DNA of 50,060 nucleotides from Chrysochromulina tobinii. Its lineage: Eukaryota > Haptophyta > Prymnesiales > Chrysochromulinaceae. Both the position numbers and the translations under genes were made by a program. This document shows positions 1 through 50,060 of the stretch, piece after piece. Position 1 is the first letter of the stretch, and each line of letters begins with the position of its first letter. Below the pieces are notes generated by a model. The model saw only the letters and a list, made by a program, of their open reading frames with translations. It did not search any database and was not told where the DNA came from. The DNA lies in assembly GCA_001275005.1 (NCBI GenBank), contig JWZX01003125.1, positions 1 to 50,060 of the forward strand, read 5' to 3'.

Positions 1-1312
1 TAACCTCAATAGGGGTCGCGTCCGCGCCGCTGCTCAGCGCGAAGACCTTGGGCTGCAGCTTATCGAGGTGCACCCGTAGCGCGGGGTACGCCGTCAACCT
101 CTTGATCAGCTCCCTGCTCAACGAGTCCTCGCAGCAGCACCTGCGTGTGTGGGACAGTGTGGGGCAGTCGCGTGCGAGGGGGATCACGTCTCGGTGGTGC
201 CAAAATAGGAGTGTGGGCAGCGCTCACCATCCGCGAGAAAAGTACGGCGTCTCGTTGTAAAGCGTGTCGAGCCCCGCGCAGAGGCCGGGCGGTGCACCCG
301 CGTCCTTGGCCGCGACGGCAGACTCGTGCAAGGCGAAGCGCACGCGCACGATGGCGGGGCTGCGGCTGAGGTCGCAGCTCTCAATGGTTCCGAACCGGAT
401 GAGCGCTGCGCGTACCACGCTCTCGTCTGCGTTTGATTTCAGCTCGAACAAGCAGACAACCCCATCAAAATCGGCTGGCCGGGGTGGGATCTCCTCAATC
501 TGGAGCACGGTCGTTGCAAGGATCGACGCGTAAAGCTGATTCATCGCTCCTCCCTTGAGTGCGATCTCAAAGAACTCCTTCTGCTCCGCTGTCCTTGGGG
601 CCTGATACAAGGATCCAAAGTCCCAGAACAAGGCTTCAATTGCCAGCCTTGCCAGAGCGCGTCGAAGCACGCGGATGCGCGACCCGGCCGGATCTGGATC
701 GCCTGACATGAGCCAGCCATAGGTAAGCGCGCCGATGCTCCGGTCTCCACGGCGAACGAGCGCTGCGGCCGCTTCACGGCTCAGCAGCGGCGAAGGCGAG
801 GCCCCGCTCTTTTCCAATGCCTCGAGCTCCTGGCGGTTGGGCATCTTGAAATTATCCGGCTGCTTCAGCAGCCACTTGACGCAAAGCAACCGAATCGCTC
901 CACGCATGAGGACTTGTATGACGATCTGGTCGAGCTCTGCGAGCGCCCGATGCAGCTTTGGCGGCAGCGGTGTACAGACTTGCGGAGAAATCTGCTCGGA
1001 CTGTGCGTCCATGGCCTCGGTGGACCGCACAGCGTCGTCGTCGTCGTCGTTGATGTCGTCGAGGTTGGTGTCGTCCCCGTCCTCCAAGGCTCCCTCTGAG
1101 ACAGCGTCCAACGCAGGCTTCCCCTTTTTCTTGACGTTGACGCGGCTGGATTTCTCCTTCTTGCTCGGACTGTTGCCGTGATGGCTCGGGGTGGTGCCGC
1201 GATGGCTCGGGGTCCCGCCGCGATGGCTCGGGGTCTCGCGGCGGTGCGAGCTACTGCCTAATGCTGGCAGTTTGCCCTTGTCCTTCTTGCCCGTGTCCTT
1301 CTTTGGAGCCAT
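1..1312 (-). CDS. Split gene of an uncharacterised RGWC family (3' end off window)
   Basis: Exon 1 runs 1312 to 228 and starts at the ATG opening MAPKKDTGKK. The open frame continues upstream, but that stretch looks like 5' leader. The N-terminal third is lysine-rich and low-complexity, with heptad-like TPSHRG repeats and an acidic DDDDD run. The C-terminal half has a conserved-looking core: FWDFGSLYQAPRTAEQ, then LYAS..TTVLQIEEIP, then YNETPYFSRGW. The frame stops right after RGW, but a donor GTGAGC lies inside that codon. Joining to the acceptor after 141 restores RGWCCEDSLSREL and an open frame to the window edge at position 1. I recall uncharacterised algal and dinoflagellate proteins with a D..S.YQ..R...F...L....YA.....RGWC..E core, but no function is known to me. 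The gene model is well supported; the function is unknown. Confidence 0.65.
141..227 (-). other. Spliceosomal intron of the RGWC-family gene
   Basis: An 87-nt intron with donor GTGAGC and acceptor ACACACGCAG. It splits a Trp codon (phase 2). Removing it avoids an in-frame TGA at 224-226 and continues the family motif RGWC. It lacks the 3'-end motif and 10-nt repeats of the introns at 43-50 kb. Confidence 0.7.
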
Positions 1313-1598
1313 GAATTCGGTTATCACCAAACCCTTTCGAAGCCGCGGCGGCTTGATGATCCGCTTGGTGAGCAGCGAGGTTGGCACGCACGCACGCCTT
1401 GAAGGCAGCCGCACACGTCGCGGCCGACCTTTTCGGAGAAACAAATTGGAAAGAACTTTGCCTGCCGACAAATCAAGTTTGGATAGTGAACATGTACCGG
1501 TAGCCTCATTCTCGAGAAGGCGGCAACTCACACTGTTCATAAAAGGTCGTATTCATACCTCGATTCATACTTGAGAATCTGTCATTTCAGAATTTGCA

Positions 1599-2123
1599 AT
1601 GACCTTGTTTTCCTTGACTCGATCGCTGCGTGGTCGGTGGTTTAGCACGCGTCAAACAATAGGTCTGGGATACGTCAGGGAAGTTTCGGACGTCTCTCGG
1701 ACTCACCTCGTGAGAGAGCTGCTCGCATCCGTCGACCATCCCCAGAGGCACATTCCAGGAGTCGAGAACGTCATCGTGCAGCCGGCTACTGGGACGGCGG
1801 GCGACGACGGAGCCCTTTGGAGGCGCATGACTCTCAACGGTAAGTGCATCACTGAGCATATTTACTGCAACCCCGCAGCGGGTTTGGTGCGACGGGTGGC
1901 GTTGGAGAAGGATGGACATGAAGGCGAGCTCGAGATCATCAGCGCGGTACTGATGAAGCCGCTTCGCCTTGAGATGTATCAACGTCATCGTGACACGCTC
2001 GAGAGAGCAGACTGGCCGATCTCGGTGCAGCTCGCCGAGATTGCCTTTGAGCAAGTAGTGTCGCTGGCACGAGCCAAGCAGGCGCAAGACACGGATGCAT
2101 GCTTCCATGGCTCGAAAGCCTGA
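1599..2123 (+). CDS. Small SRPBCC/AtaL-like (DUF1857-like) protein
   Basis: A 174-residue frame starting at an ATG. The first ~20 residues (MTLFSLTRSLRGRWFSTRQ) are basic and serine-rich and resemble a mitochondrial presequence. The rest fits the DUF1857/AtaL-like SRPBCC pattern: a helical start with LVRELLASVDHPQRHIPGV, a beta-rich centre with LWRRMTLNGKCITEHIYCNP, then GELEIISAV and a long C-terminal helix. Members are small hydrophobic-pocket proteins, often of unknown ligand. A similar-length frame lies on the opposite strand but has no recognisable pattern. The family call rests on remembered pattern and is moderate. Confidence 0.5.
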   Translation: MTLFSLTRSLRGRWFSTRQTIGLGYVREVSDVSRTHLVRELLASVDHPQRHIPGVENVIVQPATGTAGDDGALWRRMTLNGKCITEHIYCNPAAGLVRRVALEKDGHEGELEIISAVLMKPLRLEMYQRHRDTLERADWPISVQLAEIAFEQVVSLARAKQAQDTDACFHGSKA

Positions 2124-3271
2124 GGTTAGCCATGAGCCTGCCCTCGGACATGGCCAGCGCGTGTTGCTATATGATGCGTGCTGCCTCCAGCAACCAATTC
2201 ATTGCAGGCAGACATGCGGATCGCAGCCCGCTTGCCCGACTCCAGTTATTCACCCGCGAGATTGTTCGCGATTTTCCGCCGTGTGCCTCAATGGGCGACA
2301 GGGCGAGCGTGCCCACAGGTCGACCATACACGACGGCCGTCGCCGCGCCGCGCGTTCATGCGACGTTTCTGCCTTGACCCGGGGCCTTACGGCTGTACTA
2401 AGGGTTATCTCCGCAACAATACGGTTCTCTATTGTACACATACACAACATACACGATGTGCAGTGTGCACCGACCGCGAGTCCGCGACCCGCCCGACCGC
2501 TCTGGACGTCCCTGCGACATGCGCCCTGCGACCACAGCACCACACGAGGGGGGCGCGGCGCCGGGCGCGCCCACGGCGCAGGGGCGCCAGGGCGGGTGAC
2601 AGGGCGGGCTCGGGACGCGACGACTAGAACCGACAATCGTATCGAATCGAACATGTCTTCCCCGTCACGCGTCAGCCGACGGCCGCGGCCGCGCACGCAC
2701 GAACACACGCCCGCCCGCAAAGCGCGCGACGCGGCGGTCGACGCGACGAATCGGCGCGGCGATTACGATTTACGTATGTGGAATGTGGCCGCGCGTGCTC
2801 GACATGCACATCCGACGTCGACGACGCATGCGCGCGAGAGCCGACAGCTAAGCACAGCCAGACACACGACACTACCTCACGACACGCGAGTGGACGTTAC
2901 CCCACCCCAGTGCATGCATGTATCTACACGCACCTCACGCACGCAAACACACCCGCCGCCAGGCGCCAGCACAGAGCGGACACCGGCAGGCACGGGCTTT
3001 TGCGCTTTTCTCGGAGCTACAGCGCACTTCTGCGCGAAGGTCAATGCAGCGCAGAGAGTACTGCAGGGCAACGCGGCAGCATGCCGCCGCCCGCCACGCC
3101 CACTCGGCGCTCAGTGACGCCCACCCCTTTCCCCGCCCTCAGCATTGTTTTTCCGAACTTTCGTCTCCCCCCCCACTAGAGCTCTACACAGTTGCCCCGG
3201 CTTGCCCGCCTCGTACGAACCCCCCTGCCGAACCTGCTGCCGCCGGCCTCGCCGCCGCCGCCGCCGCCTTG
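2124..3271. other. Non-coding stretch between convergent genes
   Basis: About 1.15 kb of very GC-rich, C/A-biased sequence between the SRPBCC-like gene and the 3' end of the helicase gene. It holds long open frames on both strands, but these are Arg/Thr/His-rich with no family pattern and look like composition artefacts. A CA-rich patch (tacacatacacaacatacac) lies near 2437-2456. No RNA gene or mobile element was seen. Confidence 0.5.
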
Positions 3272-5956
3272 CTAGCCGTACTGAGGCTGTGGCGCGTACT
3301 GAGGCTGCTGACTGTACTGAGGCTGCTGACCGTACTGAGGCTGCTGACTGTACTGAGGGTAGTATTGCGCCTGAGGGTAGTATTGCGACTCGGCACGCGC
3401 GCCGGCGCCACCACCCATCTGCGGCGAATAGCCTCCTGACGTGCCGCCTGCTGCTTGTACCATTCCCCCCACACCCAACTGGTTGTACGGGATGCCGTAG
3501 TCGGGGCCGCCCATGCTCATGCTGTTCGGCGCGTACAGGCAGCCGGCTTTGGCGTTGTGCATACCGGCCATAAAGCCGCCCTGCATGGCGCCGTACATGG
3601 CACCGCCCATGCCGCCGCCCATGCCGCCGCCCATGCCGCCGCCCATGCCGCCGCCCATGCCGCCGCCCACGCCGCCGCCCATGCCGCCGCCCATGCCGCC
3701 GAACCCGGCCGAGTTGTGGCGGTACTGGCGCACCTGCGCATTCTGCCGGAAGTCGCGCCCGCCGAACTTGGAGCCGCGGCTGCCACCATAGCCCCTAAAC
3801 GGCGCGCCACCCTCGGCAGCCAGCTGAAGCAGCCAGTCAGGGCACTCTTGATTCGCCTCCTGTAGCAGCGTGACGAGCTCCCGCGCTACCGGCTTGTTCG
3901 CATAGGAGAAGAGTGACGTGGCAGTGCCATGGCGGCCCATGCGCCCCGTGCGCCCAATGCGGTGTACGTATGAGGTGATCTCGCGCGGCAGCTCGTAATT
4001 GATCACATGCATGCACTCGGGCACATCCAGACCGCGCGCGGCCACGTCGGTCGCGACGAGCACCGACGGGCTGCCTCGCCGGAAGGCCAAGAGCGCCTGC
4101 TCGCGCTCACGCTGGGATCGGTCGCCGTGGATGGAGGTGGCGGGCACGGAGGAGCGATGTAGGAATTCCTCGAGCTGCTCGGCCGCGCGCTTGGTCTCGA
4201 CAAAGATAATGGTGCGCCCGGTGCAGGCGGCCAGCTGCTCGAGGAGCACGCGCCGCTTGTCCTGCTCCTCTGCCCATACGACCGTCTGCGTGATCAGCGC
4301 CGTCGTGGAGCCCACGCGCCCGACGGCCACAAAGATGTAGCGCGTCATGAACTCCGACGCGAGCCGTTGGATCTCTTTCGGAAAGGTGGCCGAGAACATG
4401 AGCGTCTGGCGCTGGCCCGCGGGCGGCATGCCCTCCCGCTCGACCACGCGCCGAATCTGCGGTTCGAAGCCCATGTCGAGCATCCGATCAGCCTCGTCCA
4501 AGATGAGATGGTGCACCCGATGCAGCGACACCTTGCCTCGCTCGACCAGGTCGCACAGCCGGCCGGGGGTGGCCACAAGCAGATGGCAGCCGCGGTCGAG
4601 CTGGTTCATCTGCTGGCGGATGTCGGCGCCGCCGTACACGACGTAGGCGTGGATGGGCGTGCGCTGCGCAAACTTGCGCGTCTCGGTCATGATCTGGTTC
4701 GCAAGCTCGCGCGTAGGTGCAAGGATGAGCGCGCGAGGCTCGGCGCGTCCCTGGGAGACGCCCGGGTCGGGCTGCGCGTCGAGCGCGTGCAGCATCTGGT
4801 GCAGGGTGGGGAAGAGGAAGGCGCCCGTCTTGCCGGAGCCCGTCTGCGCGCAAGCCATGAGGTCACGCCGCGCGATGCCCACCGGTAATGAGTGCCTCTG
4901 CACCGGCGTCGGTTTGGTGAACCTTGCTTGCTGGATGTTGGCCATGAGCGACGGGTGGAGCGCGATCTCGCCGAACTGCTCAATGGGCGGAGGGCAGTCC
5001 TCGCCCGACGCCTCCACGGGGATGTCGTCGTACGCCTCCATGTCTACCGGCGCGTGTGGCTCCTTTGGTTGAAACGGCTTCGCGCCGCCGCCAGTGGCAC
5101 CGCCAGTGGCGCCACCAGTGGCGCCATTGCCGCGCTTGGTACCGCCGACGCCCGACGCGCCGGCGCCGGCCGCGGCCGCGCCATCCGACGCGCCGCCGGC
5201 TGCGGCTGCGTTGCCATTGCCACCGCCTCCAGCAGCAGACCCGGCGCCGGCGCCGGCGCTGTTGGGCGCTGTGTTGGGCTTGCCGCCGTGGCCGCCCTTG
5301 CCGCCCTTGCCGCTGACGAAACGAGGCTCGTCGGCCGCTACGTTGACGCTCATCTGCTCGAAGAGCCCTGGCATCTGCGCCGCCTGCGCTGCCAGGTTTT
5401 GAGGCCCCGCACCCGGCACGGTGACGCCGTCGTAAAAGGGCGATGACCAATCGCGACCGTTGGTGACCCGCCACGAGCCCTCTGCCACGTGGCCGTCCGA
5501 GACGACCTGCAGACCGGGTACAAAGGTCTTGAGCGACATGTTGATGCCTTTGAGCGTCTGGTGTGTGCGCCAGCCGCCCGAGGAGAGGCTCACGTCGCCG
5601 TTGGCGCGAATCGTCACGATGTTGGTCTGATGCAGCCGCACGACCGAATCGCCACCCTCGGAGAAGACCTGCGTGTGCTGGTGGCTGCGCTGGTGCGCGG
5701 CCATCGCGCCGCCGCCCGCGCCGTTGCCATCGTTGCTGACTCCCGGCGCCATTTCCGACGGGTCGAATCCAAAGCCGTCCTGAGGACCCATCACGTCGCC
5801 GGATGCACCATCGGACGCGACATCTGGCGGCATGCCCGCTGGCAGCGGCGGCGGCGGCGATGGCATGCTCGCTTGCTCGTCGGACAGCGGCGGCGGCATC
5901 GCGCCGGTAGAGGCGTTGGCAGGCGGCTTCGCGTCCACTCCGTTGGTCTGCGGCAT
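3272..5956 (-). CDS. DEAD-box RNA helicase, Ded1/DDX3 type, with extra N-terminal domain
   Basis: An intronless 894-residue ATP-dependent RNA helicase. All core motifs are visible: Q motif (FTKPTPVQ), motif I AQTGSGKT (~370), PTRELA, TPGRL, DEAD (~485), SAT (~522), ATDVAARGLD and HRIGRTGR (~667). The stretch after SAT (FPKEIQRLASEF, then YIFVAVGRVGSTT) is characteristic of the Ded1/DDX3 subfamily, which unwinds mRNA leaders during translation initiation. The C-terminus has Gly-Gly-Gly-Met repeats (~750-785) and a YPQ/QPQYG tail (~850-894), probable phase-separating or RNA-binding tails. Residues ~105-180 form a separate compact domain (VVRLHQTNIVTIRANGDVSL, then GGWRTHQTLKGIN) that is not part of normal Ded1. 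The start is the first ATG of the frame. Confidence 0.93.
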   Translation of the reverse strand: MPQTNGVDAKPPANASTGAMPPPLSDEQASMPSPPPPLPAGMPPDVASDGASGDVMGPQDGFGFDPSEMAPGVSNDGNGAGGGAMAAHQRSHQHTQVFSEGGDSVVRLHQTNIVTIRANGDVSLSSGGWRTHQTLKGINMSLKTFVPGLQVVSDGHVAEGSWRVTNGRDWSSPFYDGVTVPGAGPQNLAAQAAQMPGLFEQMSVNVAADEPRFVSGKGGKGGHGGKPNTAPNSAGAGAGSAAGGGGNGNAAAAGGASDGAAAAGAGASGVGGTKRGNGATGGATGGATGGGAKPFQPKEPHAPVDMEAYDDIPVEASGEDCPPPIEQFGEIALHPSLMANIQQARFTKPTPVQRHSLPVGIARRDLMACAQTGSGKTGAFLFPTLHQMLHALDAQPDPGVSQGRAEPRALILAPTRELANQIMTETRKFAQRTPIHAYVVYGGADIRQQMNQLDRGCHLLVATPGRLCDLVERGKVSLHRVHHLILDEADRMLDMGFEPQIRRVVEREGMPPAGQRQTLMFSATFPKEIQRLASEFMTRYIFVAVGRVGSTTALITQTVVWAEEQDKRRVLLEQLAACTGRTIIFVETKRAAEQLEEFLHRSSVPATSIHGDRSQREREQALLAFRRGSPSVLVATDVAARGLDVPECMHVINYELPREITSYVHRIGRTGRMGRHGTATSLFSYANKPVARELVTLLQEANQECPDWLLQLAAEGGAPFRGYGGSRGSKFGGRDFRQNAQVRQYRHNSAGFGGMGGGMGGGVGGGMGGGMGGGMGGGMGGGMGGAMYGAMQGGFMAGMHNAKAGCLYAPNSMSMGGPDYGIPYNQLGVGGMVQAAGGTSGGYSPQMGGGAGARAESQYYPQAQYYPQYSQQPQYGQQPQYSQQPQYAPQPQYG

Positions 5957-6591
5957 ATGCGGCAGGGGAGGTCAGAGGCTGGAGATGCTGGAGATCAGGT
6001 CCGTGCTGCTCGTGGCGGCGTGCTGCTCAGCGCAGCATGCAGTGGCAGGCCACCGTCTTGGCCGGCGAGGCGCGTGCAGCGATTTCACCGCACCTGAAGC
6101 ACAGCCAACGTTTCCTCACCTTGCATCTCCATGAGCTGCACGAGCTGCACCAACTCCCGGGGGATACAACGAGCTTTTTCCCTGCGAATCATGAGCAGCC
6201 AGGAGCAGGTCAGACACTGGCGCGCGAGCACCCAACCAGCGAGCTGGGTGGAGTGGGGACACGTGTAGGTCGTGTACTGGCCAGGCAGGCCGAGGACGGC
6301 CGGGTGCGAGCGAGCGCGCCGTCACACCGAGCGCGCGGATGGATTGCAGCCTCTGAGCGAGAGGAAGCGCGATCGCGTTCACAGAAAGTGTGTGTGAGAA
6401 CGTCGCATACGAGGATTTTGCATACACGTGTCACTCGGAATACATCTCAAAGAGTACAGTAATAGGGACTATAATCATCGTGTACTAGATCTAAAAGAAA
6501 TGAGCACATGGTTTGCGGATCCTGCGGGCACGTCGCCTCCTCCAAGCCCCCTGCCTCCATCTAGGGTCCTCACCGCACATTCTTGCATCGT
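5957..6591. other. Intergenic region upstream of the helicase gene
   Basis: Helicase promoter and leader on one side, and the 3' flank of the SEL1/coiled-coil locus on the other. An AT-richer patch near 6410-6510 stands out from the GC-rich background. No gene was recognised. Confidence 0.4.
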
Positions 6592-7089
6592 CTAGGCAGA
6601 GCGCTTGCGGGGTTTAGCGAGACAGCTGACGGCGCCCGAACCCCAAATAGCGCCGCCGCGCCACGAGTCAGTTGCGTCGATGAAGGAGACCGTCTGCTTC
6701 TTCTCTTTAAACTCCTTGAGGGCCGCGGCCTTCTTCTCCTCCTCGGCCAGCTCCGCCACCACCCTCTCATCCTCCTCCGCCCTCTCGGCCACCCTCCTCT
6801 GCTCCCTCTCCTTCTCCGCCCGCACCCTAGCCTTGGCCGCCGCCTCCTCGGCCATCTTGTCCGCCAGCACCCTCTTCGCCGCTAGCGCAGCTTCCGCCCG
6901 CTCGGCCGCTCGCTGCTCATCGGCTGCCTGTATGGCCGCCGCCCTGTCGGCCGCCGCCTTCTGCGCGGCCTCCGCATCGGTCTTCGCCCTCCTCTCCGCA
7001 GCCTTGGCCGCAATCACCCTCGCTAGGGCTACTCGGCGGGCTGCCGCGATCTCGGCCGCGGCCGCGTCGGCCACAGCCTGTTCGGCCAC
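6592..7089 (-). CDS. Ala/Glu/Lys-rich coiled-coil frame, probable 3' part of the SEL1 gene
   Basis: About 165 codons of charged heptad-rich helix (runs such as AERAEAALAAKRVLADKM and KEREQRRVAERAEEDERVV), ending in a non-helical tail SFIDATDSWRGGAIWG...KPRKRSA. The frame is open upstream to about 7150 but has no ATG there. It is the same kind of coil that ends the SEL1 frame at 7148, in a different frame. The likeliest reading is one gene interrupted by an intron or an indel near 7100-7150. An independent gene is less likely. Confidence 0.45.
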   Translation of the reverse strand: MAEQAVADAAAAEIAAARRVALARVIAAKAAERRAKTDAEAAQKAAADRAAAIQAADEQRAAERAEAALAAKRVLADKMAEEAAAKARVRAEKEREQRRVAERAEEDERVVAELAEEEKKAAALKEFKEKKQTVSFIDATDSWRGGAIWGSGAVSCLAKPRKRSA

Positions 7090-7147
7090 TGCGGCCTCGG
7101 TCGCAGCAGTCTCTGCCGCGGCCGTGGCGGCCGTTGCTCGTTCCGTG

Positions 7148-8387
7148 TCAGTCAGAGGCGCGACGCTCCTCCTCGGCCTTCTCCGCCGCCACGCGCGCCA
7201 GCTCCGTCTTAATGCTCGCCAGCCGCTCCGCCCCCGCCTTCAGTGCCGCGAGCTTTTGCAGCTGCGCCTTCTCCGCAGCGAGTCGCTCTATCTGGGTCTT
7301 CAACTTCGCCATACGCTCCGCCTCAGCCTTGGCGGCGGCAGCGCGCTCCGCTTCGGCCCTTCGCGCGAGGACGCGCAAACTCTCCGCCTCCTCCGCCGCC
7401 AGCCGTGCCTCCTCCGCCTCCTCCGCCGCCACGCGCGCCGCCTCTGCCGCCGCCGCCTCAAACTCGGCTTTCGCCCTCATCGCCTCCTCCTCCGCCGCCT
7501 TCTGCCTCGCGATGCTCTCCGAGAGCTCCTTCTCTCTCGCTTCCTCCTCGGCGAGCCACGCGCGCGCCTCCTCGAGCCCGTCCGCTTCAATGTCGTCAAT
7601 CGTGCCCTTCGCAACCGTTGAGTACCAGCGACGTGCCTGCTTCATGTCCCTCGGATAGCCGTCGAAGCCCAGCGCGTAGTACTTGCCAAGGTTGAGGCGT
7701 GCGTTTTGGCTGCCGAGGATGGCGGCCTCCGCCATGAGCACGAGCCCGTGCACGCGGTCCTGCTTGACGCCCTGCCCGTTGAGGAAGCACAGACCGAGCG
7801 CCGCGGTGCCACCCGCGTACCCGGCATCGTGGCTCTGCTCGATCCACTTGAACGCCTTGTCGAATTCGCGCTTCGTGGCGTAGTGGTGCCCCCAACGCGT
7901 GCATCGCCCAGCCGTCGCCACCTTCCGCCTGCCGGCGCAGCGATGCCACCTCTTTCTCCTCGGCCACCTTCTCCTTCAACGCCTCGAAGAACATGTCGAC
8001 AAACTCGCCCTCTTCCTCAGCTATCTTCTCCTGCAATACCTCGGCAAACGCCTCGTCGATGGCGGTGCGCTGGAAGTTCGTATCCTCGACGGGGTCCTGC
8101 CATGGACTCAGCGCTGGGTTCGCAATGGGCATGTGCTCTCCAACTTCGTGGCGCAGCAAGTCAACGTCGAGTCTGTCCGGAAACGCGAGGATCTCATTGC
8201 GCAGCTCGGTGAGCTCGGGACTCTCGTGACCCATGGCCAGCGACGAGGAGGCGAAGAAGCGGACGAGCGCCTTGTTGGCGTCGAGCAGGAGCTTCACCTC
8301 GCTCGGGAGCTTGGCCGTCTTGACCGACAGCGCCGACGCCTCGCTGGCGAGCACGAGGATGACCAGTGCGGCTACGAATCGGAGCAT
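7148..8387 (-). CDS. Secreted SEL1-repeat protein with coiled-coil tail; frame broken at a C5 run
   Basis: The first ATG (MLRFVAALVILVLASEASA) gives a clear signal peptide. A helical region follows, then the frame ends its sense at ...GGDGWAMHALG. SEL1-type repeats resume in another frame (HHYATKREFDKAFKWIEQ, then LGLCFLNGQGVKQD, then LGKYYALGFDGYPRD...A..WY). The two meet exactly at a run of five C (plus strand 7889-7893); removing one base joins them. SEL1 repeats are alpha-solenoid adaptor repeats, and a secreted or ER-lumenal copy suggests ER quality control or surface scaffolding. The C-terminal ~150 residues are an Ala/Glu/Arg coil. The indel may be an assembly error or a real lesion. 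Confidence 0.7.
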
Positions 8388-8547
8388 CGATAGAAGATTG
8401 CACACAGATCGCTTCTCCAATTCCTTCTCCGCTGTGCAGGGAGACCTAATCTGCCGTACCGGTACAGTATCGGGTTTAAATCGGGTACCAAGTTTTTGTT
8501 GATTGGCCTGACGCCGTAACGGTACCGTCTCCGCCGTTCACGTTAAA

Positions 8548-8883
8548 TTGCCGTCTCGGCAAGACGCACAGCCACAGGTCCCGTGGAGACACAGCGTGGG
8601 GGGCGCAGAGTGCGGCGCGCGCACACAACCAGTCAACCACCCCGACGCGGTGGGGATGCTGTACGCGTGGCACGCCGAGACGCGCGCCGAGGGATGCATC
8701 GACCGCACGGTCTACGGCACGTCGCGCACGGCCACCACCTCCTTCTTCACGCACCACCTGCGCCTCATCTCGCTCGCCGCCGTGATCGGCGCGGCGCTCC
8801 CCGTCGCCATCTGGGCGAAAGCCAGGAAATCTCATCTCCTTAGCGGCGCCCCGCTTGCTGGCCTGTTGCCAGTAGTCATGTAA
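8548..8883 (+). CDS. Short hypothetical frame with one membrane segment
   Basis: The frame is open from a stop at about 8545 to TAA at 8881-8883, and the only early ATG is at 8656 (MLYAWHAETRAEGCIDRT). It contains one hydrophobic stretch, LRLISLAAVIGAALPVAIWA. There is no recognised family. It could be a last exon or a gene fragment: the upstream sequence CACACAACCAG could be an acceptor. The opposite strand is also open but looks compositional. Weakly supported. Confidence 0.25.
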   Translation: MPSRQDAQPQVPWRHSVGGAECGARTQPVNHPDAVGMLYAWHAETRAEGCIDRTVYGTSRTATTSFFTHHLRLISLAAVIGAALPVAIWAKARKSHLLSGAPLAGLLPVVM

Positions 8884-9321
8884 GCGCGCCCCCCCGGGGA
8901 CGCGCCTGCATGAGCGCCGCTGTAGTGTGTGGTCCTGTTTTCAATTCACACAGACACACACATTCGTCCCCTTCGACTTTGCTCGTAGGGTTTTCGTATG
9001 AAGGGTTCATGTACTCACGACATTTCGTATGAACGTTTTATTAGGTACGACCCGAACTTTGACGAAGGTCGACTTACGGGGTCATACTACCAGAAGTACC
9101 GGTATCCGGTAAAATCCGGTAAGTCCAGACCGCGGGCTCTCGTCTCTCCTGCACGGGTCTGCACTCTCCCTCGACCCGGAACCCTTGAGCGTCCGGCGTT
9201 CGGTGTTGCATAGGATACCTAACACGCCACCGTGCGAACTGCCACGCACTGAAGGCGTGAACGGTGCAGAGCCGCGGCTGAGCCTGCCCATTGCCAGGCT
9301 CTCGTCACAGAGACGTAGCGC
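8884..9321. other. Intergenic region upstream of the PC-esterase gene
   Basis: About 440 nt, AT-richer than the coding sequence. It contains several ACCGGTA/CCGGTAA-like words near 9095-9125 and no recognisable gene. It presumably holds the promoter of the plus-strand gene at 9322. Confidence 0.4.
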
Positions 9322-10548
9322 ATGAGCTATCGCAGCTGCTTCAAGTCACGCACCCACGCTGGCTATTTACCAGGTCGCTGGAGGCAGGGCTCAATGAGCG
9401 ACGAGGGTGATGAGGGCTCGTATATCCTTCGTGACAGGTTGAGACACCGCATCGAGCTGAGTTCTAGGAATGCTGCAGATGTCTGCTACAACGCCCACAA
9501 TCTTCGTCAGAATCAAAAGCGGTTCGGACTGCCCTTGAAGCCTGCGATCAGCATGCCTGGCACTGGGCGTGGGCCGTATGAATGGGTGCCAGATCATTGC
9601 GATCTCGTGCGGTTCAACAAAGCAACTGGCTGCTCGCTGCTCAAAGAACGTAGCGTGCTATTTGTTGGCGACTCGGTCACCTTCCAACTGTTCCTATCTT
9701 TCGCATTGCTCCTCAACGCGAGCTTCCCCGCAAGGGCGTACGGCCATCGTTCTGAATTTGTAGTTGCCGCGACAGCGTGCGACGGCCTCCTGCACTTGGA
9801 TTGGCATCGTAATGATATGCTGATGTCTCACGTGGAGGCAAGTCGGTTGCTTGGCAGAAAGATTCGGTATGGGGAGCTTGCATACGCACCATTCATGCGA
9901 AAAGCTGTGGAGTCGGACATCGTGGTGCTTGGTGGCGGTCACCATTTTGACGGTGCTGATGGAACCCCATTGTACTCACTGGCCAATGACACGCGCTCAT
10001 GGAAAGAGCGCTGCATTCACAGCGCGCTAAGCAAGCTGATAGTGCTGCGGGCCATGCGCGGCTTGATGCCGGCTTCGGTCGTGCTCACATCGACTACTCG
10101 CGCGATCGTCAGGTGCACTCAATTCGATAAGCCGATCTCACCTTCATCGCTTGGAAGCACCATTATAGCTGAGCGCAACACGTCCACCACCAACAGGGTG
10201 GAAGACGCATCGGAATGGCGCTATGCGCGGCAATGGGCCGTTTGGGCGGCTTCAGTGCCTACAATACGAAAGATCGCCCGCATTAACAATGTATCCTTCC
10301 TCGACATCGACGCGATCGCCGCAACGCGTCCGGACATGCACTTGGGCCACTACAAGCGCTGGGAAGGATACCCGAGTGCCCTGCTTGCCGCGGCGGATGC
10401 CGATTGCGTCCACTACTGCCTTCCGGGCGTACCTGACACATGGTCGCGACTATTGTTCAACCTGCTAATTCACTCCCTGCCCCCAAATATGTCGCGCGCA
10501 CCACATCCGTCTCCCATTGGCTTGAAAATGTACAAACATGACTTTTGA
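9322..10548 (+). CDS. PC-esterase / TBL-like (GDSL-type) protein
   Basis: A 408-residue protein of the PC-esterase family, which includes plant trichome-birefringence-like polysaccharide O-acetyltransferases and animal CASD1-like proteins. The family pattern is visible: Y-E-W-V-P...C.L..F then LLKERSVLFVGDSVTFQ with the nucleophile GDS block near residue 117, and the C-terminal D-x-x-H block (ADCVHYCLPGVPDTW) near 360. An oxidised or acetylated cell-surface glycan is the expected substrate. No N-terminal membrane anchor is visible from this ATG, so an upstream exon may be missing. The codon use and lower GC of this gene differ from its neighbours. Confidence 0.78.
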   Translation: MSYRSCFKSRTHAGYLPGRWRQGSMSDEGDEGSYILRDRLRHRIELSSRNAADVCYNAHNLRQNQKRFGLPLKPAISMPGTGRGPYEWVPDHCDLVRFNKATGCSLLKERSVLFVGDSVTFQLFLSFALLLNASFPARAYGHRSEFVVAATACDGLLHLDWHRNDMLMSHVEASRLLGRKIRYGELAYAPFMRKAVESDIVVLGGGHHFDGADGTPLYSLANDTRSWKERCIHSALSKLIVLRAMRGLMPASVVLTSTTRAIVRCTQFDKPISPSSLGSTIIAERNTSTTNRVEDASEWRYARQWAVWAASVPTIRKIARINNVSFLDIDAIAATRPDMHLGHYKRWEGYPSALLAAADADCVHYCLPGVPDTWSRLLFNLLIHSLPPNMSRAPHPSPIGLKMYKHDF

Positions 10549-11227
10549 GGGCTTTGCAGTGGCACCTGCCCGGTTGGACGCAGCGCAGAGCCCGTACCAC
10601 GACAGATACGAGATATACATGCATATAGAGCGTACAGAGGCCAGTGTGCACAGTGCGTCCAGTGAGCAGTGTGAGCCTTACTACTGCTCAACGTGTACTC
10701 AACGTGAGTGTGGTCCCTCGAGTTGGTCCGCGGCAGCGCCGCAGCCGCGGGAGGAAGAACAAGAAGATCCGGGTTTGAAAGACATTACTCTTTTACTGTT
10801 TGATGCATTGATGCGATGCCCGAACATGCGCGTAAGGTACCGGCTTATAGTAAACCCGAACTTGAGCCCTGGCTCGGTCGAGCTGTCCGAACGAGCTGTC
10901 GAGAGGCTCCGTCAAGGCGCTGTCGAGGCGCTGTCGAGGGCGGCTGTCGAGGCCACCCTTGCCTGTTCGGAGAACCTCTGTTGTGGGCCTGTCAAGACCC
11001 TCCAGACTCGAGTTCCTCTGTCGAGTTCCTGTCGAGCCTGTCGAGGCTGAATCCATGGACCATGCGCCTAGCACGCGTCCAACCGCCACGATTAATAGTG
11101 ATGTAGCATTGCAAATGCGACGTACTTCGGCACACGCGGGCATTCGCACCACAACAACCCCGGGTTCTATAGCTTTGCATGTGAGGCACTCTGACTCTCA
11201 TAGCAGCGCCTAGAGGACCCACACAAA

Positions 11228-11538
11228 ACCCTACCTAAACCCTACCTAAACCCACCTAAACCACCAACTAATATGTGTAAGTAAACTAGGTCAAACGGAT
11301 AAAGAACTCGGACGGCTCGAGATTTTGACCCTGGGGGAGGGTTTCGACACTCAGGTAATTACCCTATGGTGTTTCAACATAGTGGGGCGCGAGATTTTGA
11401 CCTTGGGGGAGGCAACACTCAGGTAATTACCCTAGGGTGTTTCAACATAGTGCTCGGTCGAGGCTAGGTCTAAAAGGCACTAAAGCTATACAAGGTCATT
11501 TACATGTACCCTAACCCCTAAAACCCCTAACCCCTACA
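11228..11538. repeat. Degenerate telomere-like CCTAAA/CCCTAA words
   Basis: Two clusters lie at 11228-11272 (CCTACCTAAA units) and 11506-11538 (CCCTAACCCCTAAAACCC). They are similar to, but not regular copies of, the TTTAGGG/TTAGGG type. They could be interstitial telomeric remnants or simple sequence. Confidence 0.5.
11318..11453. repeat. Direct repeat, two copies of ~65 nt
   Basis: Copy 1 is about 11318-11384 and copy 2 about 11390-11453. Both run from CGAGATTTTGACC through GGGGGAGG and CACTCAGGTAATTACCCTA to GTGTTTCAACATAGTG, with a 4-5 nt length difference. They lie head to tail with a 5-6 nt spacer. No coding frame spans them. Confidence 0.8.
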
Positions 11539-11652
11539 TAGCCACTGATTTCTTTTCTGTTATTTTTGTAATACCCACCCTAAACCCCGCCTACCTTGTA
11601 GGAACTAGGTCGGAGGTACCAACCCAAAGGGGCAGATCTCCAACCAAAAGTC

Positions 11653-11690
11653 GTCTCAGCGAGGCACGAATCCTCGTGCCTCAGTGAGAC
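11653..11690. repeat. 38-nt hairpin followed by CACTGAGTCGGA repeats
   Basis: The outer arms are GTCTCA (11653-11658) and TGAGAC (11685-11690). The inner arms are GAGGCACGA (11661-11669) and TCGTGCCTC (11674-11682), around a 4-nt loop, with a GC/AG mismatch pair between them. From 11736 to 11825 the words CTCACTGAGYCGGA and TTTCCG recur at least three times, echoing the hairpin arm. It may be a terminal inverted repeat relic or a structured transcript. Confidence 0.7.
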
Positions 11691-12158
11691 GGAAAATCTG
11701 ACAATTCTGACTCACCGCACTGTGTAGGAAATCCGCCTCACTGAGCCGGAAACTGACTCACTGAGTCGGATTTCCGCTTATTTCCGCCTGCTCACTGAGT
11801 TAACACTGAGTCGGAAGATTTCCGTCTCACCGAGCCGCATTGTGCGCAGGCACCTGCACTGGGATCAAGATGATCCTCGTATGATTGAACATCTTCGCAT
11901 CAAATATCGATGGCTGCGCTGGAGCCAGCCGAAGCTGCTCTGCCGCGCCGGGTGGAGCGCGGCGGGTATAGCGAAGTGGACGTGCGCAAGGCGCTCTCGC
12001 AAACTGCTCGCAGCTCGCGCACGTCGAGAAGGGCAGGGAAGGGCATTCATGTGCCGCCGACCCCGTCACACCTTCTCCTTTGCCATGAGACCAACTAGGC
12101 CTTGACGTCCTAAGTTTTCATTTACAGCAGCGTTCACACCGCTTTCTTTTCACCGACG

Positions 12159-14841
12159 ATGAACTTCGTCCACGGCGCGTCGTCGGACACGGCCGAGAAG
12201 GGCGAGCGGTACGGCTGGTCGAGGCCCGTGCCGGCTGCTCGTAGAGGCCGCAAACGGCCGCATGACGACGAGAGCGATGAGGATGCCTACTTTGACAAGG
12301 ACGAGGAGCCACAGCATTCCAGAGCGGCAGCACCAACGCCCGAAGAGGACCCTCTGGATGCCTTCATGGCCGAGCTACACGGGCGCAACGCGCGCACTGC
12401 TCCGCAAACTGACGACCCTGCTGCGCCTGCTGCCACTCGCCCTGCCACGGCTGGCGCCGTAAAGCCGTGGGATGCAGCTCCACCTCCTCCCCCAACGGCG
12501 GATGACTTGGAAGAGGACCCTCTGGACGCGTTCATGGCCGGTCTCGCATCGGCGCCCTCACAGCCCAAGGGCAGGGAGCGCGCCGTCCAGCAGTGCGACG
12601 AAGAGGAGGATCCGGTCGCGTCGTACCTCGAAGAGAGCGGGCTGCGCGCGGCGGAGGCCGAGGCCGAGGCCGAGGCCGAGGTTGACGGTGGCAGCGTACG
12701 CCGGCAGCTCAAGGGCCAAAAGGGTGGCGGGAGCTCCATCGGCGCGGAGCTGCTTCCGGTGGACCACGCGGCCATTGAGTACGATGCATTTGAGCGCGAG
12801 CTCTACGCTCCACACCCGACGATCCGTGAGCTGAGCGCCGAGCAGGTGCGCGAGCGGCGAGCTGTGCTACGGCTGAGCGTGAGCGGCTTCGACGTGCCCT
12901 CGCCCATCGCGCGCTTCGAGCACGCAGGCCTGCCACGCGAGCTGCTCGCGACGGTGCGTAAGCTCGGTTACGAGGAGCCCACATCCGTGCAGATGCAGGC
13001 GCTGCCGGTGGCCATGTCGGGCCGTGACCTGATCGGCGTGGCTGCGACTGGCTCGGGCAAGACGGTGGCGTATCTGCTGCCTCTCGGATGCCACGTGATG
13101 GCACAGCGCCGTCTCGAGCACGGCGAGGGCCCGATCGGCCTCGTGCTCGCGCCCACGCACGAGCTCGCCGAACAGATTGCCCTCGAGTGCCGCAAGCTGC
13201 TGGGTCGCTCCCTCGGCCTCAATTGTGCGTCACTCATCGGGGGCGTCGGCAAGTACGAGCAGCTCAAGGCCCTCCGGGCGGGCTGCGAGGTCGCGGTGGG
13301 CACGCCCGGCCGCCTCGTCGAGCTCCTCGCGATGAAGAACGGCCTGTGTGCGCGCCGTGTGACCTTCGTGGTCCTCGACGAGGCCGACCGCATGTTCTCG
13401 CTCGGTTTCGAGCCGCAGGTGTGAACACGGCTGTGAGCACGGCGGGGCCGAGGTTCAGCAGACACTCTGAGCCCATCAGATGGCCTCCCGATGGCCTCCC
13501 GATGGCCTCCCGATGGCCCCCGATGGCCTCCCGATGCCCCCCCGATGGCCCCCCGATGGCCCCCCGAGCTGCTCCCGAGCTGATCACATTCGGTGGCCCT
13601 CGCCCGATCGCTTGCAGGTGCGCGCGATCTTGCAGCAGGTGCGCCCGGACCGCCAGGCCCTCCTCTTCTCCGCCACCTTCCCGCCGGCGCTCGAGCGGCT
13701 CGCGCGCGATAGCCTCTCGGAGCCCATCCGGCTGGCTATCGGCACGGCGGGCGACGCGAACGAGGACGTGACACAGCTCGTCGAGGTGCTGCCGACCGAG
13801 GAGCTCAAGTGGCCGTGGCTTGCCGCGCGCCTCGAGCACTTTCTGCAGCAGGGCACTGTCCTCGTCTTCGTCTCGACACGGCTTCAGGCGGATGGACTGG
13901 CGGCACAGCTGCAGGCGCACATGGGACGCGCCGTCGTGGCGATCCACGGAGAGAAGAGCCAAGCCGAGCGCCAGGAGACCCTGTATGACTTCAAGCGCGG
14001 CAAGATGCCGCTGCTCGTGGCGACGGACGTGGCGTCACGCGGCCTCGACATCCCCACTATCAAGACTGTCATCAACTTTGACGTGGCCAAGCGCCTCGAT
14101 GACCACACGCACCGCATTGGACGTACGGGCCGCGCCGGCGCCACTGACGGAACCGCGTACACGCTGCTGACGGCGGGTGAGATGGATGCTGCCGTGGACA
14201 TGGTGCGCAGCCTGCGGACGGCGCGGCAGGTGCCCTCAGAAGAGCTCCTTCAACTGGCCCGGCGCTCGCGCAGGTGGGCCGCCTCTGGCCTCGATGACAG
14301 CTCTATTGGCGGCGGGAGCGGCGGAGGAGACGGCGTTGACAGAGGCTGCGGGAGCGGCGGCGCCGGCGAGGCTGGCCGTGGTTTGCGCCATCAGTTTGCG
14401 CCACCATCGCAGCATCGCGTCGCCTTGCTCGAGCACTCCACATCAGATCCTGTAGCGCGTGCACAAGCTTTCGCCGCGAGACTCAGTTCGCAGTTGGGCA
14501 CTGCCGCCGGTGCCAACGGCTACTCCTCTCACCAGTTTGCACCGCCGCCGTCGCATTTCCTGCCGCCGCCACGACCACCACCGCCGCAGCCACCGCCACC
14601 ACCACCGCCACCACCACCGCCACGGCTGGCAACCTCAGCAGCAGCGTGCGGCGGTGAAGTACCCCCTGGCATCCCCCCCGCCCTCCCGACGTGCCAGGCT
14701 GCTGCAGTTGCCGCAGCGCGTGCAGCAGCTGAAGCGATCGCCTCCCGGCTATCGGCCTCGGCTGCAAACGGTGGCGCCGCTCCGCCGCCCCCAGCACCCC
14801 CCGACAGTGGCGGCGGCGCACGTTCGAGCCGTTGGAGTTGA
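12159..14841 (+). CDS. DEAD-box RNA helicase, DDX42/PRP5 (DDX46)-like, two exons
   Basis: Exons 12159-13418 and 13618-14841 give 827 residues. The N-terminus carries two EEDPLDAFMA motifs (~64 and ~113), a hallmark of the DDX42/DDX46 spliceosomal helicases, in an acidic region. The core has the Q region (SVQMQALPVAMSGRD), ATGSGKT (~297), APTHELAEQ, GTPGRL, DEAD (~407) and, across the intron, SAT (~438), ATDVASRGLDIP and HRIGRTGRAG (~584). Motif Ia is THELA rather than TRELA. The exon join is after FEPQ and before VRAILQQV, the expected continuous sequence. The tail is Gly-rich and then polyproline. The role inferred is branch-site/U2 snRNP remodelling. Confidence 0.88.
13419..13617 (+). other. 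Intron of the DDX42-like gene carrying an 11-nt minisatellite
   Basis: A 199-nt phase-0 intron, GTGTGA...CTTGCAG. From ~13479 to 13567 it is a tandem array of GATGGCCTCCC and variants (about eight units). The unit is close, in the same sense orientation, to the 10-nt TGATGGCCTC unit inside introns of the beta-galactosidase gene 30 kb away. Confidence 0.8.
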
Positions 14842-15418
14842 ACTTGATTGAAGACTTGAACCGCCGAGCGGAGTGTGGGCTGTGGCGGGGCGACGGTCCT
14901 GCGTGACCTCACGAACTCACCACGTATCATGATCTTCAACGATCGCGGAACCTCCAACCTCGCCTCGTGCTAGCCGCCGATTTTTCTCGCATCTCGGATT
15001 GGGATTCCGTCGACGCTTTGCACCGGTTCGAGATCACGTTGAGACCTCTTAGCTCTTTTACATTTTGAGAGTGATACACCACATTTTTGCATGAATCCAC
15101 CAATGCCATCACATTCGCACCCTCATGACTCATGTCATGTGGGGGCCCCTTCTGAGCGAGTGCCCTGTGAAGTCGCCCGCCGGCATACAACTGGTGCGCA
15201 CCTCGCCCTCGCGAAACAGGCGCCTCCATACACCCATGTGGCGCGGGACCGCGGTGAGGTCAGTCGGCACATGATGGCAGCTGGGCATGCCTTTTCTGCT
15301 CTCCCTTGCAACTTGCAGGTCCGCGCATGCCGTCCACTCCTCGCTCTCTCTCTCTCGCCTGACACAGTGCGCCGAGGACCTCCCGCCAACGGGGCGCCTC
15401 TCGCGCGCGCAGACTTGC
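14842..15418. other. Intergenic region between convergent genes
   Basis: About 580 nt between the DDX42-like stop and the FabG stop. It starts with AT-richer sequence around 14990-15110 (CTCTTTTACATTTTGAG), as expected of 3' flanks. No gene was recognised. Confidence 0.4.
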
Positions 15419-16276
15419 TCAGCAGGTGCCGATGGCGATGCCGCCGTCGACGTTGATGCAGTGCCCTGTGATGTAGAGGGCGCTCGGGTCGAGGGCAAGG
15501 TACTTGACGAGGCCGGCGACCTCATCGGGCTTGCCGAAGCGGCCAAGCGGGATGTTCTTCATAACGCCGTCCACAATCTCCTTGGGTAGCTCCGCAGTCA
15601 TGTCAGACTCGATGAAGCCAGGAGCAATCGCGTTCACCGTCACGCCACGCGAGCCGAGCTCGCGCGCCATCGACATGGTCATCGCGATCACACCACCCTT
15701 GGCCGCAGCGTAGTTGGCCTGGCCAATGTTGCCGAAGCGGCCGACCACCGAGGCAGTGTTGATGATGCGCCCCTTGCGTGCCTTCATCATGATCTTGGTG
15801 GCCGCCTGGGAGGCGTAGAAGACGCCGTTCAGGTTGACATCGATCACCTCCTGCCACTGCGACGGCTTCATGCGCAGGACGAGCGTGTCGCGTGTGATGC
15901 CTGCGTTGTTGACGAGCACGCCAACGGGCTCATCCCACTTTTCCGCCGTCGCCTTGAAGAGCTTCTCAATGCCCTCCTGGGTCCCCGTGTCGGCCTGCAC
16001 CGCCACACCGTCACCACCCATCGCCTTGATCTCCTCGACGACCTTTTCGGCGGCAGCTGCGGACGCGGCGTAGTTGACCACCACCTTGCATTTCTCCTTG
16101 CCCAGCGCCAGCGCGATCGCGCGGCCGAGCCCTCGCGAGCCGCCGGTGACGATGCACACCGGGCCTGTCGCCTCCATCACGGGGGTAGCGGCGCGGCTGG
16201 TCACCGCCAGCGAGCGCGAACCGAACGTGTAGCCACGAGCGGCCACAGACAGACCGAGGAGAAGCATGGCCCGCAT
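15419..16276 (-). CDS. fabG: 3-oxoacyl-ACP reductase, probably plastid-targeted
   Basis: A 285-residue short-chain dehydrogenase that reduces 3-oxoacyl-ACP with NADPH in type II fatty-acid synthesis. Visible motifs are the cofactor loop TGGSRGLGRAIA, NNAGITRD, the catalytic Ser in NTASVVGRFG, and YAAAK (Tyr/Lys). They are followed by PGFIESDMT and a C-terminal TGHCINVDGGI. The chosen ATG gives a hydrophobic MRAMLLLGLSVAARGYTFG followed by a Ser/Arg/Ala-rich stretch before the fold begins at ~38. This is the signal-plus-transit arrangement used in secondary plastids. An upstream in-frame ATG at 16354 would put 26 residues before the hydrophobic leader, so it is disfavoured. It is divergent from the neighbouring YdcF-like gene. 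Confidence 0.92.
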   Translation of the reverse strand: MRAMLLLGLSVAARGYTFGSRSLAVTSRAATPVMEATGPVCIVTGGSRGLGRAIALALGKEKCKVVVNYAASAAAAEKVVEEIKAMGGDGVAVQADTGTQEGIEKLFKATAEKWDEPVGVLVNNAGITRDTLVLRMKPSQWQEVIDVNLNGVFYASQAATKIMMKARKGRIINTASVVGRFGNIGQANYAAAKGGVIAMTMSMARELGSRGVTVNAIAPGFIESDMTAELPKEIVDGVMKNIPLGRFGKPDEVAGLVKYLALDPSALYITGHCINVDGGIAIGTC

Positions 16277-16348
16277 TTCGATCGGGGTCGGCGGGATCTG
16301 CTCCTCGGCCCGCGAGGTAAAATCCTTCGCAACGAGGAAGTCCGCAGG
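16277..16348. promoter_or_regulatory. 72-nt divergent intergenic region
   Basis: This is all that separates the start codons of FabG (minus) and the YdcF-like gene (plus), so both promoters and leaders must overlap it or each other's 5' coding region. No TATA-like word was seen. It holds only if the start codons chosen here are right. Confidence 0.5.
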
Positions 16349-18292
16349 ATGCAAAACTGTAGCACCCCCTCCAGCCGAGGCGCCTCACAGCGAGGGCTGC
16401 TCTTCGGGCTGCTTCTCGGGCTGCTCATGGGCGCCGTGGGCCTTGCACGACCGGCACTAAGACAGCAAAGGCGGACAGAAGAGAGGCGAGTTCCTGTCGT
16501 GGCGGCTCCTGCCCCGGTGCAGATAGTTCCCAAGCTGTCTGATTTGGTCTCAGCGACGGGTTCGCGGCTCGCCGAGAGCCAACACAGGATGAGGCAAGCT
16601 CCTGTAGTTGCGGCTCCGGCTCCGGTGCAGGCAATTCCCAAGCTGTCTGATTTGGTCTCAGCGACGGGCTCGCGGCTCGCCGAGGGCCAACAGCGGAATG
16701 GCAGGCAGACGTTCGTCGAAACGCCGCCACAGCGGCTCGAGGCGCACAGGCCTGTGCGAGGCAGCGACAAGAACAGCAGTATCATCGTCTGGGTGTGCCT
16801 TGGCAAGCCGCTCATCCGCGACCAGCTCAGCCTCGAGCTGGGCACACGCGTTGGCAAAGTGGTGCGGCTGCTCGCAGCAGCTCATGAGCAGCCGAACGCG
16901 ATCTGCTTCTGTGGCGGCGAGATCGATAGCGGCCCCATGACGGCCGCCGCCTCCGCGCAGCCGCTCGTCTCGAGCGCGCCTTTGGCCTACTCCTTCTTCC
17001 GCACGGCGGCGGAGGCGCAGGCGCTCGGCAGCTGCTTGACGGACGTCCGTTTCATTATAGAGCCGCGCTCGCCTAAGGTGCGCGACGGTGTGCTCGCTGC
17101 CGCCATGCAGATACGACAGACGTTGCGAGAGCGGAACGAGGCAACGGCGCGTGCCGCGAGTGCCGCCGCGAGCGCTGCGAGTGCCGCGGGCGCAGATGGT
17201 GGGGCGGCGGCAGCGGCGGCAGCGGCGGTCAAATCGAAGGCGTCGCCGCCCTTGATCCTCGTGAGGCTCGTCGCCACCGACCATACGCTCCAGCGACTGG
17301 TCGATATCGAGAACCTCACGCCGCGCGACTCGCCGTTGCGCCCACTGCGCGACCTCGGCGCCCAGATTGCGTATGAGCACGTGGCCGATCCGTATTCGTA
17401 CTCGCGCTCGGTCGACGCGAAGCGGCAGGCGCGCCACGTGCGCCTCTCCGAGCAGCTCTGCGTCACGCTCGCCAACTTGCGGGGCGTCGAGGCGAGCACT
17501 GACCTGCTGCACGCGGAGAATGCCAATCTGCTCTCTGGGGTGCGGAGGCAGCTCAACGAGGAGCTGTGGGAGCTTCTGCCCACGGGCATGCAGCGCCCAC
17601 TGCTGCACTCGCCGCTCACGCGTGGCTCGCGCGGGTACGGCGACGGCGCCAATCAGCCAGCGGCCGCGCAGCAGACTTGCGAGGTGGCATGCATCGAGGC
17701 GGCCGTCAGTTGTCTCGGCAAGGCGCAGGACGCACTGGAGCCCATGCTCAACGACCCGATCGGTGGAAGGCGCAAGGTCTCGGATGCGGCGCTGCGCCAG
17801 GCACAGGAGTGCCTCGCCGCCGCCATCTCGGCGCTACGTCTCACCGATCCCGATCGTCCCATCTCGACTGATGAATGGCTCAATTTGGTCAATGGGGGAG
17901 TGCTCACCGACTGCCCCGTTGCGCGCACTGAGGCGACGGCGGCGGCGTCGGCAGTCGGCCGACGGCGGCGGGACCTCGCCGAGGCCACGGCGAGGGCCGA
18001 GCGCGTGGCCGAGCGAGCGGCTGCCATGAAGACGGCCGACGAGAAGGCGGCGGCCGAAAAGGTAGAGCAGGACAAGGCGGCGGCGGCGTGGCTGGCCAAG
18101 GCGCAAACGCCGAGTAAGCGGCGTGCCAAGGTTCCGATGCCTGTGCGGACGGCGCAGCCGCGGCCCGAGCCCGAAAAAGGCCGTGCCGCGGAGGAGCAGG
18201 TCAAGAAGCATGCGACTGCGGCGCATGCTCCGGTGGAGCATGTCGCGGCTTCAGAGGATGTCAGCGCAGAGTCAGTGTCTGAGCAACTTTGA
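16349..18292 (+). CDS. YdcF/DUF218-like protein with N-terminal membrane anchor and coiled tail
   Basis: 647 residues. A membrane segment lies at ~15-33 (GLLFGLLLGLLMGAVGLA). Next come two near-identical ~31-residue repeats (VVAAPAPVQ.IPKLSDLVSA...) at ~48-78 and ~83-113. The central domain (~140-400) fits the eukaryotic DUF218/YdcF pattern: AICFCGGEI, a YSFFRTAAEAQALG segment, IIEPRSPKVRDGV, then LVRLVATDHTLQRLVDI and LSEQLCVTLANLRGV. A poly-Ala insert sits in its middle. YdcF-like proteins are Rossmann-like and mostly of unknown activity, with envelope or SAM-binding roles suggested. The C-terminal ~110 residues are an Ala/Lys/Glu coil. Confidence 0.7.
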   Translation: MQNCSTPSSRGASQRGLLFGLLLGLLMGAVGLARPALRQQRRTEERRVPVVAAPAPVQIVPKLSDLVSATGSRLAESQHRMRQAPVVAAPAPVQAIPKLSDLVSATGSRLAEGQQRNGRQTFVETPPQRLEAHRPVRGSDKNSSIIVWVCLGKPLIRDQLSLELGTRVGKVVRLLAAAHEQPNAICFCGGEIDSGPMTAAASAQPLVSSAPLAYSFFRTAAEAQALGSCLTDVRFIIEPRSPKVRDGVLAAAMQIRQTLRERNEATARAASAAASAASAAGADGGAAAAAAAAVKSKASPPLILVRLVATDHTLQRLVDIENLTPRDSPLRPLRDLGAQIAYEHVADPYSYSRSVDAKRQARHVRLSEQLCVTLANLRGVEASTDLLHAENANLLSGVRRQLNEELWELLPTGMQRPLLHSPLTRGSRGYGDGANQPAAAQQTCEVACIEAAVSCLGKAQDALEPMLNDPIGGRRKVSDAALRQAQECLAAAISALRLTDPDRPISTDEWLNLVNGGVLTDCPVARTEATAAASAVGRRRRDLAEATARAERVAERAAAMKTADEKAAAEKVEQDKAAAAWLAKAQTPSKRRAKVPMPVRTAQPRPEPEKGRAAEEQVKKHATAAHAPVEHVAASEDVSAESVSEQL

Positions 18293-18398
18293 TGTGGAGT
18301 GCCCTTATTCTCTGGGATCCGTTCATAGCTTCTAGAGTCGTATTTCAAGAATACTTCACAGCCCTGCTTCACACGTTTCCTCCTTGTTCCCGCCCACA

Positions 18399-19538
18399 AT
18401 GCTGAGCCGCGCCACGACGCCGTCGGTTGCAGGCCCGATCTATCTCGTGGCAGCGGCCGTGGGCGAAGGACCGTTGCTGCAGTCGCGCCTGGCTGCCCAG
18501 CTTCAAGATTGCGCGGGTGGCGCGGTGCTGACCGCCTCGTCAATCCTGGCCGCAGTGCGCGCTGACGTTGGTGAGGAGATCGGCGTGGCGGGAGCCCGGC
18601 GCCTGGCTGCCATCGACGCAGCAGAGCTCGTGGTCGCCGACGTGAGCGATGCGGATGCAACGGTCGGTGCCGAAGTGTCGTACGCGCTCTTTAGACGTCG
18701 CTGCCTCACGCTCTGCCTCTGCCGGCGCGGCTCTCCGGGCAGCACCTTCATGCAAGGCCTGGCGGGGCACCCGCTGCTGACGACCTTCGAGTACGAGGAC
18801 GCCACTCAGGCGGAGGCGGAGGCCGTCGCCTTTGCCACGCCGCCCGAGAGCCCCGGGCGTATCTTCGTCATCGAGGGCGGCGACGGCGCGGGCAAGCAGA
18901 CGCAGTCGCGCATGCTGCTCGAGCGGCTGCGGGCTGAGGGCTACCCGTGCTCGACGCTGGACTACCCGCACGACGCGGCGCTGCACGGCAAGCTCATCCG
19001 CACGCTGCTCAGCGGAGCCAAGGGTGACATCAAGTCCGTCAACCCGCTCCTCTTCGCGTCGCTCTACGCGCAGAACCGCGCCGACACGGCACCTCTGCTG
19101 AGCGCGTGGCTCAAGCGGGGACACAACGTGATCCTCGACCGTTACGTCGAGGCCAACTTCGGCCACCAGGCGTCCAAGCTGCCCTCAGACGAGCGCCCCG
19201 CGCTCATCGCGCAGCTCGCTGCCTTCGAGCACGACTGGCTCGACTTGCCGCGTGCACACCGCGTCGTGTACCTCGACTTGCCGCCGGAGGAGGCGCTCAA
19301 GGCGATGGCCCTGGACGCGTCGCGTGCGGCACTCGACATCCACGAGACGGCTGGCGACGACTACAAGACGGCGGTGCGCAACACCTTCGTGTGGTGCTCC
19401 GACCAGTTCGAGCACTGGCGTCGGATGCCGTGCGTCGACGACGCGGGCGAGCGCATTAGCAAGGAAGCGCTGCACGAGAAGCTCTATGGTGAGCTCTCGT
19501 CGAGCTTCGTCAACAGGCGCGAGTCGGTGAGCAAGTGA
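18399..19538 (+). CDS. DNPH1-like nucleotide hydrolase domain fused to thymidylate kinase
   Basis: 379 residues from the first ATG. The C-terminal domain (~152-370) is a dTMP kinase: P-loop IEGGDGAGKQTQ (~157), DRYVEANFGHQASKL (~246) and YLDLPPEEALKAM. This style (GDI..VNP.LFA.LYA..R) is closer to one prokaryotic TMPK branch than to the usual eukaryotic enzyme. The N-terminal domain (~12-145) matches the nucleoside 2-deoxyribosyltransferase-like DNPH1/RCL fold: IYLVAAAVGEG, ELVVADVSDADATVGAEVSYA, a TLCLCRRGSPGSTFMQG segment and FEYED. The Tyr and the Glu of GAEV align with catalytic residues of DNPH1, but the third catalytic Asp seems replaced by Arg. Inferred role: dTTP synthesis coupled to nucleotide-pool control. 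Confidence 0.82.
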   Translation: MLSRATTPSVAGPIYLVAAAVGEGPLLQSRLAAQLQDCAGGAVLTASSILAAVRADVGEEIGVAGARRLAAIDAAELVVADVSDADATVGAEVSYALFRRRCLTLCLCRRGSPGSTFMQGLAGHPLLTTFEYEDATQAEAEAVAFATPPESPGRIFVIEGGDGAGKQTQSRMLLERLRAEGYPCSTLDYPHDAALHGKLIRTLLSGAKGDIKSVNPLLFASLYAQNRADTAPLLSAWLKRGHNVILDRYVEANFGHQASKLPSDERPALIAQLAAFEHDWLDLPRAHRVVYLDLPPEEALKAMALDASRAALDIHETAGDDYKTAVRNTFVWCSDQFEHWRRMPCVDDAGERISKEALHEKLYGELSSSFVNRRESVSK

Positions 19539-20322
19539 GCGAGCAGGTGGGGGTTGGCGGAGGCTGCGAGAACCGGGAGGACGGGCGCCTTCCGACGCGG
19601 GGCCCGAGTTTGGGAGCGCTCGCGCGGGCGCCTGGGATAGAACGATGGCGTAGCTCTAACGCTACCTATCGTGTACCGTACCAATTGTACCGTACGCTAC
19701 CACGCCAGCACGCACCACAGGCCCGGCTGGTGCACCGCGCACCTGCACTGGCTGAACTTATGGTGCACGCCTGATTTGCTTAGTAAGTGAAACGAAGTGA
19801 AACGTGAGCGTGTCGAACAAGCGCGAGGTCCCCCCACAGATCACACGCGTCGACAGACGACACCCCGGTTGCGACACCGGTCTCTAGCGACTAGCCAGCA
19901 CGCACCGCGCAGGCACCGCCCACCGGCGGCCGGCCGGCTGGCCAAGGCTGGCCGGCTGCGCGGTGCCCGCGCCCGCCCGTGGCGCGGCGCGCTCCCCGCC
20001 TAACTCCCCGCCAGGCCACGCGCCACGGCCCACGCGGCGCAAGCTCCGGTCCCATCGCCCCGGCCCCGCGCCCGAGCCGACCCCGGCGCGACGAACACGC
20101 GACGAACGGTCTGGAAACGGTGCGCCCCTCTGCCTCTCTGCTCTCTCGCACGAGTCCGCTGCACGTGCTGAGCATCCCACCGCACACATGCTGCTCTCCG
20201 CACCCGCCTCAGCACAGCACACGTTGCGCGCCGAGTCACAGAGAGGAGTGAGAGCAGATGCGCTGCGCCTCGATCCTCTGTCATCCGATGCCAGTGTCGC
20301 GCTCACGCGCGCGCCTTGCTCC
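19539..20322. other. Intergenic region between convergent genes
   Basis: About 780 nt between the kinase stop and the HORMA stop. It has TACCGTACCAATTGTACCGTACG-type words near 19672-19695 and is otherwise extremely GC-rich with compositional frames only. No RNA gene was recognised. Confidence 0.4.
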
Positions 20323-21708
20323 TCACGGGCGTCCGCGGCCTGACGAGGTGCGCGCGGGCATCGGCGTCTTGGACGCACGCGGCGCGGGCGCGGGCGGTTG
20401 CGAGGGCACCGTGAGCACCGTTGCGCTCACCTTGCGCGAGGCCGGCGCCTCCTCCTCTTCCTCCTCGGCCCGCCGCGCCTTCTTGAGCAGACGGCCGGGT
20501 GTCATGGCGGCAGTCGCCCCGATCTCGAACGTGCCGGGCGTCGTGGTGGCGGCCGCCGCGGCCGAGCAGCGAGCCGAAGGGTGAGGCGACTGCGAGCCGT
20601 CCGACTGCGACTGCGAGCCATCGTCAGTGCCCTTGACAGTGCGGCCAGTCCGCTGCACGAGGCGCGCCGACTCGCGAGGACGGAACTCGGTAAGCAGGCG
20701 CTCGCGCTCGAGCACGTGGAGCACACGCTCGGCGCCGGCGCGCGAGCAGCCGAGCTCGCGGGCGAGGGCGACAGAGGTGAAGGGCGCGCCCTCCTCCTCC
20801 TCCTCCACCAGGCGGCGCGCGCATGCGACGTACTCGGTCATCGTTGGCTCGTCGAGCTCGTCGGCGTGAGCGCCGAGCTCGCCCGCGACCGAGGCGCCGA
20901 GGTCGAGCTGCCAGCTCTGCTGCTCGCGCGGGCCGGCGGGGGCCTTGCGTTTGAGCCCGCTCGGCGCGAAGGCGTCGTCCTCCAAGAACGAGCTCACCAC
21001 ATGCATGCGGTACGAGTGGTGCCCGGTGGCAACGGGCTGGGCGACGGTGAGCTGCATCGGCTTCGTGAGGAAGCAGAGGGATGCACGGTCGTCAGCCGCC
21101 GCGCTCTCGAAGCCGCTAGGCTCGTAGTCGGCCGGCGTCAGGCCGTCGCGGTAGAGGAGGCGCATGAACACGAAGTGGTTTGATGGTAGCGCCGGCAGCG
21201 TGCACAGCATGAGCGAGATCTGCCGCAGCATGAGCGAGGACATCTGCCGCACACGCGCCTTGGTGACCTTGGCCTGTGGCTCGAGTACGCCGGTGAGCGC
21301 GGCCGCTCGGCGCTTGTCCGGGCCGAAGGTGATGGTCGGCTTCTCGACGCCCTGCTCATCGACCTCCCAGGCGATCGAGAGCACCCACGCCTCGAGCACG
21401 TGCTTGCCCGCCTCGTCCTCCGAGAAGCAGAGCACGGCCTTCTCTAGGAAGCGTTTGGAGAGCGCGGAGAAGATGCCCTTCTCGATCCACGCGATCAAGG
21501 TCTCTGCCGTCTTCGAGATCTCCGGGCCGCCAAGTGATTGCACGCGCATGCCCTCCACGTCTTTCGTCTCGAAGTCGGACTCGGGAAGGCAGCCGCGCGC
21601 GTACAGAATCTGCGAGACGTTGAGCCGGAGGAGGTTGCGGATGACCGCAAGCGACTGCACCTCGGTGGCCGTCGCCTCGGCGGTGGCTGTGGATGTTGCT
21701 GATGGCAT
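20323..21708 (-). CDS. HORMA-domain protein (Hop1/HORMAD/ASY1-like)
   Basis: 461 residues, intronless. The HORMA domain spans ~16-235: SLAVIRNLLRLNVSQILYAR, then GCLPESDFETKDVEG, KTAETLIAWIEKGIFSAL, a VLEAWVLSIAWEV segment and SSLMLRQISLMLCTLPALP. HORMA proteins of this type coat meiotic chromosome axes and recruit partners through closure-motif peptides. Residues ~283-345 (EYVACARRL, then FTSVALARELGCSRAGAERVLHVLERERLL) look like a winged-helix domain, as in Hop1 family central regions. The C-terminal tail is Ser/Ala-rich and basic and could hold the protein's own closure motif. This implies a meiotic sexual cycle. It is head to head with the EF-hand gene. Confidence 0.82.
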   Translation of the reverse strand: MPSATSTATAEATATEVQSLAVIRNLLRLNVSQILYARGCLPESDFETKDVEGMRVQSLGGPEISKTAETLIAWIEKGIFSALSKRFLEKAVLCFSEDEAGKHVLEAWVLSIAWEVDEQGVEKPTITFGPDKRRAAALTGVLEPQAKVTKARVRQMSSLMLRQISLMLCTLPALPSNHFVFMRLLYRDGLTPADYEPSGFESAAADDRASLCFLTKPMQLTVAQPVATGHHSYRMHVVSSFLEDDAFAPSGLKRKAPAGPREQQSWQLDLGASVAGELGAHADELDEPTMTEYVACARRLVEEEEEGAPFTSVALARELGCSRAGAERVLHVLERERLLTEFRPRESARLVQRTGRTVKGTDDGSQSQSDGSQSPHPSARCSAAAAATTTPGTFEIGATAAMTPGRLLKKARRAEEEEEEAPASRKVSATVLTVPSQPPAPAPRASKTPMPARTSSGRGRP

Positions 21709-21906
21709 CGGAGAGGTCGCGTAAGTAGACGCTCGCTTTCACGCGCATGCAATTCGAAGTTAACACGCGCAACTCGGGTTCAAACAGCCCCGCGTAGCCC
21801 CACGGGAAGTGCTCGTTTCGGCGCGCGCGCGCTTCGCATATGAGCGTTCAAAGGTGCAGGCTCGAAAAGCGGTCAAGCCCCGACGCGGTTCAGTCCAACT
21901 GGGGTG
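21709..21906. promoter_or_regulatory. Divergent intergenic region, HORMA / EF-hand genes
   Basis: 198 nt between the two start codons. It contains alternating GCGCGCGCGC at ~21820-21830. There is no clear TATA-like element, and it presumably acts as a shared promoter. Confidence 0.45.
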
Positions 21907-24303
21907 ATGACGACCGCCGCACCGCCACCGATCAAGAAGAAGGCGTCGCACTTCTTCAAACCAGTCATCCCTACGCTACCGACGCCGCGGCGCGATCCTT
22001 TGAAGAATTTCGAGCAGCCCTCACTTCTACCGCTGTCGGTACGGCCTGCTTCCTCACCCAACTTGAGAGGGCCTCGAGCACGCTCTCCTCCTGCGCGTCG
22101 CCGGCTGGACTTGGCCATGCCAGGAGCCTCGCCTCGCGAGAGCTCAACATTCTCAGTAGAACAGTCCTCTGCAAGCATCGACCGTCCCTGCACGCCACCG
22201 CCCGACCTATCGAACGTCCACGACTACTTCAGCGCCCTTGAGATGCAAATCGAAGAGGCGTTCAAGCAGCAGCTTGAGGGTACCGTACCTATTGGTATGC
22301 TCCCAGAAGAGCACAGGGAACTGATGCGGCTTCGCGAACAGGCGGCTCGAGACGAGCTCGTCTCACGACGATGTAAGAACCATCCGAGAGAGAGTGGTAA
22401 GAACCATCCGATCGGAGTATCCGCAGCGGCACCGTCAATGGCTGCTGCAGCGACCAGGCCGATGCAGCCGCCACCCCGACCGCCCTCCGTCAGCCGGCTC
22501 CTGTCCCGCGCACGACACGCCGCGCACGCCGCGCGTCAGTCTCTCTTCAGCGCTGGCACCATCGCCAGCTGGGACCCCGTGCTGTCCCAGTACCAGGAGC
22601 CCGACTCTGCGGGCCCGAGTAGCGCGCCGCCGCCGCCGCCCAAACCCAAGAAGAGCGAACACCTCTGCGCCCTGCTCGAGCAAGCGTACGTGGATCTCGA
22701 TCCCCTGCCGTGCGCGGACCGCCGGACAACCATGCACACGGATTCGCTGCGCCAGGTGGTGAACGCCAACCTTCAGCGCGTCATGGACATCTTCCATCAA
22801 TTGGACACTGACGACTCTGGCGAAGTCGACCGCCGTGAGTTCCATACTGGCATCCTCACTCTGGTTGGCAATGAGCACCCCACATCGGAGCTGGACGAGC
22901 TCTTCGACACGATCGACACCTCCGGCGACGGGCGCATTTCATATCGGGAGCTCTACCGCACTATCCGCGGGGGTGTCCAGTCAAGCACGCAGCCGACGGC
23001 GACCGCGGCGCTCCCTATAAAGCCACAGGCGCTGCCACAGCAAGCGCCGCAGCAACAGCCAGCACAGCCAACACAGCCGACACAGCCGATACAACCAGTG
23101 TTCACCCTTCGTCCACAGCCGCCATCGGTGCCGCGGAGTGCCGGCCGCCGCCTCAGCACTAACGGCTCTCGAGGCTCCGCGGGGTCAATGGGCTCTGCGG
23201 GAGGGCTCGCGCCAGTCGATGAGTCATCCGCCTCCATTTCTTCACAACCGCTGCCGCTGGCAGCCGCGACCCTGGTCGCCGCGCCGCCGGTCGCCGCGCC
23301 GCCGGTCGCCGCGCCGACATCCCTACCGCCGCTGCGACCATCCACCAGGTCTGCCTCAGCCACTGCTATCAAGCGAACCGCGGTGCTGGAAACGGAGCCG
23401 CAGGTAGCTCTCGCGCGCGGCACGCCGATGAGAGCAGCGTCCGCCACCATCATCCAACACTCGCGGCGCGCGAATGAGCTACGCGCAATGACGGCCGCCG
23501 CTGCTGCGATGGTTGGACCTCCGGCGCCGAGCGCGGCCGCAGCCAACGTCATCGCTTCCGCCCACGCCGCCGCCGCTGTTGCAACAGCAGCGACGGCGAA
23601 TGCTGAGGCCGCTGAGAGCGCCGCCGCCGCGGCGACCGCCCAGGACCCTTCGATGCTGCTGCACCCGCAGCGCCAGCGCGAGGTGATCAAGCTGTACAAG
23701 CACTTTCGCCTGCAGCACCAGGAGGGCGTGTGCCGCGTGGCTCGCTTCTCGCAGCTGCTCAAGCTCAAGTTCCCGACGGAGGACCGCGCGCACCGTGAAG
23801 CGATGCTTCAGCTCTGCGCAGCGCACGAGCAGGCGGAGGCCGAGGCCGCCGCCAAGGCACGCACGCACAAGATCAACGTGGAGAAGCTCTTTTGCGCTCT
23901 CGACGTTGGCGGCGAAGGCACAATCGACCTTGACGAATTCCTCAATCTCTCCAAATTGCTCGACGTGCCGCGCTCGCGACTGCGCGCCATGTTCCTCGCG
24001 CGCGACGTCGACGGCTCGGGAGATCTCGATCTGGACGAGTTCTCGCGGCTCGTGGACGATATGGGCCTGCTCGAGCACGCCGAGACGCTCGCCGAGCACG
24101 CTGAGGCGCGGCGCACCGACCTGCGCTCCCAGAAGGAGCTCTGGCGTATCGGACTGCCCGAGGAGAAGCCCAAGACCAAAGCGATTCCAAAACTGACAGA
24201 GCGACCCTCTCTCGCCACCCTCTCGTGCGCGATGGGGAACGTGCGACGAGCGATGACCCTCGGGGAGGCGGGAACCCCCTTGCGCGCGGAGCGGCTGATC
24301 TGA
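21907..24303 (+). CDS. Large protein with two EF-hand pairs
   Basis: 798 residues from the ATG at 21907. EF-hand loops are visible at ~300 (DTDDSGEVDRRE), ~337 (DTSGDGRISYRE) and ~700 (DVDGSGDLDLDE). A weaker loop at ~666 (DVGGEGTIDLDE) has Gly at position 3. Between the two pairs lies a ~300-residue low-complexity linker with Gln/Pro, Pro/Ala and Ala runs. The N-terminus is Pro/Ser-rich. The protein is therefore a calcium-binding sensor or scaffold, with no catalytic domain seen. At ~160-175 a short repeat (KNHPRESGKNHPIG) could be a retained small intron or a local duplication. Confidence 0.8.
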   Translation: MTTAAPPPIKKKASHFFKPVIPTLPTPRRDPLKNFEQPSLLPLSVRPASSPNLRGPRARSPPARRRLDLAMPGASPRESSTFSVEQSSASIDRPCTPPPDLSNVHDYFSALEMQIEEAFKQQLEGTVPIGMLPEEHRELMRLREQAARDELVSRRCKNHPRESGKNHPIGVSAAAPSMAAAATRPMQPPPRPPSVSRLLSRARHAAHAARQSLFSAGTIASWDPVLSQYQEPDSAGPSSAPPPPPKPKKSEHLCALLEQAYVDLDPLPCADRRTTMHTDSLRQVVNANLQRVMDIFHQLDTDDSGEVDRREFHTGILTLVGNEHPTSELDELFDTIDTSGDGRISYRELYRTIRGGVQSSTQPTATAALPIKPQALPQQAPQQQPAQPTQPTQPIQPVFTLRPQPPSVPRSAGRRLSTNGSRGSAGSMGSAGGLAPVDESSASISSQPLPLAAATLVAAPPVAAPPVAAPTSLPPLRPSTRSASATAIKRTAVLETEPQVALARGTPMRAASATIIQHSRRANELRAMTAAAAAMVGPPAPSAAAANVIASAHAAAAVATAATANAEAAESAAAAATAQDPSMLLHPQRQREVIKLYKHFRLQHQEGVCRVARFSQLLKLKFPTEDRAHREAMLQLCAAHEQAEAEAAAKARTHKINVEKLFCALDVGGEGTIDLDEFLNLSKLLDVPRSRLRAMFLARDVDGSGDLDLDEFSRLVDDMGLLEHAETLAEHAEARRTDLRSQKELWRIGLPEEKPKTKAIPKLTERPSLATLSCAMGNVRRAMTLGEAGTPLRAERLI

Positions 24304-24592
24304 ATCCTCCGCCCTCCCGCGAGACGGAAGCTCGAGAACAGCGGCGCGACCCGCCATCCCAACCACCACCAGCCTGCGTGTACTTGTGCCACAAGGGATA
24401 GGGCGGCTCAGGGCTCGTCCCCAGCATGTTGACTAGGAGCATGAGTAGCACGCTCGTACACGATGATGGACTGCACGAATAATAATCGCGCGTTCGTCGC
24501 GCTTTCGTGTCCCGGCGGCCCTTCCGGACCGGATCCCGTATCGGAGCTCTAATCAAGTTACATTTTATAATCTTTCTTCGGTTCTTGGAAAT

Positions 24593-26872
24593 CTAATCGA
24601 ATGAATCTAAGTATGTTCTACGTATCTTAGCGCCTAATTTCGCAATGGCCTCCGCTGGCTCGAAGCCACCATCCGCATCGAGCTCGATCGCGTGCCGCAT
24701 GCCCTGGCGCGCGCCACGTGGGAATCGCTTCCATCCCGCACGGCTGAGAACGAGGCCACTCGAGAGCACCGCCGCCGCGAGGGAGAAAGAGGAGTCGGAC
24801 GCAATGAGCACGTCTGCCTTGACCATGTGGAGCAGCGAAGCTACAGGATCCACCTCCAAGTGCATCTGGAGCGTCCAGTGCGGCCACGCGGGCGGATGGA
24901 TGCCCACTAGCCGCACCAGCTGCTCTCGCAAACTGGTAGCACAGCCCAGCTCGTCGACGTACGGCGCGCCGCGCCCCTCGAGCGGCACCCGCGCATCGCC
25001 TGTCCACGAGCTCACTGGCGGCAGCTGTGAGAACACATGGAAGACCACTCGTGGACTAGCTGGAGACGCAGCCGTGCCGGCGGCCGCAGTGGTGTCCACA
25101 GTGCTGACATGGCGCGCGGACGCAGCCGCGTGCACACACGTGAGCACATGCCACATCGCTTGGACGTAATACTCATCAGGAGAGAGTTGCGTGGCAAAGT
25201 TGCGGTAGACCATATCGCCGCGTCGGATGTGCACTGCCACGTGAAGCATGCGGCTGCGCGCCGATGTCGCCGCCCATGCGGCCGTTGCTCCCCTTGCCTG
25301 TGCTCCAGATCCAGCTCCTGCTACCTCTGCCGCGGCAAACAGTGGCGTCGAGTGCGCCTCGGGGTTCGCCTTGGCGGCGGCGGCCAGCCGTGCGCGCCAC
25401 CAAGCCCCCGTGAAGCCAAAGTCATATTTGGCGCTCTTGGCAGGAGAGCCCTCCACGAGGACAGTGCGGAGGTCACCGCATACGTGAAAGATGGACGGCA
25501 CGGCGCGCTGCGCTTGCACGGCGCGTACGACCGTTGCCCACTCAGCACCGCCACCGACATGCTTTTTGGCGCCGTCGGGGCACGGGCGCGAGAGTCGCCG
25601 CACGGGTATCGTACGACCATTGGCGCGGAGCTGTGGGGCATTCTTGAGAGGCACGGCACCCCGCCCGAGCCCAAGGACCGCCTCGAGCGCCGCCGCTAAT
25701 CCACGGAGCTCGGCGTGGTCGCCACGTTCGCTCGAGGACAGCAGCGGCGAGTGAAGCAGTGTCAGATTCAGCTCCGCCGCCAAGCGGACGCCCAGGTTAT
25801 ATACGAGCAGCTCATGCCCGAGCCCATGCGCGAAGCTGCGCTCGAAGGCCAGGTACCTGTGGCCCGAACCCGCCGGATCGGGCAGCGCGAGCCCCAAGCG
25901 CTCCACCGCGCCGGGGCGTGGGCCGTCGTTAGTAATGGCAGCAGCGACGGCGGCGGCGGCGGCACGTGCGACGAAGTCGAGGCGCCGTTGGATGCTCAAT
26001 GGCTGCACGCGATGAGAGAGGGCGTCGGCGCCAAATGCGATGGCCCTGCGGTGGCAAGCCAATGTCGCCGCATGGCTGTCACTGTCCCCGCCCGCCTCAG
26101 CAGTCGTCGACCGAGCCGTCGGCGTCGGTGGCGGCGACCCCTCAAACGCGTCGTCAGGCAGCGTAACGGCGGCCGCGGCGCTGGCGCCCTGCATGGCCAC
26201 GCCGGATCGTGCGAGTGCGGACAGCCATGCGGCGCGCTCGGCCTCCGAGCTCAGCTGCAGCACCGCCTCCTGCGCCCTCGTGCCGCCATCGCCGGCACTG
26301 CGCACGCGCACTGAGAAGCCCATGGATGCCTTTGCGCTCGAGCCGAGTGTTGACGCGACGCTGCCGGCGCCTAGCGTCAACTCCACCGCCGGTGAGCTGG
26401 AGCGCTTGCACACGCTCAATCGCCCGTCGCCGATCGACACGAAGCGTCGCACCATGAGGCCGTGGTGATTTTGCCAGAACACGGCCGCTTGCACGTCTGA
26501 GGTGCCATCGCCGCATAGACGCTGCACGGATGAGCTCGCGAACGCTGGTCGTGGAGCTGGGACGGCAGGCGCATTTGGAACTGGCACCGGTGCTCGTTGC
26601 TGCACTGGCGCCGGTGCTCGTTGCTGCACTGGCACCGGTGCTCGTTGCTGCGCTAACTTCCTCTTTAGCACCGCATTCTCTGTCGCCAGCTCGTCTCGCT
26701 CCCTCTGAAGGCTCGCTAGAGAACGATCGAGAGCTGCGTAAACGTCGGCCTCGAGCTTCTGCAGGCGAGCAGCTGGCACGTCGTGCGGGCTTTGCCGTCG
26801 CAAGAACCACGTGGCGAGGACGATGCCTATGCAGACGACGCCGCAAAGGCGCCACAAGCCCGTGTCCGACAT
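24593..26872 (-). CDS. Type II membrane glycosyltransferase-like protein with a PH domain
   Basis: 759 residues from the second in-frame ATG; an ATG 32 codons upstream is possible. A single membrane segment at ~5-24 (LWRLCGVVCIGIVLATWFL) is followed by a coil and a VPVQQRAPAP repeat. Residues ~115-225 fit a PH domain (VFWQNHHGLMVRRFVSIGDG, then a strand-rich middle, then the C-terminal helix SEAERAAWLSALARSG with its invariant Trp). The catalytic half has LGHELLVYNLGVRLAAELNL, VHIRRGDMVYRN (~548), a DEYYVQAMWHVL block and KADVLIASDSSFSLAAAVLS. This matches a fucosyltransferase-like GT-B fold (HxRRGD). The family number is uncertain. Residues 24304-24592 downstream are AT-richer 3' flank. Confidence 0.7.
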   Translation of the reverse strand: MSDTGLWRLCGVVCIGIVLATWFLRRQSPHDVPAARLQKLEADVYAALDRSLASLQRERDELATENAVLKRKLAQQRAPVPVQQRAPAPVQQRAPVPVPNAPAVPAPRPAFASSSVQRLCGDGTSDVQAAVFWQNHHGLMVRRFVSIGDGRLSVCKRSSSPAVELTLGAGSVASTLGSSAKASMGFSVRVRSAGDGGTRAQEAVLQLSSEAERAAWLSALARSGVAMQGASAAAAVTLPDDAFEGSPPPTPTARSTTAEAGGDSDSHAATLACHRRAIAFGADALSHRVQPLSIQRRLDFVARAAAAAVAAAITNDGPRPGAVERLGLALPDPAGSGHRYLAFERSFAHGLGHELLVYNLGVRLAAELNLTLLHSPLLSSSERGDHAELRGLAAALEAVLGLGRGAVPLKNAPQLRANGRTIPVRRLSRPCPDGAKKHVGGGAEWATVVRAVQAQRAVPSIFHVCGDLRTVLVEGSPAKSAKYDFGFTGAWWRARLAAAAKANPEAHSTPLFAAAEVAGAGSGAQARGATAAWAATSARSRMLHVAVHIRRGDMVYRNFATQLSPDEYYVQAMWHVLTCVHAAASARHVSTVDTTAAAGTAASPASPRVVFHVFSQLPPVSSWTGDARVPLEGRGAPYVDELGCATSLREQLVRLVGIHPPAWPHWTLQMHLEVDPVASLLHMVKADVLIASDSSFSLAAAVLSSGLVLSRAGWKRFPRGARQGMRHAIELDADGGFEPAEAIAKLGAKIRRTYLDSFD

Positions 26873-27353
26873 TTTCACAAAGACAACCGATCCAAGTGTG
26901 AACAGTCTGTACTTTGAATATAGTCCACATGGGGTGAACTTTTTCTTGAAACGAAAGCCACCCTGCATGCCGTGGCTGCTGCGCGTCCGAGCTCTGCGCG
27001 TAAACGCGTTCGGAAGTAGTTGCCGCTTGGGAATTTGGCACGAATTTTGGCATTGTCGCTAATTGTCGCTACCTTCTGGGTCTAACTGTGCGTCCTACCA
27101 CGTCACAGACCCGAACGGAAACGTACCGGCGACGCGAAACACGCTCATCTCGAGACACGAAAGCGGACAGGCCGACGAAACCTCTCAACCTCGACTCTCA
27201 GCCCAGAGACCTGTAACCTACGCTCGCTGACCGGTGGTGGGCGCCCAGACACTCGACGCGTGCTCGCACACAGCCCAGGCCGCCGGAGCATCGCCAGCTG
27301 CCAGGTGCGTCCCGATGTGTGAAGATCGACCCGAGGTGAGAAGAGCCTCGAGC
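26873..27353. other. Intergenic region
   Basis: Upstream region of the glycosyltransferase gene (the frame stays open to an ATG at 26968) plus the 3' flank of the RING gene. A short ATTGTCGCTA duplication lies at ~27051-27070. Nothing else was recognised. Confidence 0.4.
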
Positions 27354-28628
27354 TCAAGTGTACATGGCAGAGGAGGGCAAGGGCGCGGTGCCTCGCACGC
27401 GTCCAAAGTCGGCAAACGCTCGAGCGCGGTCGTTGAGCGCGTCCTCGGCCGATGGGCGGTTGGACGGCGCTTTGGAAGGGAGCGGCGTGCGGCAGCACGG
27501 GCAGGTGTGCTGCTTCTTGAGCCATTGGCGCACACAGTCCTCATGGAAGAGATGATGACACGGCAATCGGACCGCCAATTCGTCCGCCATCATCTCCATC
27601 AGGCAGACGGCGCAGCTCGTGTGGTGATCGTGTGCACGCGCGAGACCGACGCACGCCTCGCCTGCCGCCGCCGCCGCCTCGAGCTCGTGCAGCAGCCGCG
27701 CGCCGTCAGCAGCCGAGACCATGAGCGAGGGCAACACGAGATCGCCACCCGCACCCGCCGTGTCCGACATGGTGAACGGCCACTTCTGACCCGCAGTCTG
27801 CACAACGCACGCCGCGGCGGCACCGGCAGCCTGCGCACGGCGCACCTTTTCGACAAACGAGCAGCCGCCGCGCCACATGACAACGAGCTTCCCGCGCAAT
27901 TCGGCGGCATTGGCAAAGGCGGTCGAGCCGTCACGGGGATCGGCGAGAGCTAGGACCCCACTCACGCCCGCCTCCCCCACGTCACCGATGGGCGTGCCGA
28001 AAGCTGAGCCCGTGCCCTTGACCTCGAGCAGCGGAGCGGGCGGCTCGGCAGGCGCGGGCGGTGCCGCTTCAGGTGGCGGCGGCGGTGGCGGCGGAGGCAG
28101 CGGAGGCGGCGGCGGCGGCGCTGACACTGCCGCGTCGTCACCCTCTGCATCCGCGGCTGCGGCCGCGACCGCACGGCGCTCGGCAGCCTCCGCGAGCAGC
28201 GCACGACGTGGCGCACCAATCGGATCCGCTGCGTCGGAACCGGCCTGGCCGCGGGTCACTCGGAGCGAGATGTACGGCTCGATCTTGTGGAGCGGCAGTG
28301 ACGCCAGGATCTCGTCATCAGCGGGCTTGCTGGCGCCGTCCGCGAGGGCTCCGAGCAGGTCGGTCGGCAAGATAGACATCAGAATTTGCTCAGCCTGGCG
28401 CTGCACCTCCTCATTGGCGGCGGCCGCCTCCGCGGCAGTTGGCAGCGACGTCGCAGTCCGAGAAACGGTCCTCCCGAGAGGACGCAGCGTGCCACCGCAC
28501 ATGGAGCAGCTCGCATCCGGAGCTGCAATCGGCATCTGCATGCCGCACTCCTGGCAGCGGAACATGGGGATGGAGCTGCCCGCGGCGGCCGCCCGCTGTG
28601 CGAAGTAGGCCGGACCGAAGTCTCCCAT
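27354..28628 (-). CDS. RING-H2 E3 ubiquitin ligase with PA domain and N-terminal zinc ribbon
   Basis: 424 residues. The N-terminal CQECG...CSMCGG is a zinc-ribbon-like pair (~24-45), as in RNF115/126-type E3s. A polyproline stretch follows, then a PA (protease-associated) domain at ~205-325 (ALADPRDGSTAFANAAELRG, then VVMWRGGCSFVEKVRRAQAA). The RING-H2 at ~338-380 is canonical: C-x2-C, HHLFHEDC, CPCC. PA-RING proteins are usually single-pass endomembrane proteins with signal peptide, PA, membrane segment and RING. Here I see neither signal peptide nor membrane segment, so a soluble protein is predicted. The ATG is the first of the frame. Confidence 0.82.
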   Translation of the reverse strand: MGDFGPAYFAQRAAAAGSSIPMFRCQECGMQMPIAAPDASCSMCGGTLRPLGRTVSRTATSLPTAAEAAAANEEVQRQAEQILMSILPTDLLGALADGASKPADDEILASLPLHKIEPYISLRVTRGQAGSDAADPIGAPRRALLAEAAERRAVAAAAADAEGDDAAVSAPPPPPPLPPPPPPPPPEAAPPAPAEPPAPLLEVKGTGSAFGTPIGDVGEAGVSGVLALADPRDGSTAFANAAELRGKLVVMWRGGCSFVEKVRRAQAAGAAAACVVQTAGQKWPFTMSDTAGAGGDLVLPSLMVSAADGARLLHELEAAAAAGEACVGLARAHDHHTSCAVCLMEMMADELAVRLPCHHLFHEDCVRQWLKKQHTCPCCRTPLPSKAPSNRPSAEDALNDRARAFADFGRVRGTAPLPSSAMYT

Positions 28629-28713
28629 TGGCTCGCGATCAAGGACGGCCGCGCTGACGTCGCGATTCGCTCCGGCGCCTCGAGCGCTCGCTGTGGCGAT
28701 GTGTTCACATTCA

Positions 28714-28781
28714 CAAGTTCAAGTTCGATAGGCTTCCGTTAGGTTGTCTGTTGTTTATGTAGTAACTTGAACTTGAACTTG
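28714..28781. repeat. 13-nt inverted repeat CAAGTTCAAGTTC
   Basis: CAAGTTCAAGTTC at 28714-28726 and its exact complement GAACTTGAACTTG at 28769-28781, inside a run of AACTTG hexamers (28764-28784). CACATTCACAA words also recur on both sides. Confidence 0.8.
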
Positions 28782-28865
28782 AACACATTCACAAACCACA
28801 TTCACACCAATTATGGGCGTTAACCAAAATAAGTTTGGGTCGAGTACCGGTACGGTATTTTTTGC

Positions 28866-29033
28866 CTGTTCACAGCCAATACTTCGACACCCAAGACACC
28901 GGACCGGCGTACATACGGATGCGGTTACCACTAGCTCGGGGACGACCCCCTGTTCACAGCCAATGGTTATAATTCGACACCCAAGACACCGGACCGGCGT
29001 ACATACGGATGCGGTTACCACTAGCTCGGGGCC
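28866..29033. repeat. 84-nt tandem repeat, two copies
   Basis: The unit starts CTGTTCACAGCCAAT and continues through CGACACCCAAGACACCGGAC to CCACTAGCTCGGG. Copies begin at 28866 and 28950, and a third partial copy (CCCCCTGTTCACA) begins at about 29033. The copies are nearly identical apart from a few bases after CCAAT. They lie ~110-270 nt upstream of the methyltransferase-like ATG. Confidence 0.85.
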
Positions 29034-29139
29034 CCCTGTTCACACTCCGCCTTCTCCTCCCAGTACAGTACCGTACAATTGTACAGTAATCTCTCTCTCG
29101 CTCGCATTTCGGCCCTTGCAAGCTCGCTCTCTGGAGAAG

Positions 29140-30060
29140 ATGTACTTCGACACCTTCATTTTACCAGCAGAGCCCACACGGCCTGTTGCAGAATGGAGTG
29201 CCCGCGCCATGAAAGCTTGGCCACCTTACTTCGGCGGCCGCCCGATCGTCACTGGGGAGACTGTCTTCGTACGCGGCACACGGTATGGCTCCGCACTCGC
29301 AACCGTCCTGGAGCCTGTTGTTGCAGCTGACGACGATGTGCTCGTACAACGTCGTGACGCTGCCGCACGCATCGAACGTATTCCAAAACGCCGATTGGAG
29401 CGTTGCTATGGACGATCTGGTCGGCCGGCTATATTGCTTTGTGAAGAGACCTCGTCATTTCGCAAGCTCGCCCGCTCGCAGACACAGCCCAGTGACGCAG
29501 CGTTTGAGATCGGCTGCTCGTTTGGTGCTTCGACCAAGCTGCTGGCGGCGCATGCCAAGTCGGTGTACGCCGTGGACATGGCGTCAGAGCCCCTCAAGCA
29601 GGCGGCAGCAAGCTGTGCAGGCATGAGCAATGTGCGATTTGCTAAGCTCGATGCATTGCTTGAACGCGAGCGGCTGCTCGACGCTGCCGCGGGTTCGGAC
29701 TCCCTGTTTGTCGATATCAATGGCAACCGAGCCGCCGCGACGGTGTCGGCACTCTTGCGCTTGCTGCTGTACGAGCGTGCTGCGACGGCCCGGCCGCGCG
29801 TGACTGTCGTCAAGTGCAGGGCTCTATGTCGGGCGGCTGAGTATTTTGAGGACACGACACGCACGGAGGGCATCACGATGAACGACGCCCCATCGAGCGA
29901 CCACGCTGGCACTGCCTTCACCTCGGGCGCTGGGAACGCACATGTGAACGGCGACGCACTCATGAGTAGGGGGGCTGCGTTCTGGCGAGGGATTTGGGAG
30001 GGCGCCGCTGCTGAGGTGGAATGGGAGACGCGAAACTTGCAGCGTGTGCGGCGGCCATGA
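29140..30060 (+). CDS. SAM-dependent methyltransferase-like protein
   Basis: 306 residues from the ATG of MYFDTFILPAEPT. The frame is open further upstream, but that part is the tandem repeat. The Rossmann start is clear: AAFEIGCSFGASTKLLAAHA (~121), then the acidic strand end YAVDMASEPLKQA, then NVRFAKLDAL and SLFVDINGNRA. Catalytic-class residues are not obvious. I recall similar anonymous methyltransferase-like proteins in protist genomes. The substrate is unknown. Confidence 0.6.
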   Translation: MYFDTFILPAEPTRPVAEWSARAMKAWPPYFGGRPIVTGETVFVRGTRYGSALATVLEPVVAADDDVLVQRRDAAARIERIPKRRLERCYGRSGRPAILLCEETSSFRKLARSQTQPSDAAFEIGCSFGASTKLLAAHAKSVYAVDMASEPLKQAAASCAGMSNVRFAKLDALLERERLLDAAAGSDSLFVDINGNRAAATVSALLRLLLYERAATARPRVTVVKCRALCRAAEYFEDTTRTEGITMNDAPSSDHAGTAFTSGAGNAHVNGDALMSRGAAFWRGIWEGAAAEVEWETRNLQRVRRP

Positions 30061-30492
30061 GCGGCCAGGCAGTGTCTCGCGGTCCTGCGCCATGTGGTAA
30101 GAGTAAAGGGTTCAGTGAGGGGCGTCCAGCTCTGCCATATTGTATGTGCACATGCACCAGCACTCAGCCAGACGTCGAGCGGAGTTTGCCGGCAGGGCCG
30201 GCCCGCGGGGGGAAGCGGGGGGACGCCGGGACCGCCGCCCCGGGATCATGGCTCAGAAGCGAAGCGGTACGGACGCAAATAGTCGTCGCCGTAACCGCCG
30301 AAAGCCCATGCGAAAGCCGTATCAATGTGTCGCCCCCCCTCGTGGTGCGAATACACGGCGGTGCGGATTTATGATTTAAATTCGCCGTTATATAGTGTTA
30401 AACATCATGACCCAAGGACCTGCGGGCTTGGGACTCTTTATTTGCCGTCCTCGGGGCGTCGGGGGGCGCGGGCGGTCCGGTCGTTGTGTCGT
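30061..30492. other. Intergenic region between convergent genes
   Basis: 430 nt. The first half is GC-rich with G runs (~30205-30245), the second AT-richer (~30370-30410). No gene was recognised. Confidence 0.4.
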
Positions 30493-31941
30493 TCACAAGT
30501 CAATATAGTCATCGCGTGCCGATCTGCGTGTCAACTCTTCGCTGGGCTGAACCGTGCTCTGGGACGATGCGTGTGCAACGCATCGTACTGTAGCGTAGGC
30601 AATCACGAGCCCTCCAAGGGCGAGTAGGATGCCTGCAGCTGCGGTACTAGCATTGAGATCATCCACCCCAGCGTAGACCACGTCAGGTGATGACGGCGAC
30701 GCCAACGGCTGCAGGAGGGCGTCTGCCCAAGTTGGCCTGATCTCTTCATCCTCGGGACAGGGACGCGGTGCAGAGACGGCATCGATCGAGGGCAGCAGGG
30801 GGCTGGGTGGGTGCGCCGGCCATACCAGGCCGTTGCATGCTTCGGCCACATGACGAAACCGGTGCTCATCGGCCACGTCGAGTGCAGCCGCCGCAAGCGG
30901 GCTGCGATCCCAAATACAGAGCCGATGGCTCGCACTCGGACCATCCGCCAACCCGTTCTTGGTGCCAAAATAGGTCCAGACCGCGAAGCCGAGTGCGTTC
31001 GCCAGACGGGCGGCGGCCATGCGAACAGAGGCAAGCCATAGCGCCCCTTGGATTGAATCTACTGCGCCCACGTCCAACCCAAATTCGCCCAAGTACACCC
31101 GAGCACTTGTGGCATTGGCCACTCTCTCGAACGCCTCGAACATGATTGCGCGCTTGCGCAGCAGGTCGCCCGGCTCACCGTTCGTCCAGTTCGGCGGCGC
31201 CCCGCCGGCACCTGGCGCAAGCGCGAGCACGAAGGGCCGTGGCTCGTAGTAATGAAAGGTGACGTGACATAAGTGATTGCAGCCGGGCGGCACTAGGCCG
31301 CTGCGCAAGTCGGCCAGTAGCCCATCGAGGCTGCTCACCGAAGGTGCATCCGAGCTGCGCTTTCCTTGTTTGCCCGTGAGTATCAGGTGGCGGTGGGGCT
31401 GTCTTGAGTGGACCTGAGCAACCCATCCAGCAACGATTTGGGGCCAGGGCGGACTGTCAGCCACGTGCCGCGGGCCATAGTTTGCTGGCTCGTTGACCAT
31501 CTCAAAAGCCACACGGTTGGTCGGGAACTCATGCTCCGGAAACTCGCGAAGAACGGCAGCCCAGATCCATCGCACGGATTCGCTGCTCACCTCCGCAAGG
31601 TGCCGCTGGTGAAACGGATTGAGGACAACGAGGAGCCCGGCGGCGAGCGCGTCACGTGCCGCTTGCTTCAGATTCGAGAATGCTCTCGGGGCGTTCGCAT
31701 CGGGTGCGTCACGGCCGCCTGCAATAATGACACGAACCGCCTCGTCTTCGTCTGTTGGCATATGACGCGTGCGTGCAGGGCACGTGCTCCAATCCATGAG
31801 CGGTTCAGCGACCCATCCACAGAGGCGTACGTGCTGGATACCTCGCTGTGCCAGTCCTTGCCAGTCGGAAGGTCCGAGCTGTGCGTATCTCACGTTGACG
31901 GGCGCAATGTTGACGCCAGGTCCGAGGACGAGGTCGTGCAT
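30493..31941 (-). CDS. Glycoside hydrolase family 5 (cellulase-fold), membrane-anchored
   Basis: 482 residues. The GH5 (beta/alpha)8 markers are visible: LGPGVNI at the start, an ARDALAAGLLVVLNPFHQ strand, the acid/base Glu in FEMVNEPAN (~151), HYYEPRPF, and the nucleophile Glu in YLGEFGLDVG (~286), with WTYFG after it. The C-terminus has one membrane segment (~434-456, AAAGILLALGGLVIAYATV) and a short polar tail. The catalytic domain would face outside the cell or the lumen, acting on a beta-glucan-type polymer. No signal peptide follows this ATG; the frame is open 24 codons upstream without an ATG, so a short 5' exon is possible. Confidence 0.82.
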   Translation of the reverse strand: MHDLVLGPGVNIAPVNVRYAQLGPSDWQGLAQRGIQHVRLCGWVAEPLMDWSTCPARTRHMPTDEDEAVRVIIAGGRDAPDANAPRAFSNLKQAARDALAAGLLVVLNPFHQRHLAEVSSESVRWIWAAVLREFPEHEFPTNRVAFEMVNEPANYGPRHVADSPPWPQIVAGWVAQVHSRQPHRHLILTGKQGKRSSDAPSVSSLDGLLADLRSGLVPPGCNHLCHVTFHYYEPRPFVLALAPGAGGAPPNWTNGEPGDLLRKRAIMFEAFERVANATSARVYLGEFGLDVGAVDSIQGALWLASVRMAAARLANALGFAVWTYFGTKNGLADGPSASHRLCIWDRSPLAAAALDVADEHRFRHVAEACNGLVWPAHPPSPLLPSIDAVSAPRPCPEDEEIRPTWADALLQPLASPSSPDVVYAGVDDLNASTAAAGILLALGGLVIAYATVRCVAHASSQSTVQPSEELTRRSARDDYIDL

Positions 31942-32085
31942 GTGAAGAGACGGCCCTCCATAACGGGGGGGGGCTTCAATTTCGTACAGAAAAGGAAATA
32001 TTCCTTTTGCTCAAACAACAAGGATCACACCGCCTCAGAGCTTCTCATACCGGTAGGGTTCTTTCGTGCGACACGCGAGAGTTGC
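31942..32085. promoter_or_regulatory. 144-nt divergent intergenic region
   Basis: Separates the GH5 ATG (minus) from the Q/Y/G-rich protein ATG (plus). It contains a run of nine G (31965-31973) and an AT-richer core (GGAAATATTCCTTTT). It probably carries both promoters, unless GH5 has an upstream exon in it. Confidence 0.4.
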
Positions 32086-32835
32086 ATGTTTCCCCCTCAA
32101 CAATATACGAGCGCGCGTGCGTCAATGCCTTACAACCCTACCATGACGGGGATGCCAGCGCCTAATCGTCGCACGCCCCCATCAAGTGGGCGAGCGCCCG
32201 CAGTGCTGGCGGATCAGCCTGCCACGCACCAACCCATGACCGTGAAAGTGCCGGCGGGCATGAGGGGGGGCGCCAATATGCGCATTGTCACTCCCTCAGG
32301 TGAAATGCAAGTGACGATCCCAGACGGTCTCAGTCCCGGCCAGACATTCACAATGCTCGTGCCAGCGGCACGCCCGGCGGTTGCACGCGTGGCCCAGGGG
32401 CAGTTGCCCGTCGTTCAGGGCCAGCTGCCTGTGGCACAGGGCCAGGTAATCCAATCCCAGCGTTCCCAGACCCCGTCGATCGCGCAGGCGATGCCTATGG
32501 GCCAACCGCCTATGGCTCAGCAAATGTATGGACAGCAGTATCAGCAGCCGCAGTACCAGCAGCCGCAGTACCAGCAGCCGCAGTATCAGCAAGCGCCCAT
32601 TTACGTGCAGCAGCAGCCGCAGGTCGTATACCAGCAGCAACCGAACGTGGTGGTCGTCGGCGGTGGCTACGGCTACGGGCCCTACGGCGGTGGCTACGGC
32701 TACGACAGCGGTGGGTTGGCCCTCGGCGTGGGCGCGGGGTTGGTGGGCGGCATGATGTTGGGATCCGCTCTTGACGGCGGCTTCGATGGGGGATACGGAT
32801 TTGACGGCGGCTTCGACGGAGGTGGGTGGGATTAA
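32086..32835 (+). CDS. Low-complexity Q/Y/G-rich protein with VPxGxxxG modules
   Basis: 249 residues from the ATG MFPPQQYTSARASM. The middle has a repeat-type module (VKVPAGMRGGANMRIVTPSG, then VTIPDGLSPGQTFTMLVPA) that I recall from many algal and protist proteins. It is followed by QGQLPV repeats, a QYQQPQYQQPQYQQ stretch and a Gly/Tyr-rich tail. The hydrophobic glycine segment GLALGVGAGLVGGMMLGSAL may enter a membrane, and the end is DGGFDGG repeats. No enzyme domain. The frame is open 5' of this ATG but there overlaps the opposite-strand GH5 gene, so the internal start is preferred. Confidence 0.6.
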   Translation: MFPPQQYTSARASMPYNPTMTGMPAPNRRTPPSSGRAPAVLADQPATHQPMTVKVPAGMRGGANMRIVTPSGEMQVTIPDGLSPGQTFTMLVPAARPAVARVAQGQLPVVQGQLPVAQGQVIQSQRSQTPSIAQAMPMGQPPMAQQMYGQQYQQPQYQQPQYQQPQYQQAPIYVQQQPQVVYQQQPNVVVVGGGYGYGPYGGGYGYDSGGLALGVGAGLVGGMMLGSALDGGFDGGYGFDGGFDGGGWD

Positions 32836-33155
32836 AGCGGCGCAGCACGCAGTGATCCGTGGACCGTGCTGTCTGTGTGCAGTGCCTGGCCCTGAGCTGT
32901 GCATCAGTTGGGCCTTAGTTGGGCCATCGATCGAATCGCATTGTAGGCGCAAGAGAGAAAATGCAGGTCCAGCTCCATGTGTTTAAGTGTTTTATTCAGC
33001 AGAGAGTCCACTACATCATGCCACACACCGCGCGTCCGGAGACCGCGGTGGGTCGATACAATTGTAACGGTATTCGGAGGGCCTTCACGCGTACAGGGAG
33101 GGCCTTCACAGTCACGCGTGAGAGTTCGCGTGAGGTCGCCACAACTGCCGCCTGC
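32836..33155. other. Intergenic region upstream of the large coiled-coil gene
   Basis: 320 nt with a short GGAGGGCCTTCAC duplication (~33076-33110). Presumed promoter and leader. The downstream frame is open back to 32919 but without an early ATG in good context. Confidence 0.4.
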
Positions 33156-36100
33156 ATGCCCCCGCCCTCGGCGACGCTCTTCGGCGCGCCACAAGGGCTG
33201 CATGCCTCACTCCCACGATCCAAAGCGGTCCACCGGAGCATCCCCTCGAGTGGTACAGGTAAACCATCCACTTCAGAACTCGGCGCGGACGTGGAAAGAA
33301 AGCCGGTTCCGCTGGCGAACCAGTGGCCCGGCGGCCGCGGACTGACGAATATGGAGCAGACTCTGAAAAGGGCCGAACAGGATCTGATGCAGAAACAGTC
33401 GGAAACTCCGCGTCCCGTGGTTGGCATGGTCGCGACAGCATATGGCGTGCAGCACTCGCTGCAGCTCGAGCAGAAGCTCGAGGTTCTGCAGCGCCAGGTG
33501 CACGGCGGGGCTCGCGGGATGCCGTCGGCCTGGCGGCGCGCGTCGGAGGTCGAGAGGAAGCTCAACGCGGCGCGTGAGACGGGCGCGGCGGCGCGGGTCC
33601 AGGTGGCCATGCTGCGCGGCGAGAGCAAGCGCAAGGGGCAACGCATCGCTCAGCTCCAGGCGCTAATCGACGATCTCGAAAAGGACAACCGGGCGCTCCG
33701 GGCGCGGCTGAGCGCCGAGGGTCAGGGCAGCATCGAGAAGCCGCTGCCCGGATTTGCGGCTACCGCGGTCGACACTTGCCTGAATGCGGCCGTGCGTGCG
33801 AGCGAGCGGCTGCTGGCGGCAGGGCTCGGTGACATTCGTCGGCCAGGTGTTGGCATGATGCCCAGGCGCCGCGACCTCAACGGTGGCGTCTTTTTCGCTG
33901 GCAACGACGCAGGCGGCGAGGTGGAGGATGAGGAGGGCGCGCGCGGCGCGGCGAGCCACGCGCCGCCCCTCGTCGGCAAACCGCCGGTCGCGGTTTGGTC
34001 TGCAGAGCTCTGGGTACGCTCTCTGCAGCTCGAGGAGCTGGTCGTGCCAGCGCTGCTCCGGCACGTGCATTCGGCCACGTCACTTGTACCGGCCGAGCTG
34101 CCCTTTTTGTGTGGGCTGGGCGCGCACACGAATGCGCATTCGGTCGTGCTCGCCCTGCTGCGCGAGGGCACCCTGCTTGAGAGGCTGGCCGACCGTTTGG
34201 CTGCCGGCGCAGTCAAGATGCACAATGAGCGCTCGCGTCTCTTCAGCCCTTCTCCTTTCCCTGCGTCATCGAGCACCCTCACGAGCGTGGCCATGGCGCT
34301 GCGCTCGGTGCACCCGCTGCGTCTTCATCGGCTCGCGCACACGCTTTCCGATCTCGCGCCGGCCCCGGCCACGCATGACCTGGCCACGCTAGAGGCGCTC
34401 TTCACACCCGCGCCCACAGATGAGCAGGTGGCACTGCATGCAATCCGAGAGGAGCACACAGCCGGTGCCGACGCAAAGCTGCGCTTCACAGCCGACGACC
34501 TGGCTGAGCCGACGTTCGCGCTCGCGGAGTACTGGTTTGTCGCGGATCCGATCAACGGCCTCAAGAGCGCAGGGCTCGTCGAGTGGCCGCCTTTCCACTC
34601 GCGCCGCGCCGCTGTGCCGGTGCCGAGCGAGCCGTATCACCCAACCACCCTATCGGCCGCGACGGCGCGAACGATTCCGCGCAAGGGCAAGACGTGGGCG
34701 CAGCTCAGCCCTGCGGTGCAGGAGGTCAACGCGCGGCTGGCTGAGCTCGGGCACGCGCCGCTCTCGTCCGCAGAGAGGATCGCCGCACGGCTGTTCACAG
34801 GGCCCATGGGTGTGAAGTACGATGCCCTCTTGAAGCATGCGACGCACCCGTCGGCGGACAATATGCGCCGCTGCGACGAGCTCTGCGCAGGCAACGGGTA
34901 CCGCGTGACGTTGGCGCTGCTGCATAGCACGCTCTCTCGCCTCGCCCTCCTTGGTCCGACTGGTACGCCTCTCTACCGCACCCTCACGTGCACCGAAGCG
35001 GCGGCGGTCTGGCGTGCGGCCGCGTCGAATGACACGTGTTCTGCAGGCGCGCTGGGCTGCGTCGTCGAGCGTTCGGCCGCGCTCGCAGTCGCCGACGTGG
35101 CGGCGCTGGCCATCGATGCGCTCGTCCATCGTGCAGGCGAGAAGACGGCAGATGCGCCTTGGCGGCGGGACGGCGAGGTGCCGGCCGACCCGTTGCGATC
35201 ACTCCTTGGGAAGCTTGAGCCTCTCCTCGTCGCATGCGGCGATGGCGGCGAGGCGAATGCTGCTGGTGGCAGGAGCGGCGGTGGCGGCAGTAGTTGCAGC
35301 GGCGGCAGCGGCGGCGGCGGCGGCGCGAGTGCCGCGTCGACGAGCGCCGCGACGAGCGCCGTGACGAGCGCCGTGGGCTCCGCCATTCTGCGCATCGAGA
35401 CGCCATCCAACCAGCCCATCGCCGCCTCGCTCATCTTCCTCTCGCAGCGTCCACTCCCCGAGTGCAACGAGGTTACACTTCTGCCCCTCACGCCACTCCG
35501 ACTCACGGCGGTACGGGCCGAGGCGTCAGTGCTGGTGCTCGTGGCGACAGCTGGCGTCGCGTACCGTCCGACTCGGAGGCCTACCGACGGTCACTCGATG
35601 CCACTGCCGCGTGTCGGCGGGAGCGGCACATCTGCTCTTGCGGCTTTTGGTTCCTGGCCTGGCGGCAGCGACACCGCCAGCGCGCCAACGATGGACCAAG
35701 CCGTCACGAGAGCGCTCGACGCCACGCGAGCCGCCGCCCCGCGGAGTCTGTTGCCGCCCAAGATAGAGCCGCCGCCGCCGCCCGTGGTCGCGCCGGCTGA
35801 GCCGGAGCCGCCGGGTGAGCTGCTCGAGGAGGCGAGCGCCGTCTTGGGCACGGCGTGGTGTGCGACGCGCACCGAGAATGCGGGCTGCTGCGTCTTTTGG
35901 TTCCACCTGCCCAGCCCGTCGGGCACCGTCGTGATGCGCTGGCGACCGGTCGGATCGAGTCGCTGGATGCGCCACGCGGCCTCCATCCAAGTGCTCCCAG
36001 GTGGCTGGTGGCGAACGGGCGAGTGGGACCATGCAGGTGACTCCACCTACGAACAGGGCTGCTGGGTGGGCGATCAGTGCGTCATGATGGGCATTCGAGG

Positions 36101-37208
36101 GCCCCCGGAGTATCAGCTCCTACCGCCTCTGCCGCCAGGGACGGCGCCTCCATCTCCCCATGGCACCGGCCGAGTGGATAGCGGCGGGCGGCCCGCGCCC
36201 AACGAGAGCGCATCGCCCAGCATCCCAGTTCGCTCTGGCTCGGGGGCCGCCTTCAGCGGGGCCCTCCTCGGTCTAGGGAGGGCCGAGTCGACCGGTTCGG
36301 GCGCTCGCGAGGGCGCGTCTGCCGCCATGGCCGGCAGCAGTGGCGGCGCCGGCGCTTGCGGCGGCGTCGAGCCTTCAAACTTTGCTGGCGACGTGCCGGT
36401 CGTTTGGCACGACCCGCCCCCGTCACTGGCCACAGCCTCCTCTCCCTCGCGTACACCTGCACGCGCCGGTGCCGACCAATCCGACGATGCGGGCGCGCGG
36501 GCGATCATCTCCGAGCGATTGGAGGTCAGCCTCGGCCCTCAGGCGTGGGGAGGCCAGCCTCAGCTACTCGCAGGAGAGTCTGGGTACCAAACCGCGGTCG
36601 AGCAGCAGCAGCAGCAGCAGCAGCGCAGGCGCACCGAGGTGGAACTCAGCCAGCGCATGGATCGGAGTGCTAGCATGAGGTTTACTGGCATGATGTGGCA
36701 CGGGCTGCGCTACACGCGCATCTGGTCGCTACAGGCGCCCGGCCGGGGCAGCGCGGGTGGCGGTTTTGATCTGCCCATCGATGCGATCATGCACCTAGCA
36801 GAGACAGCCACCTCCATCCACATCCGCATCGCTGGTGACGAGTCTGAGAGCGTCACTCTCAAACCAGGCGTCGTGTGGCCACTTCAGCAGCTGCGGCGCG
36901 GCCTGCCCTTCGACAAGACGCTCCATGGCGTCGACGTGACCCCAGCAATCGCACGCGTCACCTGGCATGGGCCTCCCGCATGCGTCGAGCGCCTGTGGAA
37001 CAAAGGCGTCGACCGCCATCGCGAGTCGGAGACCCTCAGGCAAGGGCGGCTCTACCTCGGCTGTGGAAACCCAAACGGCCTCCACCTGGTCGCCGGCCAG
37101 CACTGCGACTTCAGCTCGGGCGGCCAGCAGACGGGTGGCAGCGCCGTCGAGGTGTGGCTTGGCGAGCCGCCCGAGCCACTGCTTGACGAGGGACCCACCG
37201 GATATTGA
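33156..37208 (+). CDS. 1350-residue coiled-coil protein with a degenerate ADP-ribosyltransferase-like domain
   Basis: Intronless. An N-terminal coil occupies ~65-190 (LQLEQKLEVLQRQV, then IAQLQALIDDLEKDNRALRA). Residues ~480-790 fit the arginine-specific mono-ADP-ribosyltransferase pattern common in protists: ARLFTGPMGVKYDALLKHA (~548), GYRVTLALLHSTLSRLALL, LYRTLTCTEAAAVW (~605), and LIFLSQRPLPECNEVTLLPL (~762). A Gly/Ser-rich insert (~703-723) interrupts it. The Arg of YR is present. The STT block is not recognisable and the E-x-E block reads ECNE, so activity is doubtful. The rest is a long Pro/Gly/Ser-rich region, a poly-Gln run, and a C-terminal domain (~1170-1340) I do not recognise. The ATG MPPPSATLFGAP is the best start. 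Confidence 0.6.
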   Translation: MPPPSATLFGAPQGLHASLPRSKAVHRSIPSSGTGKPSTSELGADVERKPVPLANQWPGGRGLTNMEQTLKRAEQDLMQKQSETPRPVVGMVATAYGVQHSLQLEQKLEVLQRQVHGGARGMPSAWRRASEVERKLNAARETGAAARVQVAMLRGESKRKGQRIAQLQALIDDLEKDNRALRARLSAEGQGSIEKPLPGFAATAVDTCLNAAVRASERLLAAGLGDIRRPGVGMMPRRRDLNGGVFFAGNDAGGEVEDEEGARGAASHAPPLVGKPPVAVWSAELWVRSLQLEELVVPALLRHVHSATSLVPAELPFLCGLGAHTNAHSVVLALLREGTLLERLADRLAAGAVKMHNERSRLFSPSPFPASSSTLTSVAMALRSVHPLRLHRLAHTLSDLAPAPATHDLATLEALFTPAPTDEQVALHAIREEHTAGADAKLRFTADDLAEPTFALAEYWFVADPINGLKSAGLVEWPPFHSRRAAVPVPSEPYHPTTLSAATARTIPRKGKTWAQLSPAVQEVNARLAELGHAPLSSAERIAARLFTGPMGVKYDALLKHATHPSADNMRRCDELCAGNGYRVTLALLHSTLSRLALLGPTGTPLYRTLTCTEAAAVWRAAASNDTCSAGALGCVVERSAALAVADVAALAIDALVHRAGEKTADAPWRRDGEVPADPLRSLLGKLEPLLVACGDGGEANAAGGRSGGGGSSCSGGSGGGGGASAASTSAATSAVTSAVGSAILRIETPSNQPIAASLIFLSQRPLPECNEVTLLPLTPLRLTAVRAEASVLVLVATAGVAYRPTRRPTDGHSMPLPRVGGSGTSALAAFGSWPGGSDTASAPTMDQAVTRALDATRAAAPRSLLPPKIEPPPPPVVAPAEPEPPGELLEEASAVLGTAWCATRTENAGCCVFWFHLPSPSGTVVMRWRPVGSSRWMRHAASIQVLPGGWWRTGEWDHAGDSTYEQGCWVGDQCVMMGIRGPPEYQLLPPLPPGTAPPSPHGTGRVDSGGRPAPNESASPSIPVRSGSGAAFSGALLGLGRAESTGSGAREGASAAMAGSSGGAGACGGVEPSNFAGDVPVVWHDPPPSLATASSPSRTPARAGADQSDDAGARAIISERLEVSLGPQAWGGQPQLLAGESGYQTAVEQQQQQQQRRRTEVELSQRMDRSASMRFTGMMWHGLRYTRIWSLQAPGRGSAGGGFDLPIDAIMHLAETATSIHIRIAGDESESVTLKPGVVWPLQQLRRGLPFDKTLHGVDVTPAIARVTWHGPPACVERLWNKGVDRHRESETLRQGRLYLGCGNPNGLHLVAGQHCDFSSGGQQTGGSAVEVWLGEPPEPLLDEGPTGY

Positions 37209-37647
37209 TAGAATGCTGAGCCTACGCAGCGACACGCACGCGCGTTCCGCGCGCTGAAAATTCCTTGGCGGCCTAGGAGACAGTATTGACACGCAGCCAG
37301 ATTTCTTGCGGGTCACAGCGCTGAACAGCACTCCCGTTATCTTTTAGTTTTACCCGACCGACACCTTTGCGGAACTCGAACCCATGTTCCCGCACGGCAG
37401 CCGGTTCTTTTGACTTTTCCGCGGACGCGGGACGGCAGTTATCGTATCGCATCCACCATGCAAGCCGAAGTATAATCAATAATCTATAATGGCCGCTAAA
37501 CCCGCTCAGACACACACAAGTCACATTGACGGTATAGTGGCCGAGTGGAGTTAGTGCAGTACTGGAAACGTATACTGAGCAAGCGGTTCGAGTCCTACAA
37601 AACCATCGACAAAACCAGCCATGAGCCAACAACCCTTCCCGGCAAAC
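37209..37647. other. Intergenic region between convergent genes
   Basis: 440 nt, AT-richer. It contains the tRNA-like relic listed separately and nothing else recognised. Confidence 0.45.
37531..37605 (+). pseudogene. tRNA-Ser-like relic with intact pol III A and B boxes
   Basis: TGGCCGAGTGG (37538-37548) fits the A box, and GGTTCGAGTCC (37585-37595) fits the B box, at tRNA-like spacing. Between them CAGTA and TACTG can pair around a loop containing TGGAA (anticodon GGA if real). The acceptor stem, D stem and T stem do not pair well and the long Ser variable arm is missing. Degenerate tRNA or tRNA-derived SINE fragment. Confidence 0.35.
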
Positions 37648-40086
37648 TTACTCGATTGTCATCAGCGCGCCTGTGACAGCTACCATAGTCGCCACAGCGT
37701 TCGCTCCACCTGGACCGATGCCATTGTTCTTGAAGTTGAGCGACGCGAGCTTGGTTTCCTTGTTACTCTGGATGGCCTTGCAGACTGCCCTTACGCCCTC
37801 ATCCTTGAGGTCATTGGACGACAAATCCAGGGCCGTCAGCCCGTCTGTGACGGCTACCATAGCCGCCACAGCGTTCGCTCCACCTGGACCGATGCCATTG
37901 TACTCAAAGTTGAGCAACGCGAGCTTGGTCTCCTTGTTGCTCTGGATGGCCTCGCAGACTGCGTTTATGCCCTCATCCTTGAGGTAGTTGAACGACAAAT
38001 TCAGGGCCGTCAGCTCGCCATTGACACGCAGAGCGTCTGCAACCACTGTGATGCCCTCTGCAGTGTAAGTTCCATAGACAGAGCCGCACAGCTGGTTGGA
38101 GCTGAGGTCGAGGCTCGTCAGCCCGCCTGTGACAACGGTCTGTGACAGGTCCGACGCCAGCAGGATCGCATCGGGCGGCTTCAGGTTCTTGTGGGAGAAG
38201 TCAGCGGTGGTCTGGTCGCGCTGGATGCCGCAGAGCGAGATGCCCTTCTGCTTGGCGACTTTGGCAAGCATCTTGGCGGACTCCGCATCAAGCTGATTGC
38301 CCAGGAGGTTGGTCACCGTCAGCGCGCCATTGACGCCAAGCATCTTGGCCACATGCTTGGCACCTGCTGCCCCTCCGATGTTGTTGAAGCTAGGGTAGCC
38401 TCCACTCAGATCGAGCTCCATGAGCGTCGTGTTCTGTTCTAGTGCCTCGCATATGGCCTTGGTGCCCTCCTCCTCCAACCCGTTTTGGGCGAGCGACAGC
38501 TTCGTCAGCGCGCCGTTGACGCGAATGGCGTTGGCAATCGCTATGATGCCCTCTGTGGTATAGGTGCCATGTTGGTCTCCTCTCCAGTCAGTCCAGATGC
38601 CACACAGCTGGTTTCCGGAGAGGTTGATGCTCGTCAGCCCGCCGTTGACTCCAAGCATCTTGGCCACGTGCTTGACTCCTGCTGTCCCACCAATGTTGCT
38701 GTTTCCTGTCATGTTGCCGCTGATTTCAAGCTCCTTGAGCGTCTTGTTCTGTTCTAGAGCCTCGCAGATGGCCTTTGTGCCCTCCTCCCCCAACTCGTTT
38801 AACGCGAGTGATACTTTGGTCAGCCCGCCGTTGACGCCAAGCATGTCTGCCACATGCATGGCGCCTGCTGCCCCTCCGATATTGGTTTTCATGAAGCCAG
38901 ACAGATCGAGCTCCTTGAGAATTTTGTTCTGTTTGTTCTGTTTGAGTGCCTCGCAGATGGCCTTGGTGCCCTCCTCCCCCAACTCGTTGAAGGCGAGTGA
39001 TATTTTGGTCAGCCCGCCCATGACGGGCACGAGGTACGCGATAAGCATGCCGCCCGGAACGCCGATGTTTTGCCCATGCAGGACGAGCTCAGAGACGGAG
39101 TCGTCGCGCATCATCTGCACCGGAATGCCGTGCACCTCGCCAGAGCCGGCGCAGGCGACAGCTGCAAGCAGGAGCTTGAGCGGCAGCTCACCATTGCCCT
39201 CGATGCAGCTGAGGAGAGCAGCTTTGGCACGGCCTCCAAGGAACGGCGTCTCGTCCTCGTCCTCGTCCTCGTCCAGATCCACCTCGCGGACCGCGGCCAC
39301 ACTCACCGTGAAGCCCTCCCAACGCAGTCGGGCCAGGCTGGGCAGCATTCTCCCCGCCGCCGCCGCCTCCCATGGCCGACCCGCGTCGACGAGGACCTTG
39401 ATGTTGAGATCGGTGATCTCAGCCATCTGAGTCGGCACGGACTGACCCTCGCAGCGGCTGAGGCGGGAGCAGAGCACGCGCCGCGCGAGCGCCAACCACG
39501 ATTGGCTCACGCCCTTGAGCTCGGCCAGCGTGCCCACGTCGACCATGCCCAGCGCCACCTCCTTGGCATCGTCTGTGACTGCAATCCCCGACAGAGAGGG
39601 CTGCGGCTGCAGCGCGGGTGGGTCCGCAGCAGAGCCCGCCGTGGCTACTGATAGCTGCCCCCCCGGCGAGAACGCCGGCTCGGCGAGTGCCGCCACACGA
39701 TTCTCCGCACTGCCAAAGTCATCCGTCGCGCCGAGCAGCTCTCTCAGCTCATCGGCACGTTTGCCGTTGAGGCGTGTGGCGAGGGCGCACTGCGCGTGAT
39801 TGAGCGCCCCGGGGGCGTCGAGGAAGCTGGCGCCCTCGACGAGCCTGAAGAGCTCCGAGATCGAGCACTGCTCGAGTCTCGCCGGCATGGAGTCGGCCTC
39901 GCACATCTCCCGGAGCACTACCAGCTCTTCCGCCGCAATCGTCGGCACCGGGTAGACGCCATCTTCGGGTGGAGCGTCGTCCATCATGTCTTTGAGCGTG
40001 CCAGCTCGCTGGGCCACCCGGCGCGTCCACTCGACAGCCTCGCCCTCGCGCGCCCGCAAGCGCACGCGCTCCTGGTCGTCGGACAT
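37648..40086 (-). CDS. Single-chain Skp1-like / F-box-like / LRR protein
   Basis: 812 residues. Residues ~7-140 resemble Skp1: a BTB-like start (AGTLKDMMDDAPP, VPVPTIAAEELVVLREMCEA) and a Skp1 dimerisation-type end (ALNHAQCALATRLNGKRADE, then LRELLGATDDFGSAE). Residues ~170-205 (AKEVALGMVDVGTLAELKGV then SQSWLALARRVL) fit an F-box. From ~290 to the end are RNase-inhibitor-type leucine-rich repeats (GLTKISLAFNELGEEGTKAI and similar). Together these are the three parts of an SCF substrate-recognition arm in one chain. The last two LRRs are a recent 174-nt tandem duplication. The domain calls are from pattern memory; the LRR is certain, Skp1 likely, the F-box probable. Confidence 0.72.
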   Translation of the reverse strand: MSDDQERVRLRAREGEAVEWTRRVAQRAGTLKDMMDDAPPEDGVYPVPTIAAEELVVLREMCEADSMPARLEQCSISELFRLVEGASFLDAPGALNHAQCALATRLNGKRADELRELLGATDDFGSAENRVAALAEPAFSPGGQLSVATAGSAADPPALQPQPSLSGIAVTDDAKEVALGMVDVGTLAELKGVSQSWLALARRVLCSRLSRCEGQSVPTQMAEITDLNIKVLVDAGRPWEAAAAGRMLPSLARLRWEGFTVSVAAVREVDLDEDEDEDETPFLGGRAKAALLSCIEGNGELPLKLLLAAVACAGSGEVHGIPVQMMRDDSVSELVLHGQNIGVPGGMLIAYLVPVMGGLTKISLAFNELGEEGTKAICEALKQNKQNKILKELDLSGFMKTNIGGAAGAMHVADMLGVNGGLTKVSLALNELGEEGTKAICEALEQNKTLKELEISGNMTGNSNIGGTAGVKHVAKMLGVNGGLTSINLSGNQLCGIWTDWRGDQHGTYTTEGIIAIANAIRVNGALTKLSLAQNGLEEEGTKAICEALEQNTTLMELDLSGGYPSFNNIGGAAGAKHVAKMLGVNGALTVTNLLGNQLDAESAKMLAKVAKQKGISLCGIQRDQTTADFSHKNLKPPDAILLASDLSQTVVTGGLTSLDLSSNQLCGSVYGTYTAEGITVVADALRVNGELTALNLSFNYLKDEGINAVCEAIQSNKETKLALLNFEYNGIGPGGANAVAAMVAVTDGLTALDLSSNDLKDEGVRAVCKAIQSNKETKLASLNFKNNGIGPGGANAVATMVAVTGALMTIE
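37671..38018 (-). repeat. 174-nt coding tandem duplication in the LRR array
   Basis: Two head-to-tail copies with a 174-nt period (58 codons, two LRR units), beginning at 37671 and 37845. They differ at scattered bases (for example ATAGTCGCC versus ATAGCCGCC). The frame is kept. Confidence 0.8.
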
Positions 40087-40571
40087 TTTGCGACACCTGG
40101 ACCGTGAAAGTCGCCCAGGCAGACCTTTTCAACTGTGAGTTGATGCCTTATCGGTCGCTCGCTCCGGCTCACAGCCGTTTCACACAGAGCTGACTTTTTG
40201 ACCACAAAGTATTCTTCTCCACCCGAGTTTGGCGCGCTCGGTCAAAACAGCTATCGTATAACGTAAGGGGGTGGGCGGGAAGGACTTTTAACCGTAATAC
40301 ATTACGTAGTAGCTCTAATGGTCTCTCTAATGTTAGGAACCTAATGCATCTGCAAATGCATGTTAGTGTCCAGCACCTTCCGCATCTTTTCCGCATCCTC
40401 TCGTCTTCCAAGGCTTTCGTCTTCCATGGCATCGAGGAAGATGCCGGCGAGACCGGAGAGCGGAGAGTACCGCTTCTCCCGGATCGTTCATGGCGGCGAC
40501 CGGCGGCGGCGAGCAGACCCGTCCCACTCCCACTCATCATGCTGCGCGGGAGGGCTGACTTCTCCTTGAAC
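40087..40571. other. Intergenic region between tandem minus-strand genes
   Basis: 485 nt, the LRR gene promoter plus the 3' flank of the zinc-ribbon gene. AT-richer around 40255-40350 (GTAATACATTACGTAGTAGC). No gene was recognised. Confidence 0.4.
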
Positions 40572-43004
40572 TCAGCCCTGCGTACCTCCTCCGCCTCCCT
40601 CGCCGCCGCCTCCGCCTCCCTCGCCGCCACCTCCGCCTCCCTCGCCGCCGCCGCGTCTTCCCACAGGCTCTCGGCTCGGGTTCGGACTCCTCCCTCCTCG
40701 TACTACAGTAGTGCGCAGCGGCTCAGGGCTCGGGGACGGCGTCTGGTCAGCCCGCAGAGGCTCAGGGCTCGGGGTCGGCGTCTGGTCAGCCCACCGTGCC
40801 GGCGCGACTTCGCGCGTGCTGGTCTGCGGCGCGATCCTGACGCCCTGCCGGGCATGGGGACTCGAGCTCCTACTCATAGGTCGTGGCCGAGCAGAGGTCA
40901 GCAACCTGAACTGATCGACGTACTCCTGCATGGGCACCGGAGCGACTGTCCAAGGGGCTCCGTCCCGGGCGGCGCCTCCTCCTCTGCCCTCGGCCACACG
41001 CGCCGCCTCGAGCGCGTCCTCGCTCTCCTGCAGCGCGTGAAAGATGGGCAGCAGCAGCTGCTGGCAGCGCCGAATGATCGTGCTCACGCGAGGGAATTCG
41101 CGCGAGTAGAGCTTCGAGTGCAGCCCTGCGACCGCGCTCCGGAAGTCGAGCCCGGCCCCAGCCGACGACGCGCCGCTCGCCGGCACGTGGTTCACGATCA
41201 GGTACACTTCAAAGGCTCCCAGCCGATTGGCGCGCGCCGTGGTCTTTGCCGCGGACGGGCCCGTGAACGAGACGTTCGTGGGCATGAAGCCGTGTGGCGC
41301 GTGCGGGTACGAGCTGAGCCGACGTGAATCGAATATCTCCTCCTCGACCGCGACGGCCCGCACGACCTTGGCGGGGATGTAGCGCGACGGCCTCTGCGTC
41401 GTCGCCGACGAGAAGGAGAGGGCGCCCTCCCACTTGGCGAGAGGGCTCACGATCGCCTCCCCGATGGCATCGGCTAGGCGTCGGTAGGTGCGCTCATACA
41501 TCTCGGGATCGTGCGAGAGGCTATGACCCAATGAGAGCCCGGTGCCGCGCAGACGTGCAGAGCCGCCTAATCGGGGAGACCCCCCCAAAGCACCGCTCAC
41601 GCCGCCGCCCGGATGATAATTCATCTCGACCACCACCAAGACCGACGGGCGCGGCTCGCCAACCTTCCGAGGAGCGCTCAGTGGGGAAATCGGACGCTCC
41701 CGCAACGACTCCGAGGCCATGCGCTGCAGCATCGCCTTCACGGCGGGGGATTCGAGCATGTTCGCCCTCCACGCGCCCTTCTCGCCGTAGATCTCGGCCT
41801 CGAGCACCTTCATCACGGCCTCATGAGGGGCGCTCTTCGTGTTGCTGCCGCCCTTCTTCGCACTGCCTCCCGAGCCCTTGGCCTTACCCGCATTGGCAAC
41901 CTCGCGACTCCACGCCTCCTTGCCGGCCTCCTTGACGGTCGTATTCACAGCGCACAGCTTCTTGGGCAGGTCTTGGATTGCGGGACGATAGGCCGAGCGC
42001 GGAGGGAGGGACGATCGCGCCGGGAAGGCGATCTTGGCGGCACGATGGGCGCGGCTCGCGAGTGCATTGGCGACTGATCGCTGATGGCTCTTGTAGATCA
42101 TCACCGTGTGCTGTATGTCCGGAACGCCGCCGCTCTCCGCCGCGCCGATCACCAGGGCAGCCGGCCGCGCGATCGTAGCCTCATAATCGATGGGCCACTG
42201 CCATTGCTGCCCGCTGATAGTCCAGGCGGGCCGCTCGTTGTCGGTGCCTCCGCGCCGACGCATCTGTTGACGGCGCAGTTCGATCGACGAGGCGGTGGAC
42301 ACGTGGGAGAGCGCCTCCAGTTCCGGCGGCTGCTGCGGCGGCTGCGGCTGCCCGGAGCGTGGCGAGAAGATGGCGGGCCTGGGGGTCGCTGGCCGGCGGG
42401 GTGTGGAGCTGGAGGGCGAGGTTGGGATGTAGATATGTGCCCCGTGCTCTTGCGACGGCGAGGAAGGGACGATCCTTGGTGCCCTCTTGGGCGCGCGCAC
42501 CTTGTCCAGTGGCCATCCGCAACTGTGACAGAACTTGTGCGTCGCCAAACTTCCCTCCTCTCCGCATGCGAGGCAAGCGTCGTGGAACACCTCCTCGAGC
42601 GTATCCGGGAGCTGATGACCGCACAGGCAGCAATGCGTGGCATTCTGGGGATGCAAGAAGGATTGGCAGCCAGGGCACACGGTGGGCGTCTGGAACCCTC
42701 CCAATGGATCCACCGAGAGCTCCCGGAAGCTCTCGGCCGTCGCATCTGGGCTTGCGGGTCGAGGTACCGGGTCTAACGGCAGCGGCCAGCCGCACTGGCA
42801 GCAATAGTTTCCGTCCTCCTGATCGGTGCCGCAGCGAGTGCACATGAGTTGATGGTGAATGGCAGACTCTTTGGGCAGCTTGTGGCCGCAGCCGCAACAA
42901 TGTGACGCAAAGTCGGGATGAGTCTCGAGCCCGCAATACGAACACGGCCGCGGGGTTGAGACGGCGTTCTTGGTCGCTCGTTTGGAGGTGCGAGAGTCGA
43001 TCAT
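40572..43004 (-). CDS. Zinc-ribbon protein with four C-x2-C pairs
   Basis: 810 residues from the ATG MIDSRTSKRATKN. The N-terminal ~170 residues hold four zinc-ribbon-like modules: CSYCG...CCGCGHKLP, CTRCG...CCQCGWPLP, CPGCQ...CCLCGHQLP and CLACG...CHSCGWPLD. The alternating GHxLP/GWPL endings recall double zinc ribbons such as that of DZANK1, but I see no ankyrin repeats. The central part is basic and Ser/Pro-rich. A segment at ~455-700 (SVLVVVEMNYHPGGG ... FEVYLIVNHVPASG) may be a folded domain I cannot name. The tail has TPSPSPEPLRADQ repeats and GGGEGG runs. A longer N-terminus is open but contains no cysteine module. Confidence 0.6.
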   Translation of the reverse strand: MIDSRTSKRATKNAVSTPRPCSYCGLETHPDFASHCCGCGHKLPKESAIHHQLMCTRCGTDQEDGNYCCQCGWPLPLDPVPRPASPDATAESFRELSVDPLGGFQTPTVCPGCQSFLHPQNATHCCLCGHQLPDTLEEVFHDACLACGEEGSLATHKFCHSCGWPLDKVRAPKRAPRIVPSSPSQEHGAHIYIPTSPSSSTPRRPATPRPAIFSPRSGQPQPPQQPPELEALSHVSTASSIELRRQQMRRRGGTDNERPAWTISGQQWQWPIDYEATIARPAALVIGAAESGGVPDIQHTVMIYKSHQRSVANALASRAHRAAKIAFPARSSLPPRSAYRPAIQDLPKKLCAVNTTVKEAGKEAWSREVANAGKAKGSGGSAKKGGSNTKSAPHEAVMKVLEAEIYGEKGAWRANMLESPAVKAMLQRMASESLRERPISPLSAPRKVGEPRPSVLVVVEMNYHPGGGVSGALGGSPRLGGSARLRGTGLSLGHSLSHDPEMYERTYRRLADAIGEAIVSPLAKWEGALSFSSATTQRPSRYIPAKVVRAVAVEEEIFDSRRLSSYPHAPHGFMPTNVSFTGPSAAKTTARANRLGAFEVYLIVNHVPASGASSAGAGLDFRSAVAGLHSKLYSREFPRVSTIIRRCQQLLLPIFHALQESEDALEAARVAEGRGGGAARDGAPWTVAPVPMQEYVDQFRLLTSARPRPMSRSSSPHARQGVRIAPQTSTREVAPARWADQTPTPSPEPLRADQTPSPSPEPLRTTVVRGGRSPNPSREPVGRRGGGEGGGGGGEGGGGGGEGGGGGTQG

Positions 43005-43341
43005 CGCGCGCGTGTGGTACAGCGGATTGGGGTTGCAGCCACCTGCCGTGACTGGGCGAACTGTCTGTTCATCCGCGTTTTCAACGGTTCCATAAATAGC
43101 ATTGGCACATATCCAAGCATGCATGCGCCGACCGCCGAGCGTGACCAACAACAGATACACCTCCATACATTGTACTACTAGCACTATTACGTACTTGTAC
43201 TTTATTTCTTCATTCCCATGCAGCCTACTTGTATTCGGTCAGTTCTGAGACCTCTCCCGCGACGGTCGCGCCTCTCTGCTTTTATCCGCTTACGAAAGCC
43301 AGATCTGTCGAAGCAGCACCTCCTGCTCCTGCTCCTCCTGC
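43005..43341. other. Intergenic region between tandem minus-strand genes
   Basis: 337 nt containing the 3' flank of the beta-galactosidase gene, with a CTC/CTG-rich run near 43318-43343, and the promoter region of the zinc-ribbon gene with an AT-rich patch at ~43165-43215. Confidence 0.4.
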
Positions 43342-46300
43342 TCAGGAGATGACAATCTCGAAGAGCTGCGCGTCCTGAATCGACCACGCGCTCGCATCGA
43401 GCTCCGTGAGCCCCGCCCCCTTCTCCGCAGCGCCGTCGCGCCGAGGGCAACGCAGCAGCCGGCCGGTGTGCGCGCGGAAGGAAACGATGTCCCCATGCCG
43501 CAGCAGATGGGGCGGCTTATGGCGCGGCGCCGTCGTGGGCGGCGGCGCGCCCGGCCAGCTACCCGTCGACGGCGCCGTCGTGGGCACCAGTTCGATCCGA
43601 AACGCTTGCCATTCGGCAACCTCCGTCCACCGAGCCTGCACCGCGCTGCCCTCGACGTCCAAGCAGTAACCGTTGCCTCCGCGCAGGCTCACCGTCTCGC
43701 CTGAGAAGAGGGGACCGCCCGCCGTGGTGAGCACTTGCATGCAAGGCAGCTCATCCGTGGCAATCAACGTACCTGAGAAGAGGGGACCGCCCGCCTTCTT
43801 CTCGATGAGCACTGCGCCGTAGTGGCGGTGCGCGGGCGTGAAGTGAGCGGGTAACGGCGCAATCCCCACCTGATGAGGGGAGCAATCATGGGCAATGAGT
43901 GCGGTCATCAGAGGCCATCAAGTGGGCGGGTGACGGCGCATTCCCCACATGGTTGGCAAACAAAAGATAGACGGGAAGCTCAGTCGCGCGCTCGGAACAG
44001 CGCTCGGTGGCGGCGGTCGCCGGGCGGGCGTCTTCGTGCAAGGGCTTGGGACGGTCCGCCTCAAACGCAGCCCACGTGTCCGCTCCTCCAGCGCCGTCCT
44101 GGGCGCCGTCCTGAGCACCGTCCCGAGCGCCTTCCCGAGCACCACTCGCGGGCTTGGGGCTCTCTTCGAAAGATTCGGCGGCGGAGATCACGCCAGATTC
44201 GGCGGCGGAGATCACGCCAGATTCGGCGGCGGAGATCACGCCAGATTCGGCGGCGGAGATCACGCCAGATTCGGCGGCGGAGATCACGCCAGATTCGGCG
44301 GCGGAGATCACGCCAGATTCGGCGGCGGAGATCGGCGAGGCGAAGCCGAAGGCGAACGATTCCGAGGGCGAGCCTGATGAGTGGCGTCATCAGAGGCGAT
44401 CAATGGCGCGTCATCAGAGGCAATCAGTGGCGCGTCATCAGAGGCCATCCACGGCAGCTGCAGGTGGCGGCGCACCCAGTGGTGAAGCGAAGGTCGCCGC
44501 GAGAGTCGCATTCACGATCGTCCCTTGCTTGAACGCGGCGCTACCTTTCCTGACGGAGGTCCCAAGGGTGCTCCCGAGGGCAGGGCCGATGGCAGCCGCA
44601 CTCTCAGCCTCGCTCAGCGCGCGTAGCATCACCTGTGCAACGAGTGGCGTCATCAGAGGTCATCAAAGGCCATCAGAGGTCATCAGAGGCCATCCGAGAC
44701 ACATTAGGAGCTGAGTGCCCAAGTGCCATCGGTGGCCATCAGAGGCGATCAGAGGCGATCAGAGGCGATCAGAGGCGATCAGAGGCGATCAAGAGGCGAT
44801 CAAGAGGCGATCAGAGGTCATAAGTGCCAATTGCACCTACGTGCCCGAATGGAGCGTGGGACGTCATCAGCAGTCATCATTATTCAACAGCAATCATCAG
44901 CCGTCATCAGCCGTCATCAGCCGTCATCAGCCGTCATCATGACGCACCTTAGTGCCCGAATGGAGCGTGGGACGAACGCGTGGCGCTCCTGCCAACGCCT
45001 GCAGAGACTCGGGGCAGTGGTCCGTGCCGGCCTCGAGCGCCGACAGCCTGATCCGAAACAGAGGAGCGCTGATGAGGGAGGCAATCAAGGACCATCAGAG
45101 GCCATCCGAGGCAATCAGACCTGATCCGAAAATAGGAGCGCTGATGAGGCGAGATGAAGTACGGCTCACAGACCGTCTTGAGCGCCGTCCACGAGTCATG
45201 ACCACCCACGCCCATATGGAGAGCATCGAGGTGGACGTAGATCGAGGGCTCACGCCACTCGCGGAGTCGGTCGGTCGGCGGCGGCTGAGGGCGCGGCGGC
45301 GGCGGCGGCGGCACTGGCGCGCCGTGCTGGCGCGAGATCGTGAGCTCGTCCAGCGAGATGTTGTGTACCGTCATCAAGCTGGGCGGCAGCTCGGGCTGGC
45401 GGAGCGCCGTGCTGGGCAGTACCATGTCGGGCCACAGCACCGTGTTGGGCGGTGCCATGTCGGGGCGCAGCTCGCGCTCGTGTTTCGCCTCGGTGAGCGC
45501 CCCGACCGAGTAGGCGGACACGCTCACCTGGAGAGGGGGCGTGAGTGGCCCCGTGGCCAGCAGCAGCCCGCCGCCGCCGCCCCTGCCCTCGCCGCCGCCC
45601 TCGCCCTCGCCCTCCTCCTCACCGGGCGCCGTATTGGGCGCGCGCACCGCCAGCCAGCGCACGCCGCCCCGCCCGCCGTTCTCACTGGGCACCACGTAGG
45701 CAGTGTGCATGCCCTCGAGGGGTAGCGTGTGCACGCCGAGCCACGCCGAGGCCATCCGATCGGGGTAATTCTCGTGAGGGCCCAGCCCATACCTAATGAG
45801 GGAGGCACTCAGATGCAATCATACATGCGATTCCGATCGGGGTCATTCTCGTGAGGGCCCAGCCCATACCTAATGAGGGAGGCACTCAGATGCAATCATA
45901 CATGCAATTCCGATCGGGGTCATTCTCGTGGGGGCCCAGCCCGTACCATGTGACGAGTGTCGAAGTGCCGCCGTCGATGCCGCCGCCGGTGCCGCCGCCG
46001 GTGCCACTGCCGGTGCCAGTGCTGGTGCTGGTGCCAGTGCTGATGCCGGTGGCTCCGGTCGGTCGAGGAAGTTCGAGGATGACTCCAACGCGAGGTATGC
46101 TCGCAGGGCTCTCAGACGAAGGGTCGCCATTCGCCGCCGGCAGGCGCACCTGCAGCCGTCATCAGCCGTCATCAGTCGTCATCAGTCGTCATCAGCCGTC
46201 ATCAGCCGTCATCAGCCGTCATCAGCCGTCATCAGCCGTCATCAGCCGTCATCAGCCGTCATCAGTGACCATCGGCGCACCTGCAGCTGCAGATGACAGC

Positions 46301-49300
46301 AGACCTCGATGCTCGCGTCCCCCGCGATGAGATACACGAACGTCGCCGTACCAAGGCGCTGCCCCTTGTCGCCGAGCAGCCCCCAGTCGACGAGGACCGA
46401 CACGAGGGAGCGGCACGGCTGCCACGCACGCAGCCCCTCGAGGGTGCGGCTCATGTTGTGAAGCCCCGCCGCTCGCCATTGGTCGGCGTAACGGCCGAGT
46501 TCGTCATTGTCCGTTGGCGCGCGCCAGAGCGACGGGATCGGCCCCACCTGATGAAGGACGCAATCAGAGGTCATCAGTGGTTATCAGTGGTCCTCAGTGG
46601 TCCCAAAACGGTCATCAGAGGTCATCAGAGGTCATCAGCGGTCATCAGTGGTCATCAGAGGTCATCAGAGGTCCCAAAGCGAAGGGATCGGCCCCACCTT
46701 GGCCTTGAGCCTGCCGTCCACCACGTAGTTACGAAGCACGCCGTCTGCATCCACAGAGACGTCGAAGTGCTCTCCCGAGACGCTCCATCCGCCATGGCCG
46801 TCTGCAGCGAGCGTGAGCGGCGCCAGCGCATCGAGCTCGAGAAAGGGCGACGCGCCACTCTTCGTCAGCGCACCAGCACCGCCGCCGCCGCCGCTGCCCG
46901 CGAGGACGCACGGCGCACAGGGCGGCGGCGTGACCTCCCATGTGAAACGACCGACGGTTTCACCTCGGGCGGCCCACGCGTGCTCATCGCGCCAGATCGT
47001 GACGAGATCGATGGCCAGGGTGCCGCCAATCGGCGCCGCAAACGCCGCCGAGAGCGCCGCATGCCATGGAAGCGACGTCGCCGCAATCGACCACGTGGCA
47101 CCGGGCGGCAGGGCAGGGGTGCTCGCAAAGGCACCGTCGGCCATCGGGAGCCCGTCGCGGCGCAGCTGCCAGCGGAGCGCCGTGGTGAGCACTTGCATGC
47201 AAGGCAGGTCATCGGTGGCAATCAGCGCAGCTGCCAGCGAAGCGCCGTGGTGAGCACTTGCATGCAAGGCAGGTCCTCGGCGGCAATCAACGTACCTGCC
47301 AGCGGAGCGCGTACAGTTCGTCGAAGCGCCCGAAATCGAGCATCGAGCGCAGCGTGAGCAGCCGGCCTGTGGGCGCGAGGGTGGCGTACAATGGCTGCTG
47401 CAGATGGCGCACCTGATGGGGGAGGCAATCATGGCCCGTGGGCGCGAGGGTGGCGTACAATGGCTGCTGCAGATGGCGCACCTGATGAGGGAGGCAATCA
47501 TGGACCCTCAGAGGTCATCAGCAGCGTGAGGATGGCGCTACAGGGGCTGCTGCAGACGGCGCACCTCCTCTAGCGCAGGGTGTGGCGTCCGGTCGGGGAA
47601 CGTGAGGCCATTGATGCAGAACTGGCGATCGTGCTGGTAGGAATGGGGCCCGAAGTCGCCGCCGTACGCCCAGCGCATCGTGCCATCGGAGAGCCGTTGG
47701 AGCAGCCCCTGGTCGCACCTGATGAGGGAGGCAATCATGGATCATCCATGGCCATGAGCAGCAGCAGCAGAGAAGCCGATGGAGCAGGCCCTAATCGCAC
47801 CAGCCCCAGATGACCCCTGATGAAGGAGGCCATCATGTATCATCAGTGGTCATCAGTGGGCGCACCAGTCCCAGATGAAGCCGCCTTGCACGTGCGCATG
47901 CTCCCGGAAGAGCGCCCAATAGTCCGCAAGCCCGCCGTTCGAATTGCCCATGGCATGCGAGTACTCGCACAGGAGCAGCGGCCGGTCGTCATTCCCCACA
48001 GCGTCGACCAAATGGGCGCAGTGCTCGGGGCGCGCGTACATGGGCGAGATCACCTGGGAGATACATGGGAGATACATGGGAGATACATGAGCGATACATG
48101 GGCGAGATCACCTGGGAGTCACTCAGCGGCACTCAGCGGCACTCAGCGTCACTCAGCGGGGTTCAGAAGAGAGACTAGGGCGACCAGAGGGGCCTTAGAA
48201 GAGAGATTAGGGCCATCCGAGGGCATCGGAGGGCGATGCCGAGGCGATCCGAGGGCATCAGAGGGCGATGCCGAGGCCATCCGAGGGCCATCACCTCGGA
48301 GGCGCCGTTGTGGCAGTTGCCCAGCCCTTCGTAGTGAGAGGGACGCGTCGGGTCGCGCGCGTTGATCCACTGCCGCATGAGCAGATGGGTGGGTCCAACG
48401 CCACTCTCATTCCCCAGAGACCACATGAAGATGCATGCGTGGTTCTTCTGCGACTCGACCATACGTGTGACGCGAGCTAGCAGGGCACGCCGCCACTCGG
48501 GCGACGCGTTCAGATGGAGCTTGTTCGAGGGGGCGGGCAGGGAGACGAGGCCGTGCGTCTCGATGTTGGCCTCGTCCATGACGTACAGACCCACCTCATC
48601 ACAGATCTCGTACCTGATGAGGGGCGCAATCAAAGGTATTGAGGGACGCAAACAAAGGTAATGAGGGACGCAATCAAAGCTGGGCGCGCGGCCGCACCTG
48701 ATGAGGGACGCAATCAAAGCTGATGAGGGACGCAATCAAAGCTGATGATGAGGGGTGCACTCAGGGGACGCACTCAGAGGGCGCAGCTCAGGGGCACTCC
48801 GAGCCAGATCGCGAGCTCGTCGCAGATCGCGAGCTCGACGCAGATCGCGAGCTCGTCGCGGAGGTCGCGTACCAGCGCGTCGCGTTTGGATAGTGCGAGC
48901 AGCGCCTCGCGTGATGAGGGAGGCAATCGAGGGTGGCAATCACGTACCAGCGCGTCGCGTTTGGATAGTGCGAGCAGCGCGTCGCGTTGAAGTTGTACTT
49001 CTTCATCATCAGCGCGTCCGTCCACATGGACGCATCGCTCACGTACCTGATGAGGGGGGCACTCAGGTGCAATCATGCATGCAATCAGATGCCATTCGAG
49101 GCACTCTGTATAGCACGACCCCGCTCACGCACTTGCCCGTGTGCTCATCGTGCTCGTGCCGGTTGACGCCCTTGAAGATGACCGGCACGCCGTTGATCAG
49201 CAACTTCTTGCCTTGCACGCAGCATGTGCGCGCACCCAGCCGCTGCCATTCCCACTCGAGCACCCCACCAGGCTCCTCGCCCGCGTACCTGTGATGAGGG

Positions 49301-50060
49301 AGGCAATCCGAGGCACTCAGAAGCACTCAGAAGCACTCCGAGGCACTCAGAAGCCCTCAGAAGCAATCCGAGGCACTTCCACACGAACATCCCCACAGGC
49401 CCTCGCGCGCGCGCACCGCTCAACCGCGGCCATCAGCGGCCATCAGCGGCCATCAGCGGTCATCAGTGGCCATCAGTGGCCATCAGCGGCCATCAGTGGC
49501 CATCCGCGGCCATCAGTGGTCATCAGTGGTCATCAGAGGTCATCAGTGGTCATCGGTGGTCATCAGTGCGCGCGCACCGCTCATCCGCGGCCAGCATCGC
49601 GCCCGTGACGACGCCATCGGGCGCCTCGGCTGCGGCGTCGCTCACGTCAAGCAGAGCGAGGCTGAGAGTGTACCTGATGAGGGAGACCATCAGGCGTCAT
49701 CAGGCGTCATCCAGGCGTCATCCAGGCGTCATCAGAGGTCATCAGAGGTCATCAGAGGTCATCAGAGGTCATCAGAGGTCATCAGAGGTCATCAGAGGCC
49801 TTCCGAGGCGATCCGAGGGGTCATAAGGGCCATCCGAGGCGATCCATCCGTCCACAGAGGCCATCCGACGTACAGGTAGGGCGACTCGGCCGACCAGAGC
49901 TGCGGACTTTCGAGCGCCGTCTCGATTTCCAGGGGCAGCACATCCGCGCGTGCCGCCGTCGTCTCCTCCTGGCCCACCCATACGCGCGGCGCGCGGGCCC
50001 AGTTTGGAAAGAGGCCGCCGCCGCCGCCGCCGCCCCCGCCGCCGCTGCCGCCACCGACGC
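43342..50060 (-). CDS. GH2 beta-galactosidase (LacZ-like) with 17 introns and a C-terminal fascin-like domain; 5' end off window
   Basis: Hydrolyses terminal beta-galactosides. Exons, 5' to 3': 50060-49874, 49673-49578, 49418-49377, 49288-49133, 49046-48948, 48613-48295, 48053-47866, 47718-47565, 47412-47296, 47165-46698, 46547-46281, 46149-45947, 45792-45121, 45047-44948, 44632-44476, 44373-43949, 43869-43773, 43700-43342. All joins keep frame (~1368 codons). GH2 markers in order: [51 protein letters not shown], acid/base Glu in SLGNESGVG, nucleophile Glu in [47 protein letters not shown]. The N-terminal sugar-binding domain lies beyond the window. After the GH2 end ([11 protein letters not shown]) come a linker, (GVISAAES)n repeats and a fascin/beta-trefoil-like module ([19 protein letters not shown]). 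Exons 2-3 and 14-16 are the least certain. Confidence 0.87.
43701..43772 (-). other. Beta-galactosidase intron 17, same ~50-nt element as intron 9
   Basis: 72 nt, phase 1. It starts GTACGTTGATTGCCACGGAT, includes TTGCATGCAAGTGCTCACCA, then a ~22-nt copy of the exon 17 end (GGTCCCCTCTTCTCAG). The acceptor is that duplicate. Confidence 0.87.
43870..43948 (-). other. Beta-galactosidase intron 16
   Basis: 79 nt, phase 0. It opens with a copy of ~29 nt of exon 17 (GTGGGGAATGCGCCGTCACC against GTGGGGATTGCGCCGTTACC). The end is GATTGCTCCCCTCATCAG. Confidence 0.85.
44171..44333 (-). repeat. 24-nt coding minisatellite (GVISAAES)
   Basis: Seven units (six full, one partial), plus-strand AGATTCGGCGGCGGAGATCA..., start points every 24 nt from 44171. 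On the sense strand each encodes GVISAAES, in frame with exon 16. The copies are almost identical, so the expansion is recent. Confidence 0.8.
44374..44475 (-). other. Beta-galactosidase intron 15
   Basis: 102 nt, phase 1. Donor GTGCGC, acceptor CCACTCATCAG, with TGATTGCC/TGATGACGC words inside. The donor was chosen because it alone keeps the downstream frame ([12 protein letters not shown]). Confidence 0.55.
44633..44947 (-). other. Beta-galactosidase intron 14
   Basis: 315 nt, phase 0. Donor GTGCGT, acceptor GTTGCACAG. It contains a copy of the exon 14 end (CCCACGCTCCATTCGGGCAC), an array of TGATGACGGC units and another of GATCGCCTCT units. Internal exons cannot be excluded. Confidence 0.55.
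45048..45120 (-). other. Beta-galactosidase intron 13
   Basis: 73 nt, phase 2. Donor GTCTGATTGCC. The last ~29 nt of exon 13, including CCTCATCAGCGCTCC, are duplicated at the intron's 3' end, supplying the acceptor GGATCAG. Confidence 0.75.
45793..45946 (-). other. Beta-galactosidase intron 12, two 77-nt tandem copies of acceptor plus exon start
   Basis: 154 nt, phase 2. It is exactly two 77-nt units. Each is a copy of the first ~40 nt of exon 13 (reading [11 protein letters not shown]) followed by ATGATTGCATCTGAGTGCC and TCCCTCATTAG. Both intronic copies reach an in-frame stop if retained. Confidence 0.88.
46150..46280 (-). other. Beta-galactosidase intron 11
   Basis: 131 nt, phase 0. CTGCAGGTGCGCC spans both the donor and the acceptor sites. 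The interior is almost entirely TGATGACGGC/TGATGACGAC 10-nt units (about eleven), ending GGCTGCAG rather than the usual CTCATCAG. Confidence 0.85.
46548..46697 (-). other. Beta-galactosidase intron 10
   Basis: 150 nt, phase 0. It opens with a 24-nt copy of the exon 11 start (GTGGGGCCGATCCC, two mismatches over 24). TGATGACCTC/TGATGACCGC units follow, then GATTGCGTCCTTCATCAG. Confidence 0.87.
47166..47295 (-). other. Beta-galactosidase intron 9, two copies of a ~50-nt element
   Basis: 130 nt, phase 0. GTACGTTGATTGCC starts the element, which includes CTGCCTTGCATGCAAGTGCT and ends CACCACG. The exon end GCGCTCCGCTGGCAG recurs after each element copy (one copy with C to T), so the acceptor is a duplicate of the upstream exon end. 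Only the last acceptor keeps the frame open. Confidence 0.85.
47413..47564 (-). other. Beta-galactosidase intron 8, with two extra copies of the exon 9 start
   Basis: 152 nt, phase 0. It opens with a degenerate copy of ~40 nt of exon 9 (GTGCGCCGTCTGCAGCAGCC, then an in-frame TAG). A second, nearly exact copy sits at 47481-47438, each followed by GATTGCCTCCC.CATCAG. The second copy has its own acceptor 69 nt upstream of the main one, in frame. Confidence 0.85.
47719..47865 (-). other. Beta-galactosidase intron 7, holding a relic of the exon 7-8 coding junction
   Basis: 147 nt, phase 2. It begins GTGCGCCCA and exon 8 begins GTGCGACCA. 47774-47814 (minus) matches the spliced exon 7-exon 8 junction over 41 nt with 35 identities, including CTGGTGCGA across the present splice point. 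The end is GATTGCCTCCCTCATCAG. Confidence 0.85.
48054..48294 (-). other. Beta-galactosidase intron 6
   Basis: 241 nt, phase 0. It begins GTGATGGCC and the next exon begins GTGATCTCG. The acceptor region CTCCCAG plus the first ~22 nt of exon 7 is also present 58 nt upstream (second acceptor at 48112). That site would shift the frame. Confidence 0.8.
48614..48947 (-). other. Beta-galactosidase intron 5, holding a relic of the exon 5-6 coding junction
   Basis: 334 nt, phase 2. Donor GTACGT, acceptor GATTGCGCCCCTCATCAG. The 33 nt at 48873-48905 repeat the last 33 nt of exon 5 (48948-48980) exactly. They continue into sequence reading [10 protein letters not shown] two bases out of frame, resembling exon 6 ([10 protein letters not shown]). 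A GACGAGCTCGCGATCTG unit then repeats. Confidence 0.8.
49047..49132 (-). other. Beta-galactosidase intron 4
   Basis: 86 nt, phase 2. It begins GTGCGTGAGCG, while the next exon begins GTACGTGAGCG (10 of 11 the same). The acceptor is CCCCCCTCATCAG, preceded by GATTGCACCTGAGTGCC. Confidence 0.82.
49289..49376 (-). other. Beta-galactosidase intron 3
   Basis: 88 nt, phase 2. Donor GTGCCT, acceptor GATTGCCTCCCTCATCACAG. The interior repeats TGCCTCGGA/TGCTTCTGAG units. The preceding exon 3 is only 42 nt and less certain. Confidence 0.65.
49419..49577 (-). other. Beta-galactosidase intron 2 with 26-nt flanking duplication
   Basis: 159 nt, phase 2. The array is CTGATGRCCN 10-nt units. Plus-strand 49407-49432 and 49568-49593 are the same 26-nt sequence (one mismatch), containing GAGCGGTGCGCGCGC on the sense strand. 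The donor GT comes from the upstream copy and the acceptor AG from the downstream copy. Confidence 0.65.
49431..49800. repeat. 10-nt minisatellite arrays inside introns 1 and 2
   Basis: Plus-strand units are CATCAGCGGC/CATCAGTGGC at 49431-49570 and ATCAGAGGTC at ~49729-49800 (sense TGATGRCCNC). Related arrays are at 46150-46268, 46557-46677, 44741-44820 and 44885-44940. The unit always contains sense CTGAT or a close variant. Confidence 0.85.
49674..49873 (-). other. Beta-galactosidase intron 1
   Basis: 200 nt, phase 2. Donor GTACGT, acceptor CTCCCTCATCAG. The next exon also begins GTAC, so GTAC is duplicated across the intron. The interior is TGATGACCTC repeats (about seven perfect) followed by TGATGACGCC variants. 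Confidence 0.82.

Follow-up and report, generated by a model that had tools for sequence, protein, structure and literature searches.

Copies of adjoining exon sequence and repeat-built inserts at predicted introns of a GH2 beta-galactosidase-like gene in Chrysochromulina tobinii

How did a single gene of the haptophyte Chrysochromulina tobinii come to be interrupted by 17 predicted introns, eight of which end in nearly the same letters? The gene is beta-galactosidase-like and lies in a stretch of 50,060 nucleotides that was analysed whole (hereafter the window); its 5′ end is missing, as the contig, which is identical with the window, stops at position 50060. Rebuilt from the sequence, the gene is predicted to comprise 18 exons and 17 introns, all GT-AG (Table 1). 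When joined, the exons read through 1,367 codons in a single frame whose only stop is the terminal one. An earlier sequence-only reading of this DNA had claimed that the exons join in frame and that the downstream exon starts with GT at 12 of the 17 junctions; both hold. The ordered GH2 landmarks of that reading were likewise recovered: Pfam and PDB comparisons place the GH2 TIM barrel (Glyco_hydro_2_C, 5e-92) and the beta-galactosidase small-chain domain (Bgal_small_N, 4e-41) in the correct order; matches to E. coli LacZ chains reach ~2e-108, with a barrel alignment that spans introns 4–8. Beyond the GH2 part the protein has a C-terminal extension, as does one homologue (P0008). The accompanying view of GH2 LacZ as a typically bacterial gene was inaccurate: the matches listed include homologues from land plants and charophytes, and judged by these sequences such a gene is not odd for a eukaryote. 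Exon 16 also contains a perfect in-frame coding tandem repeat of 24 bp (ISAAESGV, 6.8 copies, 44171..44333), which is likely to vary in length.

Table 1. Position and make-up of the GH2 beta-galactosidase-like gene and its predicted introns (window coordinates).
Feature	Position	Strand	Length (bp)	Repeats, duplications and ends	Basis
GH2 beta-galactosidase-like gene with C-terminal extension, 18 exons	43342..50060	-			spliced model, Pfam, PDB LacZ
Intron 1	49674..49873	-	200	end GATGGTCTCCCTCATCAG; in-register repeat GTAC (4 bp)	
Intron 2	49419..49577	-	159	mainly 10-bp repeats; in-register repeat 6 bp	
Intron 3	49289..49376	-	88	motif variant 2 nt before acceptor, end CATCACAG; no in-register repeat	
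Intron 4	49047..49132	-	86	repeat CGTGAGCG (8 bp); GTrCGTGAGCG (11 bp) at one mismatch	
Intron 5	48614..48947	-	334	in-register repeat 6 bp; sequence of exon 5 (upstream) copied inside, along with several motif copies	
Intron 6	48054..48294	-	241	splice-site repeat 12 bp with one mismatch (score 8); interior with 24-bp copy of exon 7 start	
Intron 7	47719..47865	-	147	terminal exact motif; 6-bp in-register repeat; interior with degenerate exon copy	
Intron 8	47413..47564	-	152	22-bp exon duplication (47545-47566, 47393-47414); 69-bp tandem unit	
Intron 9	47166..47295	-	130	second family in two copies; acceptor from 15-bp upstream-exon duplication (47296-47310, 47166-47180)	
Intron 10	46548..46697	-	150	22-bp exon duplication (46678-46699, 46528-46549)	
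Intron 11	46150..46280	-	131	14-bp duplication GCTGCAGGTGCGCC with both splice sites; filler of 10-bp repeats	
Intron 12	45793..45946	-	154	39-bp exon duplication in three copies with two inserts (77-bp unit)	
Intron 13	45048..45120	-	73	acceptor from 12-bp duplication TTTCGGATCAGG; exact motif 21 nt upstream of acceptor	
Intron 14	44633..44947	-	315	minisatellite and internal 23-bp upstream-exon copy; splice sites without in-register repeat	
Intron 15	44374..44475	-	102	end differs from motif at 5 positions; no clear duplication	
Intron 16	43870..43948	-	79	29-bp exon duplication and ~50-bp insert only	
Intron 17	43701..43772	-	72	second family; acceptor from 24-bp upstream-exon duplication (43772-43795, 43700-43723)	

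The shared intron end is summarised by an 18-mer, GATTGCCTCCCTCATCAG, whose copies were counted as sequence matches across the genome (53.15 Mb in 2,253 contigs). It occurs in 991 exact copies and in 3,936 with at most two mismatches, with none for the reversed control, and the motif followed by GT has 3,112 matches at up to two mismatches anywhere. The end is thus no general acceptor of this species, the outcome that the sequence-only reading had named as refuting its proposal. That reading's "about eleven" related ends hold on a loose count; strictly, eight introns (I1, I4, I5, I7, I8, I10, I12 and I16) carry the motif exactly at their end with no more than two mismatches, the looser cases being I3, I13 and I15 (Table 1). 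A second family (GCATGCAAGTGCTCACCACGGCGC; 2,312 genome copies at three or fewer mismatches, control 0) makes up introns 9 and 17, and I2, I6, I11 and I14 have ends of neither family. The proposal that one element family was inserted repeatedly thus stands for the repeated insertion of multiplied, related introns (991 exact copies) and falls for their being of a single family. In the second family, longer copies possess their own GTACGT donor and shorter ones begin near GCATGCAAG. The CTGAT that precedes the acceptor by 16 nt is a candidate branch site.

Across the window, 17 matches with up to three mismatches were found against 0.04 expected, all inside this gene and on its strand, and the remaining 43 kb yielded none at this threshold despite many long open frames, which include DEAD helicases, HORMA (20326-21738), EF-hand, RING and LRR. 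The HORMA-domain gene shares 98% identity with a eukprot protein (Chrpa1) labelled Chrysochromulina_OHIO_Genome, a label that we read as the freshwater haptophyte Chrysochromulina parva, and 99% with a protein from ENA contigs. Of ten arbitrary stretches of 6 kb, drawn at regular intervals of contig number, three contained the motif (eight matches in total) and seven did not. Given this restriction to one gene of the window and to three of the ten stretches, we take the motif to mark a family that is spread unevenly across genes. Its orientation is consistent, with 208 of 220 matches on the majority strand of their own locus. Two further features of the neighbouring DNA were recorded. A DEAD-box helicase gene lies in two frames (12114-13421 and 13471-14838) separated by a stretch at 13421-13640 with minisatellite repeats of 11 bp, (GATGGCCTCCC)n; this stretch starts CAG/GTGTGA, ends TTGCAG and looks like a minisatellite intron without the CATCAG end. 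At 37662-38026 and 38633-38860, a 174-bp tandem repeat and repeats spaced at 186-189 bp occur within an 826-codon frame that has leucine-rich repeat matches.

A point absent from the first reading is that, on comparison of their letters, introns of this gene carry long and variable copies of the adjoining exon. Intron 16 is the clearest case: a 29-bp near-copy of the following exon is followed by ~50 bp of repeat with the end GATTGCTCCCCTCATCAG, and then by the exon proper. In-register duplications with a score of at least 12 were found at 8 of the 17 introns and at none of 272 mispaired donor-acceptor combinations, and at score 8 at 10 of the 17 vs. 19 of 272 mispaired controls. Nine introns fall below score 12, with 4-6 bp at I1, I2, I5 and I7, 8 bp at I4, 12 bp with a mismatch at I6, and nothing convincing at I3, I14 and I15; we assume that age may have erased the duplications there.

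The same arrangement recurs elsewhere in the genome. An anchored test covered 220 motif matches with enough flanking sequence, 30 of them set aside beforehand as repeat-like. Where GT or GC came next, a duplication scoring at least 12 was present in 50 of 132 matches (0 of 660 swapped-upstream controls), and where other dinucleotides came next in 30 of 58 (0 of 290 controls). The 50 still include tandem copies; a length filter left 39 and the removal of repeats 37. In these 37 clean, non-redundant cases below 45 bp, mean lengths are 26 bp for the duplication and 53 bp for the insert (32-89 bp), and the total length is 71-104 bp in 36 cases and 51 bp in one, within a searched range of 50-130 bp. 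Duplication length is thus variable, at ~13-44 bp for a score of at least 12 and a filter at 45 bp, by which longer duplications are removed and older or shorter ones missed. At its inner end no clear motif was seen, although 20 of the 37 duplications have C as their final base. These fractions are not genome rates, the loci having mostly been picked for motif matches (20 regions, one of them the last 60 bases of the window, and the loci of the genome-wide count) with the ten arbitrary stretches added, joined from the second-family test onward by loci found with the second family. Search distances were mostly 50-135 bp, with one search to 400 and the second-family search to 149; overlapping loci (L001-L007 and L009, later also L040) and satellite-like or repeated identical duplications were dropped before counting, and length figures exclude duplications of 45 bp or more, while two early tests retained L002 and L003.

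An unanchored method, applied to 219 motif matches, returned 58 clean cases and 122 without detectable duplication, the other 39 being excluded as satellite-like. The clean cases comprised 54 distinct ones: 20 could be spliced at CAG and 13 at another point of the duplication, and in 21 no GT or GC stood in register with AG. Where CAG could not serve for splicing, the start of the duplication was often not exactly at CAG, and selection may therefore account for the precision of the right end; by this method such precision was not demonstrated outside the spliceable cases. For the second family, 44 matches gave 22 distinct duplications and 18 without, and 13 of the 22 had GT or GC plus AG in register, a count without control in which a few are entered twice (L039 and L040 overlap). 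A scan for duplication-insert-duplication structures independent of either family was swamped by minisatellites when unmasked; after filtering, GT..AG stood in the same register in 51 of 126 pairs, with TG..GA in 32, GA..TG in 15, GT..GA in 13, TG..AG in 12 and AG..GT in 2 as controls. An open frame across the junctions does not discriminate (23 of 39 when spliced vs. 21 of 39 when shifted by 1 nt). Growth of a pure microsatellite was considered and rejected, the inserts sitting between exon copies. In 3 of 51 duplications (L012 minus 3312, L014 minus 7330 and L027 plus 1075) GC replaces GT at the start, and GC-AG introns may occur in this genome.

The inserts themselves are alike at one end. 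Over their last 12 nt the 37 clean inserts are 89% alike, partly by construction since the matches were chosen by that motif, and over their first 12 nt identity is 26%, the level of chance, with a weakly preferred TGAT phase (10 of 37 vs. 17% expected). Similarity near both splice sites was not found, the 5′ part of the introns being an exon copy. The filler has a period of ~10 nt (autocorrelation 0.41 at lag 10 and 0.32 at lag 11). At one locus (L022, C214:5500-14722, minus strand, ~4384 and ~5584), 52 identical nt that include the motif occur 1.2 kb apart between different exon duplications, which we read as one sequence inserted twice and a direct trace of copying within the locus. Similarity of at least 0.4 was reached by 4 of 886 within-locus pairs vs. 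3 of 22,809 between-locus pairs, small numbers that hint at local copying within a gene, some within-locus pairs looking like segmental copies. At another locus (L034, 5082-5407), five motif copies follow one another at 74-78 bp with exon copy plus insert as the unit, an intron enlarging by duplication of whole units.

Homologues bear on whether these introns were gained. Every one of the 17 intron sites lies inside the continuous reading frame of at least one homologue, the frame being uninterrupted at introns 1–6 in P0001 (79% identical), at intron 7 in P0002 (74%) and at introns 8–17 in P0008 (48%). Absence is weaker evidence at introns 2, 3 and 11, which fall in poorly aligned stretches, and at intron 15, in a weakly conserved one; intron loss is also less excluded for introns 8–17, as the intron-free P0008 is distant. 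The tails of P0001 and P0005 turn to non-homologous residues at one common point, and at the site of intron 7 the frame of P0008 continues across an in-frame insert, from which the homologue sequences appear to be raw frames. That insert, together with the divergence of P0002 at the intron 8 site, suggests that some intron sites may have been used more than once. Three ENA fragments from closer relatives (P0156, P0157 and P0165) match exon 6 at 95-99% identity and, according to their translations, share its ends, and the interiors of the neighbouring introns differ.

Taken with the exon copies, we consider it probable, with good confidence, that most of the introns are introner insertions, in which a short repeat-built insert lies in an exon, a stretch of this exon is duplicated on either side, and the predicted splicing restores the exact exon. 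The insert, of the lengths given above, would enter the exon with a branch-site-like CTGAT, a pyrimidine stretch and CATCAG, and would come to be flanked by the duplicated exon stretch. In the commonest layout (introns 8, 10, 12 and 16), the left exon copy would provide the GT donor and the insert the CATCAG acceptor; in the mirror layout (I9 and I17), the donor GTACGT would come from the insert and the acceptor CAG from the right exon copy; and in a third (I11) the duplicated stretch would hold CAG/GT and with it both sites. These duplications would be the reason why exons start with GT. Excision of the insert with one copy would return the original exon letter for letter, and insertions that reach the minimum of the spliceosome (~70 nt) would for this reason be nearly silent and survive, to grow later as 10-11-bp units, and entire units of 65-80 bp, are duplicated in tandem. 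We infer splicing from the frame, homology and GT-AG ends, and likewise infer the branch site and selection on length. As for length, duplication and insert are anticorrelated (r -0.70 in 36 cases above 69 bp), and inserts permuted under a 69-bp floor gave r -0.49, with 1.4% of permutations as extreme as observed. A near-constant total length had been entertained as a trace of the mechanism and was dropped, being mostly explained by this permutation; the simpler reading is that selection on a minimum intron length accounts for most of the anticorrelation.

Other origins have to be weighed against these insertions. If the shared ends reflected a convergent acceptor composition of the species, no family would be needed, and CTGAT, pyrimidines and CAG do resemble ordinary splicing signals; but an 18-mer in 991 exact copies, the lack of any match at up to three mismatches in the other 43 kb and the seven motif-free arbitrary stretches lead us to reject this explanation, which we hold to be scarcely credible. 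That the introns are old and were lost in the homologues is very improbable: the in-frame insert of P0008 and the divergence of P0002 could mean that some sites are old or reused, but exon duplications are still readable at eight introns, and many independent losses would be required. We also disfavour, as improbable, an ordinary DNA-transposon introner (MITE) with a fixed duplication and inverted ends. A terminal inverted match of at least 4 nt does occur in 13 of 37 inserts vs. 3.4% of shuffles, and one of at least 6 nt (CTGAT..ATCAG) in 4 of 37 vs. 0.1%, which would allow for a short inverted end; yet the 6-nt match is limited to these four, the left end is unshared apart from its weak TGAT phase, and the duplication is neither fixed nor within 3-9 bp.

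For an insertion that copies exon sequence in the way proposed above, either a staggered break with captured-repeat filler or target-primed reverse transcription may be responsible. Fill-in of staggered DNA breaks, repaired with captured, repeat-rich intron fragments, would give variable exon copies and needs no element-specific enzyme; we regard it as a serious candidate, if somewhat short of an even chance. Variable duplication lengths, the inner end without a clear motif, the existence of both donor-less and acceptor-less inserts, and duplications in both families agree with it, and it is the published model for Daphnia neointrons, with 4-12 bp repeats (PMC4202315, in excerpt). The duplications here nevertheless exceed those that the excerpt reports in Daphnia, and random capture leaves unexplained why the filler of the oriented pairs is, by eye, mostly TGAT-repeat or second family. 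Rather doubtful is a LINE/SINE-like route by target-primed reverse transcription, where an excised intron RNA ending in CAG-OH would be copied into a nicked exon with 5′ truncation and duplication of the exon. Long, variable duplications directly after CAG, the unshared left end (26%) and the longer and shorter copies of the second family fit such a route, and the genome has 26 reverse transcriptase domain matches, 22 above cut-off and 19 in frames of more than 1,000 codons. Against it, the common right end is partly a product of how the search was built, the I9 and I17 inserts without a 3′ end do not suit copying from that end, the 37 clean cases show no clear endonuclease or nick motif, and the route would call for a partner element that shares this 3′ end. 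A live RNA-based birth of introns, with excised intron RNA copied back into nicked exon DNA, long target duplications supplying the missing splice site and the element carrying half an intron, is accordingly graded as unlikely.

How do these introns compare with known systems? Under the tandem-duplication model for AGGT segments, a duplicated exon can yield both splice sites. Intron 11 is similar in that both sites come from duplicated exon, and differs, as far as the excerpted descriptions go, in the repeat element between the copies; a case of intron birth by tandem duplication is given by potato RdRp (PMC4974935, in excerpt), and repeats of 4-30 bp, with a mean of 11.4, are reported from a survey that took in every class among 213 introns (PMC11782384, as excerpted). 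Daphnia neointrons, whose 4-12 bp exon repeats are ascribed to staggered-break repair in the excerpt of PMC4202315, share direct exon repeats at opposite ends of new introns and internal repeats with those described here, and differ in the shortness of these repeats; the genome-wide insert family found here has no counterpart in that excerpt. In Amoebophrya, introners likewise combine repeated introns with direct repeats across exon-intron borders, but according to the part of the account cited have short direct repeats (3-5 nt), inverted repeats of 8-20 nt and non-canonical splice sites (PMC7789003), unlike the present introns.

Closest at hand are the introners described from aquatic protists, Chrysochromulina sp. 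among them, for which last the cited portion of PMC9860276 gives 4-bp duplications, no inverted ends and a 5′ splice site carried by the element; duplications of 3-9 bp are given there for earlier introner families. In both sets many related introns lie in exons, and the element brings one splice site while a duplicated target yields the other. On the same portion of that source, they differ in the duplication, 4 bp there and variable at ~13-44 bp here (filter at 45), and in that the 5′ parts of the present introns are exon copies, mutually unlike, with minisatellite-like inserts. Features of introners found here are copy number (991 exact, 3,936 near, and 2,312 for the second family) and insertion into exons that are continuous in relatives; the fixed 3-9 bp target duplication of DNA-transposon introners was not found (13-44 bp and variable here). 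On these sequence comparisons we call the present class a variant of introners, in which a multiplied element is joined with long, variable duplications. The published introner search, as excerpted, accepted families that were similar close to the two splice ends and filtered out those of low complexity (PMC9860276), and such a pipeline would for both reasons tend to miss this class. Among the matches listed in a search of titles and abstract starts of open-licence PMC literature, none dealt with C. parva introns or with introners having long, variable duplications.

The origin of new introns is an old open question, and many introns of this alga seem to retain the scar of their birth, with the element, the exon copy and the splice site all readable, and with the element family present in thousands of genome copies. 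A clean test is also possible, as removal of such an intron should give the exact exon, and the floor of ~70 nt would be a measure of what the spliceosome of the alga accepts. Since the ends of this class lie outside the design of the published introner search, counts of gained introns may be too low for haptophytes and for other algae.
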